DNA of 64,000 nucleotides. It comes from Actinomycetota bacterium. GTDB lineage: Bacteria > Actinomycetota > Geothermincolia > Geothermincolales > RBG-13-55-18. The stretch is taken from positions 1 to 64,000 of the forward strand of contig JACIXC010000002.1 in assembly GCA_014360655.1 (NCBI GenBank), in the 5' to 3' direction. The position numbers and the translations under genes are program-made. Positions 1 to 64,000 of this stretch are shown here, piece by piece (position 1 is the stretch's first letter; every line of letters starts with the position of its first letter). The notes under the pieces are model-generated. The model searched no databases. It was not told where the DNA came from and worked only from the letters and a program-made list of their open reading frames with translations.

Positions 1-401
1 ACGCTGGAGGAAGAAAGGCGGATGCCGTAGTCCCTCTTGAGGATCACCGCTATCTTGTGCTTGGACCAGGCGGGGTGCTCTCTCCTTAAGTCGCAGATGA
101 GCTGGATCGTCTGCCAGGGGATCTCCGAGACCCTTTTCCTTTTCGGGGTGCGGGGGAGGTCCTCCAGTCCCCTGAGGCCCCGTTTCAGGTACCTCTTCAG
201 CCACTTGTAGAAGGTGGTGGGGGAGATGGCGAAGTGGCGGCAGGTCATCCTGGCATTTCCGCAGCTGCGAAAGTGCTCTATCCAGCGCAGCCTCCTTCTG
301 GCCTCCCTGGAGAGGACCTCGCCCATCATTCTCTCCAACTCCCATTGATGGGGAAGCCTGGTGTGGTAGATACTAGTAGTGGTTCCAACTGAACCCTTCA
401 T
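1..401 (-). CDS. IS481-type transposase, N-terminal part (cut by window edge)
   Basis: The reading frame starts at an ATG at 401 behind a strong AAGGAGGTG ribosome site and runs off the left edge, so only about 133 N-terminal residues are visible. They form a helix-turn-helix region (around residues 35-75, including FAISPTTFYKWLKRY and a Gly-Leu-X-Gly-Leu turn) followed by a basic stretch and a second helix-turn-helix (residues about 95-130). This is the usual N-terminal arrangement of IS481/IS3-group transposases; the DDE catalytic domain would lie outside the window. A sequence about 50 bp upstream (448-472) resembles a possible element end but I could not pair it with the other end. Family assignment is inference from the fold pattern. 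Confidence 0.75.
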   Translation of the reverse strand, partial: MKGSVGTTTSIYHTRLPHQWELERMMGEVLSREARRRLRWIEHFRSCGNARMTCRHFAISPTTFYKWLKRYLKRGLRGLEDLPRTPKRKRVSEIPWQTIQLICDLRREHPAWSKHKIAVILKRDYGIRLSSSS

Positions 402-621
402 TTGGACACCTCCTTGCTCTGCTTCGTTTATCACAAAGCAAGTATAGGGGGTGTCCACCATGTTTATGAACCCGGGCAAGGGGGTCAACCGCGTGTTGGC
501 GCGCGGTTTGGCGATCGCTGAAGGGATTTCCACGGCAAGAGCGCCTACGTCCGTGCGCCGGAAGCAATGCCGTCACGCGGACCCGTGTTCCATCGGAAAA
601 AACAAGGAAAAGGCCGGCGGG

Positions 622-667
622 AAGAAAAAGGCCGGCTCGACCCCGGGGAAACCCGGCGTGAGCCGGC
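622..667 (-). terminator. Rho-independent terminator of the GH57 gene
   Basis: Read on the minus strand, an 8-bp stem (660-667 with 631-638, GCCGGCTC/GAGCCGGC) is followed at once by CTTTTTCTTC. It lies about 35 bp beyond the stop codon of the minus-strand branching enzyme gene. The rest of 402-700 shows no convincing gene. Confidence 0.75.
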
Positions 668-700
668 TTCTCCGCGTGCGGCGGCGAGTTTGCCGCCCCG

Positions 701-2230
701 TCACCTCCAGCAGTTGGTTTCGAGCCAGGGGAAGAGGTTGTCGGTCTCCTCCAGCTCGCGCAGGAGATCGCCGTCCTCCTCCCCCTCATCCACCGTTTTC
801 AGCAGGAGGGAGAGGCGGTCGCGGTGAGAGCGGAAACGCAGGCGGGCGTATTCCGCGGCGGCCTCCCGGGTGACCATGTAAGGCCAGTCGCTGGCCTCCA
901 GGATGAGCAGCTCGCGCGCCGCCTGGGCGAGGGCGCGGCCCGTACCCGCTTTCTCCCGCCGCGTCACCCGGGAGAGGAACTCCTCCTCCGCGCGGCGCGT
1001 CTCCTCCCACATGTCTGCGGTGCGCGGGTTCCGCCAGGTGGCGAAGGTACCGTCCACGTTCCAGGCGGTGACGGATGGCGCGATGGCGGGCAACGGATCC
1101 CGGTGCGCCTGCACGGCCAGGTCGCCCGGAAGGACAAGGCGGGGGTGGAGGTGGCGCAGCACGTGTCGCAGCCAGAAGGGCCCCTCGTACCACCAGTGGC
1201 CGAAGAGCTCCGTGTCGTAGGCGATGAGAACCAGGGGAGAGGCGTTCCCGGCACTTCCCTCCGCCGCGAGCTCGTGCAGCCTGGCGCGGATGCGCTGCGC
1301 GAAGTCCCGGGCGTCTCCCTCCGCGGCCGCGAGCGCCCGCTCCGGCACGTACACCTCCTTGTCGTCGATGGGCGTTTGGTGGGAAGTGATGCGCCAGTAC
1401 TGGAAGCCGTGACCCTCGTGGTCCTTCTTGGAGTAGTCCCTGTAGCTCCCCCCCGAGGGGTAGCCGTCCTCCGCCCAGACCAGGCGGTGCGCCAGCGGGT
1501 CGCGCAGCAGGGCCACCAGGGGCGTGGATCCGAGCCGGCGGGGTCGCCAGGTCGCGTTGTCCAGCGGATCCCCCTCCGCGGCGGAGAAGTCGAGGACCAC
1601 GTAGGAGATGGGGGGCGAGAAGCGCCGCAGCAGCCCGTCCAGGTCGGGGGTGTAGGCGCATTCAGGCAGCCAGAAGCCGCGCGGTTCCCGCCCGAAGGCG
1701 CGGCGGTAGCTCTCCAGGCCCACCGCCACCTGCGCCCTGCGACATGTCTCGCAGGGCAGGAGGGGAAGGTGGGCGTGGGTGGCGGAGCTGGCGAGCACCT
1801 CCAGCACCCCGGCCTCCATGCCCTCGCGCAGCGTTTCCAGCATGCGGTGGCGGAAGCGCTCCCGGTAGAGGTCCCGCAGCTCGCGCAACCTGTCGCGGTA
1901 GAAGGAGGCCAGCGCGCTCCGCGCCTCCTCTCCCATGTCGCGCAGGCGCGCGATCTCTCCTTCCGCCTGGCGGATGCGGTTGTCCAGGTAATCGTCGAAG
2001 CGGCGCTGCAGGTGGGGGTCGGTGAGTTGCTCGCAGAGCACCGGCGTCACGGTCATGGCCAGCTTCCCGGGCAGGCTCCCCTCGCTCATATCGGCCACGA
2101 TGTCCCATACGGGGATGTAACACTCCGCCCAGGCCTCGAGGATCCACTGCTCCCCCACGGGCCAGTCGACGTTGCGCCGCACGTAGGGCATGTGGGTGTG
2201 GAGCAGGAGGGCGATGTTAGCTTCACCCAT
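701..2230 (-). CDS. GH57 family 1,4-alpha-glucan branching enzyme (DUF1957 type)
   Basis: The 509-residue protein is a family 57 glycoside hydrolase, most like the retaining 1,4-alpha-glucan branching enzymes that form alpha-1,6 branches in glycogen-like polymers in the cytoplasm. The conserved regions appear in order: HTHMPYV (11-17), SSATHAHLPLL (about 148-158), GFWLPECAY with the putative nucleophile Glu190, and AYDTELFGHWWYEG with the putative acid/base Asp339, then the C-terminal helical domain containing ASDWPYMVT. The ATG at 2230 is chosen because the GH57 fold begins there and it overlaps the upstream methyltransferase stop by 8 bp, which suggests translational coupling. A longer in-frame extension upstream only reads through the methyltransferase gene. 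An alpha-amylase/4-alpha-glucanotransferase activity cannot be excluded from sequence alone. Confidence 0.88.
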   Translation of the reverse strand: MGEANIALLLHTHMPYVRRNVDWPVGEQWILEAWAECYIPVWDIVADMSEGSLPGKLAMTVTPVLCEQLTDPHLQRRFDDYLDNRIRQAEGEIARLRDMGEEARSALASFYRDRLRELRDLYRERFRHRMLETLREGMEAGVLEVLASSATHAHLPLLPCETCRRAQVAVGLESYRRAFGREPRGFWLPECAYTPDLDGLLRRFSPPISYVVLDFSAAEGDPLDNATWRPRRLGSTPLVALLRDPLAHRLVWAEDGYPSGGSYRDYSKKDHEGHGFQYWRITSHQTPIDDKEVYVPERALAAAEGDARDFAQRIRARLHELAAEGSAGNASPLVLIAYDTELFGHWWYEGPFWLRHVLRHLHPRLVLPGDLAVQAHRDPLPAIAPSVTAWNVDGTFATWRNPRTADMWEETRRAEEEFLSRVTRREKAGTGRALAQAARELLILEASDWPYMVTREAAAEYARLRFRSHRDRLSLLLKTVDEGEEDGDLLRELEETDNLFPWLETNCWR

Positions 2231-3029
2231 GGCCGCCGCCGTCTCCTGGTAGCTCTTTCCATCCCATGCCGATGAAGTCCAGGGCGCCCTCCAGGCCCTC
2301 CTCGCGGACCTTGAAATCCCCTGTGCGCAGGAGGGGGATGAAGAGGGGGCGGTAGAAGAAGCGCTCCCGTCGCGGCGGCAATTCCAGGCAGTACTGGGAA
2401 AAGTTGCGCCGCAAGAGGAGGTCGTGAAGTCGCAGCAGGCGCGCATGGAATATCCCCTTCACCTCCACGCGTGGGTAGAAGCTCTGCATGAAGGCGAGGA
2501 ATTCCCGGTAATCGTATTCACGGATGTGGAAGGGGTTCAGCGGCGATTCCCTGCCGGGGGAGATGATGAGACGATTGGGCGTGGTGATCACGCACAGCCC
2601 CCCCGGCCTGAGCACCCTGCGGGCCTCCTCCATGAAGCGCTCGGGCCGGTGCAGGTGTTCCACCACCTGCAGGGAGCAGACCAGGTCGAAGGAGGCTTCT
2701 TCCAGGCCGGTTTCGTAGATGTCCCCGTAGAGGAAGCGCAGGTTTGGCCGCCGGTAGGTGCGGCGGGCGTGGTATACGGCCTCCGGGGCCAGGTCCACTC
2801 CCACCGCCTCCAGTGCCACCGAGGCCAGCAGGTCCGTCCCGTAACCCTCGCCGCTCCCCAGGTCCAGCACGCGCTTGCCGGCCGCGAGGGGGAGGAGGAA
2901 GCGGTAGGCCACCAGGTGGCGCTGGAACCAGTAGTTCTCCTCCCTGATGCCGGGGAGGGTGCGTTCCCCGGTAAGGATGAGAGCGGGGTAATGATCCCGC
3001 GGGAGGTCGTTTTCCGTCGCTCCGTTCAT
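2223..3029 (-). CDS. Class I SAM-dependent methyltransferase
   Basis: This 268-residue protein has a Methyltransf_11/25-type fold. SAM-binding motif I is VLDLGSGEGYG (about residues 53-63), followed by an acidic motif II (VGVDLAPEAV) and a motif with FDLVCSLQVVEHL typical of small-molecule or glycan-modifying methyltransferases. The C-terminal 100 residues are less typical and basic. The ATG at 3029 has a modest AGGGA site six bases upstream; an upstream extension is Pro/Gly/Arg-rich and looks non-coding. Its stop overlaps the start of the GH57 branching enzyme, so the two are probably made together; the substrate is unknown, though a sugar or polysaccharide is a reasonable guess from that pairing. 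Confidence 0.8.
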   Translation of the reverse strand: MNGATENDLPRDHYPALILTGERTLPGIREENYWFQRHLVAYRFLLPLAAGKRVLDLGSGEGYGTDLLASVALEAVGVDLAPEAVYHARRTYRRPNLRFLYGDIYETGLEEASFDLVCSLQVVEHLHRPERFMEEARRVLRPGGLCVITTPNRLIISPGRESPLNPFHIREYDYREFLAFMQSFYPRVEVKGIFHARLLRLHDLLLRRNFSQYCLELPPRRERFFYRPLFIPLLRTGDFKVREEGLEGALDFIGMGWKELPGDGGGHG

Positions 3030-3334
3030 CTTCCCTGATCCGTCGTCCCGACAAACTGTCCGTGCATCCCGCCCGCGCACCTTTCCCCCGGATCCCCGCC
3101 TTTTCCCCGTCCACGGGTAGCGTGGAGAACCCACTCCGGAGGGATTCCCGCCCCCGCGACCTTCCATGACATGCGGGGCCGCCGCTTACCGGCCGCCGTA
3201 ATCAGCTCCGCTCCGCGAGGCTCTCCCCTTGCCCGGAAGGGGCTCGCTGGAGCGGTGCCCGGCAGGAAGCCATTGTACCACCCTTGCGCCGCCGGGGAGG
3301 AGGAGAGGCTTTCGCCTCCTCGCGGGCCCCGTGC

Positions 3335-3490
3335 TCACGGGCGGGGCATGGTCAGGGTGGCCAGCGCGGAGACGATGAACATGCTTCCCAGCACGACCAG
3401 GTAGAAATTACCAAATGCCCATCCCATGGCCAGCAAGAAGAGGCCCAGCGCGCACCCGCCTCCCGTGTAGGCGAACCTCGTGCGGTTCAT
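3335..3490 (-). CDS. Small (51-residue) membrane protein coupled to isochorismatase-like gene
   Basis: The peptide has a short basic N-terminus (MNRTRFAYTGGG) and two hydrophobic segments (about residues 13-27 and 29-46), so it should sit in the cytoplasmic membrane as a hairpin. Its ATG at 3490 overlaps the stop of the isochorismatase-like gene in an ATGA arrangement, which strongly suggests it is translated. I do not recognise a family. The neighbour is a soluble cysteine hydrolase, so no function can be proposed. Confidence 0.6.
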   Translation of the reverse strand: MNRTRFAYTGGGCALGLFLLAMGWAFGNFYLVVLGSMFIVSALATLTMPRP

Positions 3491-4044
3491 TTCACCAGGT
3501 CCAGTACCCGCTTGAACTCCTCGCCGTCCGCCCGGTAGGTAACCTCGTAGATGAGGGCTTCCGAGGTGGTCACCGTGGCGCCGGCCCGGCGCATCCTCTC
3601 GAGGGCCACGGCATGGTCCAGCGGCTTGCGGGTGCCCGTGGCGTCGGCGATCACCTGCACCTGGTAGCCCCGGTGCAGGGCGTCGAGGACCGTCTGGCAC
3701 ACGCAGATATGCGTCTCGATGCCGCAGACCAGCAGCCGCCTGCGGCCCGTTCCCCTGACGGCGTCGGAGAATTCCGGGACCCCGAAGCAACTGAAGATGC
3801 GCTTGACGACGGGATCATAGGAGGGCAGGTCCGCCTTTATCTCGTCCACCGTGTAGCCGAGTCCCTGTGGGTAGTGTTCGGTGAGGATCACCGGCAAACG
3901 GAATATGGAGGCGAAGCGCAGCAGGCGCGAGATGGCGCCCGTCACCTCCTCGCGGTCGTGTATCATGCGCACCAGCTTCTCCTGGGGATCGATGACCACC
4001 AGCACGCTGTCGTCGGCGTTCGCCAGGTCGGGATGCCTCTTCAT
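3487..4044 (-). CDS. Isochorismatase/nicotinamidase-family cysteine hydrolase
   Basis: The 185-residue protein belongs to the isochorismatase-like superfamily (YcaC/nicotinamidase fold). The expected catalytic triad is visible: Asp19 in VLVVIDPQEKL, Lys81 in PVVKRIFSCFG and Cys114 in GIETHICVCQT. The cis-peptide region preceding Cys114 is also typical. The ATG at 4044 is preceded by GGAAGGAGG at good distance; a GTG three codons earlier lies inside that site and is unlikely. The substrate is not predictable; YcaC-like proteins of this length are often of unknown substrate. It is followed by a 51-codon membrane gene with ATGA overlap. Confidence 0.85.
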   Translation of the reverse strand: MKRHPDLANADDSVLVVIDPQEKLVRMIHDREEVTGAISRLLRFASIFRLPVILTEHYPQGLGYTVDEIKADLPSYDPVVKRIFSCFGVPEFSDAVRGTGRRRLLVCGIETHICVCQTVLDALHRGYQVQVIADATGTRKPLDHAVALERMRRAGATVTTSEALIYEVTYRADGEEFKRVLDLVK

Positions 4045-4089
4045 GTTCCACACCTCCTTCCGGAAGCCCCCGCGCAGCTCGCCGCGCTC

Positions 4090-5412
4090 TCATCCCTCGT
4101 CGTCCTTCTCCCCGGAGGTTCCCTCGAGGTAATCGTGCACGAGGTCCGCGACCCGCATGGCGGAGTTGAAGGCGGTGTCGCCGCCCGTGCCCTCGGCGCA
4201 GGTGGTGTCCCCGCAGAGGAAGAAATTGTCGATGGAGGGGATGGTGAAGCCGGGCCGTTCATCCCGGCCCTGGCCGGGACGGGGCAGGAAGCCGTCCACC
4301 ATGTGCAGGTGCATGGCACGCTCCCAATCCACCACCTCCCATATACCGGGAAACATCTCCCGCAGCAGGCCGCGCAGGCGATCCTCCTCGCGGCCCACCT
4401 TCTCGCCGTTCTTCATCCAGCCGTAGGGGAGGGGGTAATACCAGGAGAGGAGCTGCCTTCCCTCCGGCGCCATGCCGGGGTCGATGTTGGAGGTGAACTG
4501 CCCCATGGTCAGCGGGTCGGAGGTCACCAAAAGTCCGCTCTTGTCGCTGACCTTCTCCTTGAGCCCCACGTCGAGGGCGATCCCCGCCGTGGGCACGAGT
4601 TCCTTCGCCTTCTTCACGAACTTGATGGGGAGGTCCTTGCCCCCGAAGAGATTGGGGACTTCCTGCACGGGTATGGCGCTGATGACCGCCCGCGCCGCGT
4701 AGGTGGCCGCCTCCGTCTTCACCTGCCCCACGATCCCCTTGCGCACCGTGAGGCGCGTGACCCTGGATGAGGTCATCACCTGGCCGTTCTTCTCCAGCTC
4801 CTCCCGCAGGCCCTCGATTATCTGGCGCGTGCCGCCCTCCGGGTATCCCACCTTCACCTTGGCGCGCAGGGCCTTCTTCAGGAAGGCGGCCATCTCACCC
4901 GCGGATGCCTGGCGCAGGTCGGGAGCGATGATGCCGATACCCGAGAGGACGCGCAGGAGCTCCAGCGTTTCCGCGGAGCGGCAGCGCGAGGTCATCTCCT
5001 CCAGGGAGATACCGTACTTGCGCGCGGGATCTCCCAGCACCAGCTTCAGCAGGTAGCGGACGGCGCTGAGCTTGGCGGAAAAAGGCAGCAAGGGAGAGCG
5101 CAGTATCTTTCCCACGTTGTTGGGGAGCGGGCGGAACTCCCCCCCGGTGTAGAGCTCCGGCTCGCCCTGCTCGAGGAAGCGCAACTCGCGGCCGAGACGG
5201 CGGAAGACCGCCGCCGCGGCTCCCTGCGAGGCGAAGCGGTTGGCATGCAACCCGTACTCGACCGTATAGCCGTCACGCTCAATGTACCCGGCCCTGCCCC
5301 CCAGGGAACGCGCCCCCTCCAGCAGCAGTACCCGGTACCCCTTGTGGGAGAGCAGGGCTCCCGCGGAGAGCCCCGCGTACCCACCGCCTATCACGATGAC
5401 GTCGTAATCCAT
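4090..5412 (-). CDS. FAD-dependent phytoene desaturase/amine oxidase-like oxidoreductase
   Basis: The 440-residue flavoprotein starts with the dinucleotide-binding motif VIVIGGGYAGLSAGALL (residues about 5-21) followed by an acidic residue at the end of strand 2 (LLLEGARSLGGRAG), typical of the phytoene desaturase / carotenoid isomerase / amine oxidase group. The C-terminal FAD motif FFLCGDTTCAEGTGGDTAFN is present. A hydrophobic substrate is suggested by the family, but there are no carotenoid genes nearby, so the substrate is open. The start at 5412 is chosen from the position of the Rossmann strand. The 5413-5695 gap upstream, shared with the divergent hydrolase gene, is locally AT-rich (5485-5530) but no clear hexamer pair was found. 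Confidence 0.8.
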   Translation of the reverse strand: MDYDVIVIGGGYAGLSAGALLSHKGYRVLLLEGARSLGGRAGYIERDGYTVEYGLHANRFASQGAAAAVFRRLGRELRFLEQGEPELYTGGEFRPLPNNVGKILRSPLLPFSAKLSAVRYLLKLVLGDPARKYGISLEEMTSRCRSAETLELLRVLSGIGIIAPDLRQASAGEMAAFLKKALRAKVKVGYPEGGTRQIIEGLREELEKNGQVMTSSRVTRLTVRKGIVGQVKTEAATYAARAVISAIPVQEVPNLFGGKDLPIKFVKKAKELVPTAGIALDVGLKEKVSDKSGLLVTSDPLTMGQFTSNIDPGMAPEGRQLLSWYYPLPYGWMKNGEKVGREEDRLRGLLREMFPGIWEVVDWERAMHLHMVDGFLPRPGQGRDERPGFTIPSIDNFFLCGDTTCAEGTGGDTAFNSAMRVADLVHDYLEGTSGEKDDEG

Positions 5413-5695
5413 GTGCAACTCCCTCTTGTCGAACGGGCTTACCGCGAGGGGAAAGCGACGCCTCCCCGCGCACCGGCATCTCCAATATATCAAAAAACAC
5501 GATTCTCCCGGGGCTGTATCTATTGTAAGCTTGATCTCCAGGGAAGGAGTACGAAGCGGGGAACGAGATGCCCGTTCACGGACGGCACGGGGGAAGGAGA
5601 CGCCGGAGGCGATGGGGCGGGTCCCGCGTCCCGCGGGTGCGGCGCCGTTTACCGGGGCGGGGATGGGCCCGCGCGAGAAAGGGGGGTGAGAGCGG

Positions 5696-6358
5696 ATGTT
5701 CCGGGAAGAGGTGGCCTTCTACGCCGACAGCGTCGAGCATATAAGGCTGGAGGGGATCCTCGAGATGCCCGACGGGAAAGGGCCGCACCCGGCCTGCATC
5801 CTCTGCCACCCCCACCCCCTCGGCGGGGGCTCCATGCACGTCTCCCTTCTGCAGGTGATATCCCGGACGCTCTGCGAGCAGGGCTGGGCGTGCCTGCGCT
5901 TCAATTTCCGGGGGGTGGGGCGCAGCACGGGAGAGTCCTCCGGGGGGTTGCGGGAGACGGAGGACGTCCAGGGCGCTTACAACTACCTGCGGGAGAGGGA
6001 AGAGGTGGACGCGGAGGACCTTTCCCTGGCCGGATGGTCCTTCGGGTCATGGGTGGGGCTGAGATGGGCGCTGCAGGAGGGGCGGTGCCGCCGGCTGGCG
6101 CTGGTGAGCCCGCCCATGGTGGGGTTCGATTTCTTCCATTTTCTTGAAGCAATATCCCCCTCCGCGCTGCCGGCGGTGCTGGTGGTGGCGGGGAGCCGCG
6201 ATCAGTTCGCGGGGGAGGAGAAGCTGCGGGAGCTCACCGCGAGGCTGGGAGGAGAGCTCGTCCTCCTGGAAGGCGCGGATCACTTCCTTTTCGGCCACGA
6301 GTCCCGGGTCGCCCAGGCGATAGCGGAACACTGGAAGAATCACCCAGCCAATTTCTGA
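5696..6358 (+). CDS. Alpha/beta hydrolase (dienelactone hydrolase/CocE-like small esterase)
   Basis: The 220-residue protein shows an alpha/beta-hydrolase fold: the HPHPLGGGSMH loop near residues 39-49 (oxyanion region), nucleophile elbow GWSFGS near residue 109, an acid residue in VAGSRDQF and the catalytic His in EGADHFLFG near residue 197. This length and the HPHP motif match the COG2945-type hydrolases (serine aminopeptidase-like, often called alpha/beta superfamily hydrolases). The ATG at 5696 follows GGGGGGTGA. It is divergent from the flavoprotein gene and is followed by a 360-bp non-coding stretch. The substrate is unknown. Confidence 0.82.
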   Translation: MFREEVAFYADSVEHIRLEGILEMPDGKGPHPACILCHPHPLGGGSMHVSLLQVISRTLCEQGWACLRFNFRGVGRSTGESSGGLRETEDVQGAYNYLREREEVDAEDLSLAGWSFGSWVGLRWALQEGRCRRLALVSPPMVGFDFFHFLEAISPSALPAVLVVAGSRDQFAGEEKLRELTARLGGELVLLEGADHFLFGHESRVAQAIAEHWKNHPANF

Positions 6359-6721
6359 GGCGGTCTTCGAAGGGCAGGAAGGGTCGCGGGCGACCGGCGA
6401 TGCGGGGCGGCAGGGGTAAAACAGAGGGCAATGCACGTCCGGGCCGGAGAACGCCTTTATGCCGCTCACAGGAATCTGCCGGGGAGGGGGCGGGCTTCAG
6501 GGGCATCGACGTGTCGTTATCGCACCGTTCCTGCGCGGCCATTCCGGGGTATGAACGGAAGGGATACCCTACGGGATCCTCCCGACTGTCCGGAAGCAGC
6601 CCCTGCCCCCTAATCCATCGCCCTTCCCTTGACGATGATTATAGATGGAAGGAAGGGGAATAATGTTACGAGGGAAACAAAGGGAAGTGGTGCAGGGATC
6701 GGATTGAAAGGGGTGGTGGCC
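6359..6721 (+). other. Non-coding stretch between hydrolase and DUF2267-like gene
   Basis: No convincing gene is visible. A TTGACG at 6629-6634 lacks a well-spaced -10 hexamer. A CCTTCC/GGAAGG inverted pair near 6622-6655 is weak. Confidence 0.35.
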
Positions 6722-7000
6722 ATGCTGCGGGAGGAGTTCCTGAAAAAGGTGAAGGAGGCGGCGGGCCTGGAATCCGTGCGACAGGCGGACGCCGTGGTAA
6801 GGGCAGTGGTCGCCGTTTTGAAGGCAGGGCTTCCACCGGAGCAGGCAGAGATGTTAGCCTCCTCTCTTCCCGAGGACCTGAGGCTGGGATGGGAGATGGT
6901 AGGCTCTTACCCGGCCGATATCCTGGAGAGGGAGGATATCTACTACGAGGGCTCTGAAGGGGAAGAGGAAAGGGAGGCTCCCACCATAACCCAGGGCTGA
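6722..7000 (+). CDS. Short DUF2267-like protein
   Basis: A 92-residue acidic soluble protein. The region from LREEFLKKVKEAAGLE to LRLGWEM contains the features of DUF2267 (a helical domain with a V-R-A-V-V-A-V-L-K core followed by LPPEQAEMLASSLPEDLR), a family of unknown function seen in many bacteria. The ATG at 6722 is used because the homologous region starts there; ribosome site AAAGGGG is seven to ten bases upstream. An in-frame ATG at 6629 would add a low-complexity leader. It ends in an acidic tail (EGSEGEEEREAP). Stand-alone transcription is likely, as 580 bp follow before the next gene. Confidence 0.6.
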   Translation: MLREEFLKKVKEAAGLESVRQADAVVRAVVAVLKAGLPPEQAEMLASSLPEDLRLGWEMVGSYPADILEREDIYYEGSEGEEEREAPTITQG

Positions 7001-7365
7001 TGTGGGCACAACCCGGGAAGGAGTGGCGGGCGGCCCCGGCGGGTGGCTCGTTGTACTGAACGTGACGGTCACTTCCGGACGATCGAGACCGCTGGCTTAC
7101 AAGAACGACTTGCTGCCTCGGGTGATGCATGTCTCGCAGATTAGAGCGACCGGACACAAGGCCGTTGCTTTTTAACCTTCCGTATGAACCTTCCGTTTAT
7201 CTTCTCTCCCCACTTGGGGACGACGCCGTGCAGCGCCCTGGTCCCAGTGCATGAAACACGGATTTTTCACGACACCGCATCACGATGCGGGGTCGCTTTT
7301 CCTGCACGTACCTCATGTAAGGGTCGGGCGCACAACACCCGGCGCCGAGCAGAGCAAGCTTTGCC
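7001..7365 (+). other. Intergenic region upstream of the Wood-Ljungdahl operon
   Basis: No gene is supported in this 365-bp stretch. It contains one good terminator-like hairpin (7271-7300, listed separately). No tRNA or known riboswitch core was recognised. Confidence 0.5.
7271..7300 (+). terminator. Hairpin with T-run, terminator candidate
   Basis: The arms gaCACCGCAT and ATGCGGGGTC (7271-7294) pair with one bulge around a short loop, and are followed by GCTTTT. It would stop transcription from the left before the fhs promoter at 7366. Confidence 0.5.
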
Positions 7366-7394
7366 TTGCAATGGCCGTTCACAGCGGATATAAT
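7366..7394 (+). promoter_or_regulatory. Sigma-70 type promoter of the Wood-Ljungdahl gene cluster
   Basis: TTGCAA (7366-7371), a 17-bp spacer and a perfect TATAAT (7389-7394) make a near-consensus housekeeping promoter. Transcription would start near 7401, leaving an untranslated leader of about 185 nt before fhs. Confidence 0.75.
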
Positions 7395-7400
7395 ACCCTC

Positions 7401-7585
7401 GGTGCGCCGGCGGAGGCCGGGGACACCGCAAATCCGCGATGAGGACTCACCGGGGACTCCAGGCCGAGCAGGCTGAGAGCCTTCGGTTAAATATATGCCC
7501 TAAATCCGGTGCGGGAGCCGGAAAGAAAGCGAGGGCATGTTTTCGAAGAGCCCGTCACTTGAGAGAAGAGGAAAGGAGTTGCAGC
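7401..7585 (+). promoter_or_regulatory. Structured 5' leader of fhs
   Basis: Between the promoter and the fhs ATG there are at least two stable nested hairpins: CCGA-GGCT/AGCC-TCGG at about 7464-7487, and an ATGCCCT/AGGGCAT outer stem (7495-7501 with 7532-7538) holding an inner TCCGG/CCGGA stem. The leader does not match the conserved cores of the THF, TPP, cobalamin, SAM or c-di-GMP-I riboswitches that I know, so regulation by this leader is inference only. Confidence 0.4.
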
Positions 7586-9289
7586 ATGGTTCCGAGTGAC
7601 CTGGAGATCGCTCAAGCGGCAGAGCTCCTCCCCATCGTGGAGATCGCCAGGAAGATGGGGCTGGAGGAGGACGAGATCGAGCTGTACGGCAAATACAAGG
7701 CGAAGATCAACTTCGAGCAGGTCCTGGAGAGGCTGAAGGACCGCCCCAACGGGAAGTATATCGACGTCACCGCCATCACCCCAACCCCCCTGGGCGAGGG
7801 CAAGACGGTCACCTCCATCGGCATGACCGAATCCCTGGCCAAGATCGGCAAGAACGTCTGCCTCACGCTGCGTGAGCCTTCCCTGGGGCCGGTGTTCGGC
7901 ATCAAGGGAGGCGCGGCGGGAGGCGGTTACTCGCAGGTGGTGCCCATGGAGGACCTCAACCTCCATTTCACCGGGGACATCCACGCCGTGGGAGCGGCCA
8001 ACAACCTGCTGGCGGCGATGATCGACACCAGCATCCTCCTGGGCAACCCCCTGAACATCGACCCCCTCACCATTTCCTGGAGGAGGGTGGTGGACATCAG
8101 CGACCGCGCCCTGCGCGACATCGTCATCGGCCTCGGCGGCAGGGAGAACGGCTATCCCCGCCAGACCGGGTACGACATCACCGTGGCCTCGGAGGTCATG
8201 GCCATCCTGGCCCTGGCTACCAGCCTTAAGGACCTCAGGGAGCGGCTGGGGCGCATCGTGGTCGCCTATACCTACGAAGGCAAGCCGGTGACCGCGGAGG
8301 ACCTCAAGGCCGCCGGCGCCATGACCGTTCTCCTCAAGGAGGCCCTCAAGCCCAACCTCATACAGACCCTGGAGCATAACCCCTGCATCATGCACGCCGG
8401 CCCCTTCGCCAACATCGCGCACGGGAACAATTCCATCGTGGCCGACCTGGTGGCCCTGAAGTGCGCCGATTACGTGGTCACGGAGTCCGGTTTCGGTGCC
8501 GACATGGGGGCGGAGAAGATGATGAACATCAAGTGCCGCTACTCGGGCGTCACCCCGGATTGCGTGGTCATCACCACCACCATCCGCGCTCTCAAGATGC
8601 ACGGCGGCGCCTTCGAGGCCCGTCCCGGCAAGCCCCTCGACGAGGAGCTGGTGAAGAAGGAGAACATGCCCGCCCTCGAGGAAGGCGCGAGCAACCTCAT
8701 CAAGCAGATCGAGAACATGAAGCTCTTCGGCGTGCCGGTGGTGGTGACCATCAACAGGCGCGTGACGGACACCGACAAGGAGATAGAGCTGGTGAAGAAG
8801 CTGGCCGAGGGCGCCGGCGTGGTGGCCTGCGTGCCCATCGAGGTCTGGGCCAAGGGCGGCGAGGGCGGCAAGGAGGCCGCCCAGGCCATCGTGGAGGCAT
8901 GCGAGCAGCCCAAGGACTTCAAGTTCCTCTACGAGCTGGACTGGTCCATCAAGGAGAAGATCGAGGCCATCGCCACCAAGATCTACGGCGCGGACGGGGT
9001 GGACTACAGCCCCCTGGCGGAGCAGAAGATCAAGCAGTACACCGAGGCGGGCTACGACAAGCTCCCCATCTGCATGGCCAAGACCCACCTGTCGCTCTCC
9101 CATGACCCCAACCTGAAGGGCGCGCCCAAGGGCTTCCGCCTGCCGGTGGTGGATATCAGGCCTTCCATCGGCGCCGGTTTCCTCTACCCGCTGTGCGGCG
9201 CCATGCGCACTATGCCCGGGCTTCCCAGCCGCCCGGCGGCGGTTGACGTGGACATCGACGAGAACGGCAGGACCATGGGACTGTTCTGA
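7586..9289 (+). CDS. fhs: Formate--tetrahydrofolate ligase
   Basis: Fhs joins formate to tetrahydrofolate with ATP to give 10-formyl-THF, the entry step of the methyl branch of the Wood-Ljungdahl pathway, in the cytoplasm. The 567-residue length is normal (usually 555-565). The nucleotide-binding motif TPTPLGEGKTVTS is at about residues 64-76, and the family signatures KGGAAGGGYSQV and FANIAHGNNSI are present. The ATG at 7586 has GGAG seven bases upstream; the frame stays open upstream through the leader but shows no similarity there. It is the first gene of the operon behind the promoter at 7366. Confidence 0.97.
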   Translation: MVPSDLEIAQAAELLPIVEIARKMGLEEDEIELYGKYKAKINFEQVLERLKDRPNGKYIDVTAITPTPLGEGKTVTSIGMTESLAKIGKNVCLTLREPSLGPVFGIKGGAAGGGYSQVVPMEDLNLHFTGDIHAVGAANNLLAAMIDTSILLGNPLNIDPLTISWRRVVDISDRALRDIVIGLGGRENGYPRQTGYDITVASEVMAILALATSLKDLRERLGRIVVAYTYEGKPVTAEDLKAAGAMTVLLKEALKPNLIQTLEHNPCIMHAGPFANIAHGNNSIVADLVALKCADYVVTESGFGADMGAEKMMNIKCRYSGVTPDCVVITTTIRALKMHGGAFEARPGKPLDEELVKKENMPALEEGASNLIKQIENMKLFGVPVVVTINRRVTDTDKEIELVKKLAEGAGVVACVPIEVWAKGGEGGKEAAQAIVEACEQPKDFKFLYELDWSIKEKIEAIATKIYGADGVDYSPLAEQKIKQYTEAGYDKLPICMAKTHLSLSHDPNLKGAPKGFRLPVVDIRPSIGAGFLYPLCGAMRTMPGLPSRPAAVDVDIDENGRTMGLF

Positions 9290-9390
9290 GAGTGATTTCC
9301 GCGTATCGGTGATGAAGGGAGAAGGATGCCCCGGTCCTCGGGACCGGGGCATCTACAAGAAAGGTAAGTCGATCCCTGGGAGGTCGAGCC

Positions 9391-11376
9391 TTGCAAGAGA
9401 GCTGCCGGGTCCTGTTTCTGCCTGATAACCGCTACATCGTGGTTCCCAGGGGCGAGAACCTCCTCAAGGCGGCCATGGACGCCGACGTGCACGTGAACGC
9501 CTCCTGCGGCGGTTCCGGTTCATGCGGCAAGTGCCGCGTCTTGATCGAGGAAGGGGAGGTGGAGCGGGAACCCAACCCAAAGCTCTCCGAGGAGGACATC
9601 TCGAGGGGATACGCACTGGCCTGCCAGACCAGCGTCCTCTCCGACCTGAAGGTAAACGTCCCCATCGAGTCGCGCATCGGGGACAGGAGGATCTTCGAGC
9701 GCAAGGAGCCGGAGCCGGCGCACGGCCACCTGCTCTCCGCGGCCGACTGGGAGAAGCGGCTCCCCCACTGGGAGCTCAATCCCTCCACGCGCAAGATACA
9801 CCTGGTCCTCGCGGAACCGACACTCGACGACAACGTGAGCGACGCCGAGAGGGTGAAGCGTGGGTTATCCGTGGAGGCTGGACTGCGCGACGTGGTCATC
9901 GATTACCCGGTGCTGCAGCGCCTTCCAAACATGCTGCGGCAGAGCGACTGGGACATAACCGTGACCGTCCTGGACAGCGGGGAGGAACTGCGAGCCGTGC
10001 GCATCGAGCAGGGAGACACCTCCGGGCGCCAGTCCGCGATCGCCATCGACGTGGGGACCACCACCATATCCGCCGAGCTCATCGACCTGCAGACGGGCGA
10101 GGTCACCGCCCGGGCTTCCGACTACAACGCGCAGGTGGCCTTCGGCGAGGACGTCATCACCCGCATAATCTACGCCACGCGCGGCACGGGGCTGGCCAAG
10201 CTGCAATCGGTGGTGGTGGGCACCATCTGGAACCTCATCAAGAGCCTGGTGGAACAGGCGGGGATAGAGTACTGCGACATCACCCACCTGGTGGTTTCCG
10301 GGAACACCACCATGACCCACCTCCTCCTGGGCCTCAATCCCCGCTATATACGCGAGGAACCCTACATCCCCTCGGCGACCTTCTTCCCCTGGATAAAGTG
10401 CAGCGACATCGGGCTGCGCATCGCGGCGGGGGTCTATCTTTACGCTATACCCTGCGTGGCATCTTACGTGGGCGGGGATATCGTCGCCGGTATGCTCGCC
10501 GCGGGTATCTTCAACTCCGACAAGCTCACCCTGTATATCGACATCGGCACCAACGGTGAGATGGTCCTGGGAAACCGCGAATGGATGCTCTCCTGCTCCT
10601 GCTCGGCGGGACCTGCCTTCGAGGGGGGCGGCGTCAAGCACGGCATGCGGGCAACCCGCGGGGCCATCGAGCAGGTGCGCATCAACAAGGTGAACTACGA
10701 GCCCATGATCATCACCGTGGGCCACCGCAAGCCCATCGGCATCTGCGGGTCCGGGCTCATCGATGCCCTCTCCGAGATGTTCCTCACCGGCATCATCAAC
10801 GAGAAGGGGAAGATAAACACCGATCTCCCCACGGACAGGGTGCGGGCCACGGAAAGCGGGGCCGAATACGTGCTGGTGCGGGCGGAGGACTCGGCGACAA
10901 GGCGGGACATCGTCATCACCGAGGTGGACATAGACAACCTCATGCGCGCCAAGGCGGCGGTTTACGCGGGCATAGAGATACTCCTCTCCTCCGTGGACAT
11001 GGACGTCTCCATGATCGACGAGCTCCTCATCGCCGGGGCCTTCGGCCGCTACCTGGAGGTGGACAAGGCGGTGACCATCGGCTTGTTGCCGGACATCGGG
11101 TACGACAAGATGAAATTCGTGGGCAATGGGTCCCTCCTGGGGGCTCACCTCGCCGCGCTCTCCAAGGACATGCTCAACAAGGCCAACGAGATCGCCCGCC
11201 AGATGACCTATCTCGAGCTCTCCATGAACCCGGCCTTCATGGAGCATTACCTGTCGGCCCTCTTCTTTCCCCATACCGACCTGGACGCCTTTCCCTCGGT
11301 GCGCGAAAGGCTGGAGAGCTACCGCGACGAGCAGCGTTGGGCCAGGGAAGCGGCCGCGGGAGGGGAGGTGGGCTGA
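9391..11376 (+). CDS. acsV: RACo: ATP-dependent reductive activator of the corrinoid iron-sulfur protein
   Basis: RACo-type proteins couple ATP hydrolysis to reduction of the inactive Co(II) state of the corrinoid protein back to Co(I). The 661-residue product has an N-terminal plant-type [2Fe-2S] ferredoxin domain with Cys39, Cys45, Cys48 and Cys78, a linker, and a C-terminal ASKHA ATPase domain (DUF4445) with phosphate-binding loops AIDVGTTTISAEL (about 211-223) and IDIGTNGEMVLG (about 385). The start is TTG at 9391 with GGGAGG seven bases upstream; no closer ATG fits. The gene sits between fhs and a CooC-like ATPase gene, which begins directly after its stop. A methyltransferase activator (RamA-like) is the alternative; the corrinoid protein genes in the same operon favour RACo. 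Confidence 0.92.
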   Translation: MQESCRVLFLPDNRYIVVPRGENLLKAAMDADVHVNASCGGSGSCGKCRVLIEEGEVEREPNPKLSEEDISRGYALACQTSVLSDLKVNVPIESRIGDRRIFERKEPEPAHGHLLSAADWEKRLPHWELNPSTRKIHLVLAEPTLDDNVSDAERVKRGLSVEAGLRDVVIDYPVLQRLPNMLRQSDWDITVTVLDSGEELRAVRIEQGDTSGRQSAIAIDVGTTTISAELIDLQTGEVTARASDYNAQVAFGEDVITRIIYATRGTGLAKLQSVVVGTIWNLIKSLVEQAGIEYCDITHLVVSGNTTMTHLLLGLNPRYIREEPYIPSATFFPWIKCSDIGLRIAAGVYLYAIPCVASYVGGDIVAGMLAAGIFNSDKLTLYIDIGTNGEMVLGNREWMLSCSCSAGPAFEGGGVKHGMRATRGAIEQVRINKVNYEPMIITVGHRKPIGICGSGLIDALSEMFLTGIINEKGKINTDLPTDRVRATESGAEYVLVRAEDSATRRDIVITEVDIDNLMRAKAAVYAGIEILLSSVDMDVSMIDELLIAGAFGRYLEVDKAVTIGLLPDIGYDKMKFVGNGSLLGAHLAALSKDMLNKANEIARQMTYLELSMNPAFMEHYLSALFFPHTDLDAFPSVRERLESYRDEQRWAREAAAGGEVG

Positions 11377-12150
11377 GTGGGTTTCGTCATCGCCGTGTCC
11401 GGCAAGGGCGGCACCGGGAAGACCACCTTCTCGGCCCTGGCCGTGGACTACCTGGTGCGTACCACCGGCAAGGCCGTGCTCGCGGTGGACGCGGATTCCA
11501 ACGCCAACCTCGACCAGGCGCTGGGGACGAAGGTGGAGAAGACCATCGGCGCGGTGAGGGAGAACCTCACCGAAAACGTCTCGCGCATGCCGGCGGGCAT
11601 GTCCAAGGAGGTCTGGGTGGAGACCATGCTGCGCCAGGCCCTGGTGGAGGAGAAGGGCTTCGACCTCATCTCCATGGGGAGGCCGGAGGGGCCGGGTTGC
11701 TACTGCTACCTCAACAACATCTTCCGGCGCTACCTGGACATCATGACCGACCAGTACGAGTACGTGGTCATGGACAACGAGGCGGGCATGGAGCATCTCT
11801 CGCGGCGCACCACCCGGGGTGTGGACGTGATGTTCATCGCCTCCGATCCCACCGTGCGCGGGATCAGGACCGCCCTGCGCATCCGCGACCTGGCGCGCGA
11901 GCTCAAGCTGGACATCCGCCGCGTGGCCCTAGTGGTCTCCCGGGTAAGGGACGGGCTGCCCGAGAACCTGCGCGCCATCGCCGACGAGAGCAACCTGGAG
12001 GTAGCCGGCACGGTCCCCGAGGACCCGCTGGTAAGCGCCCTGGACGAGGAAGGGAAGGCCATCGTCTCCCTTCCCCCCGACAGCCCGGCCCGTGTCGCAG
12101 TTGATGAGATCCTGGAGCGCTACGTCAAGGGGAGTGGCAGGCGGGGTTGA
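11377..12150 (+). CDS. CooC/AcsF-type nickel-insertion ATPase (CODH/ACS maturation)
   Basis: The 257-residue MinD/SIMIBI-class ATPase carries a deviant Walker A, GKGGTGKTT (residues 9-17), a switch region (VDADSNANLDQAL) and the Cys-X-Cys pair Cys108/Cys110 in PGCYCYLNN that binds metal at the dimer interface in CooC proteins. Such proteins insert nickel into CODH or into the A-cluster of acetyl-CoA synthase. The GTG start at 11377 immediately follows the TGA of the RACo gene, with AGGGGAGGTGGG just upstream. Whether it serves CODH (CooC) or ACS (AcsF) cannot be decided here. Confidence 0.93.
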   Translation: MGFVIAVSGKGGTGKTTFSALAVDYLVRTTGKAVLAVDADSNANLDQALGTKVEKTIGAVRENLTENVSRMPAGMSKEVWVETMLRQALVEEKGFDLISMGRPEGPGCYCYLNNIFRRYLDIMTDQYEYVVMDNEAGMEHLSRRTTRGVDVMFIASDPTVRGIRTALRIRDLARELKLDIRRVALVVSRVRDGLPENLRAIADESNLEVAGTVPEDPLVSALDEEGKAIVSLPPDSPARVAVDEILERYVKGSGRRG

Positions 12151-12250
12151 TGACGGGCGCGATAATGCGCTGGTGGTATTTGCCGGAAAAGAGGTGGAAT
12201 TGCAGGGGAATTGGTGAGATAATCAGGTTTTGGACCGGGGAGGTCTGACG

Positions 12251-12877
12251 ATGTACGTGGAAAAGCCCATGATCGTATTTCTGGACAGGCTCGCCTCCAG
12301 GTCACCGGAGCCGGGCGGCGGCGCCGTTTCCGCCCTCACGGGAGCGCTGGGAGCCGCTCTGGTCTCCATGGTAGGCAACCTCACCCTGGGCAAGGAGAAG
12401 TACGCGGACGTGCAGGACCAGGTGGAGGAGCTCCTCAAGTCATCCGAAAAACTCCGAGACGAGCTGCAGGGACTCATCCAGAAGGACACCGAGGTCTACG
12501 CGGAGGTCTCCGCCGCTTACAAGATGCCACGCGAGAGCGAGGAGGAGAAGGCGGCGCGTGCGGCGAGCATCCAGAAAGCCCTGAAGACCGCCACCGAGGT
12601 GCCCTTCGAGATCGCCGAGAAATGTCTCGAGGTGGCGCGCATATCGCTGACGGCGGCGGAGATCGGCAACGTGGGGGCGGTGAGCGACGCCGGCGTGGCG
12701 GCGCTCCTGGCCGAGGCGGCGGCGCAGAGCGCGGCGCTCAACGTGAAGATCAACGTCAACAGCATCGAGGACCGCGACTTCGCGGAGGCGAAATGGTCGC
12801 GTGTGCAGGAGATCCTCGAGGAGGCGGCGCTCCTGCGGGACCGCGTGGTGAAGCTTACCTACGAAAAGCTGGGATGA
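12251..12877 (+). CDS. fchA: Methenyltetrahydrofolate cyclohydrolase (FchA/cyclodeaminase family)
   Basis: The 208-residue helical protein belongs to the FTCD_C family. FchA hydrates 5,10-methenyl-THF and 10-formyl-THF interconversion. The folate-site region LASRSPEPGGGAVSALTGAL (about 12-31) is the family signature, and the length matches stand-alone FchA of acetogens and purinolytic clostridia. The ATG at 12251 follows GGGAGG. The next gene, folD, has lost the residues that give bifunctional FolD its own cyclohydrolase activity, so FchA is probably the working cyclohydrolase of the pathway. Confidence 0.92.
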   Translation: MYVEKPMIVFLDRLASRSPEPGGGAVSALTGALGAALVSMVGNLTLGKEKYADVQDQVEELLKSSEKLRDELQGLIQKDTEVYAEVSAAYKMPRESEEEKAARAASIQKALKTATEVPFEIAEKCLEVARISLTAAEIGNVGAVSDAGVAALLAEAAAQSAALNVKINVNSIEDRDFAEAKWSRVQEILEEAALLRDRVVKLTYEKLG

Positions 12878-13026
12878 GGCACGGCGCCGCCGGCCGCGGG
12901 AAGGCCGCTGCAGGGATTCGTGCGGGAACGGGCCTCGCGACGGTGAAGGTACAGCGCGCCGGCAGGTGTTAGAGGGAAAGGCGTTCGAGTCCGCCAAGGA
13001 TCGGGAAAGGGAAAGGAGCGAGGCAT

Positions 13027-13965
13027 ATGACGGTGGTCATCGATTGTGTCGCGATCGGCGATGAGCTGATGAAGGAGATCGTTGCCGAGACTGAAGCCCT
13101 CAAGGCAAAGGGCATCACCCCCGGCATCGCCACCCTCCTGGTGGGGGACGATTTCGGGGCGCGCATGTACCGCGGGCAGGTGGAGAAGTTCTGCGAGGAG
13201 GCGGGCTTCAACTACATCAACGAGAACCCGCCCGCCGACGTGAGCGAGGAAGAGGTGGTGGAGATCGTGAAGCGGCTCAACGCCGACAAGGCGGTGAGCG
13301 GCATCCTTCCCCTGCGCCCCTTTCCCGAGCACATCTCGGACAGCGCGGTTATCAATTCCATCGACGTGAACAAGGATATCGACTGCTTCCACCCCTTCAA
13401 CATGGGCAAGCTGGCGCTGGGCGAGCCCACCTTCCCGCCAGCGACCCCCTCGGCGGTGGTGGAGATCCTCGACCGCTACGCCCGCGAGTACGAGAAGATG
13501 GATCCCAAGGACTTCTACGAGGGGGCGGAGATAGTGGTGGTGGGCCACTCCAACATCGTGGGAAAGCCGGTGGCCTTCCTCATGCTCAACCGCAACGCCA
13601 CCACCACCGTGTGCCATGTCTTCACCAGCATGAAGGGCAACCTGGAAAAGCATACCAAGGGCGCCGACATCCTCATCGTCGCCGCGGGGAAGGCCGACCT
13701 CATCGGTCCCGACCAGGTGAAGGAGGGCGCCATCGTGGTCGACGTGGGCATCAACCGCGTCAAGGTGCTGGATGAGAAGGGCGAGCCCGTGCTCAACGAG
13801 AAGGGAAAGCCCAAGACCAAGACGGTGGGAGACGTCTCCTTCGACGCTGTCAAGGACATGACCAAGGCCATCACGCCCGTGCCCGGCGGCGTGGGCTCGG
13901 TGACCAACCGCATGCTAATGAAGAACGCCCTGCGCGCCTGCAGGATGCAGCACGGGCTGGAATGA
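13027..13965 (+). CDS. folD: Methylenetetrahydrofolate dehydrogenase (FolD family, cyclohydrolase site lost)
   Basis: This 312-residue FolD-family enzyme should oxidise or form 5,10-methylene-THF. The NAD(P) motif VVVGHSNIVGKPVA is at about residues 177-190 and the C-terminal signature TPVPGGVGSVT is intact. In bifunctional E. coli FolD the cyclohydrolase residues are Tyr50, Lys54, Gln98 and Asp121. Here Tyr48 and Asp119 are kept, but the Lys position is Val52 (MYRGQVEKF) and the Gln position is Leu96 (GILPLRPFPEH). I infer a monofunctional dehydrogenase, as in yeast Mtd1 and some acetogens. It has about 20-30 residues more than typical FolD, mostly inserted before the nucleotide-binding domain and near LDEKGEPVLNEKG. 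Start ATG 13027 with an AAAGGAG site. Confidence 0.93.
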   Translation: MTVVIDCVAIGDELMKEIVAETEALKAKGITPGIATLLVGDDFGARMYRGQVEKFCEEAGFNYINENPPADVSEEEVVEIVKRLNADKAVSGILPLRPFPEHISDSAVINSIDVNKDIDCFHPFNMGKLALGEPTFPPATPSAVVEILDRYAREYEKMDPKDFYEGAEIVVVGHSNIVGKPVAFLMLNRNATTTVCHVFTSMKGNLEKHTKGADILIVAAGKADLIGPDQVKEGAIVVDVGINRVKVLDEKGEPVLNEKGKPKTKTVGDVSFDAVKDMTKAITPVPGGVGSVTNRMLMKNALRACRMQHGLE

Positions 13966-13988
13966 CGGACGACAAAGTCCGCCCGTCA
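13963..13988 (+). terminator. Hairpin at the folD stop codon
   Basis: Arms TGACGG/CCGTCA with an inner GGAC/GTCC stem overlap the folD stop. No T-run follows, so attenuation or mRNA end protection is as likely as termination. Confidence 0.35.
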
Positions 13989-14042
13989 CGAGAGGAATAA
14001 TATAGAAAAGGCGGTAAAGGGACATCGGAAAGGAGAATGGAA

Positions 14043-14984
14043 ATGGCGTTCAATCTACCGACGGAAACGGCCAAGGGCAAGATCCGCGAGGTAGAGCTCG
14101 GTAGTGGCGACAAGGCCAGGAAGGTGGGAGGAGAATCCTGCCTGCCCTTCTACCTCTGGGAGGGCGAGATGCCCAACAAGCCAATGGTGGCCGCCGAGGT
14201 TATGGACGAGGTGGGCGAGCTGGTGCCGGCGCTGGAGAAAGCCCTGGGCGAGGTGAAGAGCGACCCCGTCGCCTGGGCGAAGAAGGCGGTGGAGGAATGG
14301 GGCGCCGACGCCATCTTCCTCCTGCTCACCTCCACCGACCCCAAGGCCACCAACGCCCCCGCGGACCAGGCGGCGGAGACGGTGCTAAAGGTGGAGGAAG
14401 CGGTGAAGGCCCCCGTGATCGTCTACGGTACGGAGGACCTGGAGAAGGACGCAGAGATAGCCAGGGTGGTGGCCACCAAGGCCGAGGGAAGGAACCTGCT
14501 GATAGGTCCCGCCAAGGAGGACAACTTCAAGAAGGTCGGGGCGCCGGCCATCGGGTACAAGCAGACGGTAGCCGGCATGACCCCCATCGACGTCAACCTG
14601 GCCAAGCAGCTGAACATCCTCCTCACCAACCTGGGCATGGAGGCGGAGAAGCTGGTCATCGACCCCACCACCGGAGCCCTGGGATACGGCCTGGAGTACA
14701 CCTACTCGGTGATGGAGCGGTTGAAGATAGCCGGCCTCTTCCAGGACGATTCCATGACCCAGATGCCCATGCTGGCCAACATCGGTTTCCAGGCCTGGAA
14801 GACCAAGGAGGCCAAGAGCCCCGAGGAGGAGTACCCCGAGTGGGGCGACGCGGAGAAGCGCGGCATCATGTGGGAGACGGTCACCGCGGTGGCGCTGCTG
14901 CTGGCGGGCGCGGACATCCTGGTGTTGCGCCATCCCGAATCCATAAGACTGGTGAAACAGTTGATCGCCGACCTTTCCGGGTAG
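14043..14984 (+). CDS. acsD: Corrinoid iron-sulfur protein, small (delta) subunit
   Basis: AcsD is the smaller TIM-barrel subunit of the corrinoid iron-sulfur protein that carries the methyl group from methyl-THF to acetyl-CoA synthase. The 313 residues match bacterial AcsD in length. Recognisable blocks include WGADAIFLLLTSTDP, PVIVYGTEDLEKDAEIARVV, the conserved IGYKQTVAGMTPIDVNLAKQ and LVIDPTTGALGYGLEYTYSV segments. The second of two ATGs (14043) is preferred because AGGAG lies seven bases upstream of it, while the first (14037) is only one base from that site. It precedes CODH, ACS and AcsC genes. Confidence 0.95.
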   Translation: MAFNLPTETAKGKIREVELGSGDKARKVGGESCLPFYLWEGEMPNKPMVAAEVMDEVGELVPALEKALGEVKSDPVAWAKKAVEEWGADAIFLLLTSTDPKATNAPADQAAETVLKVEEAVKAPVIVYGTEDLEKDAEIARVVATKAEGRNLLIGPAKEDNFKKVGAPAIGYKQTVAGMTPIDVNLAKQLNILLTNLGMEAEKLVIDPTTGALGYGLEYTYSVMERLKIAGLFQDDSMTQMPMLANIGFQAWKTKEAKSPEEEYPEWGDAEKRGIMWETVTAVALLLAGADILVLRHPESIRLVKQLIADLSG

Positions 14985-15110
14985 GCTTTGCATAAAGGGC
15001 CGGCTTTCGAACCGGAAAACACGTTGCGGGACAGGCTCGGAAGGGACGGAAAGCCGGATTTGGAGAAGGTCCGCGAAGGACCCGAAAGTTCCACAGGAGG
15101 AATAAGAGAC

Positions 15111-17048
15111 ATGGCAGAGATCGAGGAAATGTCAGCGTGCGAGGCCACGCTGGAGATGCTGAGGCAGGCCAAGGAGGAGGGCCAGGAAACCGCCTTCGAC
15201 CGCGTGGAGCAGCAGAAGGGCTGCGCCTTCGGCGAGGCGGGGAGCTGCTGCCGCATCTGTAACATGGGCCCCTGCCGCATCAACCCCAAGAAGCCGGACG
15301 AGAGCCGCGGGGTGTGCGGCGCCGACATGGACACCATCGTGGCCCGCAACTTCGCCCGCATGGTAGCCGGGGGGGCTTCCGCCCACTCCGACCACGGGCG
15401 AGCGGTGGCCGAGACCCTGGTCATGGCAGCCAGGGGGGAGGCCACCGACTACGAGATCAAGGACCGCATCAAGCTGCTCGAGGTGGCCGCCGACCTGGGC
15501 GTGGAGGTGGGCGACCGCGAGATCAACGACATCGCCCTGGAAGTGGGCGAGCGCTGCCTGGCCATGTTCGGGCAGCAGGAGGGCGAGCTTCCCTTCGCCC
15601 TCAGGGCCCCCGAGCCGCGCAAGGAGATCTGGCGCCAGCTGGGCGTCTTCCCCCGCGGCATCGACCGCGAGGTGGTGGAGCTCATGCACCGCACCCACAT
15701 GGGCGTGGACCAGGACTACGAGAACATCCTCATGGCCTGCGCCCGCACCGCCCTGGCCGACGGCTGGGGAGGCTCCATGATCGGGACGGAGCTGCAGGAC
15801 ATCCTCTTCCAGACCCCGGTACCCATCGAGGCCAAGATCAACCTGGGGGTGCTCAAGGAGGACGAGGTGAACATCATCGTCCACGGCCACGAGCCCATCC
15901 TCTCCGAGATGATCGTGCTCGCCGCAAACCTGCCGGAGATGCAGGAAAAGGCCAAGAGCGTGGGGGCCAAGGGGATCAACCTGGCCGGCATCTGCTGCAC
16001 GGCCAACGAGATCCTCACGCGGCACGGCATACCGGTAGCGGGCAACGTCCTTCAGCAGGAGCTGGCCCTGCTCACCGGCGCGGTGGAGGCCATGGTGGTG
16101 GACGTGCAGTGCATCTACCAGGGGGTCGGGCAGATCGCCAACTGTATACACACCGACATAATCACCACCTCCCCCAAGGCCAAGATGCCCTACGCTCGCC
16201 ATATCGAGTTCCACGAGGACAAGGCGCTGGACATCGCCAAGGAGATAGTCTCCTCGGCCATCGATAACTTCCCGAAGCGGGGAAGGGTCAGTATCCCCGA
16301 CGTCAGGGAATCCCTCATCGCCGGTTTCAACCACGAGTACATCAACTACATGCTGGGAGGGCGTTTCCGCGCCTCCTACCGGCCGCTCAACGACGGCGTC
16401 ATCGACGGGCGCATCCGCGGCGTTGTGGGCGTGGTGGGCTGCAACAACCCCCGCGTGAAGCACGACGACATCCACGTGCGCGTGGTGCGCGAGCTCATCG
16501 CCAACGGCTGCCTGGTGGTCATGACCGGTTGCGCCGCCCAGTCGGTGGCCAAGGCCGGGCTCATGCTCCCAGAGGTGGCGCGCGACATCTGCCCGCAGGG
16601 GCTGTGGGAGATCTGCGAGGCGGTGGGCATCCCGCCGGTGCTGCACTGCGGTTCCTGCGTTGACAACAGCCGCATCCTCATCGCCTGCACGGCCATGGTG
16701 CACGAGGGCGGCCTGGGGGACGACATAAGCGAGCTCCCCGTGGCCGGGTGCGCGCCGGAGTGGATGAGCGAGAAGGCCATCTCCATCGGCGAGTACTTCG
16801 TGGCCTCCGGCGTGTATACCGTGTTCGGGGTCAAGTGGCCCACCCTGGGTTCCAAGAACGTCACCGACTTCCTCTTCCAGAAGTACGGTGAGCTCTTCAA
16901 GAACACCTGGGACTTCGAGCCCGACCCCGAGAAGATGGTCGGGAAGATCCTGAGCCACATCGACAGCAAGCGCGAGGCCCTGGGCATCATGGCCAAGCGC
17001 GAAAGGGTGCTCTTCGACATGGCCATGAGAAGGGAGTTGGAGATCTGA
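15111..17048 (+). CDS. acsA: Ni-containing carbon monoxide dehydrogenase, catalytic subunit
   Basis: The 645-residue CODH reduces CO2 to CO for acetyl-CoA synthesis. N-terminal cysteines for the D- and B-clusters lie in KGCAFGEAGSCCRICNMGPC (about residues 34-53). C-cluster ligands are visible as the HGHEP histidine segment (about residues 258-260), GICCTANEILTRHG, VGCNNPR, TGCAAQS and HCGSCVDNSR. The length suits bacterial CooS/AcsA. The ATG at 15111 has an ACAGGAGG site; an upstream in-frame extension lacks similarity. The stop overlaps the acsB ATG by one base, and pairing with AcsB indicates the CODH/ACS complex rather than a stand-alone CooS. Confidence 0.97.
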   Translation: MAEIEEMSACEATLEMLRQAKEEGQETAFDRVEQQKGCAFGEAGSCCRICNMGPCRINPKKPDESRGVCGADMDTIVARNFARMVAGGASAHSDHGRAVAETLVMAARGEATDYEIKDRIKLLEVAADLGVEVGDREINDIALEVGERCLAMFGQQEGELPFALRAPEPRKEIWRQLGVFPRGIDREVVELMHRTHMGVDQDYENILMACARTALADGWGGSMIGTELQDILFQTPVPIEAKINLGVLKEDEVNIIVHGHEPILSEMIVLAANLPEMQEKAKSVGAKGINLAGICCTANEILTRHGIPVAGNVLQQELALLTGAVEAMVVDVQCIYQGVGQIANCIHTDIITTSPKAKMPYARHIEFHEDKALDIAKEIVSSAIDNFPKRGRVSIPDVRESLIAGFNHEYINYMLGGRFRASYRPLNDGVIDGRIRGVVGVVGCNNPRVKHDDIHVRVVRELIANGCLVVMTGCAAQSVAKAGLMLPEVARDICPQGLWEICEAVGIPPVLHCGSCVDNSRILIACTAMVHEGGLGDDISELPVAGCAPEWMSEKAISIGEYFVASGVYTVFGVKWPTLGSKNVTDFLFQKYGELFKNTWDFEPDPEKMVGKILSHIDSKREALGIMAKRERVLFDMAMRRELEI

Positions 17049-19228
17049 TGAGTAGGATAATCGCAACCGCAGCCATCAAGGGAGCCCACAAGGAGGTGGC
17101 GGAAGCCGAGCGCATGCTCGCCGAGACCAAGGAGGCCGTCGGAGCCACCGCGAAGGTGGAGTTCCCCAACACCGGGTACTACCTGCCCATCATCTACGCC
17201 CTCACCGGCATCGCCGTGGAGAAGCTGGAGGACATGGACCAGGTGATCCAGTACGCCAAGGACCTCCTGCCCCCCATCCCCAGGCAGAACCACTGGGTGC
17301 CCTACCTGGGGCACACCCTGGACGCCGGCGTGGCCACTCTCTTCGCCGGAGAGATAATCGAGGGCTGCAAGTACGCCACCAACCCGCCGGTGGATGACCT
17401 CTGGCTGGGGGCGGCGGACGACGTCATCATGCGCGAGCGCGGCGTGGAGTTCGTGGACGGCACCGCCCCCGGTTTCTGCGCGCTGGTGGGTCGCGCCTCC
17501 ACCCCGGAGATGGCGGACAGGATCGTGGTGGAGCTCCTGGAGAAGAACCTCTACGTGTGGATCTCCGGCCACGTGGACGGCCTCTCCATAGCCGAGCAGC
17601 TCCAGCAGGTGGACCGCCAGCTGGGATGGGACACGCGCATCGTGCCCTACGGCAAGGAGATGACCTCGGCGGTGTACTCGCTGGGGTTCGCCGCCCGCGC
17701 CGCCATGTCCTTCGGCGGGGCCCAGCCGGGCGACTTCCGCAAGGTGCTGCGCTACAACAAGAACCGCATCTTCGCCTTCGTGCTGGCCCTGGACTACGTG
17801 GACGAGCAGAAGTACGCCTACGCGGCGGGGGCCATCAACTACGGGTTCCCCACCATCGCCAACACGCCCATCCCGGACATCCTCCCCACCGGCGTGTGCA
17901 CCTACGAGCACGTGGTGGGCGGCGTGCCGGAGGAGGAGATCGTCCAGAAGTGCGTGGAGGTGCGCGGCCTCAAGATCCAGATCACCGAGATCCCCATCCC
18001 CATGGCCTACGGCCCCGCCTTCGAGGGCGAGGTCATCCGCAAGGACGACATGTACCTGCAGTTCGGCGGGAACATCACCCCCGCCTTCGAGTTCGTGAAG
18101 ATGAGGGAGATGGACGAGGTCACCGACGGCAAGATCGAGGTGGTGGGCCCGGAGATCGACGACGTCAACGAGGGCGACGCCCTGCCACTGGGCATCGTGG
18201 TGGAGGTGGCGGGACGCAAGATGCAGGAGGACTTCGAGTCCATCCTGGAGCGCCAGATCCATCACCTCATCAACGGTGCCGAGGGCATCTGGCACATGGG
18301 GCAGCGCGACATCGTGTGGACGCGCATCAGCAAGAAGGCCCAGGCCAAGGGGTTCAAGATCCGCCACTACGGCGAGATCATCCACGCCAAGCTGCTCAAC
18401 GACTTCCCCTCCATCGTGGACAAGGTGCAGGTGACCATCTATACCAACATGGAGGACGTGGAGAAGTGGCTGGCCGTAGCGAGGCAGGCCTACCGCTACC
18501 GCGACGAGAAGACGGCGGGCATGACCGACGAGTCTGTGGACACCTTCTATTCCTGCACCCTGTGCCAGTCCTTCGCCCCCACCCACGTGTGCATCATCTC
18601 TCCGGAGAGGCTGGGATTGTGCGGGGCCTACAACTGGCTGGACGGCAAGGCGGCCTACGAGATCGACCCCACCGGGCCCAACCAGCCGGTGAAGAAGGGC
18701 GACTGCACCGATGAGGTGAAGGGCGTTTGGCCGGCCATCAACGAGTTCGTCAAGGAGAAGTCGGGGGGCAACACCCAGAGCGTCACCATGTACTCCATGA
18801 TGGAGGACCCCATGACCTCCTGCGGGTGCTTCGAGTGCATCGTGGCCTTCCTGCCCATGTGCAACGGGGTGATGATCGTCAACCGCGAGCACAAGGGCGA
18901 GACCCCGTGCGGCATGACCTTCTCCACCCTGGCCAACTCGGTGGGCGGCGGCCAGCAGACGCCGGGCTTCATAGGCATCGGGAAGGTGTACATCACCTCC
19001 AAGAAGTTCATCTCCGCGGACGGCGGTTTCCAGCGCATCGTGTGGATGCCCAAGGAGCTCAAGGAGACCCTCAAGGAGCAGCTCCAGAAGCGCTGCGAGG
19101 AGATCGGCGACCCCGATTTCATCAACAAGATCGCCGACGAGGACGTGGGCACAACCGAGGAGGAGATCCTTCCCTGGCTGGAGGAGAAGGGCCATCCCGC
19201 CCTGACCATGGAGCCCATGCTCATGTAG
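17048..19228 (+). CDS. acsB: Acetyl-CoA synthase (CODH/ACS alpha subunit)
   Basis: AcsB condenses CO, the corrinoid-bound methyl group and CoA. At 726 residues it is full-length bacterial type (M. thermoacetica about 729), so it retains the N-terminal domain that docks to CODH. The A-cluster ligands are complete: Cys503, Cys506, Cys515 and Cys525 for the [4Fe-4S] cubane (CTLCQSFAPTHVC...LGLCGAYN), with Cys592-Gly-Cys594 for the distal nickel site; each is three residues below the M. thermoacetica numbering. It starts on the last base of the CODH stop codon. A strong GC hairpin follows it before acsC. Confidence 0.98.
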   Translation: MSRIIATAAIKGAHKEVAEAERMLAETKEAVGATAKVEFPNTGYYLPIIYALTGIAVEKLEDMDQVIQYAKDLLPPIPRQNHWVPYLGHTLDAGVATLFAGEIIEGCKYATNPPVDDLWLGAADDVIMRERGVEFVDGTAPGFCALVGRASTPEMADRIVVELLEKNLYVWISGHVDGLSIAEQLQQVDRQLGWDTRIVPYGKEMTSAVYSLGFAARAAMSFGGAQPGDFRKVLRYNKNRIFAFVLALDYVDEQKYAYAAGAINYGFPTIANTPIPDILPTGVCTYEHVVGGVPEEEIVQKCVEVRGLKIQITEIPIPMAYGPAFEGEVIRKDDMYLQFGGNITPAFEFVKMREMDEVTDGKIEVVGPEIDDVNEGDALPLGIVVEVAGRKMQEDFESILERQIHHLINGAEGIWHMGQRDIVWTRISKKAQAKGFKIRHYGEIIHAKLLNDFPSIVDKVQVTIYTNMEDVEKWLAVARQAYRYRDEKTAGMTDESVDTFYSCTLCQSFAPTHVCIISPERLGLCGAYNWLDGKAAYEIDPTGPNQPVKKGDCTDEVKGVWPAINEFVKEKSGGNTQSVTMYSMMEDPMTSCGCFECIVAFLPMCNGVMIVNREHKGETPCGMTFSTLANSVGGGQQTPGFIGIGKVYITSKKFISADGGFQRIVWMPKELKETLKEQLQKRCEEIGDPDFINKIADEDVGTTEEEILPWLEEKGHPALTMEPMLM

Positions 19229-19235
19229 GAAGGAA

Positions 19236-19261
19236 GGGAAGGGGGGCGCGCCCCCCTTCCC
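19236..19261 (+). promoter_or_regulatory. Very stable 11-bp hairpin between acsB and acsC
   Basis: GGGAAGGGGGG (19236-19246) pairs perfectly with CCCCCCTTCCC (19251-19261) around a CGCG loop. No T-run follows, and acsC starts 55 bp later on the same strand, so it may be a partial terminator or an mRNA stability element that sets AcsB:AcsC ratio. Confidence 0.6.
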
Positions 19262-19316
19262 TCTCGCTGAACATATAAGGTGGGAAGACCGCTTATCGGG
19301 AAGGAAGGAGAAAGAG

Positions 19317-20666
19317 ATGGGACTTTCGGGCTTGGATATCTTCAAGAAGCTGCCCAAGACCAACTGCAAGGAATGCGGGTTCCCGACCTGCCTGGCCTTC
19401 GCCATGAAGCTGGCGGCGGGACAGGCGAACCTCGACGACTGCCCCTACGTGACGGATGAGGTACGGGCCGAGCTGGCCGAGGCGGCTGCACCTCCCATCC
19501 GGGGTGTCACCGTCGGGGTGGGGGACGAAGCCTTCAAGGTGGGTGAGGAGCTGGTGCTCTTCCGTCACGAGAAGACCTTCTTCAATCCCGCGGTCCTGGG
19601 CGTGCTGGTGAGCGACGACATGGACGACGCCAGGGTGGATGATCTGCTCAAGCAGGCCAAGGAATGCGAGCACGAGCGGGTAGGCGTGATACTCAAGGTG
19701 GGGACCATCGCCGTGAAGTCCGCCTCGGGCGACGCCGGGAAGTTCAAGGCGCTGGTGGAGAAGGTGAAGGGTGCCGTGAACAAGCCCCTCATCCTGATGG
19801 CCGAGGACGTCGAGGTCATGAAGGCGGGGGTGGAGGCTGCCGGAGACTCCCGTCCCCTGCTCTACGCCGCCACCGAGGCCAACGTGGACGCCATGGGCGG
19901 GCTGGCCAAGGAGAAGGACCTGCCCCTGGCGGTGAAGGCCGCCGACCTGGACAAGCTGGCCGAGCTATCGGAGAAGCTGACCGGCATGGGCCTCAAGGAC
20001 CTGGTGCTCGACCCGGCGCCGCGCAAGCCGGGCGAGACCTTCAAGGACCTGGTGGCCATCCGCCGGGCGGCCCTCAACGAGAAGTTCGCCCCCTTCGGGT
20101 TCCCCACCATCACCTTCCCCTGCGAGGAGACGGACGACGAGCTCTACGAGACGGCCCTGGCGGCCATGTACATCTGCAAGTACGGCGGCATCGTCATCCT
20201 CTCCCACGCCGAGCAGTGGAGGATGTACCCCCTGCTGGTGCTGGTGCTCAACATCTACACCGACCCCCAGCGCCCCATGGCCGTGGACTCCAAGTTCTAC
20301 GAGATCGGGGCCCCGGACGAGAACAGCCCGGTGCTGGTGACCACCAACTTCTCCCTCACCTACTTCATCGTCTCCGGCGAGATCGAGGGGAGCAAGATCC
20401 CCGCCTGGCTGGGCGTGGTGGACGTGGACGGCCAGTCGGTGCTCACCGCTTGGGCGGCGGGCAAGTTCGTTCCCGAGACCATCGCCAAGTTCATCAACAC
20501 CTCGGGGATCGCGGATAAGGTGAAGCACCGCAAGCTTATCATCCCCGGTTACGTGGCCCAGATCTCCGGCGAGCTGGAGGAGGAGCTGCCCGACTGGGAG
20601 ATCGTCATAGGCACCAGGGAGGCCGCGGACATCCCCGCCTTCCTGCGCCAGTTCTCCACCTCCTGA
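19317..20666 (+). CDS. acsC: Corrinoid iron-sulfur protein, large (gamma) subunit
   Basis: AcsC holds the [4Fe-4S] cluster that reduces the cobalt and the B12-binding C-terminal domain. The 449-residue product has the N-terminal cluster cysteines in TNCKECGFPTCLAFAMKL (Cys19, 22, 27) plus Cys in LDDCPY, then a TIM barrel and the C-terminal corrinoid-binding region (about 330-449, containing SPVLVTTNFSLTYFIVSGEI). Ribosome site GAAGGAG precedes ATG 19317. It pairs with AcsD encoded 5 kb upstream; in between lie the CODH and ACS genes. Confidence 0.97.
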   Translation: MGLSGLDIFKKLPKTNCKECGFPTCLAFAMKLAAGQANLDDCPYVTDEVRAELAEAAAPPIRGVTVGVGDEAFKVGEELVLFRHEKTFFNPAVLGVLVSDDMDDARVDDLLKQAKECEHERVGVILKVGTIAVKSASGDAGKFKALVEKVKGAVNKPLILMAEDVEVMKAGVEAAGDSRPLLYAATEANVDAMGGLAKEKDLPLAVKAADLDKLAELSEKLTGMGLKDLVLDPAPRKPGETFKDLVAIRRAALNEKFAPFGFPTITFPCEETDDELYETALAAMYICKYGGIVILSHAEQWRMYPLLVLVLNIYTDPQRPMAVDSKFYEIGAPDENSPVLVTTNFSLTYFIVSGEIEGSKIPAWLGVVDVDGQSVLTAWAAGKFVPETIAKFINTSGIADKVKHRKLIIPGYVAQISGELEEELPDWEIVIGTREAADIPAFLRQFSTS

Positions 20667-20753
20667 GGGAAAGGGGTTGGAAGAGAAACGAGCACCGCGA
20701 CTTGGATGGAAGGTACGCGGTAGAAGTCGAAGAACGGAGGAGGAACGCAAGAG

Positions 20754-21419
20754 ATGATCATCACCACATCGAAGCCCTTTGAGGAGGTGCTCCAGGAGCT
20801 CGAGGGCGAGGAGAAGGTCTTCATCGTGGGCTGCGGCTCCTGCGCCACCACCTGCGAGACGGGAGGCGAGGAACAGGTCGCCGAGATGAAGGCCAAGCTG
20901 GAGGCCGAGGGCAAGACGGTCACCGGCACCGTGGTCTACGAGGAGGTATGCCACGAGCTGAACACCAAGCGCAAGTTCCGGGAGAACAAGGAGGCGGTGG
21001 AGGCCGCCGAGGGTTTCCTGGTCATGTGCTGCGGCGCCGGAGTGCAGTCGGTGCGCGAGGCCACCGAGAAGTCGGTGCACCCCGCCTGCAACACCGTCTT
21101 CCTGGGCAACATCCTGCGCCAGGGCCAGTTCACGGAGAAATGCTCCCTCTGCGGCGAATGCGTGCTGGAGGACTTCGGGGCCATCTGCCCCGTGACCCGC
21201 TGCCACAAGGGCATCCTCAACGGGCCCTGCGGGGGCACCGACGAGGGCAAGTGCGAGACCGACAAGGAGAAGGACTGCGGCTGGACCCTCATCTACAACC
21301 AGCTGGAGAAGCTGGGGAAGCTGGACCGCTTCCGCAAGATCTACGGCCTCAAGAACTGGCAGGCGAACATGAAGCCCGGCCGCGTGGTCTTCGAGAAGAA
21401 GGGCGGAGGGGGTGAGTGA
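20754..21419 (+). CDS. metV: MetV: zinc/cysteine-rich partner of methylenetetrahydrofolate reductase
   Basis: The 221-residue protein matches the MTHFR_C domain (MetV), the partner that forms a complex with MetF in acetogens such as Moorella and Acetobacterium. It is rich in cysteine, including GCGSCATTC (near 25-33), MCCGAG, and a C-terminal CSLCGEC...CPVTRCHKG motif that can bind an iron-sulfur cluster or zinc. The ATG at 20754 has GGAGGAGG upstream. The gene ends inside the start region of metF, so the two are translated together. No electron-transfer partner (RnfC2 or HdrA) is beside it. Confidence 0.9.
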   Translation: MIITTSKPFEEVLQELEGEEKVFIVGCGSCATTCETGGEEQVAEMKAKLEAEGKTVTGTVVYEEVCHELNTKRKFRENKEAVEAAEGFLVMCCGAGVQSVREATEKSVHPACNTVFLGNILRQGQFTEKCSLCGECVLEDFGAICPVTRCHKGILNGPCGGTDEGKCETDKEKDCGWTLIYNQLEKLGKLDRFRKIYGLKNWQANMKPGRVVFEKKGGGGE

Positions 21420-21420
21420 G

Positions 21421-22350
21421 ATGACCGTCCTCATCAAGGAGCACGTGAAGCCGGCCATCCAGGAGATCCTGGAAGCAGGGAAGTTCCTGGTCACCGGGGA
21501 GATCGGGCCCCCCAAGGGCACGGACATCGACGAGATGATCGAGCACATCCACCTGCTCAAGGACCGCGTGCATGCCATGAACATCACCGACAACCAGTCC
21601 TCGGTGATGCGCTACCCCTCGCTGGCCACGGCCATCCTCATCAAGGAGCTGGGGGGCGAGCCCAACCTGCAGGTGACCTGCCGGGACCGCAACCGCCTGG
21701 CCATCGAGGCCGACCTGCTATTCGCCTACACGCGCGGCATCCGCAGCGTGCTCTGCCTCACCGGGGATTCCATCCCCGTGGGGGACCACAAGGAGGCCAA
21801 GGCGGTCTTCGACTGCGAGTCGGTGCAGCTCCTTCAGATCATCCGCAACATGGAGGAGGGGCGCGACTCGGGCGGCAACGAGCTCAAGGGCGGCGTGTCC
21901 TTCTTCAAGGGAGCCATCGTCACCCCCGAGGCCATCCCCATCGAGCCCCAGATGCTCAAGTTCGAGAAGAAGATCGAGGCGGGAGCCCAGTGGTTCCAGA
22001 CCCAGGCCGTGTACGACATGGACAACTTCAAGCGCTTCATGGAGAAGGCGCGCAAGATCAGCGACAAGGTGTACATATGCTGCGGCCTGGTGCTCCTTAC
22101 CAGCCCCGGGCAGATCAAGTACATGAACGCCAACGTCCCCGGCGTCTTCGTGCCCGAGGACCTGGCCCGGGAGATGGAGGACGCTCCCAAGGAGGAGAGG
22201 CTCGCCACCGGCATCCGCATCATGGCCCGCCAGATACGCCAGTGCATCGACGAGAAGCTGTGCGACGGCGTGCACATCATGGCCATCGGCAAGGAGGACG
22301 TGGTTCCCCGCATCCTCGAGGAAGCCGAGGTGGACATCACCAAGATGTAG
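21421..22350 (+). CDS. metF: 5,10-methylenetetrahydrofolate reductase
   Basis: MetF reduces methylene-THF to methyl-THF. The 309-residue TIM barrel keeps the family features: GEIGPPKGTD near the catalytic Glu, MNITDNQSSVMRY, LQVTCRDRNR and VLCLTGDSIPVGDH for FAD and folate binding, and GAQWFQTQAVYD. The ATG at 21421 suits the GGAGGG site; a GTG nine bases earlier overlaps that site. Because no NAD(P)H-specific partner is fused, the electron donor probably comes through MetV, possibly from ferredoxin or an unlinked module. A hairpin follows at 22441. Confidence 0.95.
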   Translation: MTVLIKEHVKPAIQEILEAGKFLVTGEIGPPKGTDIDEMIEHIHLLKDRVHAMNITDNQSSVMRYPSLATAILIKELGGEPNLQVTCRDRNRLAIEADLLFAYTRGIRSVLCLTGDSIPVGDHKEAKAVFDCESVQLLQIIRNMEEGRDSGGNELKGGVSFFKGAIVTPEAIPIEPQMLKFEKKIEAGAQWFQTQAVYDMDNFKRFMEKARKISDKVYICCGLVLLTSPGQIKYMNANVPGVFVPEDLAREMEDAPKEERLATGIRIMARQIRQCIDEKLCDGVHIMAIGKEDVVPRILEEAEVDITKM

Positions 22351-22440
22351 CGGGCTCGGGGTCGGAACCGGCGCTGCAGGCGAGCGACGGGACAACCACG
22401 TACCTCGAGCATACTCGCGGTAGGATTGCAGGATAAGGGG

Positions 22441-22474
22441 GGTCGGCGGGGTGAGGCACGGAGCCCTGCCGACC
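22441..22474 (+). terminator. Hairpin after metF
   Basis: GGTCGGC (22441-22447) pairs with GCCGACC (22468-22474), extended by GGG/CCC with one bulged T. No T-run follows. It may lower read-through into the methionine synthase gene. Confidence 0.4.
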
Positions 22475-22509
22475 CTCGCAGGGCATGCGTCGAGCATGGG
22501 TGGTGTTGA

Positions 22510-23544
22510 ATGGAGGACTGGGAGCCCGCCCTTACGGCGACCGCCATAGGCAGTCTTCCGCACACCGATGCGGAAAAGGCCTGCGCCATGACGTTGCAGC
22601 ACCTTACCGAGGCCCCCGTCTGGCCGCAGCTACCGCGGCTCAGCTTCCGGGAGAACATGTACGCGCAGTACAGCGAGGGCCTGCCGGGAGTGGTGGTGGA
22701 CGAGGAGAGGCGCAAGGTCTTCTGCGATACGGAGCGGGACCTCATCCCGGAGATGGAGGTGGTCTACCAGGCTTACCTGGACGGCGACATCTCCATGGCG
22801 CGCATCGGCGAGGAATACGCCTCGGGGCTGTACCGCATGGCGGAGCGGCTGGCGCAGGAGGAAAGGAGCTACCGCTTGCTGAAGGGGCAGGTGACGGGCC
22901 CGGTGAGCTTCGGGCTCACCGTGCTGGACGGGAAAAACCGGCCCATCCTCTATAACGACCAACTGGCGGAGGTCATGGTGAGGTTGCTCAACCTCAAAGC
23001 GCGCTGGATGGAGGGCTTCCTGCGCGGGACGGGCAGGGCGCGCGGGGTGCTCGTCTTCTTCGACGAGCCCTACCTGGTCTCCGTGGGCTCGGCGCTGGTG
23101 AGCGTGGACCGCGGGCGGGTGGTGGATTCCCTGCGCCTCTGCGGAGAGGGGCTCACCTGCCTGACGGGCGTGCACTGCTGCGGCAACACCGACTGGACGT
23201 ATCTCTTCGAGGCGGGCGTGGATGTGGTGAGCTTCGACGCCTACGGGTACATGGACAGCATGGCCCTCTACCCGGAGGAGCTGTGCCGCTTCCTGGAAGG
23301 GGGAGGGGCGCTGGCCTGGGGCCTGGTGCCCAACGACGCCCGGGTGGACGAGGAGACGGCGGATTCCCTGGCGAGGCGTTTCGAGGAGGGCGTGGCCCTG
23401 CTCGCCTCGCGCGGAGTGGATGCCGACCTGCTGAGGGAAAGGGCGCTCCTCACCCCCTCGTGCGGACTCGAGGGGGTGAGCGAGGCGCAGGCGGAGAAGG
23501 CTTATCGCCTGACCTCGGAACTCTCGAGCCTGTTACGAGGATGA
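22510..23544 (+). CDS. Core methionine synthase (MetE C-terminal domain type)
   Basis: The 344-residue protein is related only to the catalytic C-terminal barrel of cobalamin-independent methionine synthase and lacks its N-terminal folate half (full MetE is about 750 residues). Probable zinc ligands are the His and Cys in GVHCCGNTDW (about residue 218-227), a Glu in the barrel and Cys in LTPSCGLEG (near 315). VFFDEPYLV matches the homocysteine-binding DEP motif. Core enzymes of this kind take methyl groups from corrinoid proteins or methylcobalamin instead of methyl-THF. It lies between metF and acsE in the corrinoid operon, so the AcsCD protein is the likely methyl donor. The start at 22510 lacks a strong ribosome site. 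A uroporphyrinogen-decarboxylase-like methyltransferase is the alternative. Confidence 0.8.
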   Translation: MEDWEPALTATAIGSLPHTDAEKACAMTLQHLTEAPVWPQLPRLSFRENMYAQYSEGLPGVVVDEERRKVFCDTERDLIPEMEVVYQAYLDGDISMARIGEEYASGLYRMAERLAQEERSYRLLKGQVTGPVSFGLTVLDGKNRPILYNDQLAEVMVRLLNLKARWMEGFLRGTGRARGVLVFFDEPYLVSVGSALVSVDRGRVVDSLRLCGEGLTCLTGVHCCGNTDWTYLFEAGVDVVSFDAYGYMDSMALYPEELCRFLEGGGALAWGLVPNDARVDEETADSLARRFEEGVALLASRGVDADLLRERALLTPSCGLEGVSEAQAEKAYRLTSELSSLLRG

Positions 23545-23563
23545 GGTCTTGCGCGGGAAGGCG

Positions 23564-24472
23564 ATGACCGGGAAAGGCGGAAGAGGAACGGTGAAGACGA
23601 CGACCGGGGCAGAGAGCCGCCACGAGACGCGTCTCCCCCGCTGGCTGCACCGCCCCATCCGGGCGGGAAGGGAGATGCGCGAGGTGGAGAGGACTTTGCG
23701 AGAGCGTGGACTCCACACCGTGTGCGAGAGCGCCAAGTGCCCCAATCGCATGGAATGTTTTTCCAGGCGCACCGCCACCTTCATGATCCTGGGGGACGTC
23801 TGCACCCGCAGGTGCGCCTTCTGCGGGGTGGGCAAGGGCGAGCCGCGGGCGGTGGACGGGGAGGAGCCGGCGCGGGTGGCGGCGGCGGCTGCATCGTTGG
23901 GGCTGCGACACGTGGTGGTGACCAGCGTGACCCGTGACGACCTCCCGGACGGAGGGGCATCCGTGTTCGCCGCCACCATAAGGGAGATACGCGCCCGCCT
24001 GCCGCAGTCCACGGTGGAGGTGCTGGTGCCGGATTTCCGTGGGGACGAGGAGGCGTTGCGGGAAGTCGTGGCGGAGAAGCCGAACGTCCTCAACCACAAC
24101 CTGGAAACGGTTAAGGAGCTCTACGCACGGGTGAGGCCCGGTGCGGATTACCGGCGCTCCCTGCGCCTGCTGGAGGCGGCGAAGAAAATGGACGGGGATA
24201 TGAAGACGAAGAGCGGCCTCATGGTGGGTTTGGGAGAAACGCGGAAGCAGCTGCAGGCAGCCTTCCGTGACCTCTCGGGGGTGGGCTGTGATATGCTCAC
24301 CATCGGGCAGTACCTGCGCCCGGGCAGGGAGCAGCTGAAGGTGGAAAGGTTTCTCTCCCCGCAAGAGTTCGAGGAGCTGGGGGAGGAGGCCAGGAAGGCG
24401 GGCATCCCGCTGGTGGCCTCGGCACCCTTCGTGCGCAGCTCCTACCGGGCGAGGGAACTCCTGCTCGCATAG
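23564..24472 (+). CDS. lipA: Lipoyl synthase
   Basis: LipA inserts two sulfurs into protein-bound octanoyl groups. The roughly 302-residue radical-SAM enzyme has the auxiliary-cluster motif CESAKCPNRMEC, the SAM-cluster motif CTRRCAFC, and the C-terminal VRSSYRA whose serine ligates the auxiliary cluster. ATG 23564 is taken as start; a TTG at 23549 and a GTG at 23591 (with AGAGG upstream) are alternatives. It lies inside the Wood-Ljungdahl operon, whose own enzymes need no lipoate, which points to a lipoyl-GcvH based glycine system; gcvH and lpd are at 51-53 kb. Confidence 0.95.
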   Translation: MTGKGGRGTVKTTTGAESRHETRLPRWLHRPIRAGREMREVERTLRERGLHTVCESAKCPNRMECFSRRTATFMILGDVCTRRCAFCGVGKGEPRAVDGEEPARVAAAAASLGLRHVVVTSVTRDDLPDGGASVFAATIREIRARLPQSTVEVLVPDFRGDEEALREVVAEKPNVLNHNLETVKELYARVRPGADYRRSLRLLEAAKKMDGDMKTKSGLMVGLGETRKQLQAAFRDLSGVGCDMLTIGQYLRPGREQLKVERFLSPQEFEELGEEARKAGIPLVASAPFVRSSYRARELLLA

Positions 24473-24525
24473 AAGGTGAAGGATAAGCAATCGAGACGAC
24501 CGCAGGAAAAACGAAGGAGGAGGAA

Positions 24526-25413
24526 ATGCTGATCATCGGGGAAAAGGTCAACGTGATGATGAAGAAGATCGGCCAGGCCATGAAGGAATACGACAAGAAG
24601 CCCATCCAGGAGATGGCGTTGCTCCAGGTGGAAGGCGGGGCCAACTGGCTGGACATCAACCTGGGGCCGGCGACCAAGGAGGGGCCAGAGCGCATGCGTT
24701 TCGTGGTCCAGGCGGTGCAGGAGGTGACCGACGTGCCCCTGGCCCTCGACACCATGAACATCGATGCCATGAAGGCGGGCCTGGAGGTCGTCGAGGGCAG
24801 GGAGGTCATGATCAACTCCATCTCCTCGCAGCCGGAACGCATCGAGAGGCTCATGCCCATGGCCGTGGAGCACAACGCCTGGGTGGTCGGGCTGGTGCTC
24901 AACGCGCAGGGGAACGTGCCCCGCGACGCCAACGAGAGGGTGGAGGTGGCCTACAACATCATCATGGCCGCCCAGGAGTACGGGATACCACTGGACAAGC
25001 TGCTCATCGACCCCATCGTGCTCCCCATCAGCGTGACCCAGGACCAGGTGCACGCCCTCATCGACGCCATGGACATGCTGCAGGGGGTCTTCGCGGAGTT
25101 CGATCCCCAGCCGGGCACGGTGGTGGGTCTCTCCAACGTCTCCAACAGCGTCCCCGACGAGTCGCTCTGCAGCCTGCTCAACCGCACCCTCCTGGCCGTG
25201 CTCATGGTCAAGGGACTGACGGCGGCCATCGTGGACCCCAACGACGAGGCCCTAATGGGCGTGGTCAACAAGAACGAGGAATACCAGATAGTGGAAAAGA
25301 TAGTAAACGGGGAGCCCGTGGACGAGTCCGACCCCACGGCGATAAAGCTCCTCAAGACCTGGAGGGTGCTTACCGAGGAAACCCTTTACGCCCACTCCTA
25401 CCTGGAGCTGTAA
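24526..25413 (+). CDS. acsE: Methyltetrahydrofolate:corrinoid iron-sulfur protein methyltransferase
   Basis: AcsE moves the methyl group from methyl-THF to Co(I) of the AcsCD protein. The 295-residue protein has the pterin-binding TIM barrel: IIGEKVNVMMKK at the start, GGANWLDINLGPA, VPLALDTMN (catalytic-site Asp), MINSIS with the conserved Asn, and LLIDPIVLPI. The family length is about 262-270, so there is a modest C-terminal extension (after about residue 265, ending in HSYLEL). The ATG at 24526 follows GGAGGAGG. It is separated from the acs subunit genes by metV, metF, the core methionine synthase and lipA. Confidence 0.95.
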   Translation: MLIIGEKVNVMMKKIGQAMKEYDKKPIQEMALLQVEGGANWLDINLGPATKEGPERMRFVVQAVQEVTDVPLALDTMNIDAMKAGLEVVEGREVMINSISSQPERIERLMPMAVEHNAWVVGLVLNAQGNVPRDANERVEVAYNIIMAAQEYGIPLDKLLIDPIVLPISVTQDQVHALIDAMDMLQGVFAEFDPQPGTVVGLSNVSNSVPDESLCSLLNRTLLAVLMVKGLTAAIVDPNDEALMGVVNKNEEYQIVEKIVNGEPVDESDPTAIKLLKTWRVLTEETLYAHSYLEL

Positions 25414-25582
25414 GGAAAGCCGGGCCTGGAGGGGGGCCGGACTCCGCTTCCGCCCTTCCATACCTGCGGGAAGCGGGGGTGCGGCGGGGGTGGTTGCCCG
25501 CCGGAACCCTTACATGCCTGCCGGCCCCTCGTAAGACCCGGGGAACGTGATTCAGGGCCTGCGGTCCCAAGGAGGTTGCAAG

Positions 25583-26104
25583 ATGGAAGGCGATACCTGC
25601 AGTTGCGCCAAGCGCTTTGCCGATGTGGATGACCTCGGCCCCCTGCAGGAGATCCTGGCGCGCTACCGCGAGGAGAAGGGGGCGCTCATCCCCCTCCTGC
25701 AGGATGCGCAGGAGGCTTACGGTTACCTTGACGAGAAGATCATGCGCGCCCTGGCCAGGGGAGCCGGTTACCAGTTGAGCCAGCTCTACGGCGTGGCCAC
25801 CTTCTATACCCAGTTCCGCCTGGAACCCATCGGGGAGCATCTCATCCGCGTCTGCCACGGAACCGCCTGCCACGTGGCGGGGGCGGAGCTCATCTCCGAG
25901 GAGATCAGCAACATCCTGGGGATCAGGGACGGCGAGACCACCCCGGACCGCAAGTTCACGGTGGAATCGGTGATGTGCGTCGGGGCCTGCTCCCTCTCGC
26001 CCATCATGATCGTGGACGAGGACACCCACGGGAAGCTGAAGCCGGCCAACGTGCGCAAGGTCCTCAAGAGGTACATGGGAGAGAAAGAGGAGAGGGAAGA
26101 ATGA
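25583..26104 (+). CDS. NuoE-like [2Fe-2S] subunit of an NAD-linked formate dehydrogenase or hydrogenase
   Basis: The 173-residue thioredoxin-like ferredoxin domain matches NuoE/HndA/HylC. Cluster ligands are the cysteines in CHGTACHVAG and CVGACSLSP. The helical N-terminal domain contains the typical LIPLLQDAQEAYGYLDE segment. ATG 25583 follows AAGGAGG. Its stop overlaps the next ATG (ATGA). Together with the NuoF-like and FdhA-like genes it makes an NAD(H)-linked, possibly electron-bifurcating, formate dehydrogenase. The 170-bp gap before it has no clear terminator or promoter. Confidence 0.92.
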   Translation: MEGDTCSCAKRFADVDDLGPLQEILARYREEKGALIPLLQDAQEAYGYLDEKIMRALARGAGYQLSQLYGVATFYTQFRLEPIGEHLIRVCHGTACHVAGAELISEEISNILGIRDGETTPDRKFTVESVMCVGACSLSPIMIVDEDTHGKLKPANVRKVLKRYMGEKEEREE

Positions 26105-27885
26105 AGGGCAACGGGAGGACCAAGCTGGTGCTGGGGTACGGCACCTGCGGCATCGCCGCCGGGGCCACGGCGGTGAAGGAAGCCCTGGAGAGCGAGCTTG
26201 CCGGCGGGAAGTACGACATGGAGCTGGACATAGCCGGATGCATGGGTTTCTGCTTCCGGGAACCCATCGTGGAGGTCTTCTATCCCGGCGGGGAAGCGGT
26301 CGTCTACGGCGACCTCACCCCCAAGCGGGTGGGCCAGCTCCTGGAGGCGGTGGACTCCGGCGAGATCATGGAGGAGTGGGTGGTGCGCCGCAGCGACGAC
26401 CCGACGGCGGGAGAGGGGGACTTCCTGGCCAACCAGCACCGCATCGTTCTGCGCAACTGCGGGAACATCAACCCGGAGAGCATCGACGAATATATCGCCA
26501 TGGGCGGGTACGAGGCGGCCCGCAAGGCCCTGACCACCATGACCCCGGAGGAGGTCATAGACGAGGTGAGCAAGTCCGGCCTGCGGGGAAGGGGAGGGGC
26601 CGGTTTCCCCACGGGCACCAAGTGGGGATTCGCCCGCAAGGCGAAGGGAGACCAGAAATACCTGGTATGCAACGCGGACGAGGGTGACCCCGGGGCCTTC
26701 ATGGACCGCAGCGTCCTGGAAGGCGACCCCCACGCGGTGATAGAGGGGATGATCATCGCCGGTTACGCCATCGGTGCCACCCAGGCCTACATCTACTGCC
26801 GGGCCGAGTACCCCCTGGCGCTGAAGCGGCTGGACATCGCCATCGCCGCCTGCCGCGAGAGGGGTTTTCTGGGGGAGAGGATCTTCGGCACGGACTGGGA
26901 CTTCGACATCAGGATAAAGAAGGGCGCGGGCGCCTTCGTCTGCGGCGAGGAGACGGCGCTCATCGCCAGCATCGAGGGCAAGCGCGGCATGCCGCGGCCC
27001 CGTCCCCCCTTCCCCGCCAACGAGGGGCTGTGGGGCAAGCCGACCAACATCAACAACGTGGAGACCCTGGCCGCCGTCCCCTGGATCATCGCCAACGGGG
27101 GGGTTAAGTACGCCGAGCTGGGTACGGAGAAGAGCAAGGGGACCAAGGTCTTCTGCCTGGCGGGAAAGGTGCGCCGCAGCGGGCTGGCCGAGGTGCCCAT
27201 GGGCTACACCCTGCGCCAGGTCATCTTCGACGTGGGAGGAGGCGTGCGCGAGGGCAAGGAGTTCAAGGCGGTGCAGTTGGGGGGTCCCTCGGGAGGGTGC
27301 CTCCCCGCAAGCCTCCTGGACACGCCGGTTGACTACGAGGCCATCACTGCCACCGGGGCCATCATGGGCTCGGGGGGTATGATCGTCGCCGATTCCTCCA
27401 CCTGCATGGTGGACCTGGCCAGGTACTTCCTCTCCTTCACCCAGGCGGAGTCCTGCGGAAAGTGCGTCCCCTGCCGCCTGGGGACCAAGCGCATGCTGGA
27501 GATACTGACGCGCATCTGCGAGGGAAAGGGAGAGCCCGAGGACCTCGAGAAGCTGGAGATCCTCGCTGCGGACATCAAGGCCGCCAGCCTCTGCGCCCTG
27601 GGGGGCACCGCCCCCAACCCGGTTCTCACCACCCTCAAGTATTTCCGCAACGAGTACGAGGACCATATCTTGAACCACAGGTGCACCGCGGGCGTCTGCC
27701 CCGCCCTCATCACCGTGAAGATAAACGCGGAGATCTGCACGGGGTGCGGGGCCTGCGCCAAGGTCTGCCCCGTGGAGGCCATCTCGGGGGAGAAGAAGGA
27801 AGCCCATTCCATCGATCCCGAAGTATGCATAAGATGCAAGCTCTGCCTCAGCCGTTGCCCGGAAGAGGCCATCTACGCGGAATGA
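26101..27885 (+). CDS. NuoF-like NADH-binding flavoprotein subunit with ferredoxin tail
   Basis: This 594-residue subunit has four parts: an N-terminal thioredoxin-like [2Fe-2S] domain (about 1-100; GTCGIAAGA and AGCMGFC), the NADH/FMN-binding core (GLRGRGGAGFPTGTKWGF near 162-179, CNADEGDPGAFMDR), a SLBB and C-terminal [4Fe-4S] domain (SCGKCVPCRLG near 454-464), and two 4Fe-4S motifs at the end (CTGCGACAKVCP and CIRCKLCLSRCP). It is the HydB/HndC/NuoF architecture of enzymes that exchange electrons between NAD(H) and ferredoxin. The first ATG overlaps the upstream stop. FdhA follows after 10 bp. Confidence 0.95.
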   Translation: MKGNGRTKLVLGYGTCGIAAGATAVKEALESELAGGKYDMELDIAGCMGFCFREPIVEVFYPGGEAVVYGDLTPKRVGQLLEAVDSGEIMEEWVVRRSDDPTAGEGDFLANQHRIVLRNCGNINPESIDEYIAMGGYEAARKALTTMTPEEVIDEVSKSGLRGRGGAGFPTGTKWGFARKAKGDQKYLVCNADEGDPGAFMDRSVLEGDPHAVIEGMIIAGYAIGATQAYIYCRAEYPLALKRLDIAIAACRERGFLGERIFGTDWDFDIRIKKGAGAFVCGEETALIASIEGKRGMPRPRPPFPANEGLWGKPTNINNVETLAAVPWIIANGGVKYAELGTEKSKGTKVFCLAGKVRRSGLAEVPMGYTLRQVIFDVGGGVREGKEFKAVQLGGPSGGCLPASLLDTPVDYEAITATGAIMGSGGMIVADSSTCMVDLARYFLSFTQAESCGKCVPCRLGTKRMLEILTRICEGKGEPEDLEKLEILAADIKAASLCALGGTAPNPVLTTLKYFRNEYEDHILNHRCTAGVCPALITVKINAEICTGCGACAKVCPVEAISGEKKEAHSIDPEVCIRCKLCLSRCPEEAIYAE

Positions 27886-27895
27886 GGAGGATGGC

Positions 27896-30622
27896 ATGGA
27901 GCAAGTACGATTGAACATCGACGGCGTGGAAGTGGTCACCACCTCCGACCGCACCATCCTGGAGGCGGCGCGTGAGGCGGGCATACGCATCCCCAGCCTC
28001 TGCTACGACCGGCGCATGGAGCCCTACGGGGCCTGCCGCGTGTGCATCGTGGAGGTGGAGGGAGCGAGGGGGCTGCTGCCATCGTGCGCCACAAGGGTCA
28101 CCGACGGCATGGTGGTGCGCACGGATACGGAGGAGCTGCGGCGCATCAGGCGCACGGTCATCGAGCTCCTCCTCTCCGACCATCCCAAGGACTGCATGAC
28201 CTGCGAGAGCGCAGGGAACTGCGAGCTGCAGGACCTGGCTTACGAGTACGGGATCAAGGAAACGCGCTTCGAGGGCGAGCAGCATCACTTCGAGCCCCTC
28301 ACGGACAACCCCCTCATCGAGCGGGATTACGACAAGTGCGTGCTCTGCGGCAGGTGCATCCGCATCTGCCGCGAGGTCCAGGGGGTGGGGGTCTACGATT
28401 TCGTCAATCGGGGCTTCGAGGCCGTCCCGGGCACGCCCTACAACCGGCCCCTTACCGAGACTCCCTGCGAGTTCTGCGGACAGTGCGTCTCCACCTGTCC
28501 CACCGGCGCCATCATCTCCGTGCCCTCGAAGGGTAAGGGGAGGCCCTGGCAGGTGGAGAAGGTGAGGACCACCTGTCCCTACTGCGGGTGCGGTTGCCAG
28601 ATAGACCTGCACGTGCGGGACGGCGAGGTGGTGGAGGCCTCCTCGCCCCTCCTGGTGGGACCGGGCGAGGGCAACCTCTGCGTGAAAGGCCGCTACGGGT
28701 ATGCCTTCATCAACCACCCGGACCGCCTCACCACGCCATTGCTCAAGAAGGACGGGGAGTTCGTCCCCGTTACCTGGGAGGAGGCCCTGGGGATGGTGGC
28801 GGAGCGCATCTCGCAGGCCCTGGACGACAGGGGGCCGGACGGCGTGGCCTTCCTGAGCTCGGCGCGCTGCACCAACGAGGAAAATTACCTCATGCAGAAG
28901 CTGGCCCGCGCGGTGGTCGGCACCAACAACGTCGACCACTGCGCACGGTTATGACACAGCTCCACGGTCGCCGGTCTGGCGACGGCTTTCGGCAGCGGGG
29001 CCATGACCAACTCCATCGACGACCTGGAGAAGGCCTCCTGCATCCTGGTCATAGGTTCCAACACCACGGAGGGACATCCCATAATCGGCCTGCGCATCAA
29101 GCGGGCGGTGATGAAGAACGGTTGCAGGCTCATCGTGGCGGAGCCGCGCCACATCCGCCTCTGCTACTACGCCGACCAGTGGATAAGGCAGCGGCCGGGC
29201 ACGGACGTAGCCCTCCTCAACGGGATGATGAACGTGATCCTCTCCGAGGGCCTGGCGGACGAGGAGTTCATCCGCGAGCGCACCGAGGGCTTCGAGGAGT
29301 TCAAGAAGGTGGTGGAGGGATACACCCCGGAGAGGGCGGCGGAGATATGCGGCGTGGAGGCGGAGGAGATCCGCCGCGCCGCGCGCACCTTCGCCACGGC
29401 GGAGGCGGCCGCCATCGTCTACGCCATGGGCATCACCCAGCACACCACCGGGGTGGACAACGTGCTAACCCTGGCCAACCTGGCCATGCTGACGGGCAAC
29501 ATCGGCAAGGAGGGCGCGGGCGTCAACCCGCTGCGCGGCCAGAACAACGTGCAGGGGGCCTGCGACATGGGCGCCCTGCCCAACGTCTTCACCGGCTACC
29601 AGCCGGTTTCCGATCCCCAGGCGAGGGAGAAGTTCGAGCGCGCCTGGGGGGTGGACTACCTCCCCGGCACGCCGGGGCTGACCCTCATGGAGATGATGGA
29701 CGCCGCGCACCGCGGCGATCTGAAGGTGCTCTACATCATGGGAGAGAACCCCCTCATCTCCGACCCGGACATCTCCCACTTGAGGGAAGCGCTCGCAAGG
29801 GTGGATTTCCTGGTGGTGCAGGACATCTTCCTCACGGAGACGGCGTCCCTGGCCGACCTGGTGCTTCCCGCGGCGTCCTTCGCCGAGAAGGAGGGGACCT
29901 TCACCAACACCGACCGCCGCGTGCAGAGGGTGCGCAAGGCGCTGGAGCCTCCCGGGGAGGCGCGAGAGGATTCGTGGATCATCGCGCAGGTGGCCTCGCG
30001 CCTGGGCTACGACATGGGCGACGTTTCCGCGGCGAAGGTCATGGAGGAGATAGCCGCGCTCACCCCTTCCTATGCTGGGATATCCTACCAGCGACTGGAG
30101 GAGCTGGGCGAGCTGCGCTGGCCGTGCCCGTCTCACGACCACCCGGGCACGCCCATCTTGCATATGGAAAGATTTACCAGAGGAAAAGGGCTTTTCAGCG
30201 CGGTGGAATACAAGCCGCCGGCCGAGGAGCCGGACGATGAATATCCGCTGGTGCTCACCACGGGGCGCCTCCTCACCCATTACCACACGGGTTCCATGAC
30301 GCGGCGCGTCAAGCCCCTCGACGAGCTGGTGCCGGAGAACCAGGTGTGGATAAACCCCGGGGACGCCGCCAGGCTGGGGGTGGCGAACGGCGAGGAGGTG
30401 GCCGTGCAGTCCAGGCGCGGAGCCATCAGGGTGAAGACCAGGATAACCGAGAAGGTTCCGGAGGGGGTCGTCTTCGTCCCCTTCCATTTCGGGGAGTCAC
30501 CGGCCAACGCCCTGACCAACCCGGCTCTGGATCCCGTTGCGAAGATCCCGGAGTACAAGGTAGCGGCGGTGCGTATCGTGACCGGAGCCTCCATGAAGGA
30601 GCTCGATTACGTGAAAGCCTGA
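27896..30622 (+). CDS. fdhA: Selenocysteine formate dehydrogenase, catalytic subunit (in-frame TGA = Sec353)
   Basis: A 908-residue molybdenum/tungsten bis-pterin formate dehydrogenase that reduces CO2 to formate. Domains in order: N-terminal [2Fe-2S] ([15 protein letters not shown]), a His-Cys [4Fe-4S] motif ([18 protein letters not shown]), two [4Fe-4S] motifs ([23 protein letters not shown]), then the pterin domain starting with CPYCGCGC. The TGA at 28952-28954 is codon 353, in the conserved site where Cys or selenocysteine binds the metal, followed by HSSTVAGL. The frame continues without a shift to 30622. A bacterial SECIS-like hairpin follows (see entry at 28952). The architecture resembles the Sec-containing NADP-dependent FdhA of Moorella. 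Annotation pipelines will split it at the TGA. Confidence 0.95.
28952..28983 (+). promoter_or_regulatory. UGA codon and bacterial SECIS hairpin for selenocysteine insertion
   Basis: Just after the TGA, GTCGCC (28967-28972) pairs with GGCGAC (28978-28983) around an apical GGTCT loop. From memory of E. coli fdhF, both the GGUCU loop and the 18-nt distance from UGA to the loop are the same. Selenocysteine insertion requires selA/selB/selC/selD, which are not in this window. Confidence 0.88.
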
Positions 30623-30623
30623 G

Positions 30624-30669
30624 GTCTGCGGCCACGGGACGGGAAAGGCCGCGGGATGATGCCGCAGAC
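30624..30669 (+). terminator. Hairpin after fdhA, end of the operon
   Basis: GTCTGCGGC and GCCGCAGAC form a perfect 9-bp stem directly after the fdhA stop, with a 28-nt loop and GTTGTTG downstream. It probably marks the end of the Wood-Ljungdahl transcript. Confidence 0.5.
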
Positions 30670-30676
30670 GTTGTTG

Positions 30677-30705
30677 CTGACCACCGCGGTATTCGATGAT
30701 AGAAT
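30677..30705 (+). promoter_or_regulatory. Possible promoter for the acyl-CoA-synthetase-like gene
   Basis: CTGACC, 17 bp, TAGAAT. The -10 region lies in a local AT-rich patch (30691-30710) between the hairpin and the next gene. Confidence 0.4.
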
Positions 30706-30804
30706 ATTAGCGGACCGGGGCGGAAACGAGCAAAGGGAGAGATGTCGGAATACGAGGTTCCAGGAAGGGGCCCCAGGAGCAGGCAGAGACGGGAGAGATG
30801 AAAT

Positions 30805-32319
30805 ATGAATCTATACCAGAATCTCGTGACCACGACGGAGCGGAATCCCGATGCCACAGCCCTATATTTCGGGCATGAGACCATCTCCTACGGAGAGCTG
30901 TTGTCGCGAGTGAACAGGCTCGCCAACGCCCTGCGCGAGCTGGGGATAGACGAGAACTCCAAGGTGGCCGTCCTGCTCCGCAACGTGCCCGAGTTCGTCG
31001 TTTCCTACTATGCCGTACTGGGACTGGGCGCTGTGGTCGTTCCCCTCTGCTACATGTGCCTGGCGGAGGAGGTCGAGAAGATCGTCTGCGATTCTGCGGT
31101 GGAGACCCTGATCACCAATTTCGAGTTCGACGACATGGTGAGGGAGCTCCAGAATTCCATGTGCTCCCAGATAAGCCGCATCATCGTCAGCGAGGCCCCC
31201 GAGCTGGAGGGGGTCATCCAGTTCGAGAAGCTCCTGGAAGGAAGATCGGAGGACCTGAAGCCCGTGGAGCGCTCCGCGGACGACGTGGCGGCCATCCTCT
31301 ATGCGCCCACCTCCTCCAAGGTGGTACGCGGGTGCATGCTCACCCACGGAAACCTGGACTGGAACGCGGAGGCGGTGCAGAAGATGGACGTCCTCACGTC
31401 GGAAGACGTGGTCATGGGAGTTCTCCCCTTCTTCGCCGCCTACGGGCAGAGTTGCGTGATGAACGCGTCCATCAAGGCGGGGTGCAGCATCGTCCTGCAT
31501 GAGTCCTTCATTCCCGGCGAGGTGCTCAAGTCGCTGCAACACGAGCAGGTGACGGTCTTCTTCGGGGTGCCCACCATGTACGTGTACATCCTCAACCACC
31601 CACTCATCTACCAGTACGACCTGGGGTCGGTACGGCTGTGGGTGTGCGGGGGCGCGCCCTTCCCGCGCGAGGTCATGGAGCGCTGGAACAACGAGCTGGG
31701 GGCGCGCATCTACGAGGGCTACGGACTCACCGAGGCCGCCCCCGTGGTGACCATGCAGCCGCTTGACGGTCCGTACAAGATCGGGTCCATAGGAGTGCCC
31801 GTGGAAGGCGTGGAGGTGAAGGTTGTTGACGAGGAGGGCAGGGAGCTCTCCCGCGGCGAGGTGGGGGAACTTATCGTGCGCGGCCCCAACGTCATGAAGG
31901 GATACTACAACAAGCCCGAGGAGACGGAGAAGGTCCTCAGGGACGGATGGCTGCACACGGGCGACATGGTATACATGGACAACGACGGGTACCTCTTCAT
32001 CGTGGGTCGCAAGAAGGACCTCATCATCAGGGGAGGCTTCAACATCTACCCCCGCGAGATAGAGGAGGTCCTGGTCTCCCATCCCCTCATCTCAGAGGCG
32101 GCGGTGGTGGGCGTTCCCAATAAATACCTGGGGGAAGAGGTAAAGGCCTACGTAAAACAGAAGCCGGGTTCCAACCTAACCGAGGAACAGGTACTCGAGT
32201 ATTGCGAGGAGAGGCTGCCCTATTACAAGACCCCCAAGTTCGTGGTGTTCGTGAAGTCCTTCAAGAAGGACCCCTCGGGACAGATACTCAAGGACCTCAT
32301 CGAGGACGAGTCCCAGTAG
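30805..32319 (+). CDS. Acyl-CoA synthetase/AMP-binding family protein with degenerate active site
   Basis: The 504-residue protein has the full ANL fold: N-terminal domain, YEGYGLTEAAPV (A5), GWLHTGDMVYMD (A7), GRKKDLIIRGGFNIYPREIE (A8) and a C-terminal lid. Two active-site motifs are altered. The phosphate loop, normally TSGTTGxPKG, reads APTSSKVVRG at about residues 168-177, and the catalytic lysine of motif A10 (PSGK) is Gln493 in PSGQILKDL. Known adenylate-forming enzymes need that lysine. It may be inactive in adenylation, act only in the thioester step, or have another role. It stands alone behind a possible promoter at 30677, after the formate dehydrogenase gene. Confidence 0.85.
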   Translation: MNLYQNLVTTTERNPDATALYFGHETISYGELLSRVNRLANALRELGIDENSKVAVLLRNVPEFVVSYYAVLGLGAVVVPLCYMCLAEEVEKIVCDSAVETLITNFEFDDMVRELQNSMCSQISRIIVSEAPELEGVIQFEKLLEGRSEDLKPVERSADDVAAILYAPTSSKVVRGCMLTHGNLDWNAEAVQKMDVLTSEDVVMGVLPFFAAYGQSCVMNASIKAGCSIVLHESFIPGEVLKSLQHEQVTVFFGVPTMYVYILNHPLIYQYDLGSVRLWVCGGAPFPREVMERWNNELGARIYEGYGLTEAAPVVTMQPLDGPYKIGSIGVPVEGVEVKVVDEEGRELSRGEVGELIVRGPNVMKGYYNKPEETEKVLRDGWLHTGDMVYMDNDGYLFIVGRKKDLIIRGGFNIYPREIEEVLVSHPLISEAAVVGVPNKYLGEEVKAYVKQKPGSNLTEEQVLEYCEERLPYYKTPKFVVFVKSFKKDPSGQILKDLIEDESQ

Positions 32320-32389
32320 ATGGAAGGCGGCTTTCCCGCACGCGTGGATCGCGCCGTTCACGGCAGGGCGGGGGTTTTCCACCTCTTTC

Positions 32390-33082
32390 ATGTCCGTATC
32401 CCATGTAGAGGGTAGGAGGGCTTTGAGCGGCTCGCCGGTCGAAAGTATCCTGGATCTTATCAAGCCCCTTTTCTCCTCGTGGGGTTATCTCATCGTTTGC
32501 GCGGGCGTTTTTCTCGAGAGCATTTTCCTCACCGGTTGGGCTGCTCCCGGAACCGTGGTGATCCTCCTGGGCGGCTTCTACGCTGCCCACGGGGAGTTGA
32601 ACGTCTTCCTGGTAGGTGCGGCCGCCTTCGCCGGCGCCCTGCTCGGCGACAATGTCGGTTATGCCGTGGGGCGCAGGTTGGGGAAGGGCATCATGGAGAG
32701 ATACCGGAACCGCCGCCGGCTGAGGAGGGGGATGGAGACCTCCCAGCGATGGTTCTCGCGCTACGGCGGGGCGACGGTGCTCCTCGGGCGCATGGTATCG
32801 GGTCTCGACGCCTTCGTCCCTCTCACCGCCGGCGCGGGAGGGATGCCCTACCACAGGTACATGCTCTACGATCTGCCCGGCATAGCGATATGGGTGGGGA
32901 TGATCGCCGCGCTGGGATACTTCTTCGGCGAGAGCTGGGAGACCATCGCCAGGGTCCTGGACTGGCTGGGGTGGGGCCTGCTGGTCGCTTTGGTTGCGCT
33001 GGCCGCCGCCCTGTGCCTGGTACGCCGTCGCAGGAGCAGGAGGACCGTGGCGGCGAAAGAAGGCGCGGAACCCGGGACATGA
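32390..33082 (+). CDS. DedA/VTT family membrane protein
   Basis: A roughly 230-residue DedA-family protein, a group now linked to lipid (undecaprenyl phosphate or phosphatidylethanolamine) flipping across the membrane. The typical features are FLESIFLTGWAAPGTVVILLGGF, GALLGDNVGYAVGRRLG, WFSRYGGATVLLGRMVSGLDAFVPLTAGAGGM and C-terminal membrane helices ending in a basic tail. The start is uncertain: ATG 32390 has no ribosome site, while TTG 32423 has GGAGGG only two bases away; the first residues of the family fit either. Confidence 0.82.
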   Translation: MSVSHVEGRRALSGSPVESILDLIKPLFSSWGYLIVCAGVFLESIFLTGWAAPGTVVILLGGFYAAHGELNVFLVGAAAFAGALLGDNVGYAVGRRLGKGIMERYRNRRRLRRGMETSQRWFSRYGGATVLLGRMVSGLDAFVPLTAGAGGMPYHRYMLYDLPGIAIWVGMIAALGYFFGESWETIARVLDWLGWGLLVALVALAAALCLVRRRRSRRTVAAKEGAEPGT

Positions 33083-33293
33083 CGTGGGGCGTGCCCCCCT
33101 GCTTTTGTCGCGGGCAGGCGGAGGGCTGCGTCTTAGACTGCGGCGGACGGGGGAAACGCCGCAGCGTGAGCAGGTGTCCCCGAGGAGGTTCTTTCAAGCA
33201 CCCCACCCACACGGCCATTCGCTTCTTAACCGCAAGGCAGGCAGGAGCTTGCACTGCAGGGCCCAACAACACATCCGGCGTGAAGCCTTGCCT

Positions 33294-33323
33294 TTGCGCA
33301 GAGTCACGGCCTCGTGCTAAAAT
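33294..33323 (+). promoter_or_regulatory. Possible promoter of the antiporter cluster
   Basis: TTGCGC (33294-33299), 18 bp, TAAAAT (33318-33323). The -10 box abuts the perfect inverted repeat at 33323-33360. Confidence 0.45.
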
Positions 33324-33360
33324 AGCGCAAATTTGGACTGTCTAAAATTATTTTGCGCTA
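33323..33360 (+). promoter_or_regulatory. Perfect 9-bp inverted repeat, candidate operator
   Basis: TAGCGCAAA (33323-33331) and TTTGCGCTA (33352-33360) are exact reverse complements with a 20-bp AT-rich spacer. The site starts at the last base of the -10 box of the antiporter promoter, as expected for a repressor site over the transcription start. The remaining gap 33083-33293 shows no gene. Confidence 0.45.
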
Positions 33361-33389
33361 GTCGTCGAAGAATTTTTCGGGAGCAGAAA

Positions 33390-33908
33390 TTGGCTAATGG
33401 CGTCAGCGTTCGCCGCAAGCTGCTGCTGCTTTTCGTTCTCTTCGCCTTCTGGCTGGTGTTCACCGCCAGCCTTGCCTGGCACGAGCTGGTGCTGGGTGCG
33501 GTCAGCTGCGCCATGGTTGCCGCGGTGACGGTGTCGCTTCTGGGGCGGGCACTTGATCCGCGCATCACGCCCGCCGTCATCCTGCGCCTGCCCGTCTTCA
33601 TGGTGCGGCTGGGATGGGAGATCGTAAAGGCGAACTACGACGTGGCGAAGATCATCCTCAACCCGAGGCTTCCCATCGACCCGAGGATAGTGGAATACCG
33701 CACCTACCTGCCCGACGACCTCCCCCGCACCGTCTTCTCCGACTCCATCACCCTGACCCCTGGAACGGTGACCGTGGAGCTCAGGGACGACGTGCTCAAC
33801 GTGCACTGCCTCTGCCCCTATCACGAGGAGGGCCTGGCAGGACTGGAGAAGCTGGTGGCGTGGCTTTTCGGCATAAGGAAAGAGGAGGAGGCGGCGCCGC
33901 GTGGATGA
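33390..33908 (+). CDS. mnhE: Na+/H+ antiporter subunit MnhE/MrpE (MbhA-like)
   Basis: MrpE-type subunit with two or three N-terminal membrane helices (KLLLLFVLFAFWLVFTASLA and VLGAVSCAMVAAVTVSLLG) and a cytoplasmic domain containing the family signature SDSITLTPGTVTVEL and LNVHCLC. From TTG 33390, with GGGAG six bases upstream, the product is 172 residues, normal for MnhE. It opens the antiporter cluster; mnhF overlaps its stop. Confidence 0.9.
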   Translation: MANGVSVRRKLLLLFVLFAFWLVFTASLAWHELVLGAVSCAMVAAVTVSLLGRALDPRITPAVILRLPVFMVRLGWEIVKANYDVAKIILNPRLPIDPRIVEYRTYLPDDLPRTVFSDSITLTPGTVTVELRDDVLNVHCLCPYHEEGLAGLEKLVAWLFGIRKEEEAAPRG

Positions 33909-34173
33909 CTTCCTCACCGTCATCGCCCTGATCATAAGCGTGAACGCGGTCATATGCCTGTACCGCGCCGCCGTGGGGCCCACCACGCAGGACCGCGTCC
34001 TGGGAGTGAACATAGTGGGCACCAAGACCCTGGTGGTGGTCATCCTGGTCACCTACATACTGGCGGAGAACTTCTTCCTGGACGTGGCCTTCGTCTACGC
34101 CCTGCTGCTCTTCGTGGTCACCGTGGCCCTCTCGCGTTACCTGGAGGCCGAAGGCTGGAAGGAGGCGTCATGA
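33901..34173 (+). CDS. mnhF: Na+/H+ antiporter subunit MnhF/MrpF (MbhB-like)
   Basis: A 90-residue, three-helix subunit with the family core VICLYRAAVGPTTQDRVLG (16-34) and NIVGTKTLVVVILVTYILAE. GTG start at 33901 overlaps the end of mnhE; the stop overlaps mnhG (ATGA). Confidence 0.92.
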   Translation: MDDFLTVIALIISVNAVICLYRAAVGPTTQDRVLGVNIVGTKTLVVVILVTYILAENFFLDVAFVYALLLFVVTVALSRYLEAEGWKEAS

Positions 34174-34505
34174 GCATGGCCAGGAACATCGTCGCCGGCG
34201 CCTTCTGCTGCATCGGCACTTTCTTCTTCATCCTGGGAACGACGGGACTGCTGCGCATGCCCGATGTCTTCACCCGCCTGCATCCCTCCACCAAGTGCGA
34301 CACCCTCGGCGCGTGCTCGGTGATCATCGGCATGGCGGTGCACAGCGGATGGTCATGGGACGTGCTCAAGCTGGTCATCATAATATGCTTCCTGCTGCTC
34401 TCCAGCGCCACCTGCGGCCACGCCATCGGCCGTTCCGCACTGAGGAGGAACATCCCCTACTGGAGGAGACAAGGAGAGGAGGCCGGGGATGGGGACGGCG
34501 CTTAA
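34170..34505 (+). CDS. mnhG: Na+/H+ antiporter subunit MnhG/MrpG (MbhC-like)
   Basis: The 111-residue membrane protein has the MnhG hallmark GTTGLLRMPDVFTRLHPSTK (about 21-40) and two further hydrophobic helices. Its ATG overlaps the mnhF stop; its tail (about 15 residues) overlaps the next gene. Confidence 0.92.
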   Translation: MSMARNIVAGAFCCIGTFFFILGTTGLLRMPDVFTRLHPSTKCDTLGACSVIIGMAVHSGWSWDVLKLVIIICFLLLSSATCGHAIGRSALRRNIPYWRRQGEEAGDGDGA

Positions 34506-34734
34506 CCTCGTGTTCATAACCCTCCTGGTGGCCACCGCCCTTTTGGCGGTCTGGGCACGGGACCTCCTGGCGGCGGTGATCATATTCTCCGTGTACAGCC
34601 TCATCATGGCCCTCATGTGGCAGCGCCTGCAGGCTCCCGACCTGGCACTCACGGAGGCGGCGGTGGGCGCCGGCGTGACCACGGTGCTCTTCGTGGTCAC
34701 CATCTTCAAGACCAGGAGGAGGGAGGAGGAATGA
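34489..34734 (+). CDS. MbhD-like antiporter subunit (DUF4040)
   Basis: An 81-residue three-helix protein with the DUF4040/MbhD signature AAVIIFSVYSLIMALMWQRL followed by APDLALTEAAVGAGVTTVLF. In Mrp systems this module is the C-terminal part of MrpA; here, as in membrane-bound hydrogenases (Mbh), it is a separate gene. ATG 34489 lies inside mnhG and its stop overlaps the next ATG. Confidence 0.88.
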   Translation: MGTALNLVFITLLVATALLAVWARDLLAAVIIFSVYSLIMALMWQRLQAPDLALTEAAVGAGVTTVLFVVTIFKTRRREEE

Positions 34735-35483
34735 AAAGGGTGATCGCCCTGCTTTTCATCGCCGCCCTGGGCGCGCTACTCCTCTACGTCGTGGCCGGCA
34801 TGCCGCCCATGGGGGACCCGCAGACGCCCACCGCCACCCACGTCATCCCCCGCTACCTGGAGAAGGCGGAGGAGGAGGCACATACCGAGAACGTGATCAC
34901 GGGCATCATCCTCAATTATCGCGGATACGACACCATGGGGGAGGTCACGGTTATCTTCTGCGCCCTGGCCGCCGTGCTGGCGGTGCTGGGACGCGAGCGG
35001 AGGGGCAGGATAAACGGCTTCGTGGACCGCTCGCCGGTCCCTTCCTCGACCATCGTGAGGACCATGGTGCGCTTCATCGTCCCCTTCATCATCCTCTTCT
35101 CCGTCTATACCATCCTGCATGGCGAGATATCCCCCGGCGGCGGCTTCCAGGGAGGCGCCATCATCGGGGGCAGCATGATCGTGTTCACCACCATCTTCGG
35201 GCTCTACGAGTCTTCGAGGCGGGTGCCGCAGAAGGTGCGGGCGCCCCTGGAGGGGTCCGCGGTGATGACCTTCTTCCTCGTGGGAGCGCTGGGGCTTGTG
35301 GGAGGGGGCAACTTCCTCACCTATGCCTGGCCGCACGCGGCGAGGAGCCTGCAACCGGCGCTGGTTACCTGGCTGACGGTCCTGGTGGAGATAGGCATCG
35401 GCCTGGGAGGGGCCATGGTGCTCATCTCCATACTCTTCGCCATGATCCGGGAGGAGGAGGAGGAAATTGCGCCTGTTGCATAA
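34731..35483 (+). CDS. mnhB: MbhE-MnhB fusion antiporter subunit
   Basis: The 250-residue protein joins an MbhE-like domain (about 1-90; ENVITGIILNYRGYDTMGE) to an MnhB/MbhF domain (about 105-250; IVPFIILFSVYTILHGEISP, then GGGFQGGAIIGGSM). In Pyrococcus Mbh the two are separate genes, and in Mrp the E part is fused to MrpA. The ATG overlaps the preceding stop (ATGA). Confidence 0.9.
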   Translation: MKRVIALLFIAALGALLLYVVAGMPPMGDPQTPTATHVIPRYLEKAEEEAHTENVITGIILNYRGYDTMGEVTVIFCALAAVLAVLGRERRGRINGFVDRSPVPSSTIVRTMVRFIVPFIILFSVYTILHGEISPGGGFQGGAIIGGSMIVFTTIFGLYESSRRVPQKVRAPLEGSAVMTFFLVGALGLVGGGNFLTYAWPHAARSLQPALVTWLTVLVEIGIGLGGAMVLISILFAMIREEEEEIAPVA

Positions 35484-35874
35484 TTACCATTATGTGGCAG
35501 CCATGGCGCTCTTCTGCATCGGGCTCTACACGGTCATCGTGCGCCGCAATATCATAAAGAAACTCATCGGCCTCAACATCATGGAGACGTCCGTCTTCTT
35601 CTTCTATATCTCCCTCGGTTACCTGGACAAGGGGATCGCCCCCATAGGCGTCGGGAACGCCGATCCCGCGCGCATGGTCAACCCCATCCCCCAGGCCCTC
35701 ATCCTCACCGGCATCGTGGTCGCGGTGAGCGTCACCGCGCTGGCGCTCTCCATGGTCATCCTGCTCTACCGCCAGTACGGGACCCTTGACGTGGATCGCC
35801 TCATGCGCGAGGAGGAACCCGGGGCGGAAGGAACGGAGGGCGAGGCAGAAGTCGCGGGAAAGGGTGGTGCCTGA
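35467..35874 (+). CDS. mnhC: Na+/H+ antiporter subunit MnhC/MrpC (NuoK-like)
   Basis: The 135-residue NuoK-like protein has three membrane helices, with the IGLNIMETSVFFFYISLG core and PIPQALILTGIVVAVSVTAL typical of MnhC. The TTG start at 35467 follows a purine-rich GGAGGAGGAGG site inside the end of the previous gene. A charged acidic tail of about 25 residues is unusual. The next gene begins right after the stop. Confidence 0.92.
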   Translation: MRLLHNYHYVAAMALFCIGLYTVIVRRNIIKKLIGLNIMETSVFFFYISLGYLDKGIAPIGVGNADPARMVNPIPQALILTGIVVAVSVTALALSMVILLYRQYGTLDVDRLMREEEPGAEGTEGEAEVAGKGGA

Positions 35875-37359
35875 ATGGGAGCCTGGCGGCATTTTCCCAT
35901 CTTAATGATCACCCTTCCCCTGCTGGGGGCGGTTCTCCTGCCCTTCCTGGGATACCTGCGCGAGAGGTGGGTGCCCTACGCCGCGCTCCTGCCGCTCTCC
36001 GCCTCCACCGTGCTGGGAATACTCCTCATCGGCAGGATACCCGCTGAGGGCCACCTGAGCTATCACATGGGAGGCTGGGAGCCGCCCTTCGGCATCGAGA
36101 TACGCGTGGATTACGTGGGGCTTTTTCTCATGCTGGTGGCCTGCGCCATCACCCTGCTTGCCCTGGCCTATTCGCGGCGCTACATAGACAAGGAGGTCAG
36201 CCCGGGACGCCGTACCGCCTATTACGTGCTCTTCCTGCTCATGTCCGGGGCCATGCTGGGGTTCACTGCCACCGGGGACATCTTCAACCTCTTCGTCTTC
36301 ATGGAGATCCTGGCCCTCTCCTCCTACGCCCTGGTGGCCATCACCGGGAACCGCAACGCGGTGCGCGCCGCTTTCAAGTACGTCCTCATGGGGGCGCCCT
36401 CCTCCATCATGGTGCTCCTGGCCATCGGTTTCCTTTATTCGGTCACCGGCACCCTGAACATGGCCGACCTCTCGGCCCGCATAGCGGAGTCGGGATACAC
36501 GGAGGTGCTCGTCGTCTCCTATATCCTCTTCGTCATCGGCTTCGGGGTGAAGGCCGCCCTCTTCCCCCTGCACATGTGGTTGCCGGACGCGCATTCCATC
36601 GCGCCCTCCCCCATCAGCGCGCTCCTCTCCGGCCTGCTGGTGGAGGTGTGCGCCTTCGCCCTGGTGCGCATCACCTTTTCCGTCTTCACCCGGAGCGCCA
36701 CGGACCTGTTGGGGGGGACGGCGGACGCGGTGGGGGTGGCCGCCGCCGCGGCGGTGCTCTACGGGGGCATCATGGCCATTCTGCAAAAGGACCTCAAGAT
36801 GATGATCGCCTATTCCACCGTGAGCCACATCGGCTACATCTTCCTGGGCATCACCGCGTTCACCGCGGAGGGGCTCACGGGTGCCATGTACCACATGCTG
36901 GACCACGGGCTGGCCAAGGCGTGCCTCTTCCTCTGCGCCGGCAACTTCATCTACGTGAAGGGCTACCGCAGGATCGAGGAGCTGCGGGGGGCCTGGCGCC
37001 AGATGCCATGGACCTGCTTCGCCTTCGCCCTGGCCTCCCTCTCGGTGATCGGCATCCCGCCCACGGCGGGGTTCATCAGCAAGTGGTACCTCATTCTCGG
37101 CAACATCCGGGCGGGGAAATGGCTGTATACCGTCGTTCTCCTGACCGGCAGCATACTGGCGGCGGTATACTGCCTGCGTATAATCTATTACATGTTTTTC
37201 CAGGCGGGCAAGGAGGGAGCGTGGGGGGAGACGGCGCGCGACGCCTCTCCGAGCATGCTCGCGCCGGTGTGGGTCCTCTCGCTGGGGACCCTGTTCTTCG
37301 GCGTCTTCTCCTACCTGCTGATACCATCGCTGCTGAAGGCGGCCGCGTACCTGTTGTGA
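35875..37359 (+). CDS. mnhD: Antiporter-like proton/cation channel subunit MnhD/MrpD (NuoN/M-like)
   Basis: The 494-residue protein has about 14 membrane helices of the proton-conducting antiporter family. The transmembrane Lys/His features are in GFGVKAALFPLHMWLPDAHSIAPSPISALLSG (about 222-253) and the conserved Glu in FMEILALSSYALV (about 142). It is most like MnhD/MbhH from gene order (immediately after mnhC). A second and third antiporter-like subunit follow. Confidence 0.92.
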   Translation: MGAWRHFPILMITLPLLGAVLLPFLGYLRERWVPYAALLPLSASTVLGILLIGRIPAEGHLSYHMGGWEPPFGIEIRVDYVGLFLMLVACAITLLALAYSRRYIDKEVSPGRRTAYYVLFLLMSGAMLGFTATGDIFNLFVFMEILALSSYALVAITGNRNAVRAAFKYVLMGAPSSIMVLLAIGFLYSVTGTLNMADLSARIAESGYTEVLVVSYILFVIGFGVKAALFPLHMWLPDAHSIAPSPISALLSGLLVEVCAFALVRITFSVFTRSATDLLGGTADAVGVAAAAAVLYGGIMAILQKDLKMMIAYSTVSHIGYIFLGITAFTAEGLTGAMYHMLDHGLAKACLFLCAGNFIYVKGYRRIEELRGAWRQMPWTCFAFALASLSVIGIPPTAGFISKWYLILGNIRAGKWLYTVVLLTGSILAAVYCLRIIYYMFFQAGKEGAWGETARDASPSMLAPVWVLSLGTLFFGVFSYLLIPSLLKAAAYLL

Positions 37360-37378
37360 GCGAAGAAGGGGGTAATCG

Positions 37379-38896
37379 ATGCCGGAGAAGAGCACGTTTT
37401 CGGTGATACCGCTCGTAGTCATCCTGCTGCCCTGGATATCCCTGCTGGCCATACTCGCCTTCCCCAAGAAGGCGGAAAAGCTGCGCCTGTGGCTCTGCGC
37501 CCTGGGTTCACTGGCCTCCTTCGGGCTCTTGTTCAGCATGCTTCCGGGGATACTGGACGGGAAGACCTACACCATCAAGCTGGCAAGCGTGGTGGAGAGC
37601 CTCGAGATGCGCCTCACCGTGGACACCCTGGGCTTCTACTTCGCCCTCATCCTGGCCTTCCTGTGGCTCCTCGCCACCGTCTATTCCATCAGCTACATCG
37701 ACCACAAGCACAACCGCTTCTTCGCCTTCATGGCGCTCTGCGAGTCCTTCATCCTGGGATGCGCCTTCTCCGCCAACATGTTCACCTACTTCATCTTCTA
37801 CGAGATGATGACCTTCGGGTCCTACCCTCTCATCATCCACGAGGAGACGACCATGGCGCGCCGCGCCGGTTACAAGTACCTGGTCTACGCCATCGCCGCC
37901 GGCACCGTGCTCTTCTTCGCCATCGTGGCCCATTATTTCTGGGGCAACGGGGAGCTCGGCTTCGGCAGCTACGGGGTGTTGAGCCTGGGGAGCGCCAGCC
38001 GCGCCGCGCTCACCACCATCTTCTTCACCTACCTGGCTGGCTTCGGCGTGAAAGCCGCCATCATGCCGCTGCACGGGTGGGTGCCCGACGCCCATCCCGC
38101 CGCGCCCTCTCCGGCCAGCGCCCTGCTCTCCGGCGTCATCCTCAAGGCGGGCGCCTTCGGCATAATAAGGGTCTGCTTCAACGTCTTCGGGACCGACCTC
38201 ATGAGGGAGCTGGGGGTCTTCGTGGTCATGGCCATCCTGGCCTGCATAACCATCGTGGTGGCCTCCGTCTTCGCCCTCACACAGGACAACCTCAAGCGGC
38301 GGCTGGCCTACTCCAGCATCGGGCAGGTCTCCTACATCATCCTGGGGCTGGCCATGCTGGCCCACGACGGCGCCCTGGGGGGCGTTATGCACCTCACTCA
38401 CCACGCCCTCATGAAGGGATGCCTCTTCCTCTGCGCCGGCGTCATCCTGGTAAAAACCGGAAAGAAGAACATAAGCGAGATGGCGGGCATCGGCTACCAG
38501 CTCCCCATCACCATGATCTGCTTCTCCGTGTGCGCCCTGGCCATGATGGGGACGCCCCCTTCCGTGGGCTTCATCACCAAGTGGCTGCTGGGAAGCGGGG
38601 CCCTGGAGGCGGGGTTGCCCGTTTACGTCGTGATCCTCCTGGTCAGCGCCCTGCTGAACGCGGCCTACTTCCTTCCCATCATCTACATCGCCTTCTTCCG
38701 GTGGGAGGGGGACGAGCTGGACGAACACGGCGAAAAGCGCCATCCCAAGCTTGTCTTCGGCAAGGAGGCCGACCACAAGCTGGTGGTGCCCATCGTCATC
38801 CTCGCCCTCCTCGTGGTCGTCGTGGGCATCTGGAGCAACGTCACCGGGTTCCCCTATTCGTTCGTGAGCAGGGTGGTCAACGTCATCTTTCCGTGA
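37379..38896 (+). CDS. Second MrpD/NuoM-like antiporter subunit
   Basis: The 505-residue paralogue has the same fold: FYEMMTFGSYPLIIH with the membrane Glu, GFGVKAAIMPLHGWVPDAHP (about 220-239) and ASALLSGVILKAGAFG. It is closer to the third subunit at 38922 (both have DAHPAAPSPASALLSGV) than to the MnhD at 35875. Extra antiporter-like subunits occur in Mbx/Mbs and in some ion-pumping complexes. ATG 37379 follows AAGGGGG. Confidence 0.9.
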   Translation: MPEKSTFSVIPLVVILLPWISLLAILAFPKKAEKLRLWLCALGSLASFGLLFSMLPGILDGKTYTIKLASVVESLEMRLTVDTLGFYFALILAFLWLLATVYSISYIDHKHNRFFAFMALCESFILGCAFSANMFTYFIFYEMMTFGSYPLIIHEETTMARRAGYKYLVYAIAAGTVLFFAIVAHYFWGNGELGFGSYGVLSLGSASRAALTTIFFTYLAGFGVKAAIMPLHGWVPDAHPAAPSPASALLSGVILKAGAFGIIRVCFNVFGTDLMRELGVFVVMAILACITIVVASVFALTQDNLKRRLAYSSIGQVSYIILGLAMLAHDGALGGVMHLTHHALMKGCLFLCAGVILVKTGKKNISEMAGIGYQLPITMICFSVCALAMMGTPPSVGFITKWLLGSGALEAGLPVYVVILLVSALLNAAYFLPIIYIAFFRWEGDELDEHGEKRHPKLVFGKEADHKLVVPIVILALLVVVVGIWSNVTGFPYSFVSRVVNVIFP

Positions 38897-38921
38897 GTTC
38901 CGTGAGGGGTGAAGCGGGGGA

Positions 38922-41069
38922 GTGCACGAGGAAAAGGTCGCCGTCCTGGCCTTCTCGTACCTGCCGGCCCTGGCGCTGGTCCTGCCGCTCATCGGAGCGG
39001 CCTGCGCGGCGGCGGCCGGGGAGCGCAGGGCTCGCCTGCGCAACTGGTCGGCCGTGATCTCCAGCGGCGGCGCGCTGGCGGTGGCCGCGGCGCTGCTGTC
39101 GCGCGTCACGGGAAACGGCCCCGTCTACTTCAACCTCGACTTCATGCGCCTCGGCGAGCGCTTCGCGTGCGGGCTGGAGGTGGACGCCGTGGGCGCCTTC
39201 TTCGCCTTCTTCGCCTCCGTCCTGTGGTTCGCGGCCTCGCTGCACGCCTTCCGCTACATGGACCACGAGCACAAGCGCACGCGCTTCTTCCTCTTCATGC
39301 TCCTCACCGAGGCCGCCACCTTCGGGGTCTTCATGGCCGCCGATCTCTTCAGCCTCTATTTCTTCTTCGAGGCCATGGGACTGCTGGCCTACGTGCTGGT
39401 CATCCACTCCGAGACGCCGCGGGCGCGGGCGGCGGCGGCCAAGTATATCGGCATGACCGTCGTCGGGGGCCTTTTGCTCGTCGGGGGGATCTTTCTCTAC
39501 CTGGGTTACGCGGGGACCACGTCCTTCCGGCCCCTGGCGGAGAGCGCCTGGCTCACCGGGTCCTTCAAGGTGGTCGCGCTGCTCATGCTCATCGCCGGTT
39601 TCGGGGTCAAGGCGGGCATGGTGCCCCTGCACGTATGGCTTCCCGACGCCCATCCCGCCGCGCCCTCGCCGGCCAGCGCCCTCCTCTCGGGGGTCATGAT
39701 CAAGGCGGGGGCTTACGGGATACTGAGGACGGTGCTCACCTTCATGCAGTCGCCGGCGTCCCACGAGGCCTCGGGACACGGCGGCGCGGCGGGGCACGCC
39801 GCCGAGAGCACCGTGCATGCGGCGGGAGGGCTGGCTGCCGACGTGCGCATGCTGGGCTTCGCCGTCATCTGGATCGCCGTGGCCACCATGTTCATCGGCA
39901 TGCTGCTGGCCCTGGTGCAGAACGACATCAAGCGCACGCTGGCCTATTCCAGCGTGAGCCAGATGGGATACATCCTTTTCGGGATCGGTTGCCTGGGATA
40001 CCTGGGCGGCGAGGGAGCCATGGGAATGGGTGGAAGCCTTTACCATATCATCAACCACGCCCTCTTCAAGGGATGCTTCTTCCTCGCGGCGGGGTCCGTC
40101 CTCTTCTGCGCGCACGAGCTGGACATGTTCAAGCTGGGGGGCCTGTGGAGGCGCATGCCCTGGACCACCCTCTTCTGGTGCATAGCCGCCCTGGGCATCA
40201 TGGGCATCCCCCTGGGAAACGGGTTCGTCTCCAAGACCCTCCTGCACCACGCCATCCTCGAGTCCCATCACCTGGCCGAGGGCGCCCACCTGGCCACGGC
40301 GGGATGGGTGAAGGCGGCGGAGGTGATGTTCATCATCACCAGCGGCGGTACCATCGGTTACATCACCAAGATGACCTACTACACCTTCTTCCGCCGACCC
40401 GGCGGGGAACACGCCGAGCACCTGGCGCACGTGAAGGAGGCGCCGATCTGGATGCTCCTGGGCAGCGGGCTGCTCGCGGCGGGGGTCCTTTGCAACGGCC
40501 TTTTCCCCGGACTCCTGCTGCGCAGGCTCATCGCTCCCGCTGCCGGTTCGGTGCCCGGGCTGGATGCGCATTACGTCGAACACCTCTCGCAGACGCCCAT
40601 CTTCCTGTGGGCGAACATAAAGGAGATCCTCGTCCCCCTCGCCATCGGTTTGGGCGTTTTCTTCCTGGGGGCATGGCCGGACCTGGTCGGGAAGCGGCGG
40701 CGCGGCCCCGACCTCTTCGCCCTGCGCCTCCCGCGCTGGCTGGGGGTGGATTTCTGGTACCTGAACGGGGCGCGCGGCTCGCTGGCCCTTCTCTTCTGGG
40801 GCAGGCGCACGTATGCGCCCTTCAAGGAGGCCTTCGTGCGGTTTTCCCGCAAGGCAGCCGGCGGAGTGGTCCATGCGGTGAGGGATACCATTTACCCCTC
40901 CCTCACCACGCGCCCGCTGGCCTGGGTACGTGTACGTGCGGGGGTTGTCTACGGCAACCTGCGCGGCGAGTTGCTTCCCCGCGTGCGCGAGTACCAGGGG
41001 GATATCGCGGTGGGTGCGCTGGTCATCGCCGTCTCACTCACCCTGTTCCTTATCATGAGATTATTATGA
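38922..41069 (+). CDS. Third, long NuoL/MrpA-like antiporter subunit with C-terminal extension
   Basis: The 715-residue protein has the antiporter core (GFGVKAGMVPLHVWLPDAHP around 226-245, FFFEAMGLLAYVLVIHSE around 147) and a roughly 150-residue C-terminal extension ending in a membrane helix (AVGALVIAVSLTLFLIMRLL), like the NuoL/MrpA lateral arm. It lacks the MbhD/E domains of MrpA, which are encoded separately at 34489 and 34731. A His/Ala/Gly-rich insertion (about residues 279-303) interrupts a loop. The GTG start at 38922 has GCGGGGGA upstream. Confidence 0.88.
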   Translation: MHEEKVAVLAFSYLPALALVLPLIGAACAAAAGERRARLRNWSAVISSGGALAVAAALLSRVTGNGPVYFNLDFMRLGERFACGLEVDAVGAFFAFFASVLWFAASLHAFRYMDHEHKRTRFFLFMLLTEAATFGVFMAADLFSLYFFFEAMGLLAYVLVIHSETPRARAAAAKYIGMTVVGGLLLVGGIFLYLGYAGTTSFRPLAESAWLTGSFKVVALLMLIAGFGVKAGMVPLHVWLPDAHPAAPSPASALLSGVMIKAGAYGILRTVLTFMQSPASHEASGHGGAAGHAAESTVHAAGGLAADVRMLGFAVIWIAVATMFIGMLLALVQNDIKRTLAYSSVSQMGYILFGIGCLGYLGGEGAMGMGGSLYHIINHALFKGCFFLAAGSVLFCAHELDMFKLGGLWRRMPWTTLFWCIAALGIMGIPLGNGFVSKTLLHHAILESHHLAEGAHLATAGWVKAAEVMFIITSGGTIGYITKMTYYTFFRRPGGEHAEHLAHVKEAPIWMLLGSGLLAAGVLCNGLFPGLLLRRLIAPAAGSVPGLDAHYVEHLSQTPIFLWANIKEILVPLAIGLGVFFLGAWPDLVGKRRRGPDLFALRLPRWLGVDFWYLNGARGSLALLFWGRRTYAPFKEAFVRFSRKAAGGVVHAVRDTIYPSLTTRPLAWVRVRAGVVYGNLRGELLPRVREYQGDIAVGALVIAVSLTLFLIMRLL

Positions 41070-41228
41070 TCGGGGAGGCCGGCAGGGAGCGCGCGGGAAG
41101 GGGGATGGCGCGGGCAGCGGCGCATGAGGAGCGTGCGCCGAACAAGGAGAGGGGAGGCTGCGCGCGGTGGAAATGTGCACCGGCGGCAGGTTCGCGCCGA
41201 GAGGCCGCTTGACCGGAGGGAAGAGACG

Positions 41229-41648
41229 GTGTGCGCGGTGATTAGGATGGCGGCGGAAAACGGGTTGGCCAGGGATCTACTGGCGGCGGTCATAGCCGCC
41301 CTGGCGGGGCTGGCGGTCATCGCCTACGCGGCGGCGTCCGACCTCTTCGAGCTGAAGATCTTCAAGTTCGACCCATTCGCCTTCAAGTACCCGAAGGAGG
41401 CGAGGATTGAATACTGGTACACGCGGGCGGCGAGAAAGCTCGAGGCCTTCCTGGCCCGGGGAGGCTGGAACTACGCCAAGGCCAAGAAGCAGGCAAAGGT
41501 GACCTTCAAGAGGGACTGGAGGCGGCTGCGGAAGGAGACGCGGAGGCTACTGCCCGAGGCCGCGCGGAGGCTCAACCGGGACATCGCGCTGGGAGCCCTG
41601 GCCATCGCCATCGCCCTGGTGGCTCTGCTCATCATGAGGTTGACCTGA
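41229..41648 (+). CDS. Small membrane protein with a NuoL-tail-like C-terminus
   Basis: A 139-residue protein with an N-terminal helix (about 16-37), a basic amphipathic middle (lysine/arginine-rich, about 55-105) and a C-terminal helix. Its end (RDIALGALAIAIALVALLIM) is clearly similar to the end of the 715-residue antiporter subunit just upstream (GDIAVGALVIAVSLTLFLIM), so it probably arose by duplication of that tail. GTG 41229 with GGAGGG upstream is the best start. No family recognised; a role in the antiporter complex is inference. Confidence 0.65.
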   Translation: MCAVIRMAAENGLARDLLAAVIAALAGLAVIAYAAASDLFELKIFKFDPFAFKYPKEARIEYWYTRAARKLEAFLARGGWNYAKAKKQAKVTFKRDWRRLRKETRRLLPEAARRLNRDIALGALAIAIALVALLIMRLT

Positions 41649-41736
41649 GTTCACGGCGCGAGAAGGCTGCGGGATGGCGCGGCCGCTCCCTATTGGGGAA
41701 GGAACGGTGGGTTCGGCTTACGTCAAGGGGGTAGAG

Positions 41737-41976
41737 ATGACGCGGAAAACGTCGGCGGCGACCGTCTTCGTGATGACCATCCTGTTTCTCCTTGCGGGGG
41801 GGGTTCACCCTTTGCTCGCCCAGGGGGGGAGCGCCGAGGGCGGCGAGGGGAGTTCCGTCCGGCTTGTCGTGACCATCGCCGCCATCTGGCTGGCCATCAT
41901 GGCCGCGGTGATCACCGTGGTCGTGGTCACGCGGCGAAAGGCGGGAGAGGAGGAAAGGAAGAGCAAGGAGGAATAA
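41737..41976 (+). CDS. Small exported/membrane-anchored protein at end of antiporter cluster
   Basis: 79 residues: an N-terminal signal-peptide-like segment (FVMTILFLLAGGVHPLLA, possible cleavage after LLA-QG), a short acidic/glycine linker, one transmembrane helix (LVVTIAAIWLAIMAAVITVVVV) and a charged lysine/glutamate tail. ATG 41737 follows AAGGGGG. No family recognised; its position suggests a link with the antiporter genes but nothing more. Confidence 0.5.
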   Translation: MTRKTSAATVFVMTILFLLAGGVHPLLAQGGSAEGGEGSSVRLVVTIAAIWLAIMAAVITVVVVTRRKAGEEERKSKEE

Positions 41977-42117
41977 GGATCCGGGGATCCTGCGGCGTCC
42001 TCTTGTGAGACCACTTCGCGGGTATCGGGTCGGAAGCGGGCCGGTAAAGGTCACTTGCTCTGCCCTGCTGGGTTTGCGCGTAATGTCGACGTCGCTTGCC
42101 GGAAGAAGGGAAGATGG

Positions 42118-42849
42118 ATGCGGGATTACGTTCACCGCTTCTACCGCAGCTGGATGCAGGCCTCGGGCCTGCTTTCCTGTCGGGTGACCATAAAGGAAAG
42201 CGACCTTTTCATATGGGCACAGCGCGACGTGAGAGAAGAGGCGCGCGCTTCCCTGGCCGGGCATCGCGAAGAGCTCGAGGACTTCATCGCCTTGCAGCCG
42301 CTTTTCGCCGAGACCTTCCTGCCCTACGAGGTACCCGCAGATGCCCCGGAGATCGTGCGACTCATGGCCGCGGCGGCAAAAAAAACGGGGGTTGGGCCCA
42401 TGGCGGCGGTGGCGGGGGCCATTGCCGAACTGGTGGGGAGGGACCTGATACCGCTTTCACCGGAGATAATGGTGGAGAACGGCGGTGACATCTACCTCCA
42501 TTCCGCGCGTGAGAGACGTATAGGCGTCTTCGCGGGAGATTCTCCCTTGAGCGGTCGCCTGGTCATAGTGGTTCCGCCCACGCCCCCGGGCGGCCTGGGC
42601 GTTTGCACTTCATCCGCGTCGGTGGGGCCCTCCTACAGCGCCGGTGCGGCGGATGCAGCACTGGTGGTGGCGGAAAGCGCGGCGCTGGCCGATGCCGCGG
42701 CGACCGCGCTGGGCAACCGCGCCAAGGGTCCCGAGCACATCGAGGATGCTCTCTCCGCCGTATCGGGTATCGAAGGTGTGTGGGGTTGCCTGCTCGTCAT
42801 GGGGGAGCGCCTGGGGGTCAAGGGGGACCTTACGTTGGAGGGCGTATGA
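42118..42849 (+). CDS. UPF0280 (COG2122) family protein
   Basis: The 243-residue protein matches UPF0280, a family distantly related to the ApbE flavin transferase fold. Visible family blocks are MAAVAGAIAELVGRDL, ENGGDIYLHSARERRIGVFAG and CTSSASVGPSYSAGAADAALVV. In methanogens a COG2122 protein has been connected genetically with a COG1900 pathway to homocysteine; whether that holds here is unknown, and no COG1900 gene is in the window. ATG 42118 has AAGGGAAG upstream. Confidence 0.85.
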   Translation: MRDYVHRFYRSWMQASGLLSCRVTIKESDLFIWAQRDVREEARASLAGHREELEDFIALQPLFAETFLPYEVPADAPEIVRLMAAAAKKTGVGPMAAVAGAIAELVGRDLIPLSPEIMVENGGDIYLHSARERRIGVFAGDSPLSGRLVIVVPPTPPGGLGVCTSSASVGPSYSAGAADAALVVAESAALADAAATALGNRAKGPEHIEDALSAVSGIEGVWGCLLVMGERLGVKGDLTLEGV

Positions 42850-42897
42850 GGGTAAGGCCAAGGGAGAGGGCTTCGCCCCCTCCCTTAGACCCTCCCC

Positions 42898-43414
42898 CGT
42901 CCTCCTTCCGGCGGCCGGGCCGCCGGGTAACGGTCTCGCTCGCAGGCTCGCTGCGACCGACCCGGTCGTTCCCGGCCTTGGTGGGTGCGTATATGTCCTT
43001 CTTCCGGCCCGGGGCCTCAGGGTAACGGTCTCGCTCGCAGGCTCGCTGCGACCGACCCGGTCGTTCCCGGCCTTGGTGGTTGCGTATCAGTCCTTTTTCC
43101 GGCGGCCGGGCCGCCGGGTAACGGTCTCGCTCGCAGGCTCGCTGCGACCGACCCGGTCGTTCCCGGCCTTGGTTGTTGCGTATCCGTCCTTCTTCCGGCC
43201 CGGGGCCTCAGGGTAACGGTCTCGCTCGGCGCCGCGTTCCTTTCTCATAAATCCGAGACCCTGGGTAAGGCGTCCTCGCTGCGACCGACCCTGTAGTTCC
43301 CCGGGCTTGCTAGGTGGAAATCCGTCCTTCTTGCGGCGGCCGGGCCGCCGGGTAACGGTCTCGCTCGCAGGCTCGCTGCGACCGACCCGGTAGTTCCCGG
43401 CCTTGGTCGGAAAA
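42898..43414. repeat. Block of five ~95-bp direct repeats in two alternating versions
   Basis: A motif beginning GGTAACGGTCTCGCTCGCAG recurs at 42926, 43021, 43117, 43212 and 43351, giving spacings of 95, 96, 95 and 139 bp. Copies 1, 3 and 5 are preceded by a GGCGGCC-G-GGCCGCC palindrome, copies 2 and 4 by GGCCCGGGGCC, so the higher-order unit is about 191 bp. The fourth copy is interrupted and diverged (43229-43310). It fills most of the 42850-43602 gap and carries no believable gene. It could be a REP-like or a decayed satellite block. Confidence 0.85.
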
Positions 43415-43593
43415 TCCGCACGACAAAAGGGGACGAGCGCCTTCAATACGTGAGGTTACGATGTGTAAAATAGAGGCGATCGGTAAAACAGCATATGGAA
43501 GACGTTAGGAAGAAAAAATATTGTTAAGGATTGGGAACACGGCACGATACAGGGATGGCGACGCGACGAGGGTTCGTTCGGAGACGGGGGTAA

Positions 43594-45627
<2,034 letters not shown>

Positions 45628-45694
45628 ACCGGGGGGACGCCAGGCAAGGTAAAAAGAAGGGAAACATGCCGCGCACGAGGAAGGAGTCGGGGAG

Positions 45695-45976
45695 ATGATA
45701 AGCGAAAAGGACGTGGAATACGTGGCCTGGCTGGCCCGCCTGGAGTTGAGCGCGGAGGAGAAGGAGAGGTTCACGCGCCAGCTGGGGCAGGTCCTGGAGC
45801 ACGCGGAGAAGATAAAGTCTATCTCCACGGAGGATGTCGAGCCCACCTCCCACGTCATCCCGCTGCGCAACGTGATGCGCGACGACGTGGTGGAGGCCGG
45901 GCTTTCCCAGGAAGAGGCGCTCTCCAATGCTCCCCGCCGGGAAGGGGGATATTTCGTGGTGCCGAGGATCATCTGA
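45695..45976 (+). CDS. gatC: Asp-tRNA(Asn)/Glu-tRNA(Gln) amidotransferase subunit C
   Basis: GatC stabilises the GatA-GatB complex that amidates misacylated tRNAs. The 93-residue product has the usual VEYVAWLARLELSAEEKERF start and DVEPTSHVIPLRNVMRDD core. ATG 45695 follows AAGGAG. The operon gatC-gatA-gatB is interrupted by the 7TM gene at 45993. Confidence 0.95.
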   Translation: MISEKDVEYVAWLARLELSAEEKERFTRQLGQVLEHAEKIKSISTEDVEPTSHVIPLRNVMRDDVVEAGLSQEEALSNAPRREGGYFVVPRII

Positions 45977-45992
45977 GGCGGAAGGAGGCGAA

Positions 45993-46655
45993 GTGAACCC
46001 CTACCTGCTCCTCGCCACCGCGGTCGTGCTCGTGGGCATCGCGATATGGTACCGCTCGCGGGGCGGGGCAAGGGGGGAGACGGGAAGCTGGTTCCTTCTC
46101 TGGCTTCTCTCCGGCGCCTTCGCCACCGTGTTCTCGTCCGTTTCCTGGTGGACGGGGGATAATACCATCAGCCTTTCCTTCTACCAGGTGACCAGCGTGT
46201 TCGCGGTCGCCGGCGCCTTCTTCGTCTTCGCCTTCGCGCGCTCATTCAGCCGCGGCGTAGACTACTCGCTCTTCTTCTGGTCGCTGCCCATGCTTCTCGC
46301 GGTGGCCGCGATACTGGTGAACGGCGGCAACGTGTTCCGGCGGGAGGGAAGCCTGTGGGTCTTCAACGGGGCTTCCCCCGCGACGTGGATCAACGCCGGT
46401 GCCCTCATGCTCTATGCCGTGCTGTCCATCGTCTATATCGTCCTGCTGCTGAAGGACCTGCGCCGCGAGGGGAAGAGTAGGGAGGAGCAGCGCGTGAAGG
46501 TGGTGCTGGCGGCGCTTCTCGTCCTCTTCTACGCGAAGGCAATGGAGGGGGTATTGGGCGCGCGCAGCTGGTTCGGGGCCCATGTTCCCCTGGTGGAGAT
46601 AACCGAGCTTGCGGGCGCGCTGGTGCTGGCGAGGGCGGTGGCGGGTCGCAGATGA
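45993..46655 (+). CDS. Seven-helix membrane protein between gatC and gatA
   Basis: A 220-residue protein of seven predicted membrane helices with short loops and an Arg-rich end; it resembles the 7TM sensor region attached to some histidine kinases, but no kinase domain follows. GTG 45993 has an AAGGAGG site seven bases upstream, directly after gatC. Function unknown; its position inside the gat operon implies co-expression only. Confidence 0.7.
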   Translation: MNPYLLLATAVVLVGIAIWYRSRGGARGETGSWFLLWLLSGAFATVFSSVSWWTGDNTISLSFYQVTSVFAVAGAFFVFAFARSFSRGVDYSLFFWSLPMLLAVAAILVNGGNVFRREGSLWVFNGASPATWINAGALMLYAVLSIVYIVLLLKDLRREGKSREEQRVKVVLAALLVLFYAKAMEGVLGARSWFGAHVPLVEITELAGALVLARAVAGRR

Positions 46656-46775
46656 TCCGGCGCTCGGGAGGCCCAAGGAGGATGGGAGCCGCGCGCGGGA
46701 GGATGACCGGCACCCGGGGCGACCGGCGATGACAATGTCGGATTAGCGACGGGGATCGTGACGGAGGCGTGATAG

Positions 46776-48248
46776 ATGACGGAAGAACTGTACGCGAAGA
46801 AGGCCTGGGAATTAATGGAAATGATGAGGCGCCGCGAGGTTTCCGCTCGGGAGGTCTTGCATTCCGTGTGGCGGCGCGTCGAGGAGGTGGAGGGCGACGT
46901 CCATTCCTACATAACCCTCACCGCGGAAGAGGCGGAGCGGGCGGCGGCGCGGGCTGATGAGATACTCGCAAGGGGGGAGGACCCCGGCGCGGTGGCGGGC
47001 ATCCCCATGGCGGTGAAGGACGTCCTGTGCACGCGGGGAGTTCCCACCACCTGCGGGTCACGCATGCTTGAAGGATATATCCCGGTCTACGACGCCACCG
47101 TGGTCTCGCGGTTGCGGAAAGCGGGCATGACCATGGTGGGCAAGGCCAACATGGACGAGTTCGCCATGGGCTCCTCCACCGAGAACTCGGCGTTCGGACC
47201 CACCCGCAATCCCTGGGACCTGGGAAGGGTTCCCGGAGGGTCGAGCGGCGGTTCGGCGGCGGCGGTTGCGGCGGGAGAAGCCGTGTGGGCGCTGGGATCG
47301 GATACCGGCGGCTCCATCCGGCAACCTGCTTCCTTCTGCGGCCTGGTGGGTCTCAAGCCCACCTACGGGCTGGTGTCGCGCTACGGCCTGGTGGCCTTCG
47401 CCTCCTCCCTGGACCAGGTGGGGCCCATCGCGAAGGACGTGCGCGATTGCGCCCTGCTGCTCTCCCTCATCGCGGGCCACGATCCGCGCGATTCCACATC
47501 GCTGGACGTTGAGTTGCCGCCTTACCCGGAGGCGCTGGATGGCGGCATACGCGGGCTCAAGGTGGGGGTCCCCGTCGAGCTCATGCAGGAGGGGCTGACG
47601 CCGGGCGTGAGGGAGAGCGTGGAGAACGCCCTGCGCCTCTGCGGGGAGCTGGGGGCAGAGGTGGAGGAGACCGCGCTGCCCCACCTGGACTATGCCCTCA
47701 GCGCCTACTACATCCTGGCTCCCGCCGAGGCCAGCTCCAACCTGGCACGCTACGACGGCGTACGCTACGGGCTGCGCGTGGAGGGCGGGGACATGCTGGA
47801 GATGTACGGCCGGACGCGTGCCGCCGGCTTCGGGGCGGAGGTGAAACGCCGTATCATGCTGGGGACCTACGCCCTCTCCGCCGGCTATTACGAGGCCTAT
47901 TACGGGCAGGCACAGAAGGTACGCACCCTCATCCTGGAGGATTTCCGCCGCGCCTTCGAGCGTTTCGACGTGCTGGTAAGCCCCACTTCGCCCACGCCCG
48001 CCTTCGCCCTGGGGGAGAAGGTGGAGGACCCCCTGGCCATGTACCTTTCCGACGTCTGTACCATCCCCGTAAACCTGGCGGGGATCCCCGCCGTCAGCCT
48101 CCCATGCGGCCTGGAGGACGGGCTTCCCGTGGGTTTGCAGATAATGGGGAAGCCGTTGGGTGAGCTTGAGCTGCTGCGCGTGGCGCGGGCCATGGAGGAA
48201 GCCCTGGACTTCCGGGAGAGGCCGCGGCTGGGGAAGGGGGGTGCATGA
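46776..48248 (+). CDS. gatA: Asp-tRNA(Asn)/Glu-tRNA(Gln) amidotransferase subunit A
   Basis: GatA is the amidase-signature glutaminase subunit, releasing ammonia for GatB. The 490-residue protein has the Ser-cisSer-Lys triad at Lys81 ([10 protein letters not shown]), Ser156 (PGGSSGGS) and Ser180 ([11 protein letters not shown]). ATG 46776 follows GGAGG. It overlaps gatB by four bases. Confidence 0.97.
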
Positions 48249-49705
48249 TGGGCGACTACGAGGCGGTCATCGGCCTGGAGATCCACGCGGAGCTGAAGAC
48301 CCGCTCCAAGATGTTCTGCCCGTGCGACGCATCCTTCGGCGGCGAGCCCAACAGCAGGACCTGTCCCGTCTGCCTGGGCCTGCCCGGCGTGCTGCCGGTG
48401 CTCAACCGCAGGGCGGTGGAGCTGGCCTTGCGCCTGGCCCTCGCGCTGAACTGCGAGATCTCGCCGCGCTGCGTCTTCCACCGCAAGAATTACTTCTACC
48501 CGGATATGCCCAAGAATTACCAGATATCCCAGTACGACCTGCCCCTCGCCGTCCGCGGGCACCTGGACCTGGAGACGGAGGAAGGCACCTTCCGGGTGGG
48601 CATCACCCGCGTGCACCTGGAGGAGGACACGGGAAAGACGGTGCACGTGAGCGAGAGCGGGCGCATCCACGGCTCCGAGTACAGCCTGGAGGATTTCAAC
48701 CGCGCCGGGGTGCCCCTGCTGGAGATCGTCACCGAGCCCGACATCCGTACCCCCGAACAGGCGCGCCTCTTCATGCAGGAGCTGAAGAGCATCATGGAGC
48801 ACCTCGACGTCTCCGACTGCAAGATGGAGGAGGGCAGCCTGCGCTGCGATGCCAACATCTCCCTGCGTCCGCGCGCTTCCCGCGATTACGGGGTGAAGAC
48901 GGAGATAAAGAACATGAACTCCTTCCGTGCCCTCTACCGCGCACTGGATCACGAGATCTCCCGGCAGAGGGAGATCCTGGAAAGCGGCGGGGAGATCGTG
49001 CAGGAGACCAGGCACTGGGACGCCGACGCCAACATGACCACCCCCCTGCGCACCAAGGAATACGCCTACGATTACCGTTATTTCCCGGAGCCGGACCTGG
49101 TGCCCCTCGAGCCCGAGCGGGATTTCGTGGAGGAGATAAGGGCTTCCCTTCCAGAGCTTCCGGCCCAGAGAAGGCGCCGATTCCGCGAAGAGTACGGCCT
49201 TCCCGCGCACGATGCGTGGCTGCTGACCTCCTCCAAGAGCATGGGGGATTATTTCGAGGAGGCGGTGGCGGCGGGCCCCGATCCCAAGGCGGTGAGCAAC
49301 TGGATGATGGGAGAGCTTTCCGCCTACCTCAACGCCAGGGGGATGGAGATAGGGGAGGTCAGGGTCTCCCCCGCGCAGCTCGCGGACATGGTCTCCCTGG
49401 TGGAGGAGGGGGTCATAAGCGGCAGGATCGCCAAGGCGGTCTTCGAGGAGATGCTGGAGACGGGGAAGGACGCGCGGGACATCATCGCCGAGAAGGGACT
49501 GACGCAGATAAGCGACGAGGGGGAGCTTGCCGCGATCATTGCGGAGACCATCGCGGAGAATCCCAAGAGCGTGGAGGATTTCCGCAGGGGAAAGGAGAGG
49601 GCGGTGGGCTTCCTGGTGGGCCAGGTGATGAGGAAGACGAAAGGGCGCGCCAACCCACAGCTGGTGAACGAGCTGCTGTTGAGGGAATTGCAGGGCGGTG
49701 GTTGA
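48245..49705 (+). CDS. gatB: Asp-tRNA(Asn)/Glu-tRNA(Gln) amidotransferase subunit B
   Basis: GatB phosphorylates and amidates Glu- or Asp-tRNA. The 486-residue protein shows [19 protein letters not shown] at the start, [14 protein letters not shown], the [18 protein letters not shown] block and the C-terminal YqeY-like tRNA-binding domain with [20 protein letters not shown]. Two adjacent ATGs (48245, 48248) are possible starts in different frames only for the second; the first is in frame and overlaps gatA. Confidence 0.97.
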
Positions 49706-49771
49706 TCCCGGGCGTGTCTTCGTGACGGAGAGGCAGGCGGCGCGTTCGGGAAACGAGGTTTTCGGAGAGAG

Positions 49772-50800
49772 GTGTTTTTCTTGGGAGAAGAAGAGAGGAC
49801 GTGTCCCCGCTGCGGGGCGGCGCTCAAGGAGGGGGCCAGGTTCTGTACCTCCTGCGGCAGGCGTATCGACACGGCTGGAGGAGCGGAGGTAGGGACGGTG
49901 GCTGGAAGGGAGGAAGCCGTGGCGGCGGGCGTGCCTGGCGGCGCGGGAACGGGGGAGGCGGGGGTTGCCCCGGCGTTGCCTCCGCAGCCAGACGCGGATG
50001 CGCAGGAGCCCGGGATGCTCCCCGGACCGGCAAGGGCAGCCGGGAGGAGCCGGGCTCCACTGTTGCTGGGTGTCCTGGGCGGGCTGCTGCTCCTGGCGGG
50101 GGCGGTTATCCTGGTCCTCTACCTCGCCGTGTGGAGGGAGGGCGCGGGAGGAACGGGAGATCCCGTGGCGCTGGCGAGGAAATACATGGAAGCGCTGGAG
50201 CGGAAAGACGTCGACGCCTACCTGGACTGCTTCGAGGAGGGGTTCTTCTCCCTCGAGGACAACCCCCTGCTGGAGGGCATGGACCTGGACCCGCGCGAGT
50301 TGGTGGAGATGTCCTTCATTTTCATGGAAGTGTCTTTCGAAGGGGTGGAGCTGGACCTGCGGCGCGATGAGGGGGACGGGGCGACCGTGGTGACCACGGC
50401 GGGGATGATGTCCCTCTCCATCATGGGCATGGAGGAGGAGGTGGACCTGGCCGACGACCCCCTCGAGTTCAGGATGGCCAGGAAGGGCGGCAGGTGGTAC
50501 CTGACGGAAGACCCCATGCCCACGTTGCTGGGAGGCGATCTCGATCTCTTCGGCGACGACATGGACATGGATATGGATAGGCCCCCGGACGGTTACGACC
50601 TCGAGGACCTCGAGAAATATCTTCCCGAGGAGTGGGACCTGGAGGAGCTGGAGGACCTGCGCCCCGAGGACCTCGAGGAACTCATGCGGGAGCTAATGGA
50701 GGAGCTGGAGGAGCCGCCGCAGCATGAGGGGCCTCCCGATGAGACCGTGACGTGGAAAGGGCGACCGCAGGGATGCCTCGCGGGTTGCCGCCGCGTGTGA
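49772..50800 (+). CDS. Zinc-ribbon, single-pass membrane protein with acidic tail
   Basis: The 342-residue protein has an N-terminal zinc ribbon (CPRCGAALKEGARFCTSCG, about 11-29), a long Ala/Gly/Pro linker, one transmembrane helix (about 97-120), an extracytoplasmic domain resembling the DUF4878/lumazine-binding-like fold (about 128-245), and an acidic tail with DLEDLE/DLEELE-type repeats. Such zinc-ribbon membrane proteins are common in Gram-positive-like lineages and of unknown function. GTG 49772 is weakly supported; TTG 49781, with AGAGAGG eight bases upstream, is an equally good start. Confidence 0.7.
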   Translation: MFFLGEEERTCPRCGAALKEGARFCTSCGRRIDTAGGAEVGTVAGREEAVAAGVPGGAGTGEAGVAPALPPQPDADAQEPGMLPGPARAAGRSRAPLLLGVLGGLLLLAGAVILVLYLAVWREGAGGTGDPVALARKYMEALERKDVDAYLDCFEEGFFSLEDNPLLEGMDLDPRELVEMSFIFMEVSFEGVELDLRRDEGDGATVVTTAGMMSLSIMGMEEEVDLADDPLEFRMARKGGRWYLTEDPMPTLLGGDLDLFGDDMDMDMDRPPDGYDLEDLEKYLPEEWDLEELEDLRPEDLEELMRELMEELEEPPQHEGPPDETVTWKGRPQGCLAGCRRV

Positions 50801-50831
50801 TACCGTCCTTATGTTGCCACGCGTGACGAGA

Positions 50832-50860
50832 AAGGGGCGGGAGAAAGGTTCCCGCCCCTT
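50832..50860. terminator. Strong hairpin between convergent genes
   Basis: AAGGGGCGGGA (50832-50842) pairs with TCCCGCCCCTT (50850-50860). It lies 30 bp past the zinc-ribbon gene and faces the minus-strand gcvH, so it can serve as a two-way terminator, although T-runs are short. Confidence 0.65.
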
Positions 50861-50965
50861 GACCGATCGCCGCTGATCTCCTCCTTGGCGCTGTCGTCGA
50901 GCCCCACGCATGCGGCCGCTACAGCCGTATCTCGCGGGGTCGTTATCCTCGACGGCTTGACGCCG

Positions 50966-50993
50966 GTCCGCACGTGCGGACGATTATTTTCTT
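50966..50993 (+). terminator. Palindrome with T-rich tail, second terminator candidate
   Basis: GTCCGCACGTGCGGAC (50966-50981) is a perfect 16-bp palindrome followed by GATTATTTTCTT. It would form a 6-bp stem with an ACGT loop. The rest of 50861-51046 has no gene. Confidence 0.45.
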
Positions 50994-51046
50994 GCCGCCG
51001 GCCGGGAAAGGCGTTCCTGGCGAGGACCGACCCGTAGAGCCCGCCG

Positions 51047-51430
51047 TCAGCCTTCCTCGGAGACCAGCTTCTCGTAAGCCGCGGCGTCCAGGAGATCGTC
51101 CACCCCGGAGGGATCGGCGAGCTCCACCTTGACCATCCAGCCGGCTCCGTAGCAGTCCTCGTTGATGATCTCCGGCGCCTCCACCACTTCCTGGTTGGTC
51201 TCCACGATGGTGCCGTTGACGGGGCTGTAGACGTCGGAAACCGATTTCACCGACTCGATCTCGGCATAGGGTTCCCCCGCCTTGACCTCCGTCCCCGTGG
51301 CGGGGAGCTCGAGGAAGACGATCTCGCCCAACTGGTCCTGGGCATAGTAGGTGATCCCCAGGGTGGCCATGTTGCCGTCGATCTTGGCCCAGGCGTGCTC
51401 GGGATGATACTTCAGGTCCTCCGGGTACAT
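51047..51430 (-). CDS. gcvH: Glycine cleavage system H protein
   Basis: GcvH carries the lipoyl arm that shuttles intermediates among the P, T and L proteins of glycine cleavage or reverse glycine synthase. The 127-residue protein has the lipoylation site Lys62 in EIESVKSVSDVYSPV and the N-terminal HAWAKIDG strand. ATG 51430 follows a GGAGG-like site (minus strand). It lies downstream of lpd; LipA is encoded at 23564. GcvP and GcvT genes are not in the window. Confidence 0.95.
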   Translation of the reverse strand: MYPEDLKYHPEHAWAKIDGNMATLGITYYAQDQLGEIVFLELPATGTEVKAGEPYAEIESVKSVSDVYSPVNGTIVETNQEVVEAPEIINEDCYGAGWMVKVELADPSGVDDLLDAAAYEKLVSEEG

Positions 51431-51602
51431 CTGCTTTCACCTCCAGTCAGATCCGCTACAACGATGCCATGATAACGCAACCTCACCTCGCGCGCCATAT
51501 GGGAACGGGCGGGAACTCCCGACTTCCGCCCCCCGGCCCGCCACGGGGCCGGCCTTCACGCTGCAAGCGTGACGAAAGGGCTTGGGGGATCGCCCGTATG
51601 CG

Positions 51603-53012
51603 TCACTTGCGCGCCGGCGCCGCGTGTATGGCCCTGTCGTGGGCCGCCTCCGCCGCCTCCATGATGGCCTCGGCCAGGCTGGGGTGCGCGTGCACGGTGC
51701 GGCCCATGTCGTCGGCGGTCACCCCCATGCGTATGGCAAGGGCCACCTCGTGGATGAGGTCCGAGGCGTGGGGACCCATGATCTGGCACCCCAGCACCTT
51801 GTCCGTGGAGGCGTCCGCCACGAGCTGTACGAAGCCCTGGCCCTTGCCCATGGCCAGCGCCTTTCCCAGCCCCCCGAACATGAAGCGGCCGATGCGCGTC
51901 TCGATGCCTTTTTCCTCGGCCTTGGCGGGGGTGAGTCCCACGCTCGCGATCTCCGGCTCGGTGAAGATGCAGGCGGGAACTACGTTGTAATCCATTACCG
52001 AGTCGTGCCCCATGGCGTTCTCCGCGGCGCAGATGCCCTCGAAGGAGGCAACGTGGGCCAGGAGGATACCGCCCACCACGTCGCCGATGGCATAGACGCC
52101 GGGGACGTTGGTCTCCATGCGCTCGTTGACCACGATCTCGCCCCGCTTCCCCAGCTCCACGCCCAGCTCCTCCAGGCCCAGGCCGGAGGAGTTGAGGGAG
52201 CGGCCGATGGACACCAGGAGCTTGTCCGCCTCCAGCACCTCGCCGGTGGAGAGCTTCGCCTTCACGCCGTCCGGACGGTATTCCACCATCTCCTCGATGG
52301 TCACCTCGGTGAGGATCTCGATGCCCTTCTTGTTGAGGATGCGTTTCATCTGCTGGGATATGCGCTCGTCCTCGGTTGGGAGGATGCGCGGCATGAGCTC
52401 CACCATGGTCACCTTGGTGCCCAGGGCGTTGAAGATGGTGGCGAACTCCGAGCCCACCACGCCGCTGCCGACTATGATCATCGACTTTGGGATCTCGGTG
52501 AGTTCCAGTCCTTCCGTTGAGGTGAGGATGGCCGGCTGGTCGAAGTCGAAGGTGGGAAGGCGGGCCGGCTCGGAACCGGTGGCGATGATGACCTTCTCCG
52601 TCTCGATGACCGTCTCACCCTCTTCACCCTCCACCGCCACCCGGTCCGGGGAGAGAAGGCGGGCCGTTCCCTTCACCACCTCCACCTTGTTGGCCTTGAG
52701 CAACTGCGCGATGCCGTTGCGGAGCTGGGAGCTGACCTTCTCCTTGCGTTCAACCATGGCCTTGAGGTCGGGGATGGGTTCCCCCACCTTGACGCCGTAC
52801 TCGTGCGCCTCCTTTATGGTCTCCACCACCTCGGCGCAGGCCAGGAGGGCCTTGGTGGGGATGCATCCCCAGTTAAGGCAGGTGCCCCCGAGGAGGTTCT
52901 TCTCCACCAGCACCACGCCGCTTCCCAGTTGCGCCGCCCGGATGGCCGCCACGTAGCCGCCCGGTCCCGCTCCGATCACCACCAGCTTGGCCTGTTGCTT
53001 CTCGGCTGCCAT
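51603..53012 (-). CDS. lpd: Dihydrolipoyl dehydrogenase
   Basis: The 469-residue flavoprotein disulfide reductase reoxidises dihydrolipoyl groups with NAD+. Visible are the FAD motif VVIGAGPGGYVAAIRAAQLG, the redox disulfide GGTCLNWGCIPTKAL (about residues 40-54), the NAD motif IIVGSGVVGSEFA and the dimer-interface HAHPSLAEA catalytic His-Glu region. ATG 53012 follows GGAGG. It precedes gcvH on the minus strand, fitting the L protein of the glycine system. A TAAAAT on the minus strand near 53104-53109 may be its -10 box. Confidence 0.96.
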   Translation of the reverse strand: MAAEKQQAKLVVIGAGPGGYVAAIRAAQLGSGVVLVEKNLLGGTCLNWGCIPTKALLACAEVVETIKEAHEYGVKVGEPIPDLKAMVERKEKVSSQLRNGIAQLLKANKVEVVKGTARLLSPDRVAVEGEEGETVIETEKVIIATGSEPARLPTFDFDQPAILTSTEGLELTEIPKSMIIVGSGVVGSEFATIFNALGTKVTMVELMPRILPTEDERISQQMKRILNKKGIEILTEVTIEEMVEYRPDGVKAKLSTGEVLEADKLLVSIGRSLNSSGLGLEELGVELGKRGEIVVNERMETNVPGVYAIGDVVGGILLAHVASFEGICAAENAMGHDSVMDYNVVPACIFTEPEIASVGLTPAKAEEKGIETRIGRFMFGGLGKALAMGKGQGFVQLVADASTDKVLGCQIMGPHASDLIHEVALAIRMGVTADDMGRTVHAHPSLAEAIMEAAEAAHDRAIHAAPARK

Positions 53013-53156
53013 GATCTCCTCCTTCGCGCTACTATCCGCCTGATGGGGTTCGATTTTCCGGACATTACCGCGCTCGATGCGCGTCGGGCGCATGTCCAAG
53101 CTATTTTATCACGACGGGGGCCTTGCGGCAGGCAAAAGGCGCGGCCGAAAAGCATT

Positions 53157-53185
53157 TTGCAAAAGTGCGGGAGGTCGTGAATAAT
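53157..53185 (+). promoter_or_regulatory. Promoter of the leu-type operon
   Basis: TTGCAA (53157-53162), 17 bp, AATAAT (53180-53185). It has the same -35 hexamer and spacing as the fhs promoter. A leader of about 170 nt, GC-rich with no leucine-codon run, precedes leuC. No gene is visible in 53186-53363. Confidence 0.6.
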
Positions 53186-53363
53186 GTTGCCGGACGGGGA
53201 GGGAGAGGCCGGGTTCCCGGAGAGCTCCCCGCGGGCGGCGCCGTGACCGGGCACCGCGGGCCGCGACTGGCTTCGCCCGGCGGGCCGGAGGGAAGAGCGG
53301 CGGGGGCGGCGCGTGTCGGGCGAAGGTCGCCACCCGGAGCGAGGCAGGCATGGAGGAACGTTC

Positions 53364-54617
53364 ATGGGCATGACCATCGCGGAGAAGATATTCTCCCGCC
53401 ACTGCGGCCACCCCGTGCGGGCGGGCGAGCTGGTGGTGGCGGAGGTGGATTTCATGATGGGGCAGGACGGCACATCACCCCTGGCCATCCAGGCCTTCCG
53501 CGAGCTGGGCGGGGAAAGGGTGCACGACGCCGCCCGCGTTGCCATGGTCATCGACCACAGCGCCCCCAGCCCCCTGGAAGGGGTTTCCAACCTGCACGCC
53601 ATGATGCGGGAGTTCGCGCGCGCGCAGGGGCTGCTCCTCTACGACGTGGGATGGGGCGTCTGCCACTGCCTGCTGCCCGAGCAGGGCCACGTGGTGCCCG
53701 GAGACCTGGTCATCGGCGCCGACTCCCACACCACCACCTACGGAGCCATAAACGTCTTCTCCACCGGGGTGGGCTCCAGCGACCTGGCGGCGGCCATGCT
53801 CACCGGACGGCTGTGGTTCAAGGTCCCGGAGACCATGCGCCTGGAGCTGCGCGGCACCCTTGCGCCGGGGGTATATTCCAAGGACATCGCGCTCTTCCTG
53901 GCGGGGGAGCTCACCGCGGACGGCGCCACCTACCTGGCGGTCGAGTACGGGGGCGAGGCGATATCATCCCTTTCCGTGGAGGCGCGCTTCACCATCGCCA
54001 ACATGGCGGTGGAGATGGGGGCCAAGGCGGGGCTCATGCAGGCGGACGAGAAGGTGCTGCAATGGGTTTCCCGGCACAGCGGGCGGCCGCCGGCCCCCGC
54101 GGATCCCGACCCGGATGCGCCTTACCGCGAGGTGCGGGAGTTCGACCTGGCGGGGCTCACCCCGCAGGTGGCGCTGCCCCACCGCGTGGACAACGTCAAG
54201 CCGGTGGAGGAGGTGGAGGGGATCCTCATCCAGGAGGCGGTCATCGGGACCTGCACCAACGGCCGCCTGGAGGACCTGGAGGTGGCGGCGCGCATCCTGT
54301 CCGGGCGCAGGGTGAGCCCGGAAGTGCGCCTCGTCGTCGCGCCCGCCTCGCGCCAGGTGCTCATGGAGGCCATGGAGAGGGGTATCGTCCAGAGGCTGGT
54401 GGAGGCGGGGGCGGCACTGGTGACGCCCGGCTGCGGCCCCTGCGTGGGGACGCACAACGGGGTGCCGGCGGACGGCGAGGCCGTGATCTCCACCGCCAAT
54501 CGCAATTTCAAGGGGCGCATGGGCAACGCCAACGCGAGCATCTACCTGGCCAGTCCGGCCACGGTGGCGGCGAGCGCGGTGGCGGGGAAGATCACCGACC
54601 CCCGGCGCATGCTTTGA
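53364..54617 (+). CDS. leuC: 3-isopropylmalate dehydratase/homoaconitase-type large subunit
   Basis: The 417-residue aconitase-superfamily large subunit is of the short archaeal/HACN type. Cluster cysteines are in VIGTCTNGRLEDL and TPGCGPCVGTHNG; the DHSAPSP and GADSHTTTYGA segments are active-site loops. By context (leuD, leuB, ilv genes) it is probably the leucine-pathway isomerase, but this subfamily also holds homoaconitases and aconitase-like enzymes. ATG 53364 has GGAGG at good spacing; ATG 53370 is possible. Confidence 0.88.
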   Translation: MGMTIAEKIFSRHCGHPVRAGELVVAEVDFMMGQDGTSPLAIQAFRELGGERVHDAARVAMVIDHSAPSPLEGVSNLHAMMREFARAQGLLLYDVGWGVCHCLLPEQGHVVPGDLVIGADSHTTTYGAINVFSTGVGSSDLAAAMLTGRLWFKVPETMRLELRGTLAPGVYSKDIALFLAGELTADGATYLAVEYGGEAISSLSVEARFTIANMAVEMGAKAGLMQADEKVLQWVSRHSGRPPAPADPDPDAPYREVREFDLAGLTPQVALPHRVDNVKPVEEVEGILIQEAVIGTCTNGRLEDLEVAARILSGRRVSPEVRLVVAPASRQVLMEAMERGIVQRLVEAGAALVTPGCGPCVGTHNGVPADGEAVISTANRNFKGRMGNANASIYLASPATVAASAVAGKITDPRRML

Positions 54618-54639
54618 GGCGAGGAGGAGTTGGTAACTC

Positions 54640-55149
54640 ATGGCAGACAGGCAGGTCCTCAGGGGCAGGGCGCACGTCTTCGGGGACGACGTCAACACCG
54701 ACTACATCATCTCCGGCAAGTACAAGTTCAAGACGCTGGACATGAAGGAACTGGCGCGCCACTGCATGGAGGACATCGACCCCGCTTTCAGCGAACGGGT
54801 ACGGCCGGGAGACTTCATCGTCGCCGGCGCCAATTTCGGCTGCGGCTCCTCGCGCGAGCAGGCTCCCCTGGTGATCAGGCACGCCGGCGTGGGTGCCGTG
54901 CTCGCACGCTCCTTCGCGCGCATCTTCTTCCGCAACGCCATCAACAAGGGGTTGCCGGTGGTGGAATGCGACACCTCAGGCATAGAGGCGGGAGACGAGC
55001 TGGAGGTGGACCTGGCGCAGGGGAAGGTCAGCAATCTCACCCGTGGTTACACACTCGATATCGTGCCCCTGCCCGCGGTGATGATGGACATCCTCGCGGA
55101 GGGCGGCCTGACCGCTTACCTGAAAAAACACGGAGGTTTCAAGCTATGA
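54640..55149 (+). CDS. leuD: 3-isopropylmalate dehydratase/homoaconitase-type small subunit
   Basis: The 169-residue swivel-domain subunit pairs with the upstream large subunit. It shows [20 protein letters not shown] (about 11-30) and the substrate-loop [14 protein letters not shown]. The specificity loop after the first helix reads YKFK, unlike the YLxT patterns I know from isopropylmalate and homoaconitate enzymes, so the substrate is uncertain. The stop overlaps the next gene (ATGA). Confidence 0.88.
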
Positions 55150-56141
55150 GGAGGATAACCCTTATCCCGGGGGACGGCGTGGGGCCCGAGATAGTCGAGG
55201 CCTGCCGCAGGATAATCGAGGCGGCGGGGGTGCCCGTGGAGTGGGACGTGCAGGAGGCGGGCGCCGCGGTCATGGAAAAATACGGCACGCCCTTGCCATC
55301 CCATGTGCTGGATTCCATCCGGGCCAATAGGGTGGCCCTCAAGGGCCCCATCACCACTCCCGTGGGCGCGGGTTTCCGCAGCATCAACGTGGCCCTGCGC
55401 CAGGAACTGGACCTCTACGCCAACCTGCGGCCGGCCCGCAGCCTGGAGGGCGTGCGCTCCCCCTACAGGGACATCGACCTGGTGGTGGTGCGCGAGAACA
55501 CCGAGGACCTCTACGCGGGCATCGAGCGCATGGTGGACGACGACACCGCGGAGAGCGTCAAGCTCATCACCCGGCGCGCCTCCGAGCGCATCTGCCGCTT
55601 CGCCTTCGAGTACGCGCGCCGCGAGGGGAGGCACAAGGTGACCGCGGTGCACAAGGCCAACATCCTCAAGTTCAGCGACGGCCTCTTCCTGGAGACGGCG
55701 CGCGCCGTCGCCCGCGATTACCCGGATATCGAGTTCGAGGACCGCATCGTGGACAACATGGCCATGCAGCTGGTCCAGAAACCCCATATCTACGATGTGC
55801 TGGTGCTGCCCAACCTCTACGGGGACATCATCTCCGACCTCTGCGCCGGGCTCGTGGGGGGCCTGGGGGTGACGCCGAGCGCCAACATCGGGGACGAGAT
55901 CCAGGTCTTCGAGCCGGTGCACGGCAGCGCGCCCAAGTACACGGGCATGAATAAGGTGAACCCCACGGCCCAGATCCTCGCGGGGGTGCTCATGCTCCGC
56001 CACATCGGGGAGGGGGAGGCGGCGGACCGCATCTTCGAGGCGGTGGCCGACGTCATCCGCGAAGGGAAGACGGTCACCTACGACCTGGGTGGGGAGGCGG
56101 GCACCTCCCAGATGGCGGACGCCGTGATCGCGAGGCTCTAG
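55146..56141 (+). CDS. Isopropylmalate/isocitrate dehydrogenase family enzyme
   Basis: A 331-residue beta-decarboxylating dehydrogenase, NAD(P)-dependent. [11 protein letters not shown] opens the fold; [19 protein letters not shown] and HGSAPKYTG are family motifs. Gene order suggests LeuB, but [11 protein letters not shown] (Ser79, Asn81) and [12 protein letters not shown] are the Ser-X-Asn and NTEDLYAG patterns of isocitrate dehydrogenases rather than LeuB, so isocitrate dehydrogenase, or a homoisocitrate-type enzyme, is a serious alternative. It overlaps leuD by four bases. Confidence 0.85.
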
Positions 56142-56225
56142 CCCCTCCGCGGGGGAGTGGTGCGGGCGCGGACCGGCCGCCAGTGTCGCCCGGATCGCCC
56201 GGAAGGCCCGTATCGACGTATAGCC

Positions 56226-56254
56226 TTGACGCCGCCCCTTATTATCTAAATAAT
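56226..56254 (+). promoter_or_regulatory. Promoter of ilvD
   Basis: TTGACG (56226-56231), 17 bp, AATAAT (56249-56254), in an AT-rich patch (56239-56269) unlike the GC-rich surroundings. It lies about 64 bp before the ilvD start. Confidence 0.65.
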
Positions 56255-56317
56255 ACTAACAATAACCGCTTTGGAGCGGCGTTCCGAAATATCCGTCATC
56301 CTTCCCGGAGGGAAACC

Positions 56318-57994
56318 ATGGAATTCAGGAGCAAGGCCGTAAAGACCGGCACTTCCAGGGCACCCCACCGGACGCTGCTGAAGGCGGACGGTTTCATCGA
56401 CCGCGAGATCGAGCAGCCCTGGGTGGGCATCGCCTGCGCCGTGAACGAGGTGGTGCCCGGGCACGTGCACCTGCAGCAGGTGGCGGAGGCGGTGAAGGCC
56501 GGCGTACGCATGGGGGGCGGGACCCCCATGCAGTTCGGGGTCATAGGGATCTGCGACGGTATCGCCATGGGCCACGCCGGCATGCGCTACTCGTTGCCCT
56601 CGCGGGAGGTGATCGCCGACAGCATCGAGCTCATGGTGCAGGCGCACGCCTTCGATGCCCTGGTAATGATTCCCAACTGCGACAAGATCGTGCCGGGCAT
56701 GCTCATGGCCGCGGCCCGTCTCAACCTTCCCACCGTGGTGGTGAGCGGCGGGCCCATGCTGGCGGGGAGGCACCGCGGGAGGAACGTCGACTTCATCACG
56801 GTGATGGAGGCGCAGGGTGCGGTGGAGGGGGGACGCATGGAACCCGCCGAGCTGGCGGAGCTCGAGGAGGAGGCCTGCCCGGGTTGCGGGAGCTGCGCCG
56901 GGCTCTTCACGGCCAATTCCATGAACTGCCTGACCGAGGCCGTGGGCCTGGGCCTGCCGGGCAACGGCACCGTGCCCGCACCCTATGCCCGCAGGCTGCG
57001 CCTGGCCAAGCAGGCGGGCCTGGCGGTCATGGAGATGCTGCGCAAGGGGCGCCGTCCCCTGGATATCGTTACCAGGTCTTCCCTGCGCAACGCGCTGGCG
57101 GTGGACATGGCCATAGGAGGGTCGTCCAACACCATACTCCACCTGCTGGCCCTGGCCTACGAGGCCGGGATAGAGATGGACCTGCGGGAGATACAGGAGG
57201 TCTGTGACGCCACCCCCAACCTGGCGCGCATCAGTCCCGCCGGGGGAGCGCGCCATTTCATGCAGGACCTCGACGAGGCGGGAGGCATCCCCGCGGTGAT
57301 GGGCGAGTTGCTGAAGCGGGGGCTGGTGGACCCCGAGGTGCCCTGCGTTGGGGCGGACCGCCTGGGCGACGTCATCGAGGGCAGAGGCACGCTGAACCCC
57401 GAGGTCCTGCGGCCGGTGGAGGACCCCTACATGCCCACCGGGGGGCTGGCCGTGCTCTGGGGCAACCTGGCGCCCGAGGGCGCGGTGGTCAAGCATGCGG
57501 CGGTGCCGGAGAACCTGCTGCGCCACCGCGGGCCGGCGCGGGTCTTCGACTCCGAGGAGGATGCGGTGGCGGCCATGACGGGAGGGAAGATCCGCGAGGG
57601 AGACGTCATCGTGGTGCGCTACGAGGGGCCGCGGGGGGGTCCGGGCATGCGCGAGATGCTCAACCCCACCGCCACCATCGCGGGCATGGGGATGGCGGAG
57701 AAGGTGGTGCTCATAACCGACGGGCGCTTCTCCGGCGGCACGCGGGGGGCGGCCGTGGGACACGTCTCCCCGGAGGCCGCCCAGGGCGGCCCCATCGCCC
57801 TGGTGCAGGAGGGTGACATGATCGAGCTGGATGTCCCGGGCCGCAGCATACGCCTGGAGGTGGACGATAAGGTGCTCGAGGAGCGCAGGCGTGCGTGGAG
57901 GGCCCCGCAGCCGCGCGTGAAGTCGGGATACCTGGCGGAATACGCGCGGCGGGTATCCAGCGCCAGCCGCGGCGCGGTGAGGTTGCGCGATTGA
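56318..57994 (+). CDS. ilvD: Dihydroxyacid dehydratase
   Basis: IlvD dehydrates the dihydroxy acids to the keto-acids of valine and isoleucine. The 558-residue protein has the iron-sulfur cysteines in PNCDKIVPG and [19 protein letters not shown], the [13 protein letters not shown] block and the C-terminal [22 protein letters not shown] 56318 follows CGGAGGGAAA; an upstream in-frame extension is AT-rich promoter sequence. A 232-bp gap with hairpins follows before ilvB. Confidence 0.97.
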
Positions 57995-58037
57995 GGGGTG
58001 GCGGGCGGAAGCGCCCGCGCTCCCTGTCGCGCATGGA

Positions 58038-58120
58038 GCCCCGTGGCACGCGGTGATGGCGCGGTGGGCCACGGGGCGCGGCTCCTGCAAAGGCCCTATG
58101 CCTGCAGGGGCGATAGGCCT
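58038..58120 (+). promoter_or_regulatory. Two hairpins in the ilvD-ilvB gap
   Basis: A perfect 10-bp stem, GCCCCGTGGC/GCCACGGGGC (58038-58047 with 58068-58077), is followed by a second near-palindrome (58091-58120) with AGGCC/GGCCT and CTAT/ATAG arms. No T-run follows. They may attenuate or process the ilv transcript. No gene fits the gap 57995-58226. Confidence 0.45.
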
Positions 58121-58226
58121 GAAAGAGCGGCACGGGAAGGGAAAGGACGAAGCGCGCCCCGCCTTGCGGGCTATCCGTGGGTCGGGGGCGGAGGATCTAG
58201 GCAGAAGGACGGTGACCGACTTGAGA

Positions 58227-59966
58227 ATGACCGGAGCCAGGGCCCTGGTGCGATCCCTCGAGGAGGAGGGCGTGGAGATCGTCTTCGGCATCCCAGGCGG
58301 GGTGCTCCTCCCGGTCTTCGACGCACTCTACGAGTCCAAGATACGCAAGGTGCTCACCCGGCACGAGCAGGGGGCGGCCCATGCCGCGGACGGCTACGCC
58401 AGGGTAACCGGCAAGGTGGGGGTGTGCATGGCCACCTCCGGCCCGGGGGCGACCAACCTGGTCACCGGCATCGCCAACGCCTACATGGATTCCGTGCCCC
58501 TGGTGGCCATAACGGGGCAGGTGGCCACCAACCTCATCGGCACGGACGCCTTCCAGGAGGCGGACACCACGGGTATCACCCTGCCCATCGTCAAGCATAA
58601 CTACCTGGTGAAGGACCCCGCCGACATCCCCGACGTGGTGCAGGAAGCCTTCTACATCGCCCGCACGGGCCGCCCCGGGCCGGTGCTCATCGACCTCCCG
58701 GTGGACGTGGCGCGGGGCGAGCTCGATTACCGCCGCCGGGACCACCCCGTCCTGCCGGGCTACAAGCCGACCTACAAGGGCCACAAGAAGCAGATACGCA
58801 TGGCCGCGAGGAGCATCCTCGAGGCGCGCAGCCCCGTTCTCTACGTGGGGGGAGGCGTCATAACGTCCGGCGCCGCTGGGGAGCTGAAGAAGCTGGCGGT
58901 GGAGAACGGCATCCACGTGACCCATACCCTCATGGGTAAGGGAGCCTTCCCCGAGTCCCATCCCCTCTCCCTGGGGATGCTGGGTATGCACGGGACCCGC
59001 TGCGCGAATTACGCCATGTGCGAGACGGACCTCATCATCGCCGTGGGCGCGCGCTTCGACGACCGCATCACCGGCAAGCTCTCGGAGTTCGCGCCCAGGG
59101 CCAAGGTCATCCACATCGATATCGACCCGGCGGAGATCAGCAAGAACGTGCGGGCGCACATCCCCATCGTGGGAGATGCCCGGCAGGTGCTGAAGGAGCT
59201 CAATGCCGCCATAGCGGAGATACGCGCGGAGACAAAGCCCGCGGACCGTTCTCAGTGGAACGCCGTCATCAAGGAGTGGAAGGAGAAATATCCCCTGGCC
59301 TACGACAGGGACAACGGGCTGAAACCGCAGTACGTGGTGGAGAGGATATATGCCCTCACCAAGGGGGACGCCATCATCTGCACCGAGGTGGGACAGAACC
59401 AGATGTGGGCCGCCCAGTACTATCCCATGGAGAAGCCGCGCCGCTTCATCTCCTCGGGCGGGCTGGGGACCATGGGCTACGGGCTGCCCGCCGCCATCGG
59501 TGCCCAGCTGGGCAGCCCCAGGGACCTCGTCTTCGACATCGCGGGCGACGGCAGCGTGCAGATGACCATCCAGGAACTGGCGACGGCGGTGCTGGAGGGG
59601 ACCCCCATCAAGGTCGCCATCCTCAACAACGGTTACCTGGGCATGGTGCGGCAGTGGCAGCAGCTCTTCTACAACCGCAAGTACTCCTGCTCGTGCCTGG
59701 AGCGGGAGCGCACCCCCGATTTCGTGGCCCTGGCCGAGGCCTACGGGGCCAAGGGGATCAGGGTCAAGGAGCCGGAAGAGGTGGACGCGGCCATCAGGGA
59801 GGCCATCAAGGCCCCCTGCCCAGTGCTCATCGATTTCTGGGTGGAGCCGGAGGAGAACGTCTATCCCATGGTGGCGCCGGGGGCGCCGCTCTACGACATG
59901 ATCGGTGACCTGCTCTACCCGGTGGAGAAGGTGCACCCGGAGAAGGCCGAGGAGCCCTTCCTGTGA
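58227..59966 (+). CDS. ilvB: Acetolactate synthase, large (catalytic) subunit
   Basis: IlvB joins two pyruvates, or pyruvate and 2-ketobutyrate, with thiamine diphosphate. About 579 residues. The catalytic Glu is in [15 protein letters not shown], the ThDP/Mg motif is [12 protein letters not shown]...NN, and FAD-region features are present. The start is not firm: ATG 58227, TTG 58221 (GGTGA five bases upstream) and GTG 58212 are all in frame. It precedes ilvN and ilvC. Confidence 0.96.
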
Positions 59967-60011
59967 GGAAGGGAGCCGGCGGGACCGTCCCTCGAGAGGG
60001 GAGGTAGGGAG

Positions 60012-60488
60012 ATGAAACACACCTTGTCGGTGCTGGTGGAGAACAAGCCGGGGGTGCTGGCGAGGGTGGCGGAGCTCTTCGCCCGCCGCGGTTTCAACAT
60101 CGACAGCCTGGCGGTGGGGACCACCGAGAGGCCGGACATATCGCGCATGACCATCGTGGTCGACGTGGCGGAGCACTCTCTGGAGCAGGTGCGCAAGCAG
60201 CTGCACAAGCTGGTGAACGTCATCGAGATAAGCGATCTCGACCCCGAGACGTCGGTGGCACGGGAGCTGGTGCTGGCCAAGATAAAGGTCACCTCGGAAA
60301 ACCGCTCCGAGGTCATAGAGATCGTGGACATCTTCCGGGGGAATATCGTTGACGTTTCCCGGGAGAGCATCATCGTGGAGGTCACGGGGAGCGCCCAGAA
60401 GCTGAGTGCCTTCGAGGACCTGGTGAAGGCCTACGGCATAAGGGAGCTGGTGCGCACGGGAAAGGTGGCCCTACCGCGGGGAAAGTAG
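60012..60488 (+). CDS. ilvN: Acetolactate synthase, small (regulatory) subunit
   Basis: The 158-residue ACT-domain subunit confers activity and valine feedback. HTLSVLVENKPGVLARVAELFARRGFNI is the first ACT domain; a second domain follows (NRSEVIEIVDIFRGNIVDVS). ATG 60012 follows GGGGAGG, directly after ilvB. Normal length. Confidence 0.96.
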   Translation: MKHTLSVLVENKPGVLARVAELFARRGFNIDSLAVGTTERPDISRMTIVVDVAEHSLEQVRKQLHKLVNVIEISDLDPETSVARELVLAKIKVTSENRSEVIEIVDIFRGNIVDVSRESIIVEVTGSAQKLSAFEDLVKAYGIRELVRTGKVALPRGK

Positions 60489-60515
60489 CCTGAGGCGAAG
60501 CGGAGGAGGAAGAAA

Positions 60516-61511
60516 ATGGCGGAGATCTACTACGACGGCGATGCGGACCTCTCTCTCCTGGAGGGCAAGACGGTGGCGGTCATCGGCTTCGGAAGCCAGG
60601 GACACGCCCACGCCCTCAACCTGCACGACTCGGGCGTGAAGGTGGTGGTGGGCCTGAGGGAGGGAAGCCCTTCCCGGGAGCGCGCCCGCGAGGCGGGCCT
60701 GGAGGTGGCGGGAGTGGCGGAGGCGGCGGAGGCCGGCGACATCGTCATGATGCTGGTCCCCGACCAGGACCACCGCGAGGTCTACGAGAAAAGCGTGAGG
60801 GCGGGGCTCAAGGAGGGGAACGCGCTCTTCTTCGCCCACGGTTTCAACATCCATTTCAACCAGGTCGTGCCGCCCGCTTACGTGGACGTGGTCATGGTGG
60901 CCCCCAAGAGCCCGGGGCACATGATGCGCCGCGTGTTCGAGCAGGGGAGCGGGGTCCCCTCGCTGGTGGCCGTGCACCAGGACTATACCGGAAATGCCCT
61001 GCCGCTCGGGCTGGCCTACGCCAAGGGCATAGGGTCCACGCGGGCGGGTGTGCTCCGCACCACCTTCCGGGAGGAGACGGAGACGGACCTCTTCGGCGAG
61101 CAGTGCGTGCTCTGCGGCGGCGTCACCGAGCTCATCCGCGCCGGTTTCGACACCCTGGTGGAGGCGGGATACCAGCCGGAGATAGCCTACTTCGAGTGCC
61201 TGCACGAGCTGAAGCTCATCGTGGACCTCATCTACGAGGGCGGCATCTCCTACATGCGCTATTCCGTAAGCGACACCGCCGAGTACGGGGACCTCACCCG
61301 GGGCAGGAGGATCATAAACGAGGAGACCAGGAAGGAGATGCGGCGCATCCTGGAAGAGGTGGTGAGCGGGGAGTTCGCGCGGGAATGGATCCTCGAGAAC
61401 CAGGCGGGGCGGCCGGCGTACAACGCGCTGAAGCGCCGGGACGCCGAGCATCTCATCGAGAAAGTGGGAAAGGAGCTCCGCTCCATGATGAGCTGGCTGC
61501 GGAAAGGATAA
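60516..61511 (+). CDS. ilvC: Ketol-acid reductoisomerase
   Basis: The 331-residue class I enzyme isomerises and reduces acetolactate. The Rossmann motif [17 protein letters not shown] is at about residues 25-41, with [12 protein letters not shown] as the cofactor loop typical of NADPH use, and the C-terminal knotted domain contains [20 protein letters not shown] 60516 follows GGAGGAGG. Inverted and tandem repeats begin 30 bp past the stop. Confidence 0.97.
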
Positions 61512-61540
61512 GGGCGAGATTGCCGCGTCGGCGCCTGCGC

Positions 61541-61950
61541 GCCTCCTCGCGATGACGGCGACCGAACGGGCAACGAGTCTTTTATCGTTGATGGGCGGAA
61601 GGACGTCATCGCGAGGAGGGAAGCCAAAAACGTCATTATTACGAGGAGGGAAGCCAAAGACGTCATTATTACGAGGAACGGAGCCAAAGACGTCATTATT
61701 ACGAGGAGGGAAGCCAAAGACGTCATTATTACGAGGAACGGAGCCAAAAACGTCATTATTACGAGGAGGGAAGCCAAAAACGTCATTATTACGAGGAGGG
61801 AAGCCAAAGACGTCATTATTACGAGGAGGGAAGCCAAAAACGTCATTATTACGAGGAACGGAGCCAAAGACGTCATCGCGAGGAGCGGAGCGACGAAGCG
61901 ATCTCACGGAAAACGCCATCGCGAGAAGGGAAGCGACGAAGCGATCTCAC
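61541..61950. repeat. 30-bp tandem repeat array flanked by parent palindromic repeats
   Basis: Eight 30-bp units (from 61631, each starting CGTCATTATTACGAGG) run to 61870. A shorter first copy (61604) and two full copies (61871 and 61914) use CGTCATCGCGAGG and end GCGACGAAGCGATCTCAC, the form of a dispersed palindromic motif seen in many environmental bacteria. The units alternate GAGGGAAGCC and GAACGGAGCC. CCTCCTCGCGATGACG at 61541-61556 is the exact reverse complement of 61604-61619. No unique spacers occur, so it is not CRISPR; frames through it are repeats, not genes. Confidence 0.9.
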
Positions 61951-61985
61951 ACACTCGCGCTGGAGGGAGATAAGGAGAGGTGGAG

Positions 61986-63164
61986 ATGATACGCAAGGAA
62001 TACCTGATGACCCCGGGGCCTACCCCCATCCCCTCCGAGGTGAGCCTGGTGCAGGCGGAGCCCATCATCCACCACCGCACCCCCGCCTACATGGAGCTCT
62101 TCGTGCGCATGGTGGAGGGGCTGAAGAAGGTGTTGCTCACCGAGAACGACGTGCTCACCTTCGCCGCCTCGGGGACCGGGGCCATGGAGGCGGCGGTTGC
62201 CAACTGCTTCAGCCCGGGGGACCGCGTGCTGGTGGCCGCGGGAGGCAAGTTCGGGCAGCGCTTCGGCGAGATAGCCGAGGAATACAGGCTAGCGGTGGAG
62301 CACTACGAATATCCCTGGGACGAGGCGGCCGACCCCGACGTCATATCACGCATGCTGCACGATAAACCCGACATCAAAGGGGTTTTCGTCACCCACAGCG
62401 AGACCTCGACGGGCATCGTCAACGACGTGCGCACCATCGGTGAGGTGGTCAAAGACACGCCTGCCATCCTGGTGGTCGACTCCATCAGCGGGGCGGGGGC
62501 CCTGGAGCTCCGCACCGACGCGTGGAACATCGACGTCCTGGTGACCGGATCCCAGAAGGCCCTCATGACGCCCCCGGGGCTGGCGGCGGCGGCGGTGAGC
62601 GAGAAGGCCTGGGAATTAGTGGAAAAGGCGGAGTCGCCGGCCTACTACTTCTCCTTCAAGAAGGCGCGCAAGAAGTACCGTTCCGACACCCCGGAAACGC
62701 CCTTCACCCCGGCGGTCAGCCTGGTCAAGGCCATGTCCGCGGCGGTGGATATCCTGCTCGAGGAAGGCCTGGAGGCGGCCTGGGAACGCCACCGCGTGCT
62801 GGCGCTGTGCACCCGCGCCGCGGTGCAGGCCATGGGCCTGGAGCTCTTCCCCAAGGTGCTCGACCGCGCTTTCGCGGTGACGGCGGTCAAGGCCCCGGAA
62901 GGGATAGGCGGCGGGGACATCGTACGGCACATGAACCGGGTGCACGGGGTGATCATCGCCGGCGGCCAGGAGCACCTGAAGGGAAAGATCTTCCGCATCG
63001 GGCACGTGGGATACTACAACTTCTTCGACATGGCCGTGGCCATCGCGGCGCTGGAGCTGACCCTCAAGGAACTGGGACACCCTCTCGAGCTGGGGGCGGG
63101 CGTAGGCGCCGCGGAGCGGGTATACTTGGAATTGACGCCGCAGGCCCAGTCGCGACGAGAGTGA
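61986..63164 (+). CDS. Class V aminotransferase (serine-pyruvate/alanine-glyoxylate type)
   Basis: The 392-residue PLP enzyme is of the alanine-glyoxylate/serine-pyruvate group. TPGPTPIPSEV starts the fold, FAASGTGAMEAAV binds the cofactor phosphate, DSISGAGALEL carries the PLP Asp, and LVTGSQKALMTPPG has the Schiff-base Lys. Next to serA it probably acts in serine or glyoxylate metabolism, perhaps as a phosphoserine aminotransferase substitute. ATG 61986 suits GGAG eight bases upstream better than GTG 61980. Confidence 0.9.
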   Translation: MIRKEYLMTPGPTPIPSEVSLVQAEPIIHHRTPAYMELFVRMVEGLKKVLLTENDVLTFAASGTGAMEAAVANCFSPGDRVLVAAGGKFGQRFGEIAEEYRLAVEHYEYPWDEAADPDVISRMLHDKPDIKGVFVTHSETSTGIVNDVRTIGEVVKDTPAILVVDSISGAGALELRTDAWNIDVLVTGSQKALMTPPGLAAAAVSEKAWELVEKAESPAYYFSFKKARKKYRSDTPETPFTPAVSLVKAMSAAVDILLEEGLEAAWERHRVLALCTRAAVQAMGLELFPKVLDRAFAVTAVKAPEGIGGGDIVRHMNRVHGVIIAGGQEHLKGKIFRIGHVGYYNFFDMAVAIAALELTLKELGHPLELGAGVGAAERVYLELTPQAQSRRE

Positions 63165-63297
63165 GGGCGGGAGCAACCACGGAAAACCCCGGGATGACGG
63201 GTTAACGGGGATACGACGGGCGAAGATAAGCAAACATGGCGTGGATGAGGAAGGCCGGCCGCAGGCGCGGTGAGAGCAACGGAGAAAGGAGGGAAGC

Positions 63298-64000
63298 TTG
63301 GCGCGTATCCTGGTCAGGGAGAGGATAGCGGAGAGCGGGATCGAGTTCCTGCGCAGGGATTTCGAAGTCGATTACCTGACGGACATCGACCGCGATGAGC
63401 TGCTCCGTCGCATCGCCGACTACGACGCGCTCATCGTGCGCAGCGCCACCAAGGTTGACGCAGAGGTCATCCGGGCTGGGGAGAGGCTAAGGGTGATCGG
63501 AAGGGCCGGCGTGGGCGTGGACAACATCGACGTGGAGGCGGCCACCAAGCGGGGCATCATGGTCATCAACGCCCCCCAGAGCAACGTCATCTCGGCCGCG
63601 GAGCAGACCATGGCCCTGCTGCTGGCGCTCTGCCGCAACATCCCCGAGGCCGTCAACTCCCTGCGCGCGAAACGCTGGGACCGCAAGAGTTTCGAGGGCG
63701 TGGAGCTCTACCAGAAGGTCATGGGCATCGTGGGGCTGGGGCGCATCGGCACCCTGGTGGCGCAGCGCTGTCAGGCCTTCGGGATGCGCGTTCTGGCCTA
63801 CGACCCTTACGTCTCGGAGGACAAGGCGCGCAAGATCAACGTTGAGCTCGTCTCCAGGCTGGACGACGTGCTGCGGGAGGCGGATTTCATCTCCGTGCAC
63901 CTGCCCAAGACCTCCGAGACCTACCACCTCCTGGGCGAGGAGGAGTTCGCGAAGATGAAGGACGGGGTGCGCATCCTCAACGTGGCCCGTGGGGGCATCA
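63298..64000 (+). CDS. serA: D-3-phosphoglycerate dehydrogenase, N-terminal part (cut by window edge)
   Basis: The frame starts at TTG 63298 behind AAAGGAGGG and runs to the window end (about 234 residues). It has the substrate domain (LIVRSATKVDAEVI, RAGVGVDNIDVEAAT) and NAD Rossmann motif MGIVGLGRIGTLVAQR (about 141-156), with NVARGG near the edge. SerA oxidises 3-phosphoglycerate as the first step of serine synthesis. The C-terminal ACT region, if present, is outside the window. Confidence 0.93.
   Translation, partial: MARILVRERIAESGIEFLRRDFEVDYLTDIDRDELLRRIADYDALIVRSATKVDAEVIRAGERLRVIGRAGVGVDNIDVEAATKRGIMVINAPQSNVISAAEQTMALLLALCRNIPEAVNSLRAKRWDRKSFEGVELYQKVMGIVGLGRIGTLVAQRCQAFGMRVLAYDPYVSEDKARKINVELVSRLDDVLREADFISVHLPKTSETYHLLGEEEFAKMKDGVRILNVARGGI

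Follow-up and report, generated by a model that had tools for sequence, protein, structure and literature searches.

A probable MesB-type core methionine synthase encoded in the Wood-Ljungdahl operon of an actinobacterium

The 64,000-nucleotide stretch of DNA analysed here (the window) carries an open reading frame of 344 amino acids at 22510-23544 on the + strand, with an ATG at 22510 and a stop codon ending at 23544. This gene very probably encodes MesB, a core (folate-independent) methionine synthase, whose methyl donor in vivo would be AcsCD, the CoFeSP encoded in the same, presumably co-transcribed, operon. Computation shows that the protein belongs to this family and keeps its catalytic residues, establishes the order of the genes, and finds in the genome neither MetH nor MetE nor a methyl-carrying corrinoid protein besides AcsCD. 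The frame is not a chance ORF, since its homologs are intact frames within the genus (84% identity) and within the family (64-74%).

The first-pass annotation had described a MetE-like protein without the folate-binding half. The second part of this description is correct: with 344 residues the protein has half the length of MetE and a single domain. The first part holds in profile and fold comparisons, which support kinship to MetE, but not in Pfam or NCBIfam, where the protein has no match.

The operon and its conservation

The genes listed here all lie on the + strand. First come fhs (formate-THF ligase, 7439..9289; NF010030 over cut-off), the gene of RACo/AcsV, the reductive activator of CoFeSP (9391..11376; RACo domains over cut-off, NF040756 with 748 bits under the cut-off of 800), and a cooC-like ATPase gene. 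These are followed by fchA (methenyl-THF cyclohydrolase, 12230..12877; PF04961, and NF045657 with 243 bits for a cut-off of 275) and folD (methylene-THF dehydrogenase/cyclohydrolase, 13027..13965; identified from the best of many FolD matches, none reaching its cut-off). Then come acsD (CoFeSP small subunit, 14037..14984; PF03599 and NF003376 over cut-off), cooS/acsA (CO dehydrogenase catalytic subunit, 14988..17048; TIGR01702 over cut-off), acsB (acetyl-CoA synthase, 17048..19228; NF040764 over cut-off) and acsC (19317..20666; NF003195 over cut-off), which encodes the large, corrinoid subunit of CoFeSP, the proposed methyl donor to MesB. A metV-like gene for a partner of MTHFR (20754..21419; PF12225) and metF (methylene-THF reductase, 21412..22350; PF02219) precede a gap of 159 nt, after which mesB (22510..23544; assigned by similarity to Dehalococcoides mccartyi 195 MesB and by aligned ligands) is separated by 4 nt from lipA (lipoyl synthase, 23549..24472; TIGR00510 over cut-off). 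Next is acsE (methyl-THF:CoFeSP methyltransferase, 24526..25413; PF00809, and as best NCBIfam model NF005719 with 231 bits for a cut-off of 259), and NuoE-, NuoF- and formate-dehydrogenase-like genes continue on the same strand.

The AcsCD genes thus share the operon, as had been claimed, with acsC, acsD, acsB and cooS all upstream on the same strand. The position assigned to the gene, between metF and acsE, is correct on the metF side; acsE does lie downstream, but lipA intervenes. The occurrence of lipA within a Wood-Ljungdahl operon, between mesB and acsE, is a separate observation, and several related genomes have lipA in the same place.

Folding of the metF-mesB gap (22351..22509, + strand) gives a GC-rich hairpin whose stem has about 15 pairs and whose energy is slightly below that of shuffled sequences, not clearly beyond them (z -1.5). 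There is no U tract at the hairpin. No riboswitch was found before mesB, an Rfam search of the gap being without match. The 159-nt gap and its hairpin count against co-transcription of metF and mesB, which we infer.

Gene order was compared in 80 named relatives with flanks of up to 8 kb, among many short contigs where absence is not always informative. The order acsC-metV-metF-mesB, usually then lipA and acsE, is found in Candidatus Solincola, Geothermincola, Geohydrothermomicrobium, Oleimmundimicrobium and further Actinomycetota; in Oleimmundimicrobium and two others metF and mesB are about 1.5-1.7 kb apart. A few other relatives have mesB beside cooS/acsB. Relatives of mesB are also common in Chloroflexota, mostly without acs genes next to them. 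An association of mesB with acsC/acsD was described earlier for some methanogens by Price et al. (PMC7857596).

Assignment to the MesB family

The window protein gave no match in Pfam, NCBIfam or a single-sequence PDB search. Since the MesB ortholog of D. mccartyi 195 also matches no Pfam family, the missing Pfam match reflects a gap in the library. A search of Dehalococcoidales genomes led to this ortholog, which was recognised in a complete genome by published residue positions, its length of 342 aa and its neighbours (PMC7857596, PMC7005905): His214, Cys216, Asp235, Cys311, Ser15, Trp69 and Asp177 stand at the published positions (PMC7857596), and MetK- and AHCY-like genes adjoin it, which agrees with the published core-MetE locus (PMC7857596, PMC7005905).

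The window protein shares 43% identity with it over 334 residues (BLASTP, 278 bits), and the HMMER score against it is 281.7 bits (genome G175). Membership in MesB has been limited to proteins scoring at least 130 bits against characterised MesB, about 29% identity (Price et al. 2021, PMC7857596). The window protein is well above this limit, the reference here being the strain 195 ortholog of the assayed CBDB1 enzyme. AcsC and AcsD, whose presence in the genome also belongs to the definition of MesB, are encoded in the same operon.

The residues expected to act in catalysis are conserved. His222, Cys224, Asp243 and Cys318 align with the zinc ligands His214, Cys216, Asp235 and Cys311 of strain 195, the H-to-D spacing being 21 as in MesB, and the homocysteine-binding Ser15 and Asp185 align with its Ser15 and Asp177. 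An alignment of 143 MesB-like proteins shows Asp185 and all four ligands of the zinc in every member (143/143) and Ser15 in 139. A Dehalococcoidales MesB-like protein (L182:5813-6844, genome G239) is without the GS(L/M)PH motif and reads MATAGDG in the region of the conserved FxDEP motif; it may be a homolog without catalytic function, as has been reported in Chloroflexales.

In a tree, the window protein is placed among MesB proteins. It stands with D. mccartyi MesB on one side of a branch that has a paralog clade on the other (support 98/97). Support for the wider MesB branch is modest (84/61).

Other methionine synthases and methyl donors in the genome

The genome is 99.96% complete, and neither metH nor a full metE was found elsewhere in it. 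It contains no PF02574 domain (MetH/BHMT homocysteine S-methyltransferase) and no PF01717 (MetE) match, and a search with the MetH model returned only AcsE and two small B12-binding proteins. Besides MesB, no recognisable methionine synthase is encoded in the genome except one divergent MesB relative. Of 59 genomes from the phylum, 36 contain a MesB-like gene and 21 contain PF02574 (S-methyl_trans), with both in a single genome (Fisher p 1e-11, kinship ignored). Among 36 further homolog-carrying genomes from many phyla, PF02574 is absent from 28. One genome of the same class (G018, 99% complete) has AcsCD and HcyBio, while MesB, MetH, S-methyl_trans and MetE are without match; this organism may be a methionine auxotroph or have a different, unrecognised methionine synthase.

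The donor of the methyl group could differ from CoFeSP even if the protein is a methionine synthase: another methyl-corrinoid protein, or free methylcobalamin, might serve. The assayed MesB, that of D. mccartyi CBDB1, was active with free methylcobalamin and its published activity does not concern CoFeSP (PMC7005905); MtbC/MetH-type corrinoid proteins are also present in most relatives of the family, and elsewhere mesB is often outside acs operons. Here, however, the gene sits within the CoFeSP operon, and PF02607 (B12-binding_2, the cap domain of methyl-carrying corrinoid proteins), which most relatives have, is absent from both this genome and its congener. The remaining B12-binding matches are mutase-type subunits: the two small B12-binding proteins, considered as alternative donors, were read by eye as methylmalonyl-CoA mutase small subunits from their sequences and a mutase-like neighbour in L003. 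With MtbC/MetH-type proteins undetected and the B12-binding matches of mutase type, AcsCD is the only methyl-carrying corrinoid protein found. This strengthens the link to CoFeSP and largely removes the ambiguity about the donor, so that a donor other than CoFeSP seems unlikely.

Concerning the substrate, an HcyBio protein (PF01837) is encoded on contig 6 (110047-111120), and true PF01053 sulfhydrylases seem absent from the genome. A homocysteine source is therefore plausible. HcyBio-family proteins also have other roles. The combination of HcyBio without true PF01053 enzymes suggests that actinobacteria of this class make homocysteine in the manner of methanogens.

A second MesB-like protein

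The divergent relative is encoded on contig 7 (39823-40806; L046:7788-8813) and is about 32% identical. It belongs to the separate clade mentioned above, present in Geothermincolaceae and Dehalococcoidales (L183). The paralog itself has Ile in place of Ser15, and all 16 proteins of its clade have Ile or Val there; the zinc site is kept in 14 of the 16, two having Asn for Asp. A neighbourhood search found no corrinoid gene beside the paralog. Within its family, the only recurring neighbours are an NAD(P)/FAD oxidoreductase, a Crp/Fnr-like regulator and some other, unrelated genes.

Methionine synthesis could depend mainly on this protein or be divided between it and the operon copy, and it is chiefly this protein that keeps us from regarding the operon copy as established to be the only methionine synthase. 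Another reading, in which the paralog is the housekeeping enzyme while a special task, such as the removal or return of CoFeSP methyl groups, falls to the operon copy, would fit the kept zinc site and the presence of the paralog both in G005, where AcsCD and the operon copy are undetected, and in the majority of the family's genomes. We consider it improbable: the homocysteine-binding Ser occurs in 0/16 members of the clade, which is moreover outside the clade with D. mccartyi MesB, and several MetH-less genomes carry only the operon-type copy. G005 was not retained as evidence for a division of roles, being a draft in which the acs contig may be missing. It is possible, though less likely than not, that the paralogs form a further undescribed core-MetE-like branch using another thiol or another source of methyl groups; the true methionine synthase would then be the operon copy.

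Fold and profile comparisons

The AlphaFold model of the operon-encoded protein has a pLDDT of 94.6. Foldseek found 3RPD (MesD) as its best match, then many MetE structures, with URO-D and the Methanosarcina mazei methyltransferase 4ay7 later. The family profile weakly matches 3RPD. In profile comparison, MetE was matched with E 3.6e-7 over 234 columns. PF01717 itself is weakly matched by two orthologs only (E 3e-4 to 5e-4, under cut-off); the window protein neither reaches its cut-off nor has the N-terminal folate half and is not a member of MetE.

The reading as a uroporphyrinogen-decarboxylase (URO-D)-type methyltransferase (MtaA/MtbA-like) acting on another thiol, suggested by the common superfamily, a URO-D profile match (E 8.4e-6 over 124 columns) and the later fold matches, is strongly disfavoured and highly improbable, since this identity comes second to MesD/MetE in both profile and fold, there is no match to PF01208 or any other URO-D family in Pfam, and the protein is, as seen above, 43% identical to MesB.

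Proposed mechanism

In the proposed pathway, formate would be converted to methyl-THF by Fhs, FchA, FolD and MetVF, and AcsE would move the methyl group from methyl-THF to AcsCD. Methyl-AcsCD could then supply both acetyl-CoA synthase (AcsB) and MesB. In MesB, a zinc ion held by His222, Cys224, Asp243 and Cys318 would bind homocysteine, with Ser15 and Asp185 holding its amino-acid end, and the methyl group would pass from the methyl-Co(III) of AcsCD to the zinc-bound homocysteine. Oxidised corrinoid would be reactivated by RACo. Jointly, AcsE, AcsCD and MesB would do the work that MetH performs as a single polypeptide through its modules for folate, B12 and homocysteine. The first-pass proposal that methionine synthesis is linked through a methyl-corrinoid to the Wood-Ljungdahl methyl branch is supported by the grouping with MesB, by the absence of MetH and MetE from the genome and by the lack of another methyl-carrying corrinoid protein, AcsCD being the probable donor.

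Comparison with known systems

The MesB family and the hypothesis of CoFeSP as its donor have already been published (Deobald 2020, Price 2021), and this donor is hypothetical for the type member too. New here are the metVF-acsE placement of the gene in these actinobacteria, the argument for the donor by elimination and the second MesB-like clade without Ser15. The results, from an unusually clear genomic context, back the published idea that MesB draws methyl groups from the corrinoid protein of the acetyl-CoA pathway. If this is true, one methyl carrier would be common to carbon fixation and methionine supply in these organisms.

The closest relatives are the MesB (core-MetE) proteins of D. 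mccartyi (cbdbA481 in CBDB1, DET0516 in strain 195), which share with the window protein a length of 342-344 aa, a zinc site of His-Cys-Asp-Cys with equal H-C-D spacing, the Ser15 and Asp residues, and the company of the Wood-Ljungdahl pathway. In D. mccartyi, however, mesB lies with metK/ahcY, and MetF and AcsE are absent, so that methyl groups must be drawn from acetyl-CoA (PMC7005905, PMC7857596); in the window, mesB forms part of the acs operon, MetVF and AcsE are present, and the forward methyl route is complete. MesD of Shewanella (3RPD), the best fold match, is likewise a core methionine synthase without folate domain, but it is only about 16% identical to the window protein and needs MesX and oxygen (PMC7857596). 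The C-terminal half of MetE (PF01717) has the same fold and zinc-site layout; the window protein differs in being without the N-terminal folate half, in falling below Pfam detection and in having Asp243 for Glu665. With MetH, AcsE, AcsCD and MesB in combination would have the same net reaction in common, whereas here these are separate proteins and the homocysteine module of MetH is of an unrelated family (PF02574). If the proposed reading is correct, the operon offers a natural set to reconstitute AcsE-AcsCD-MesB as a dispersed MetH.
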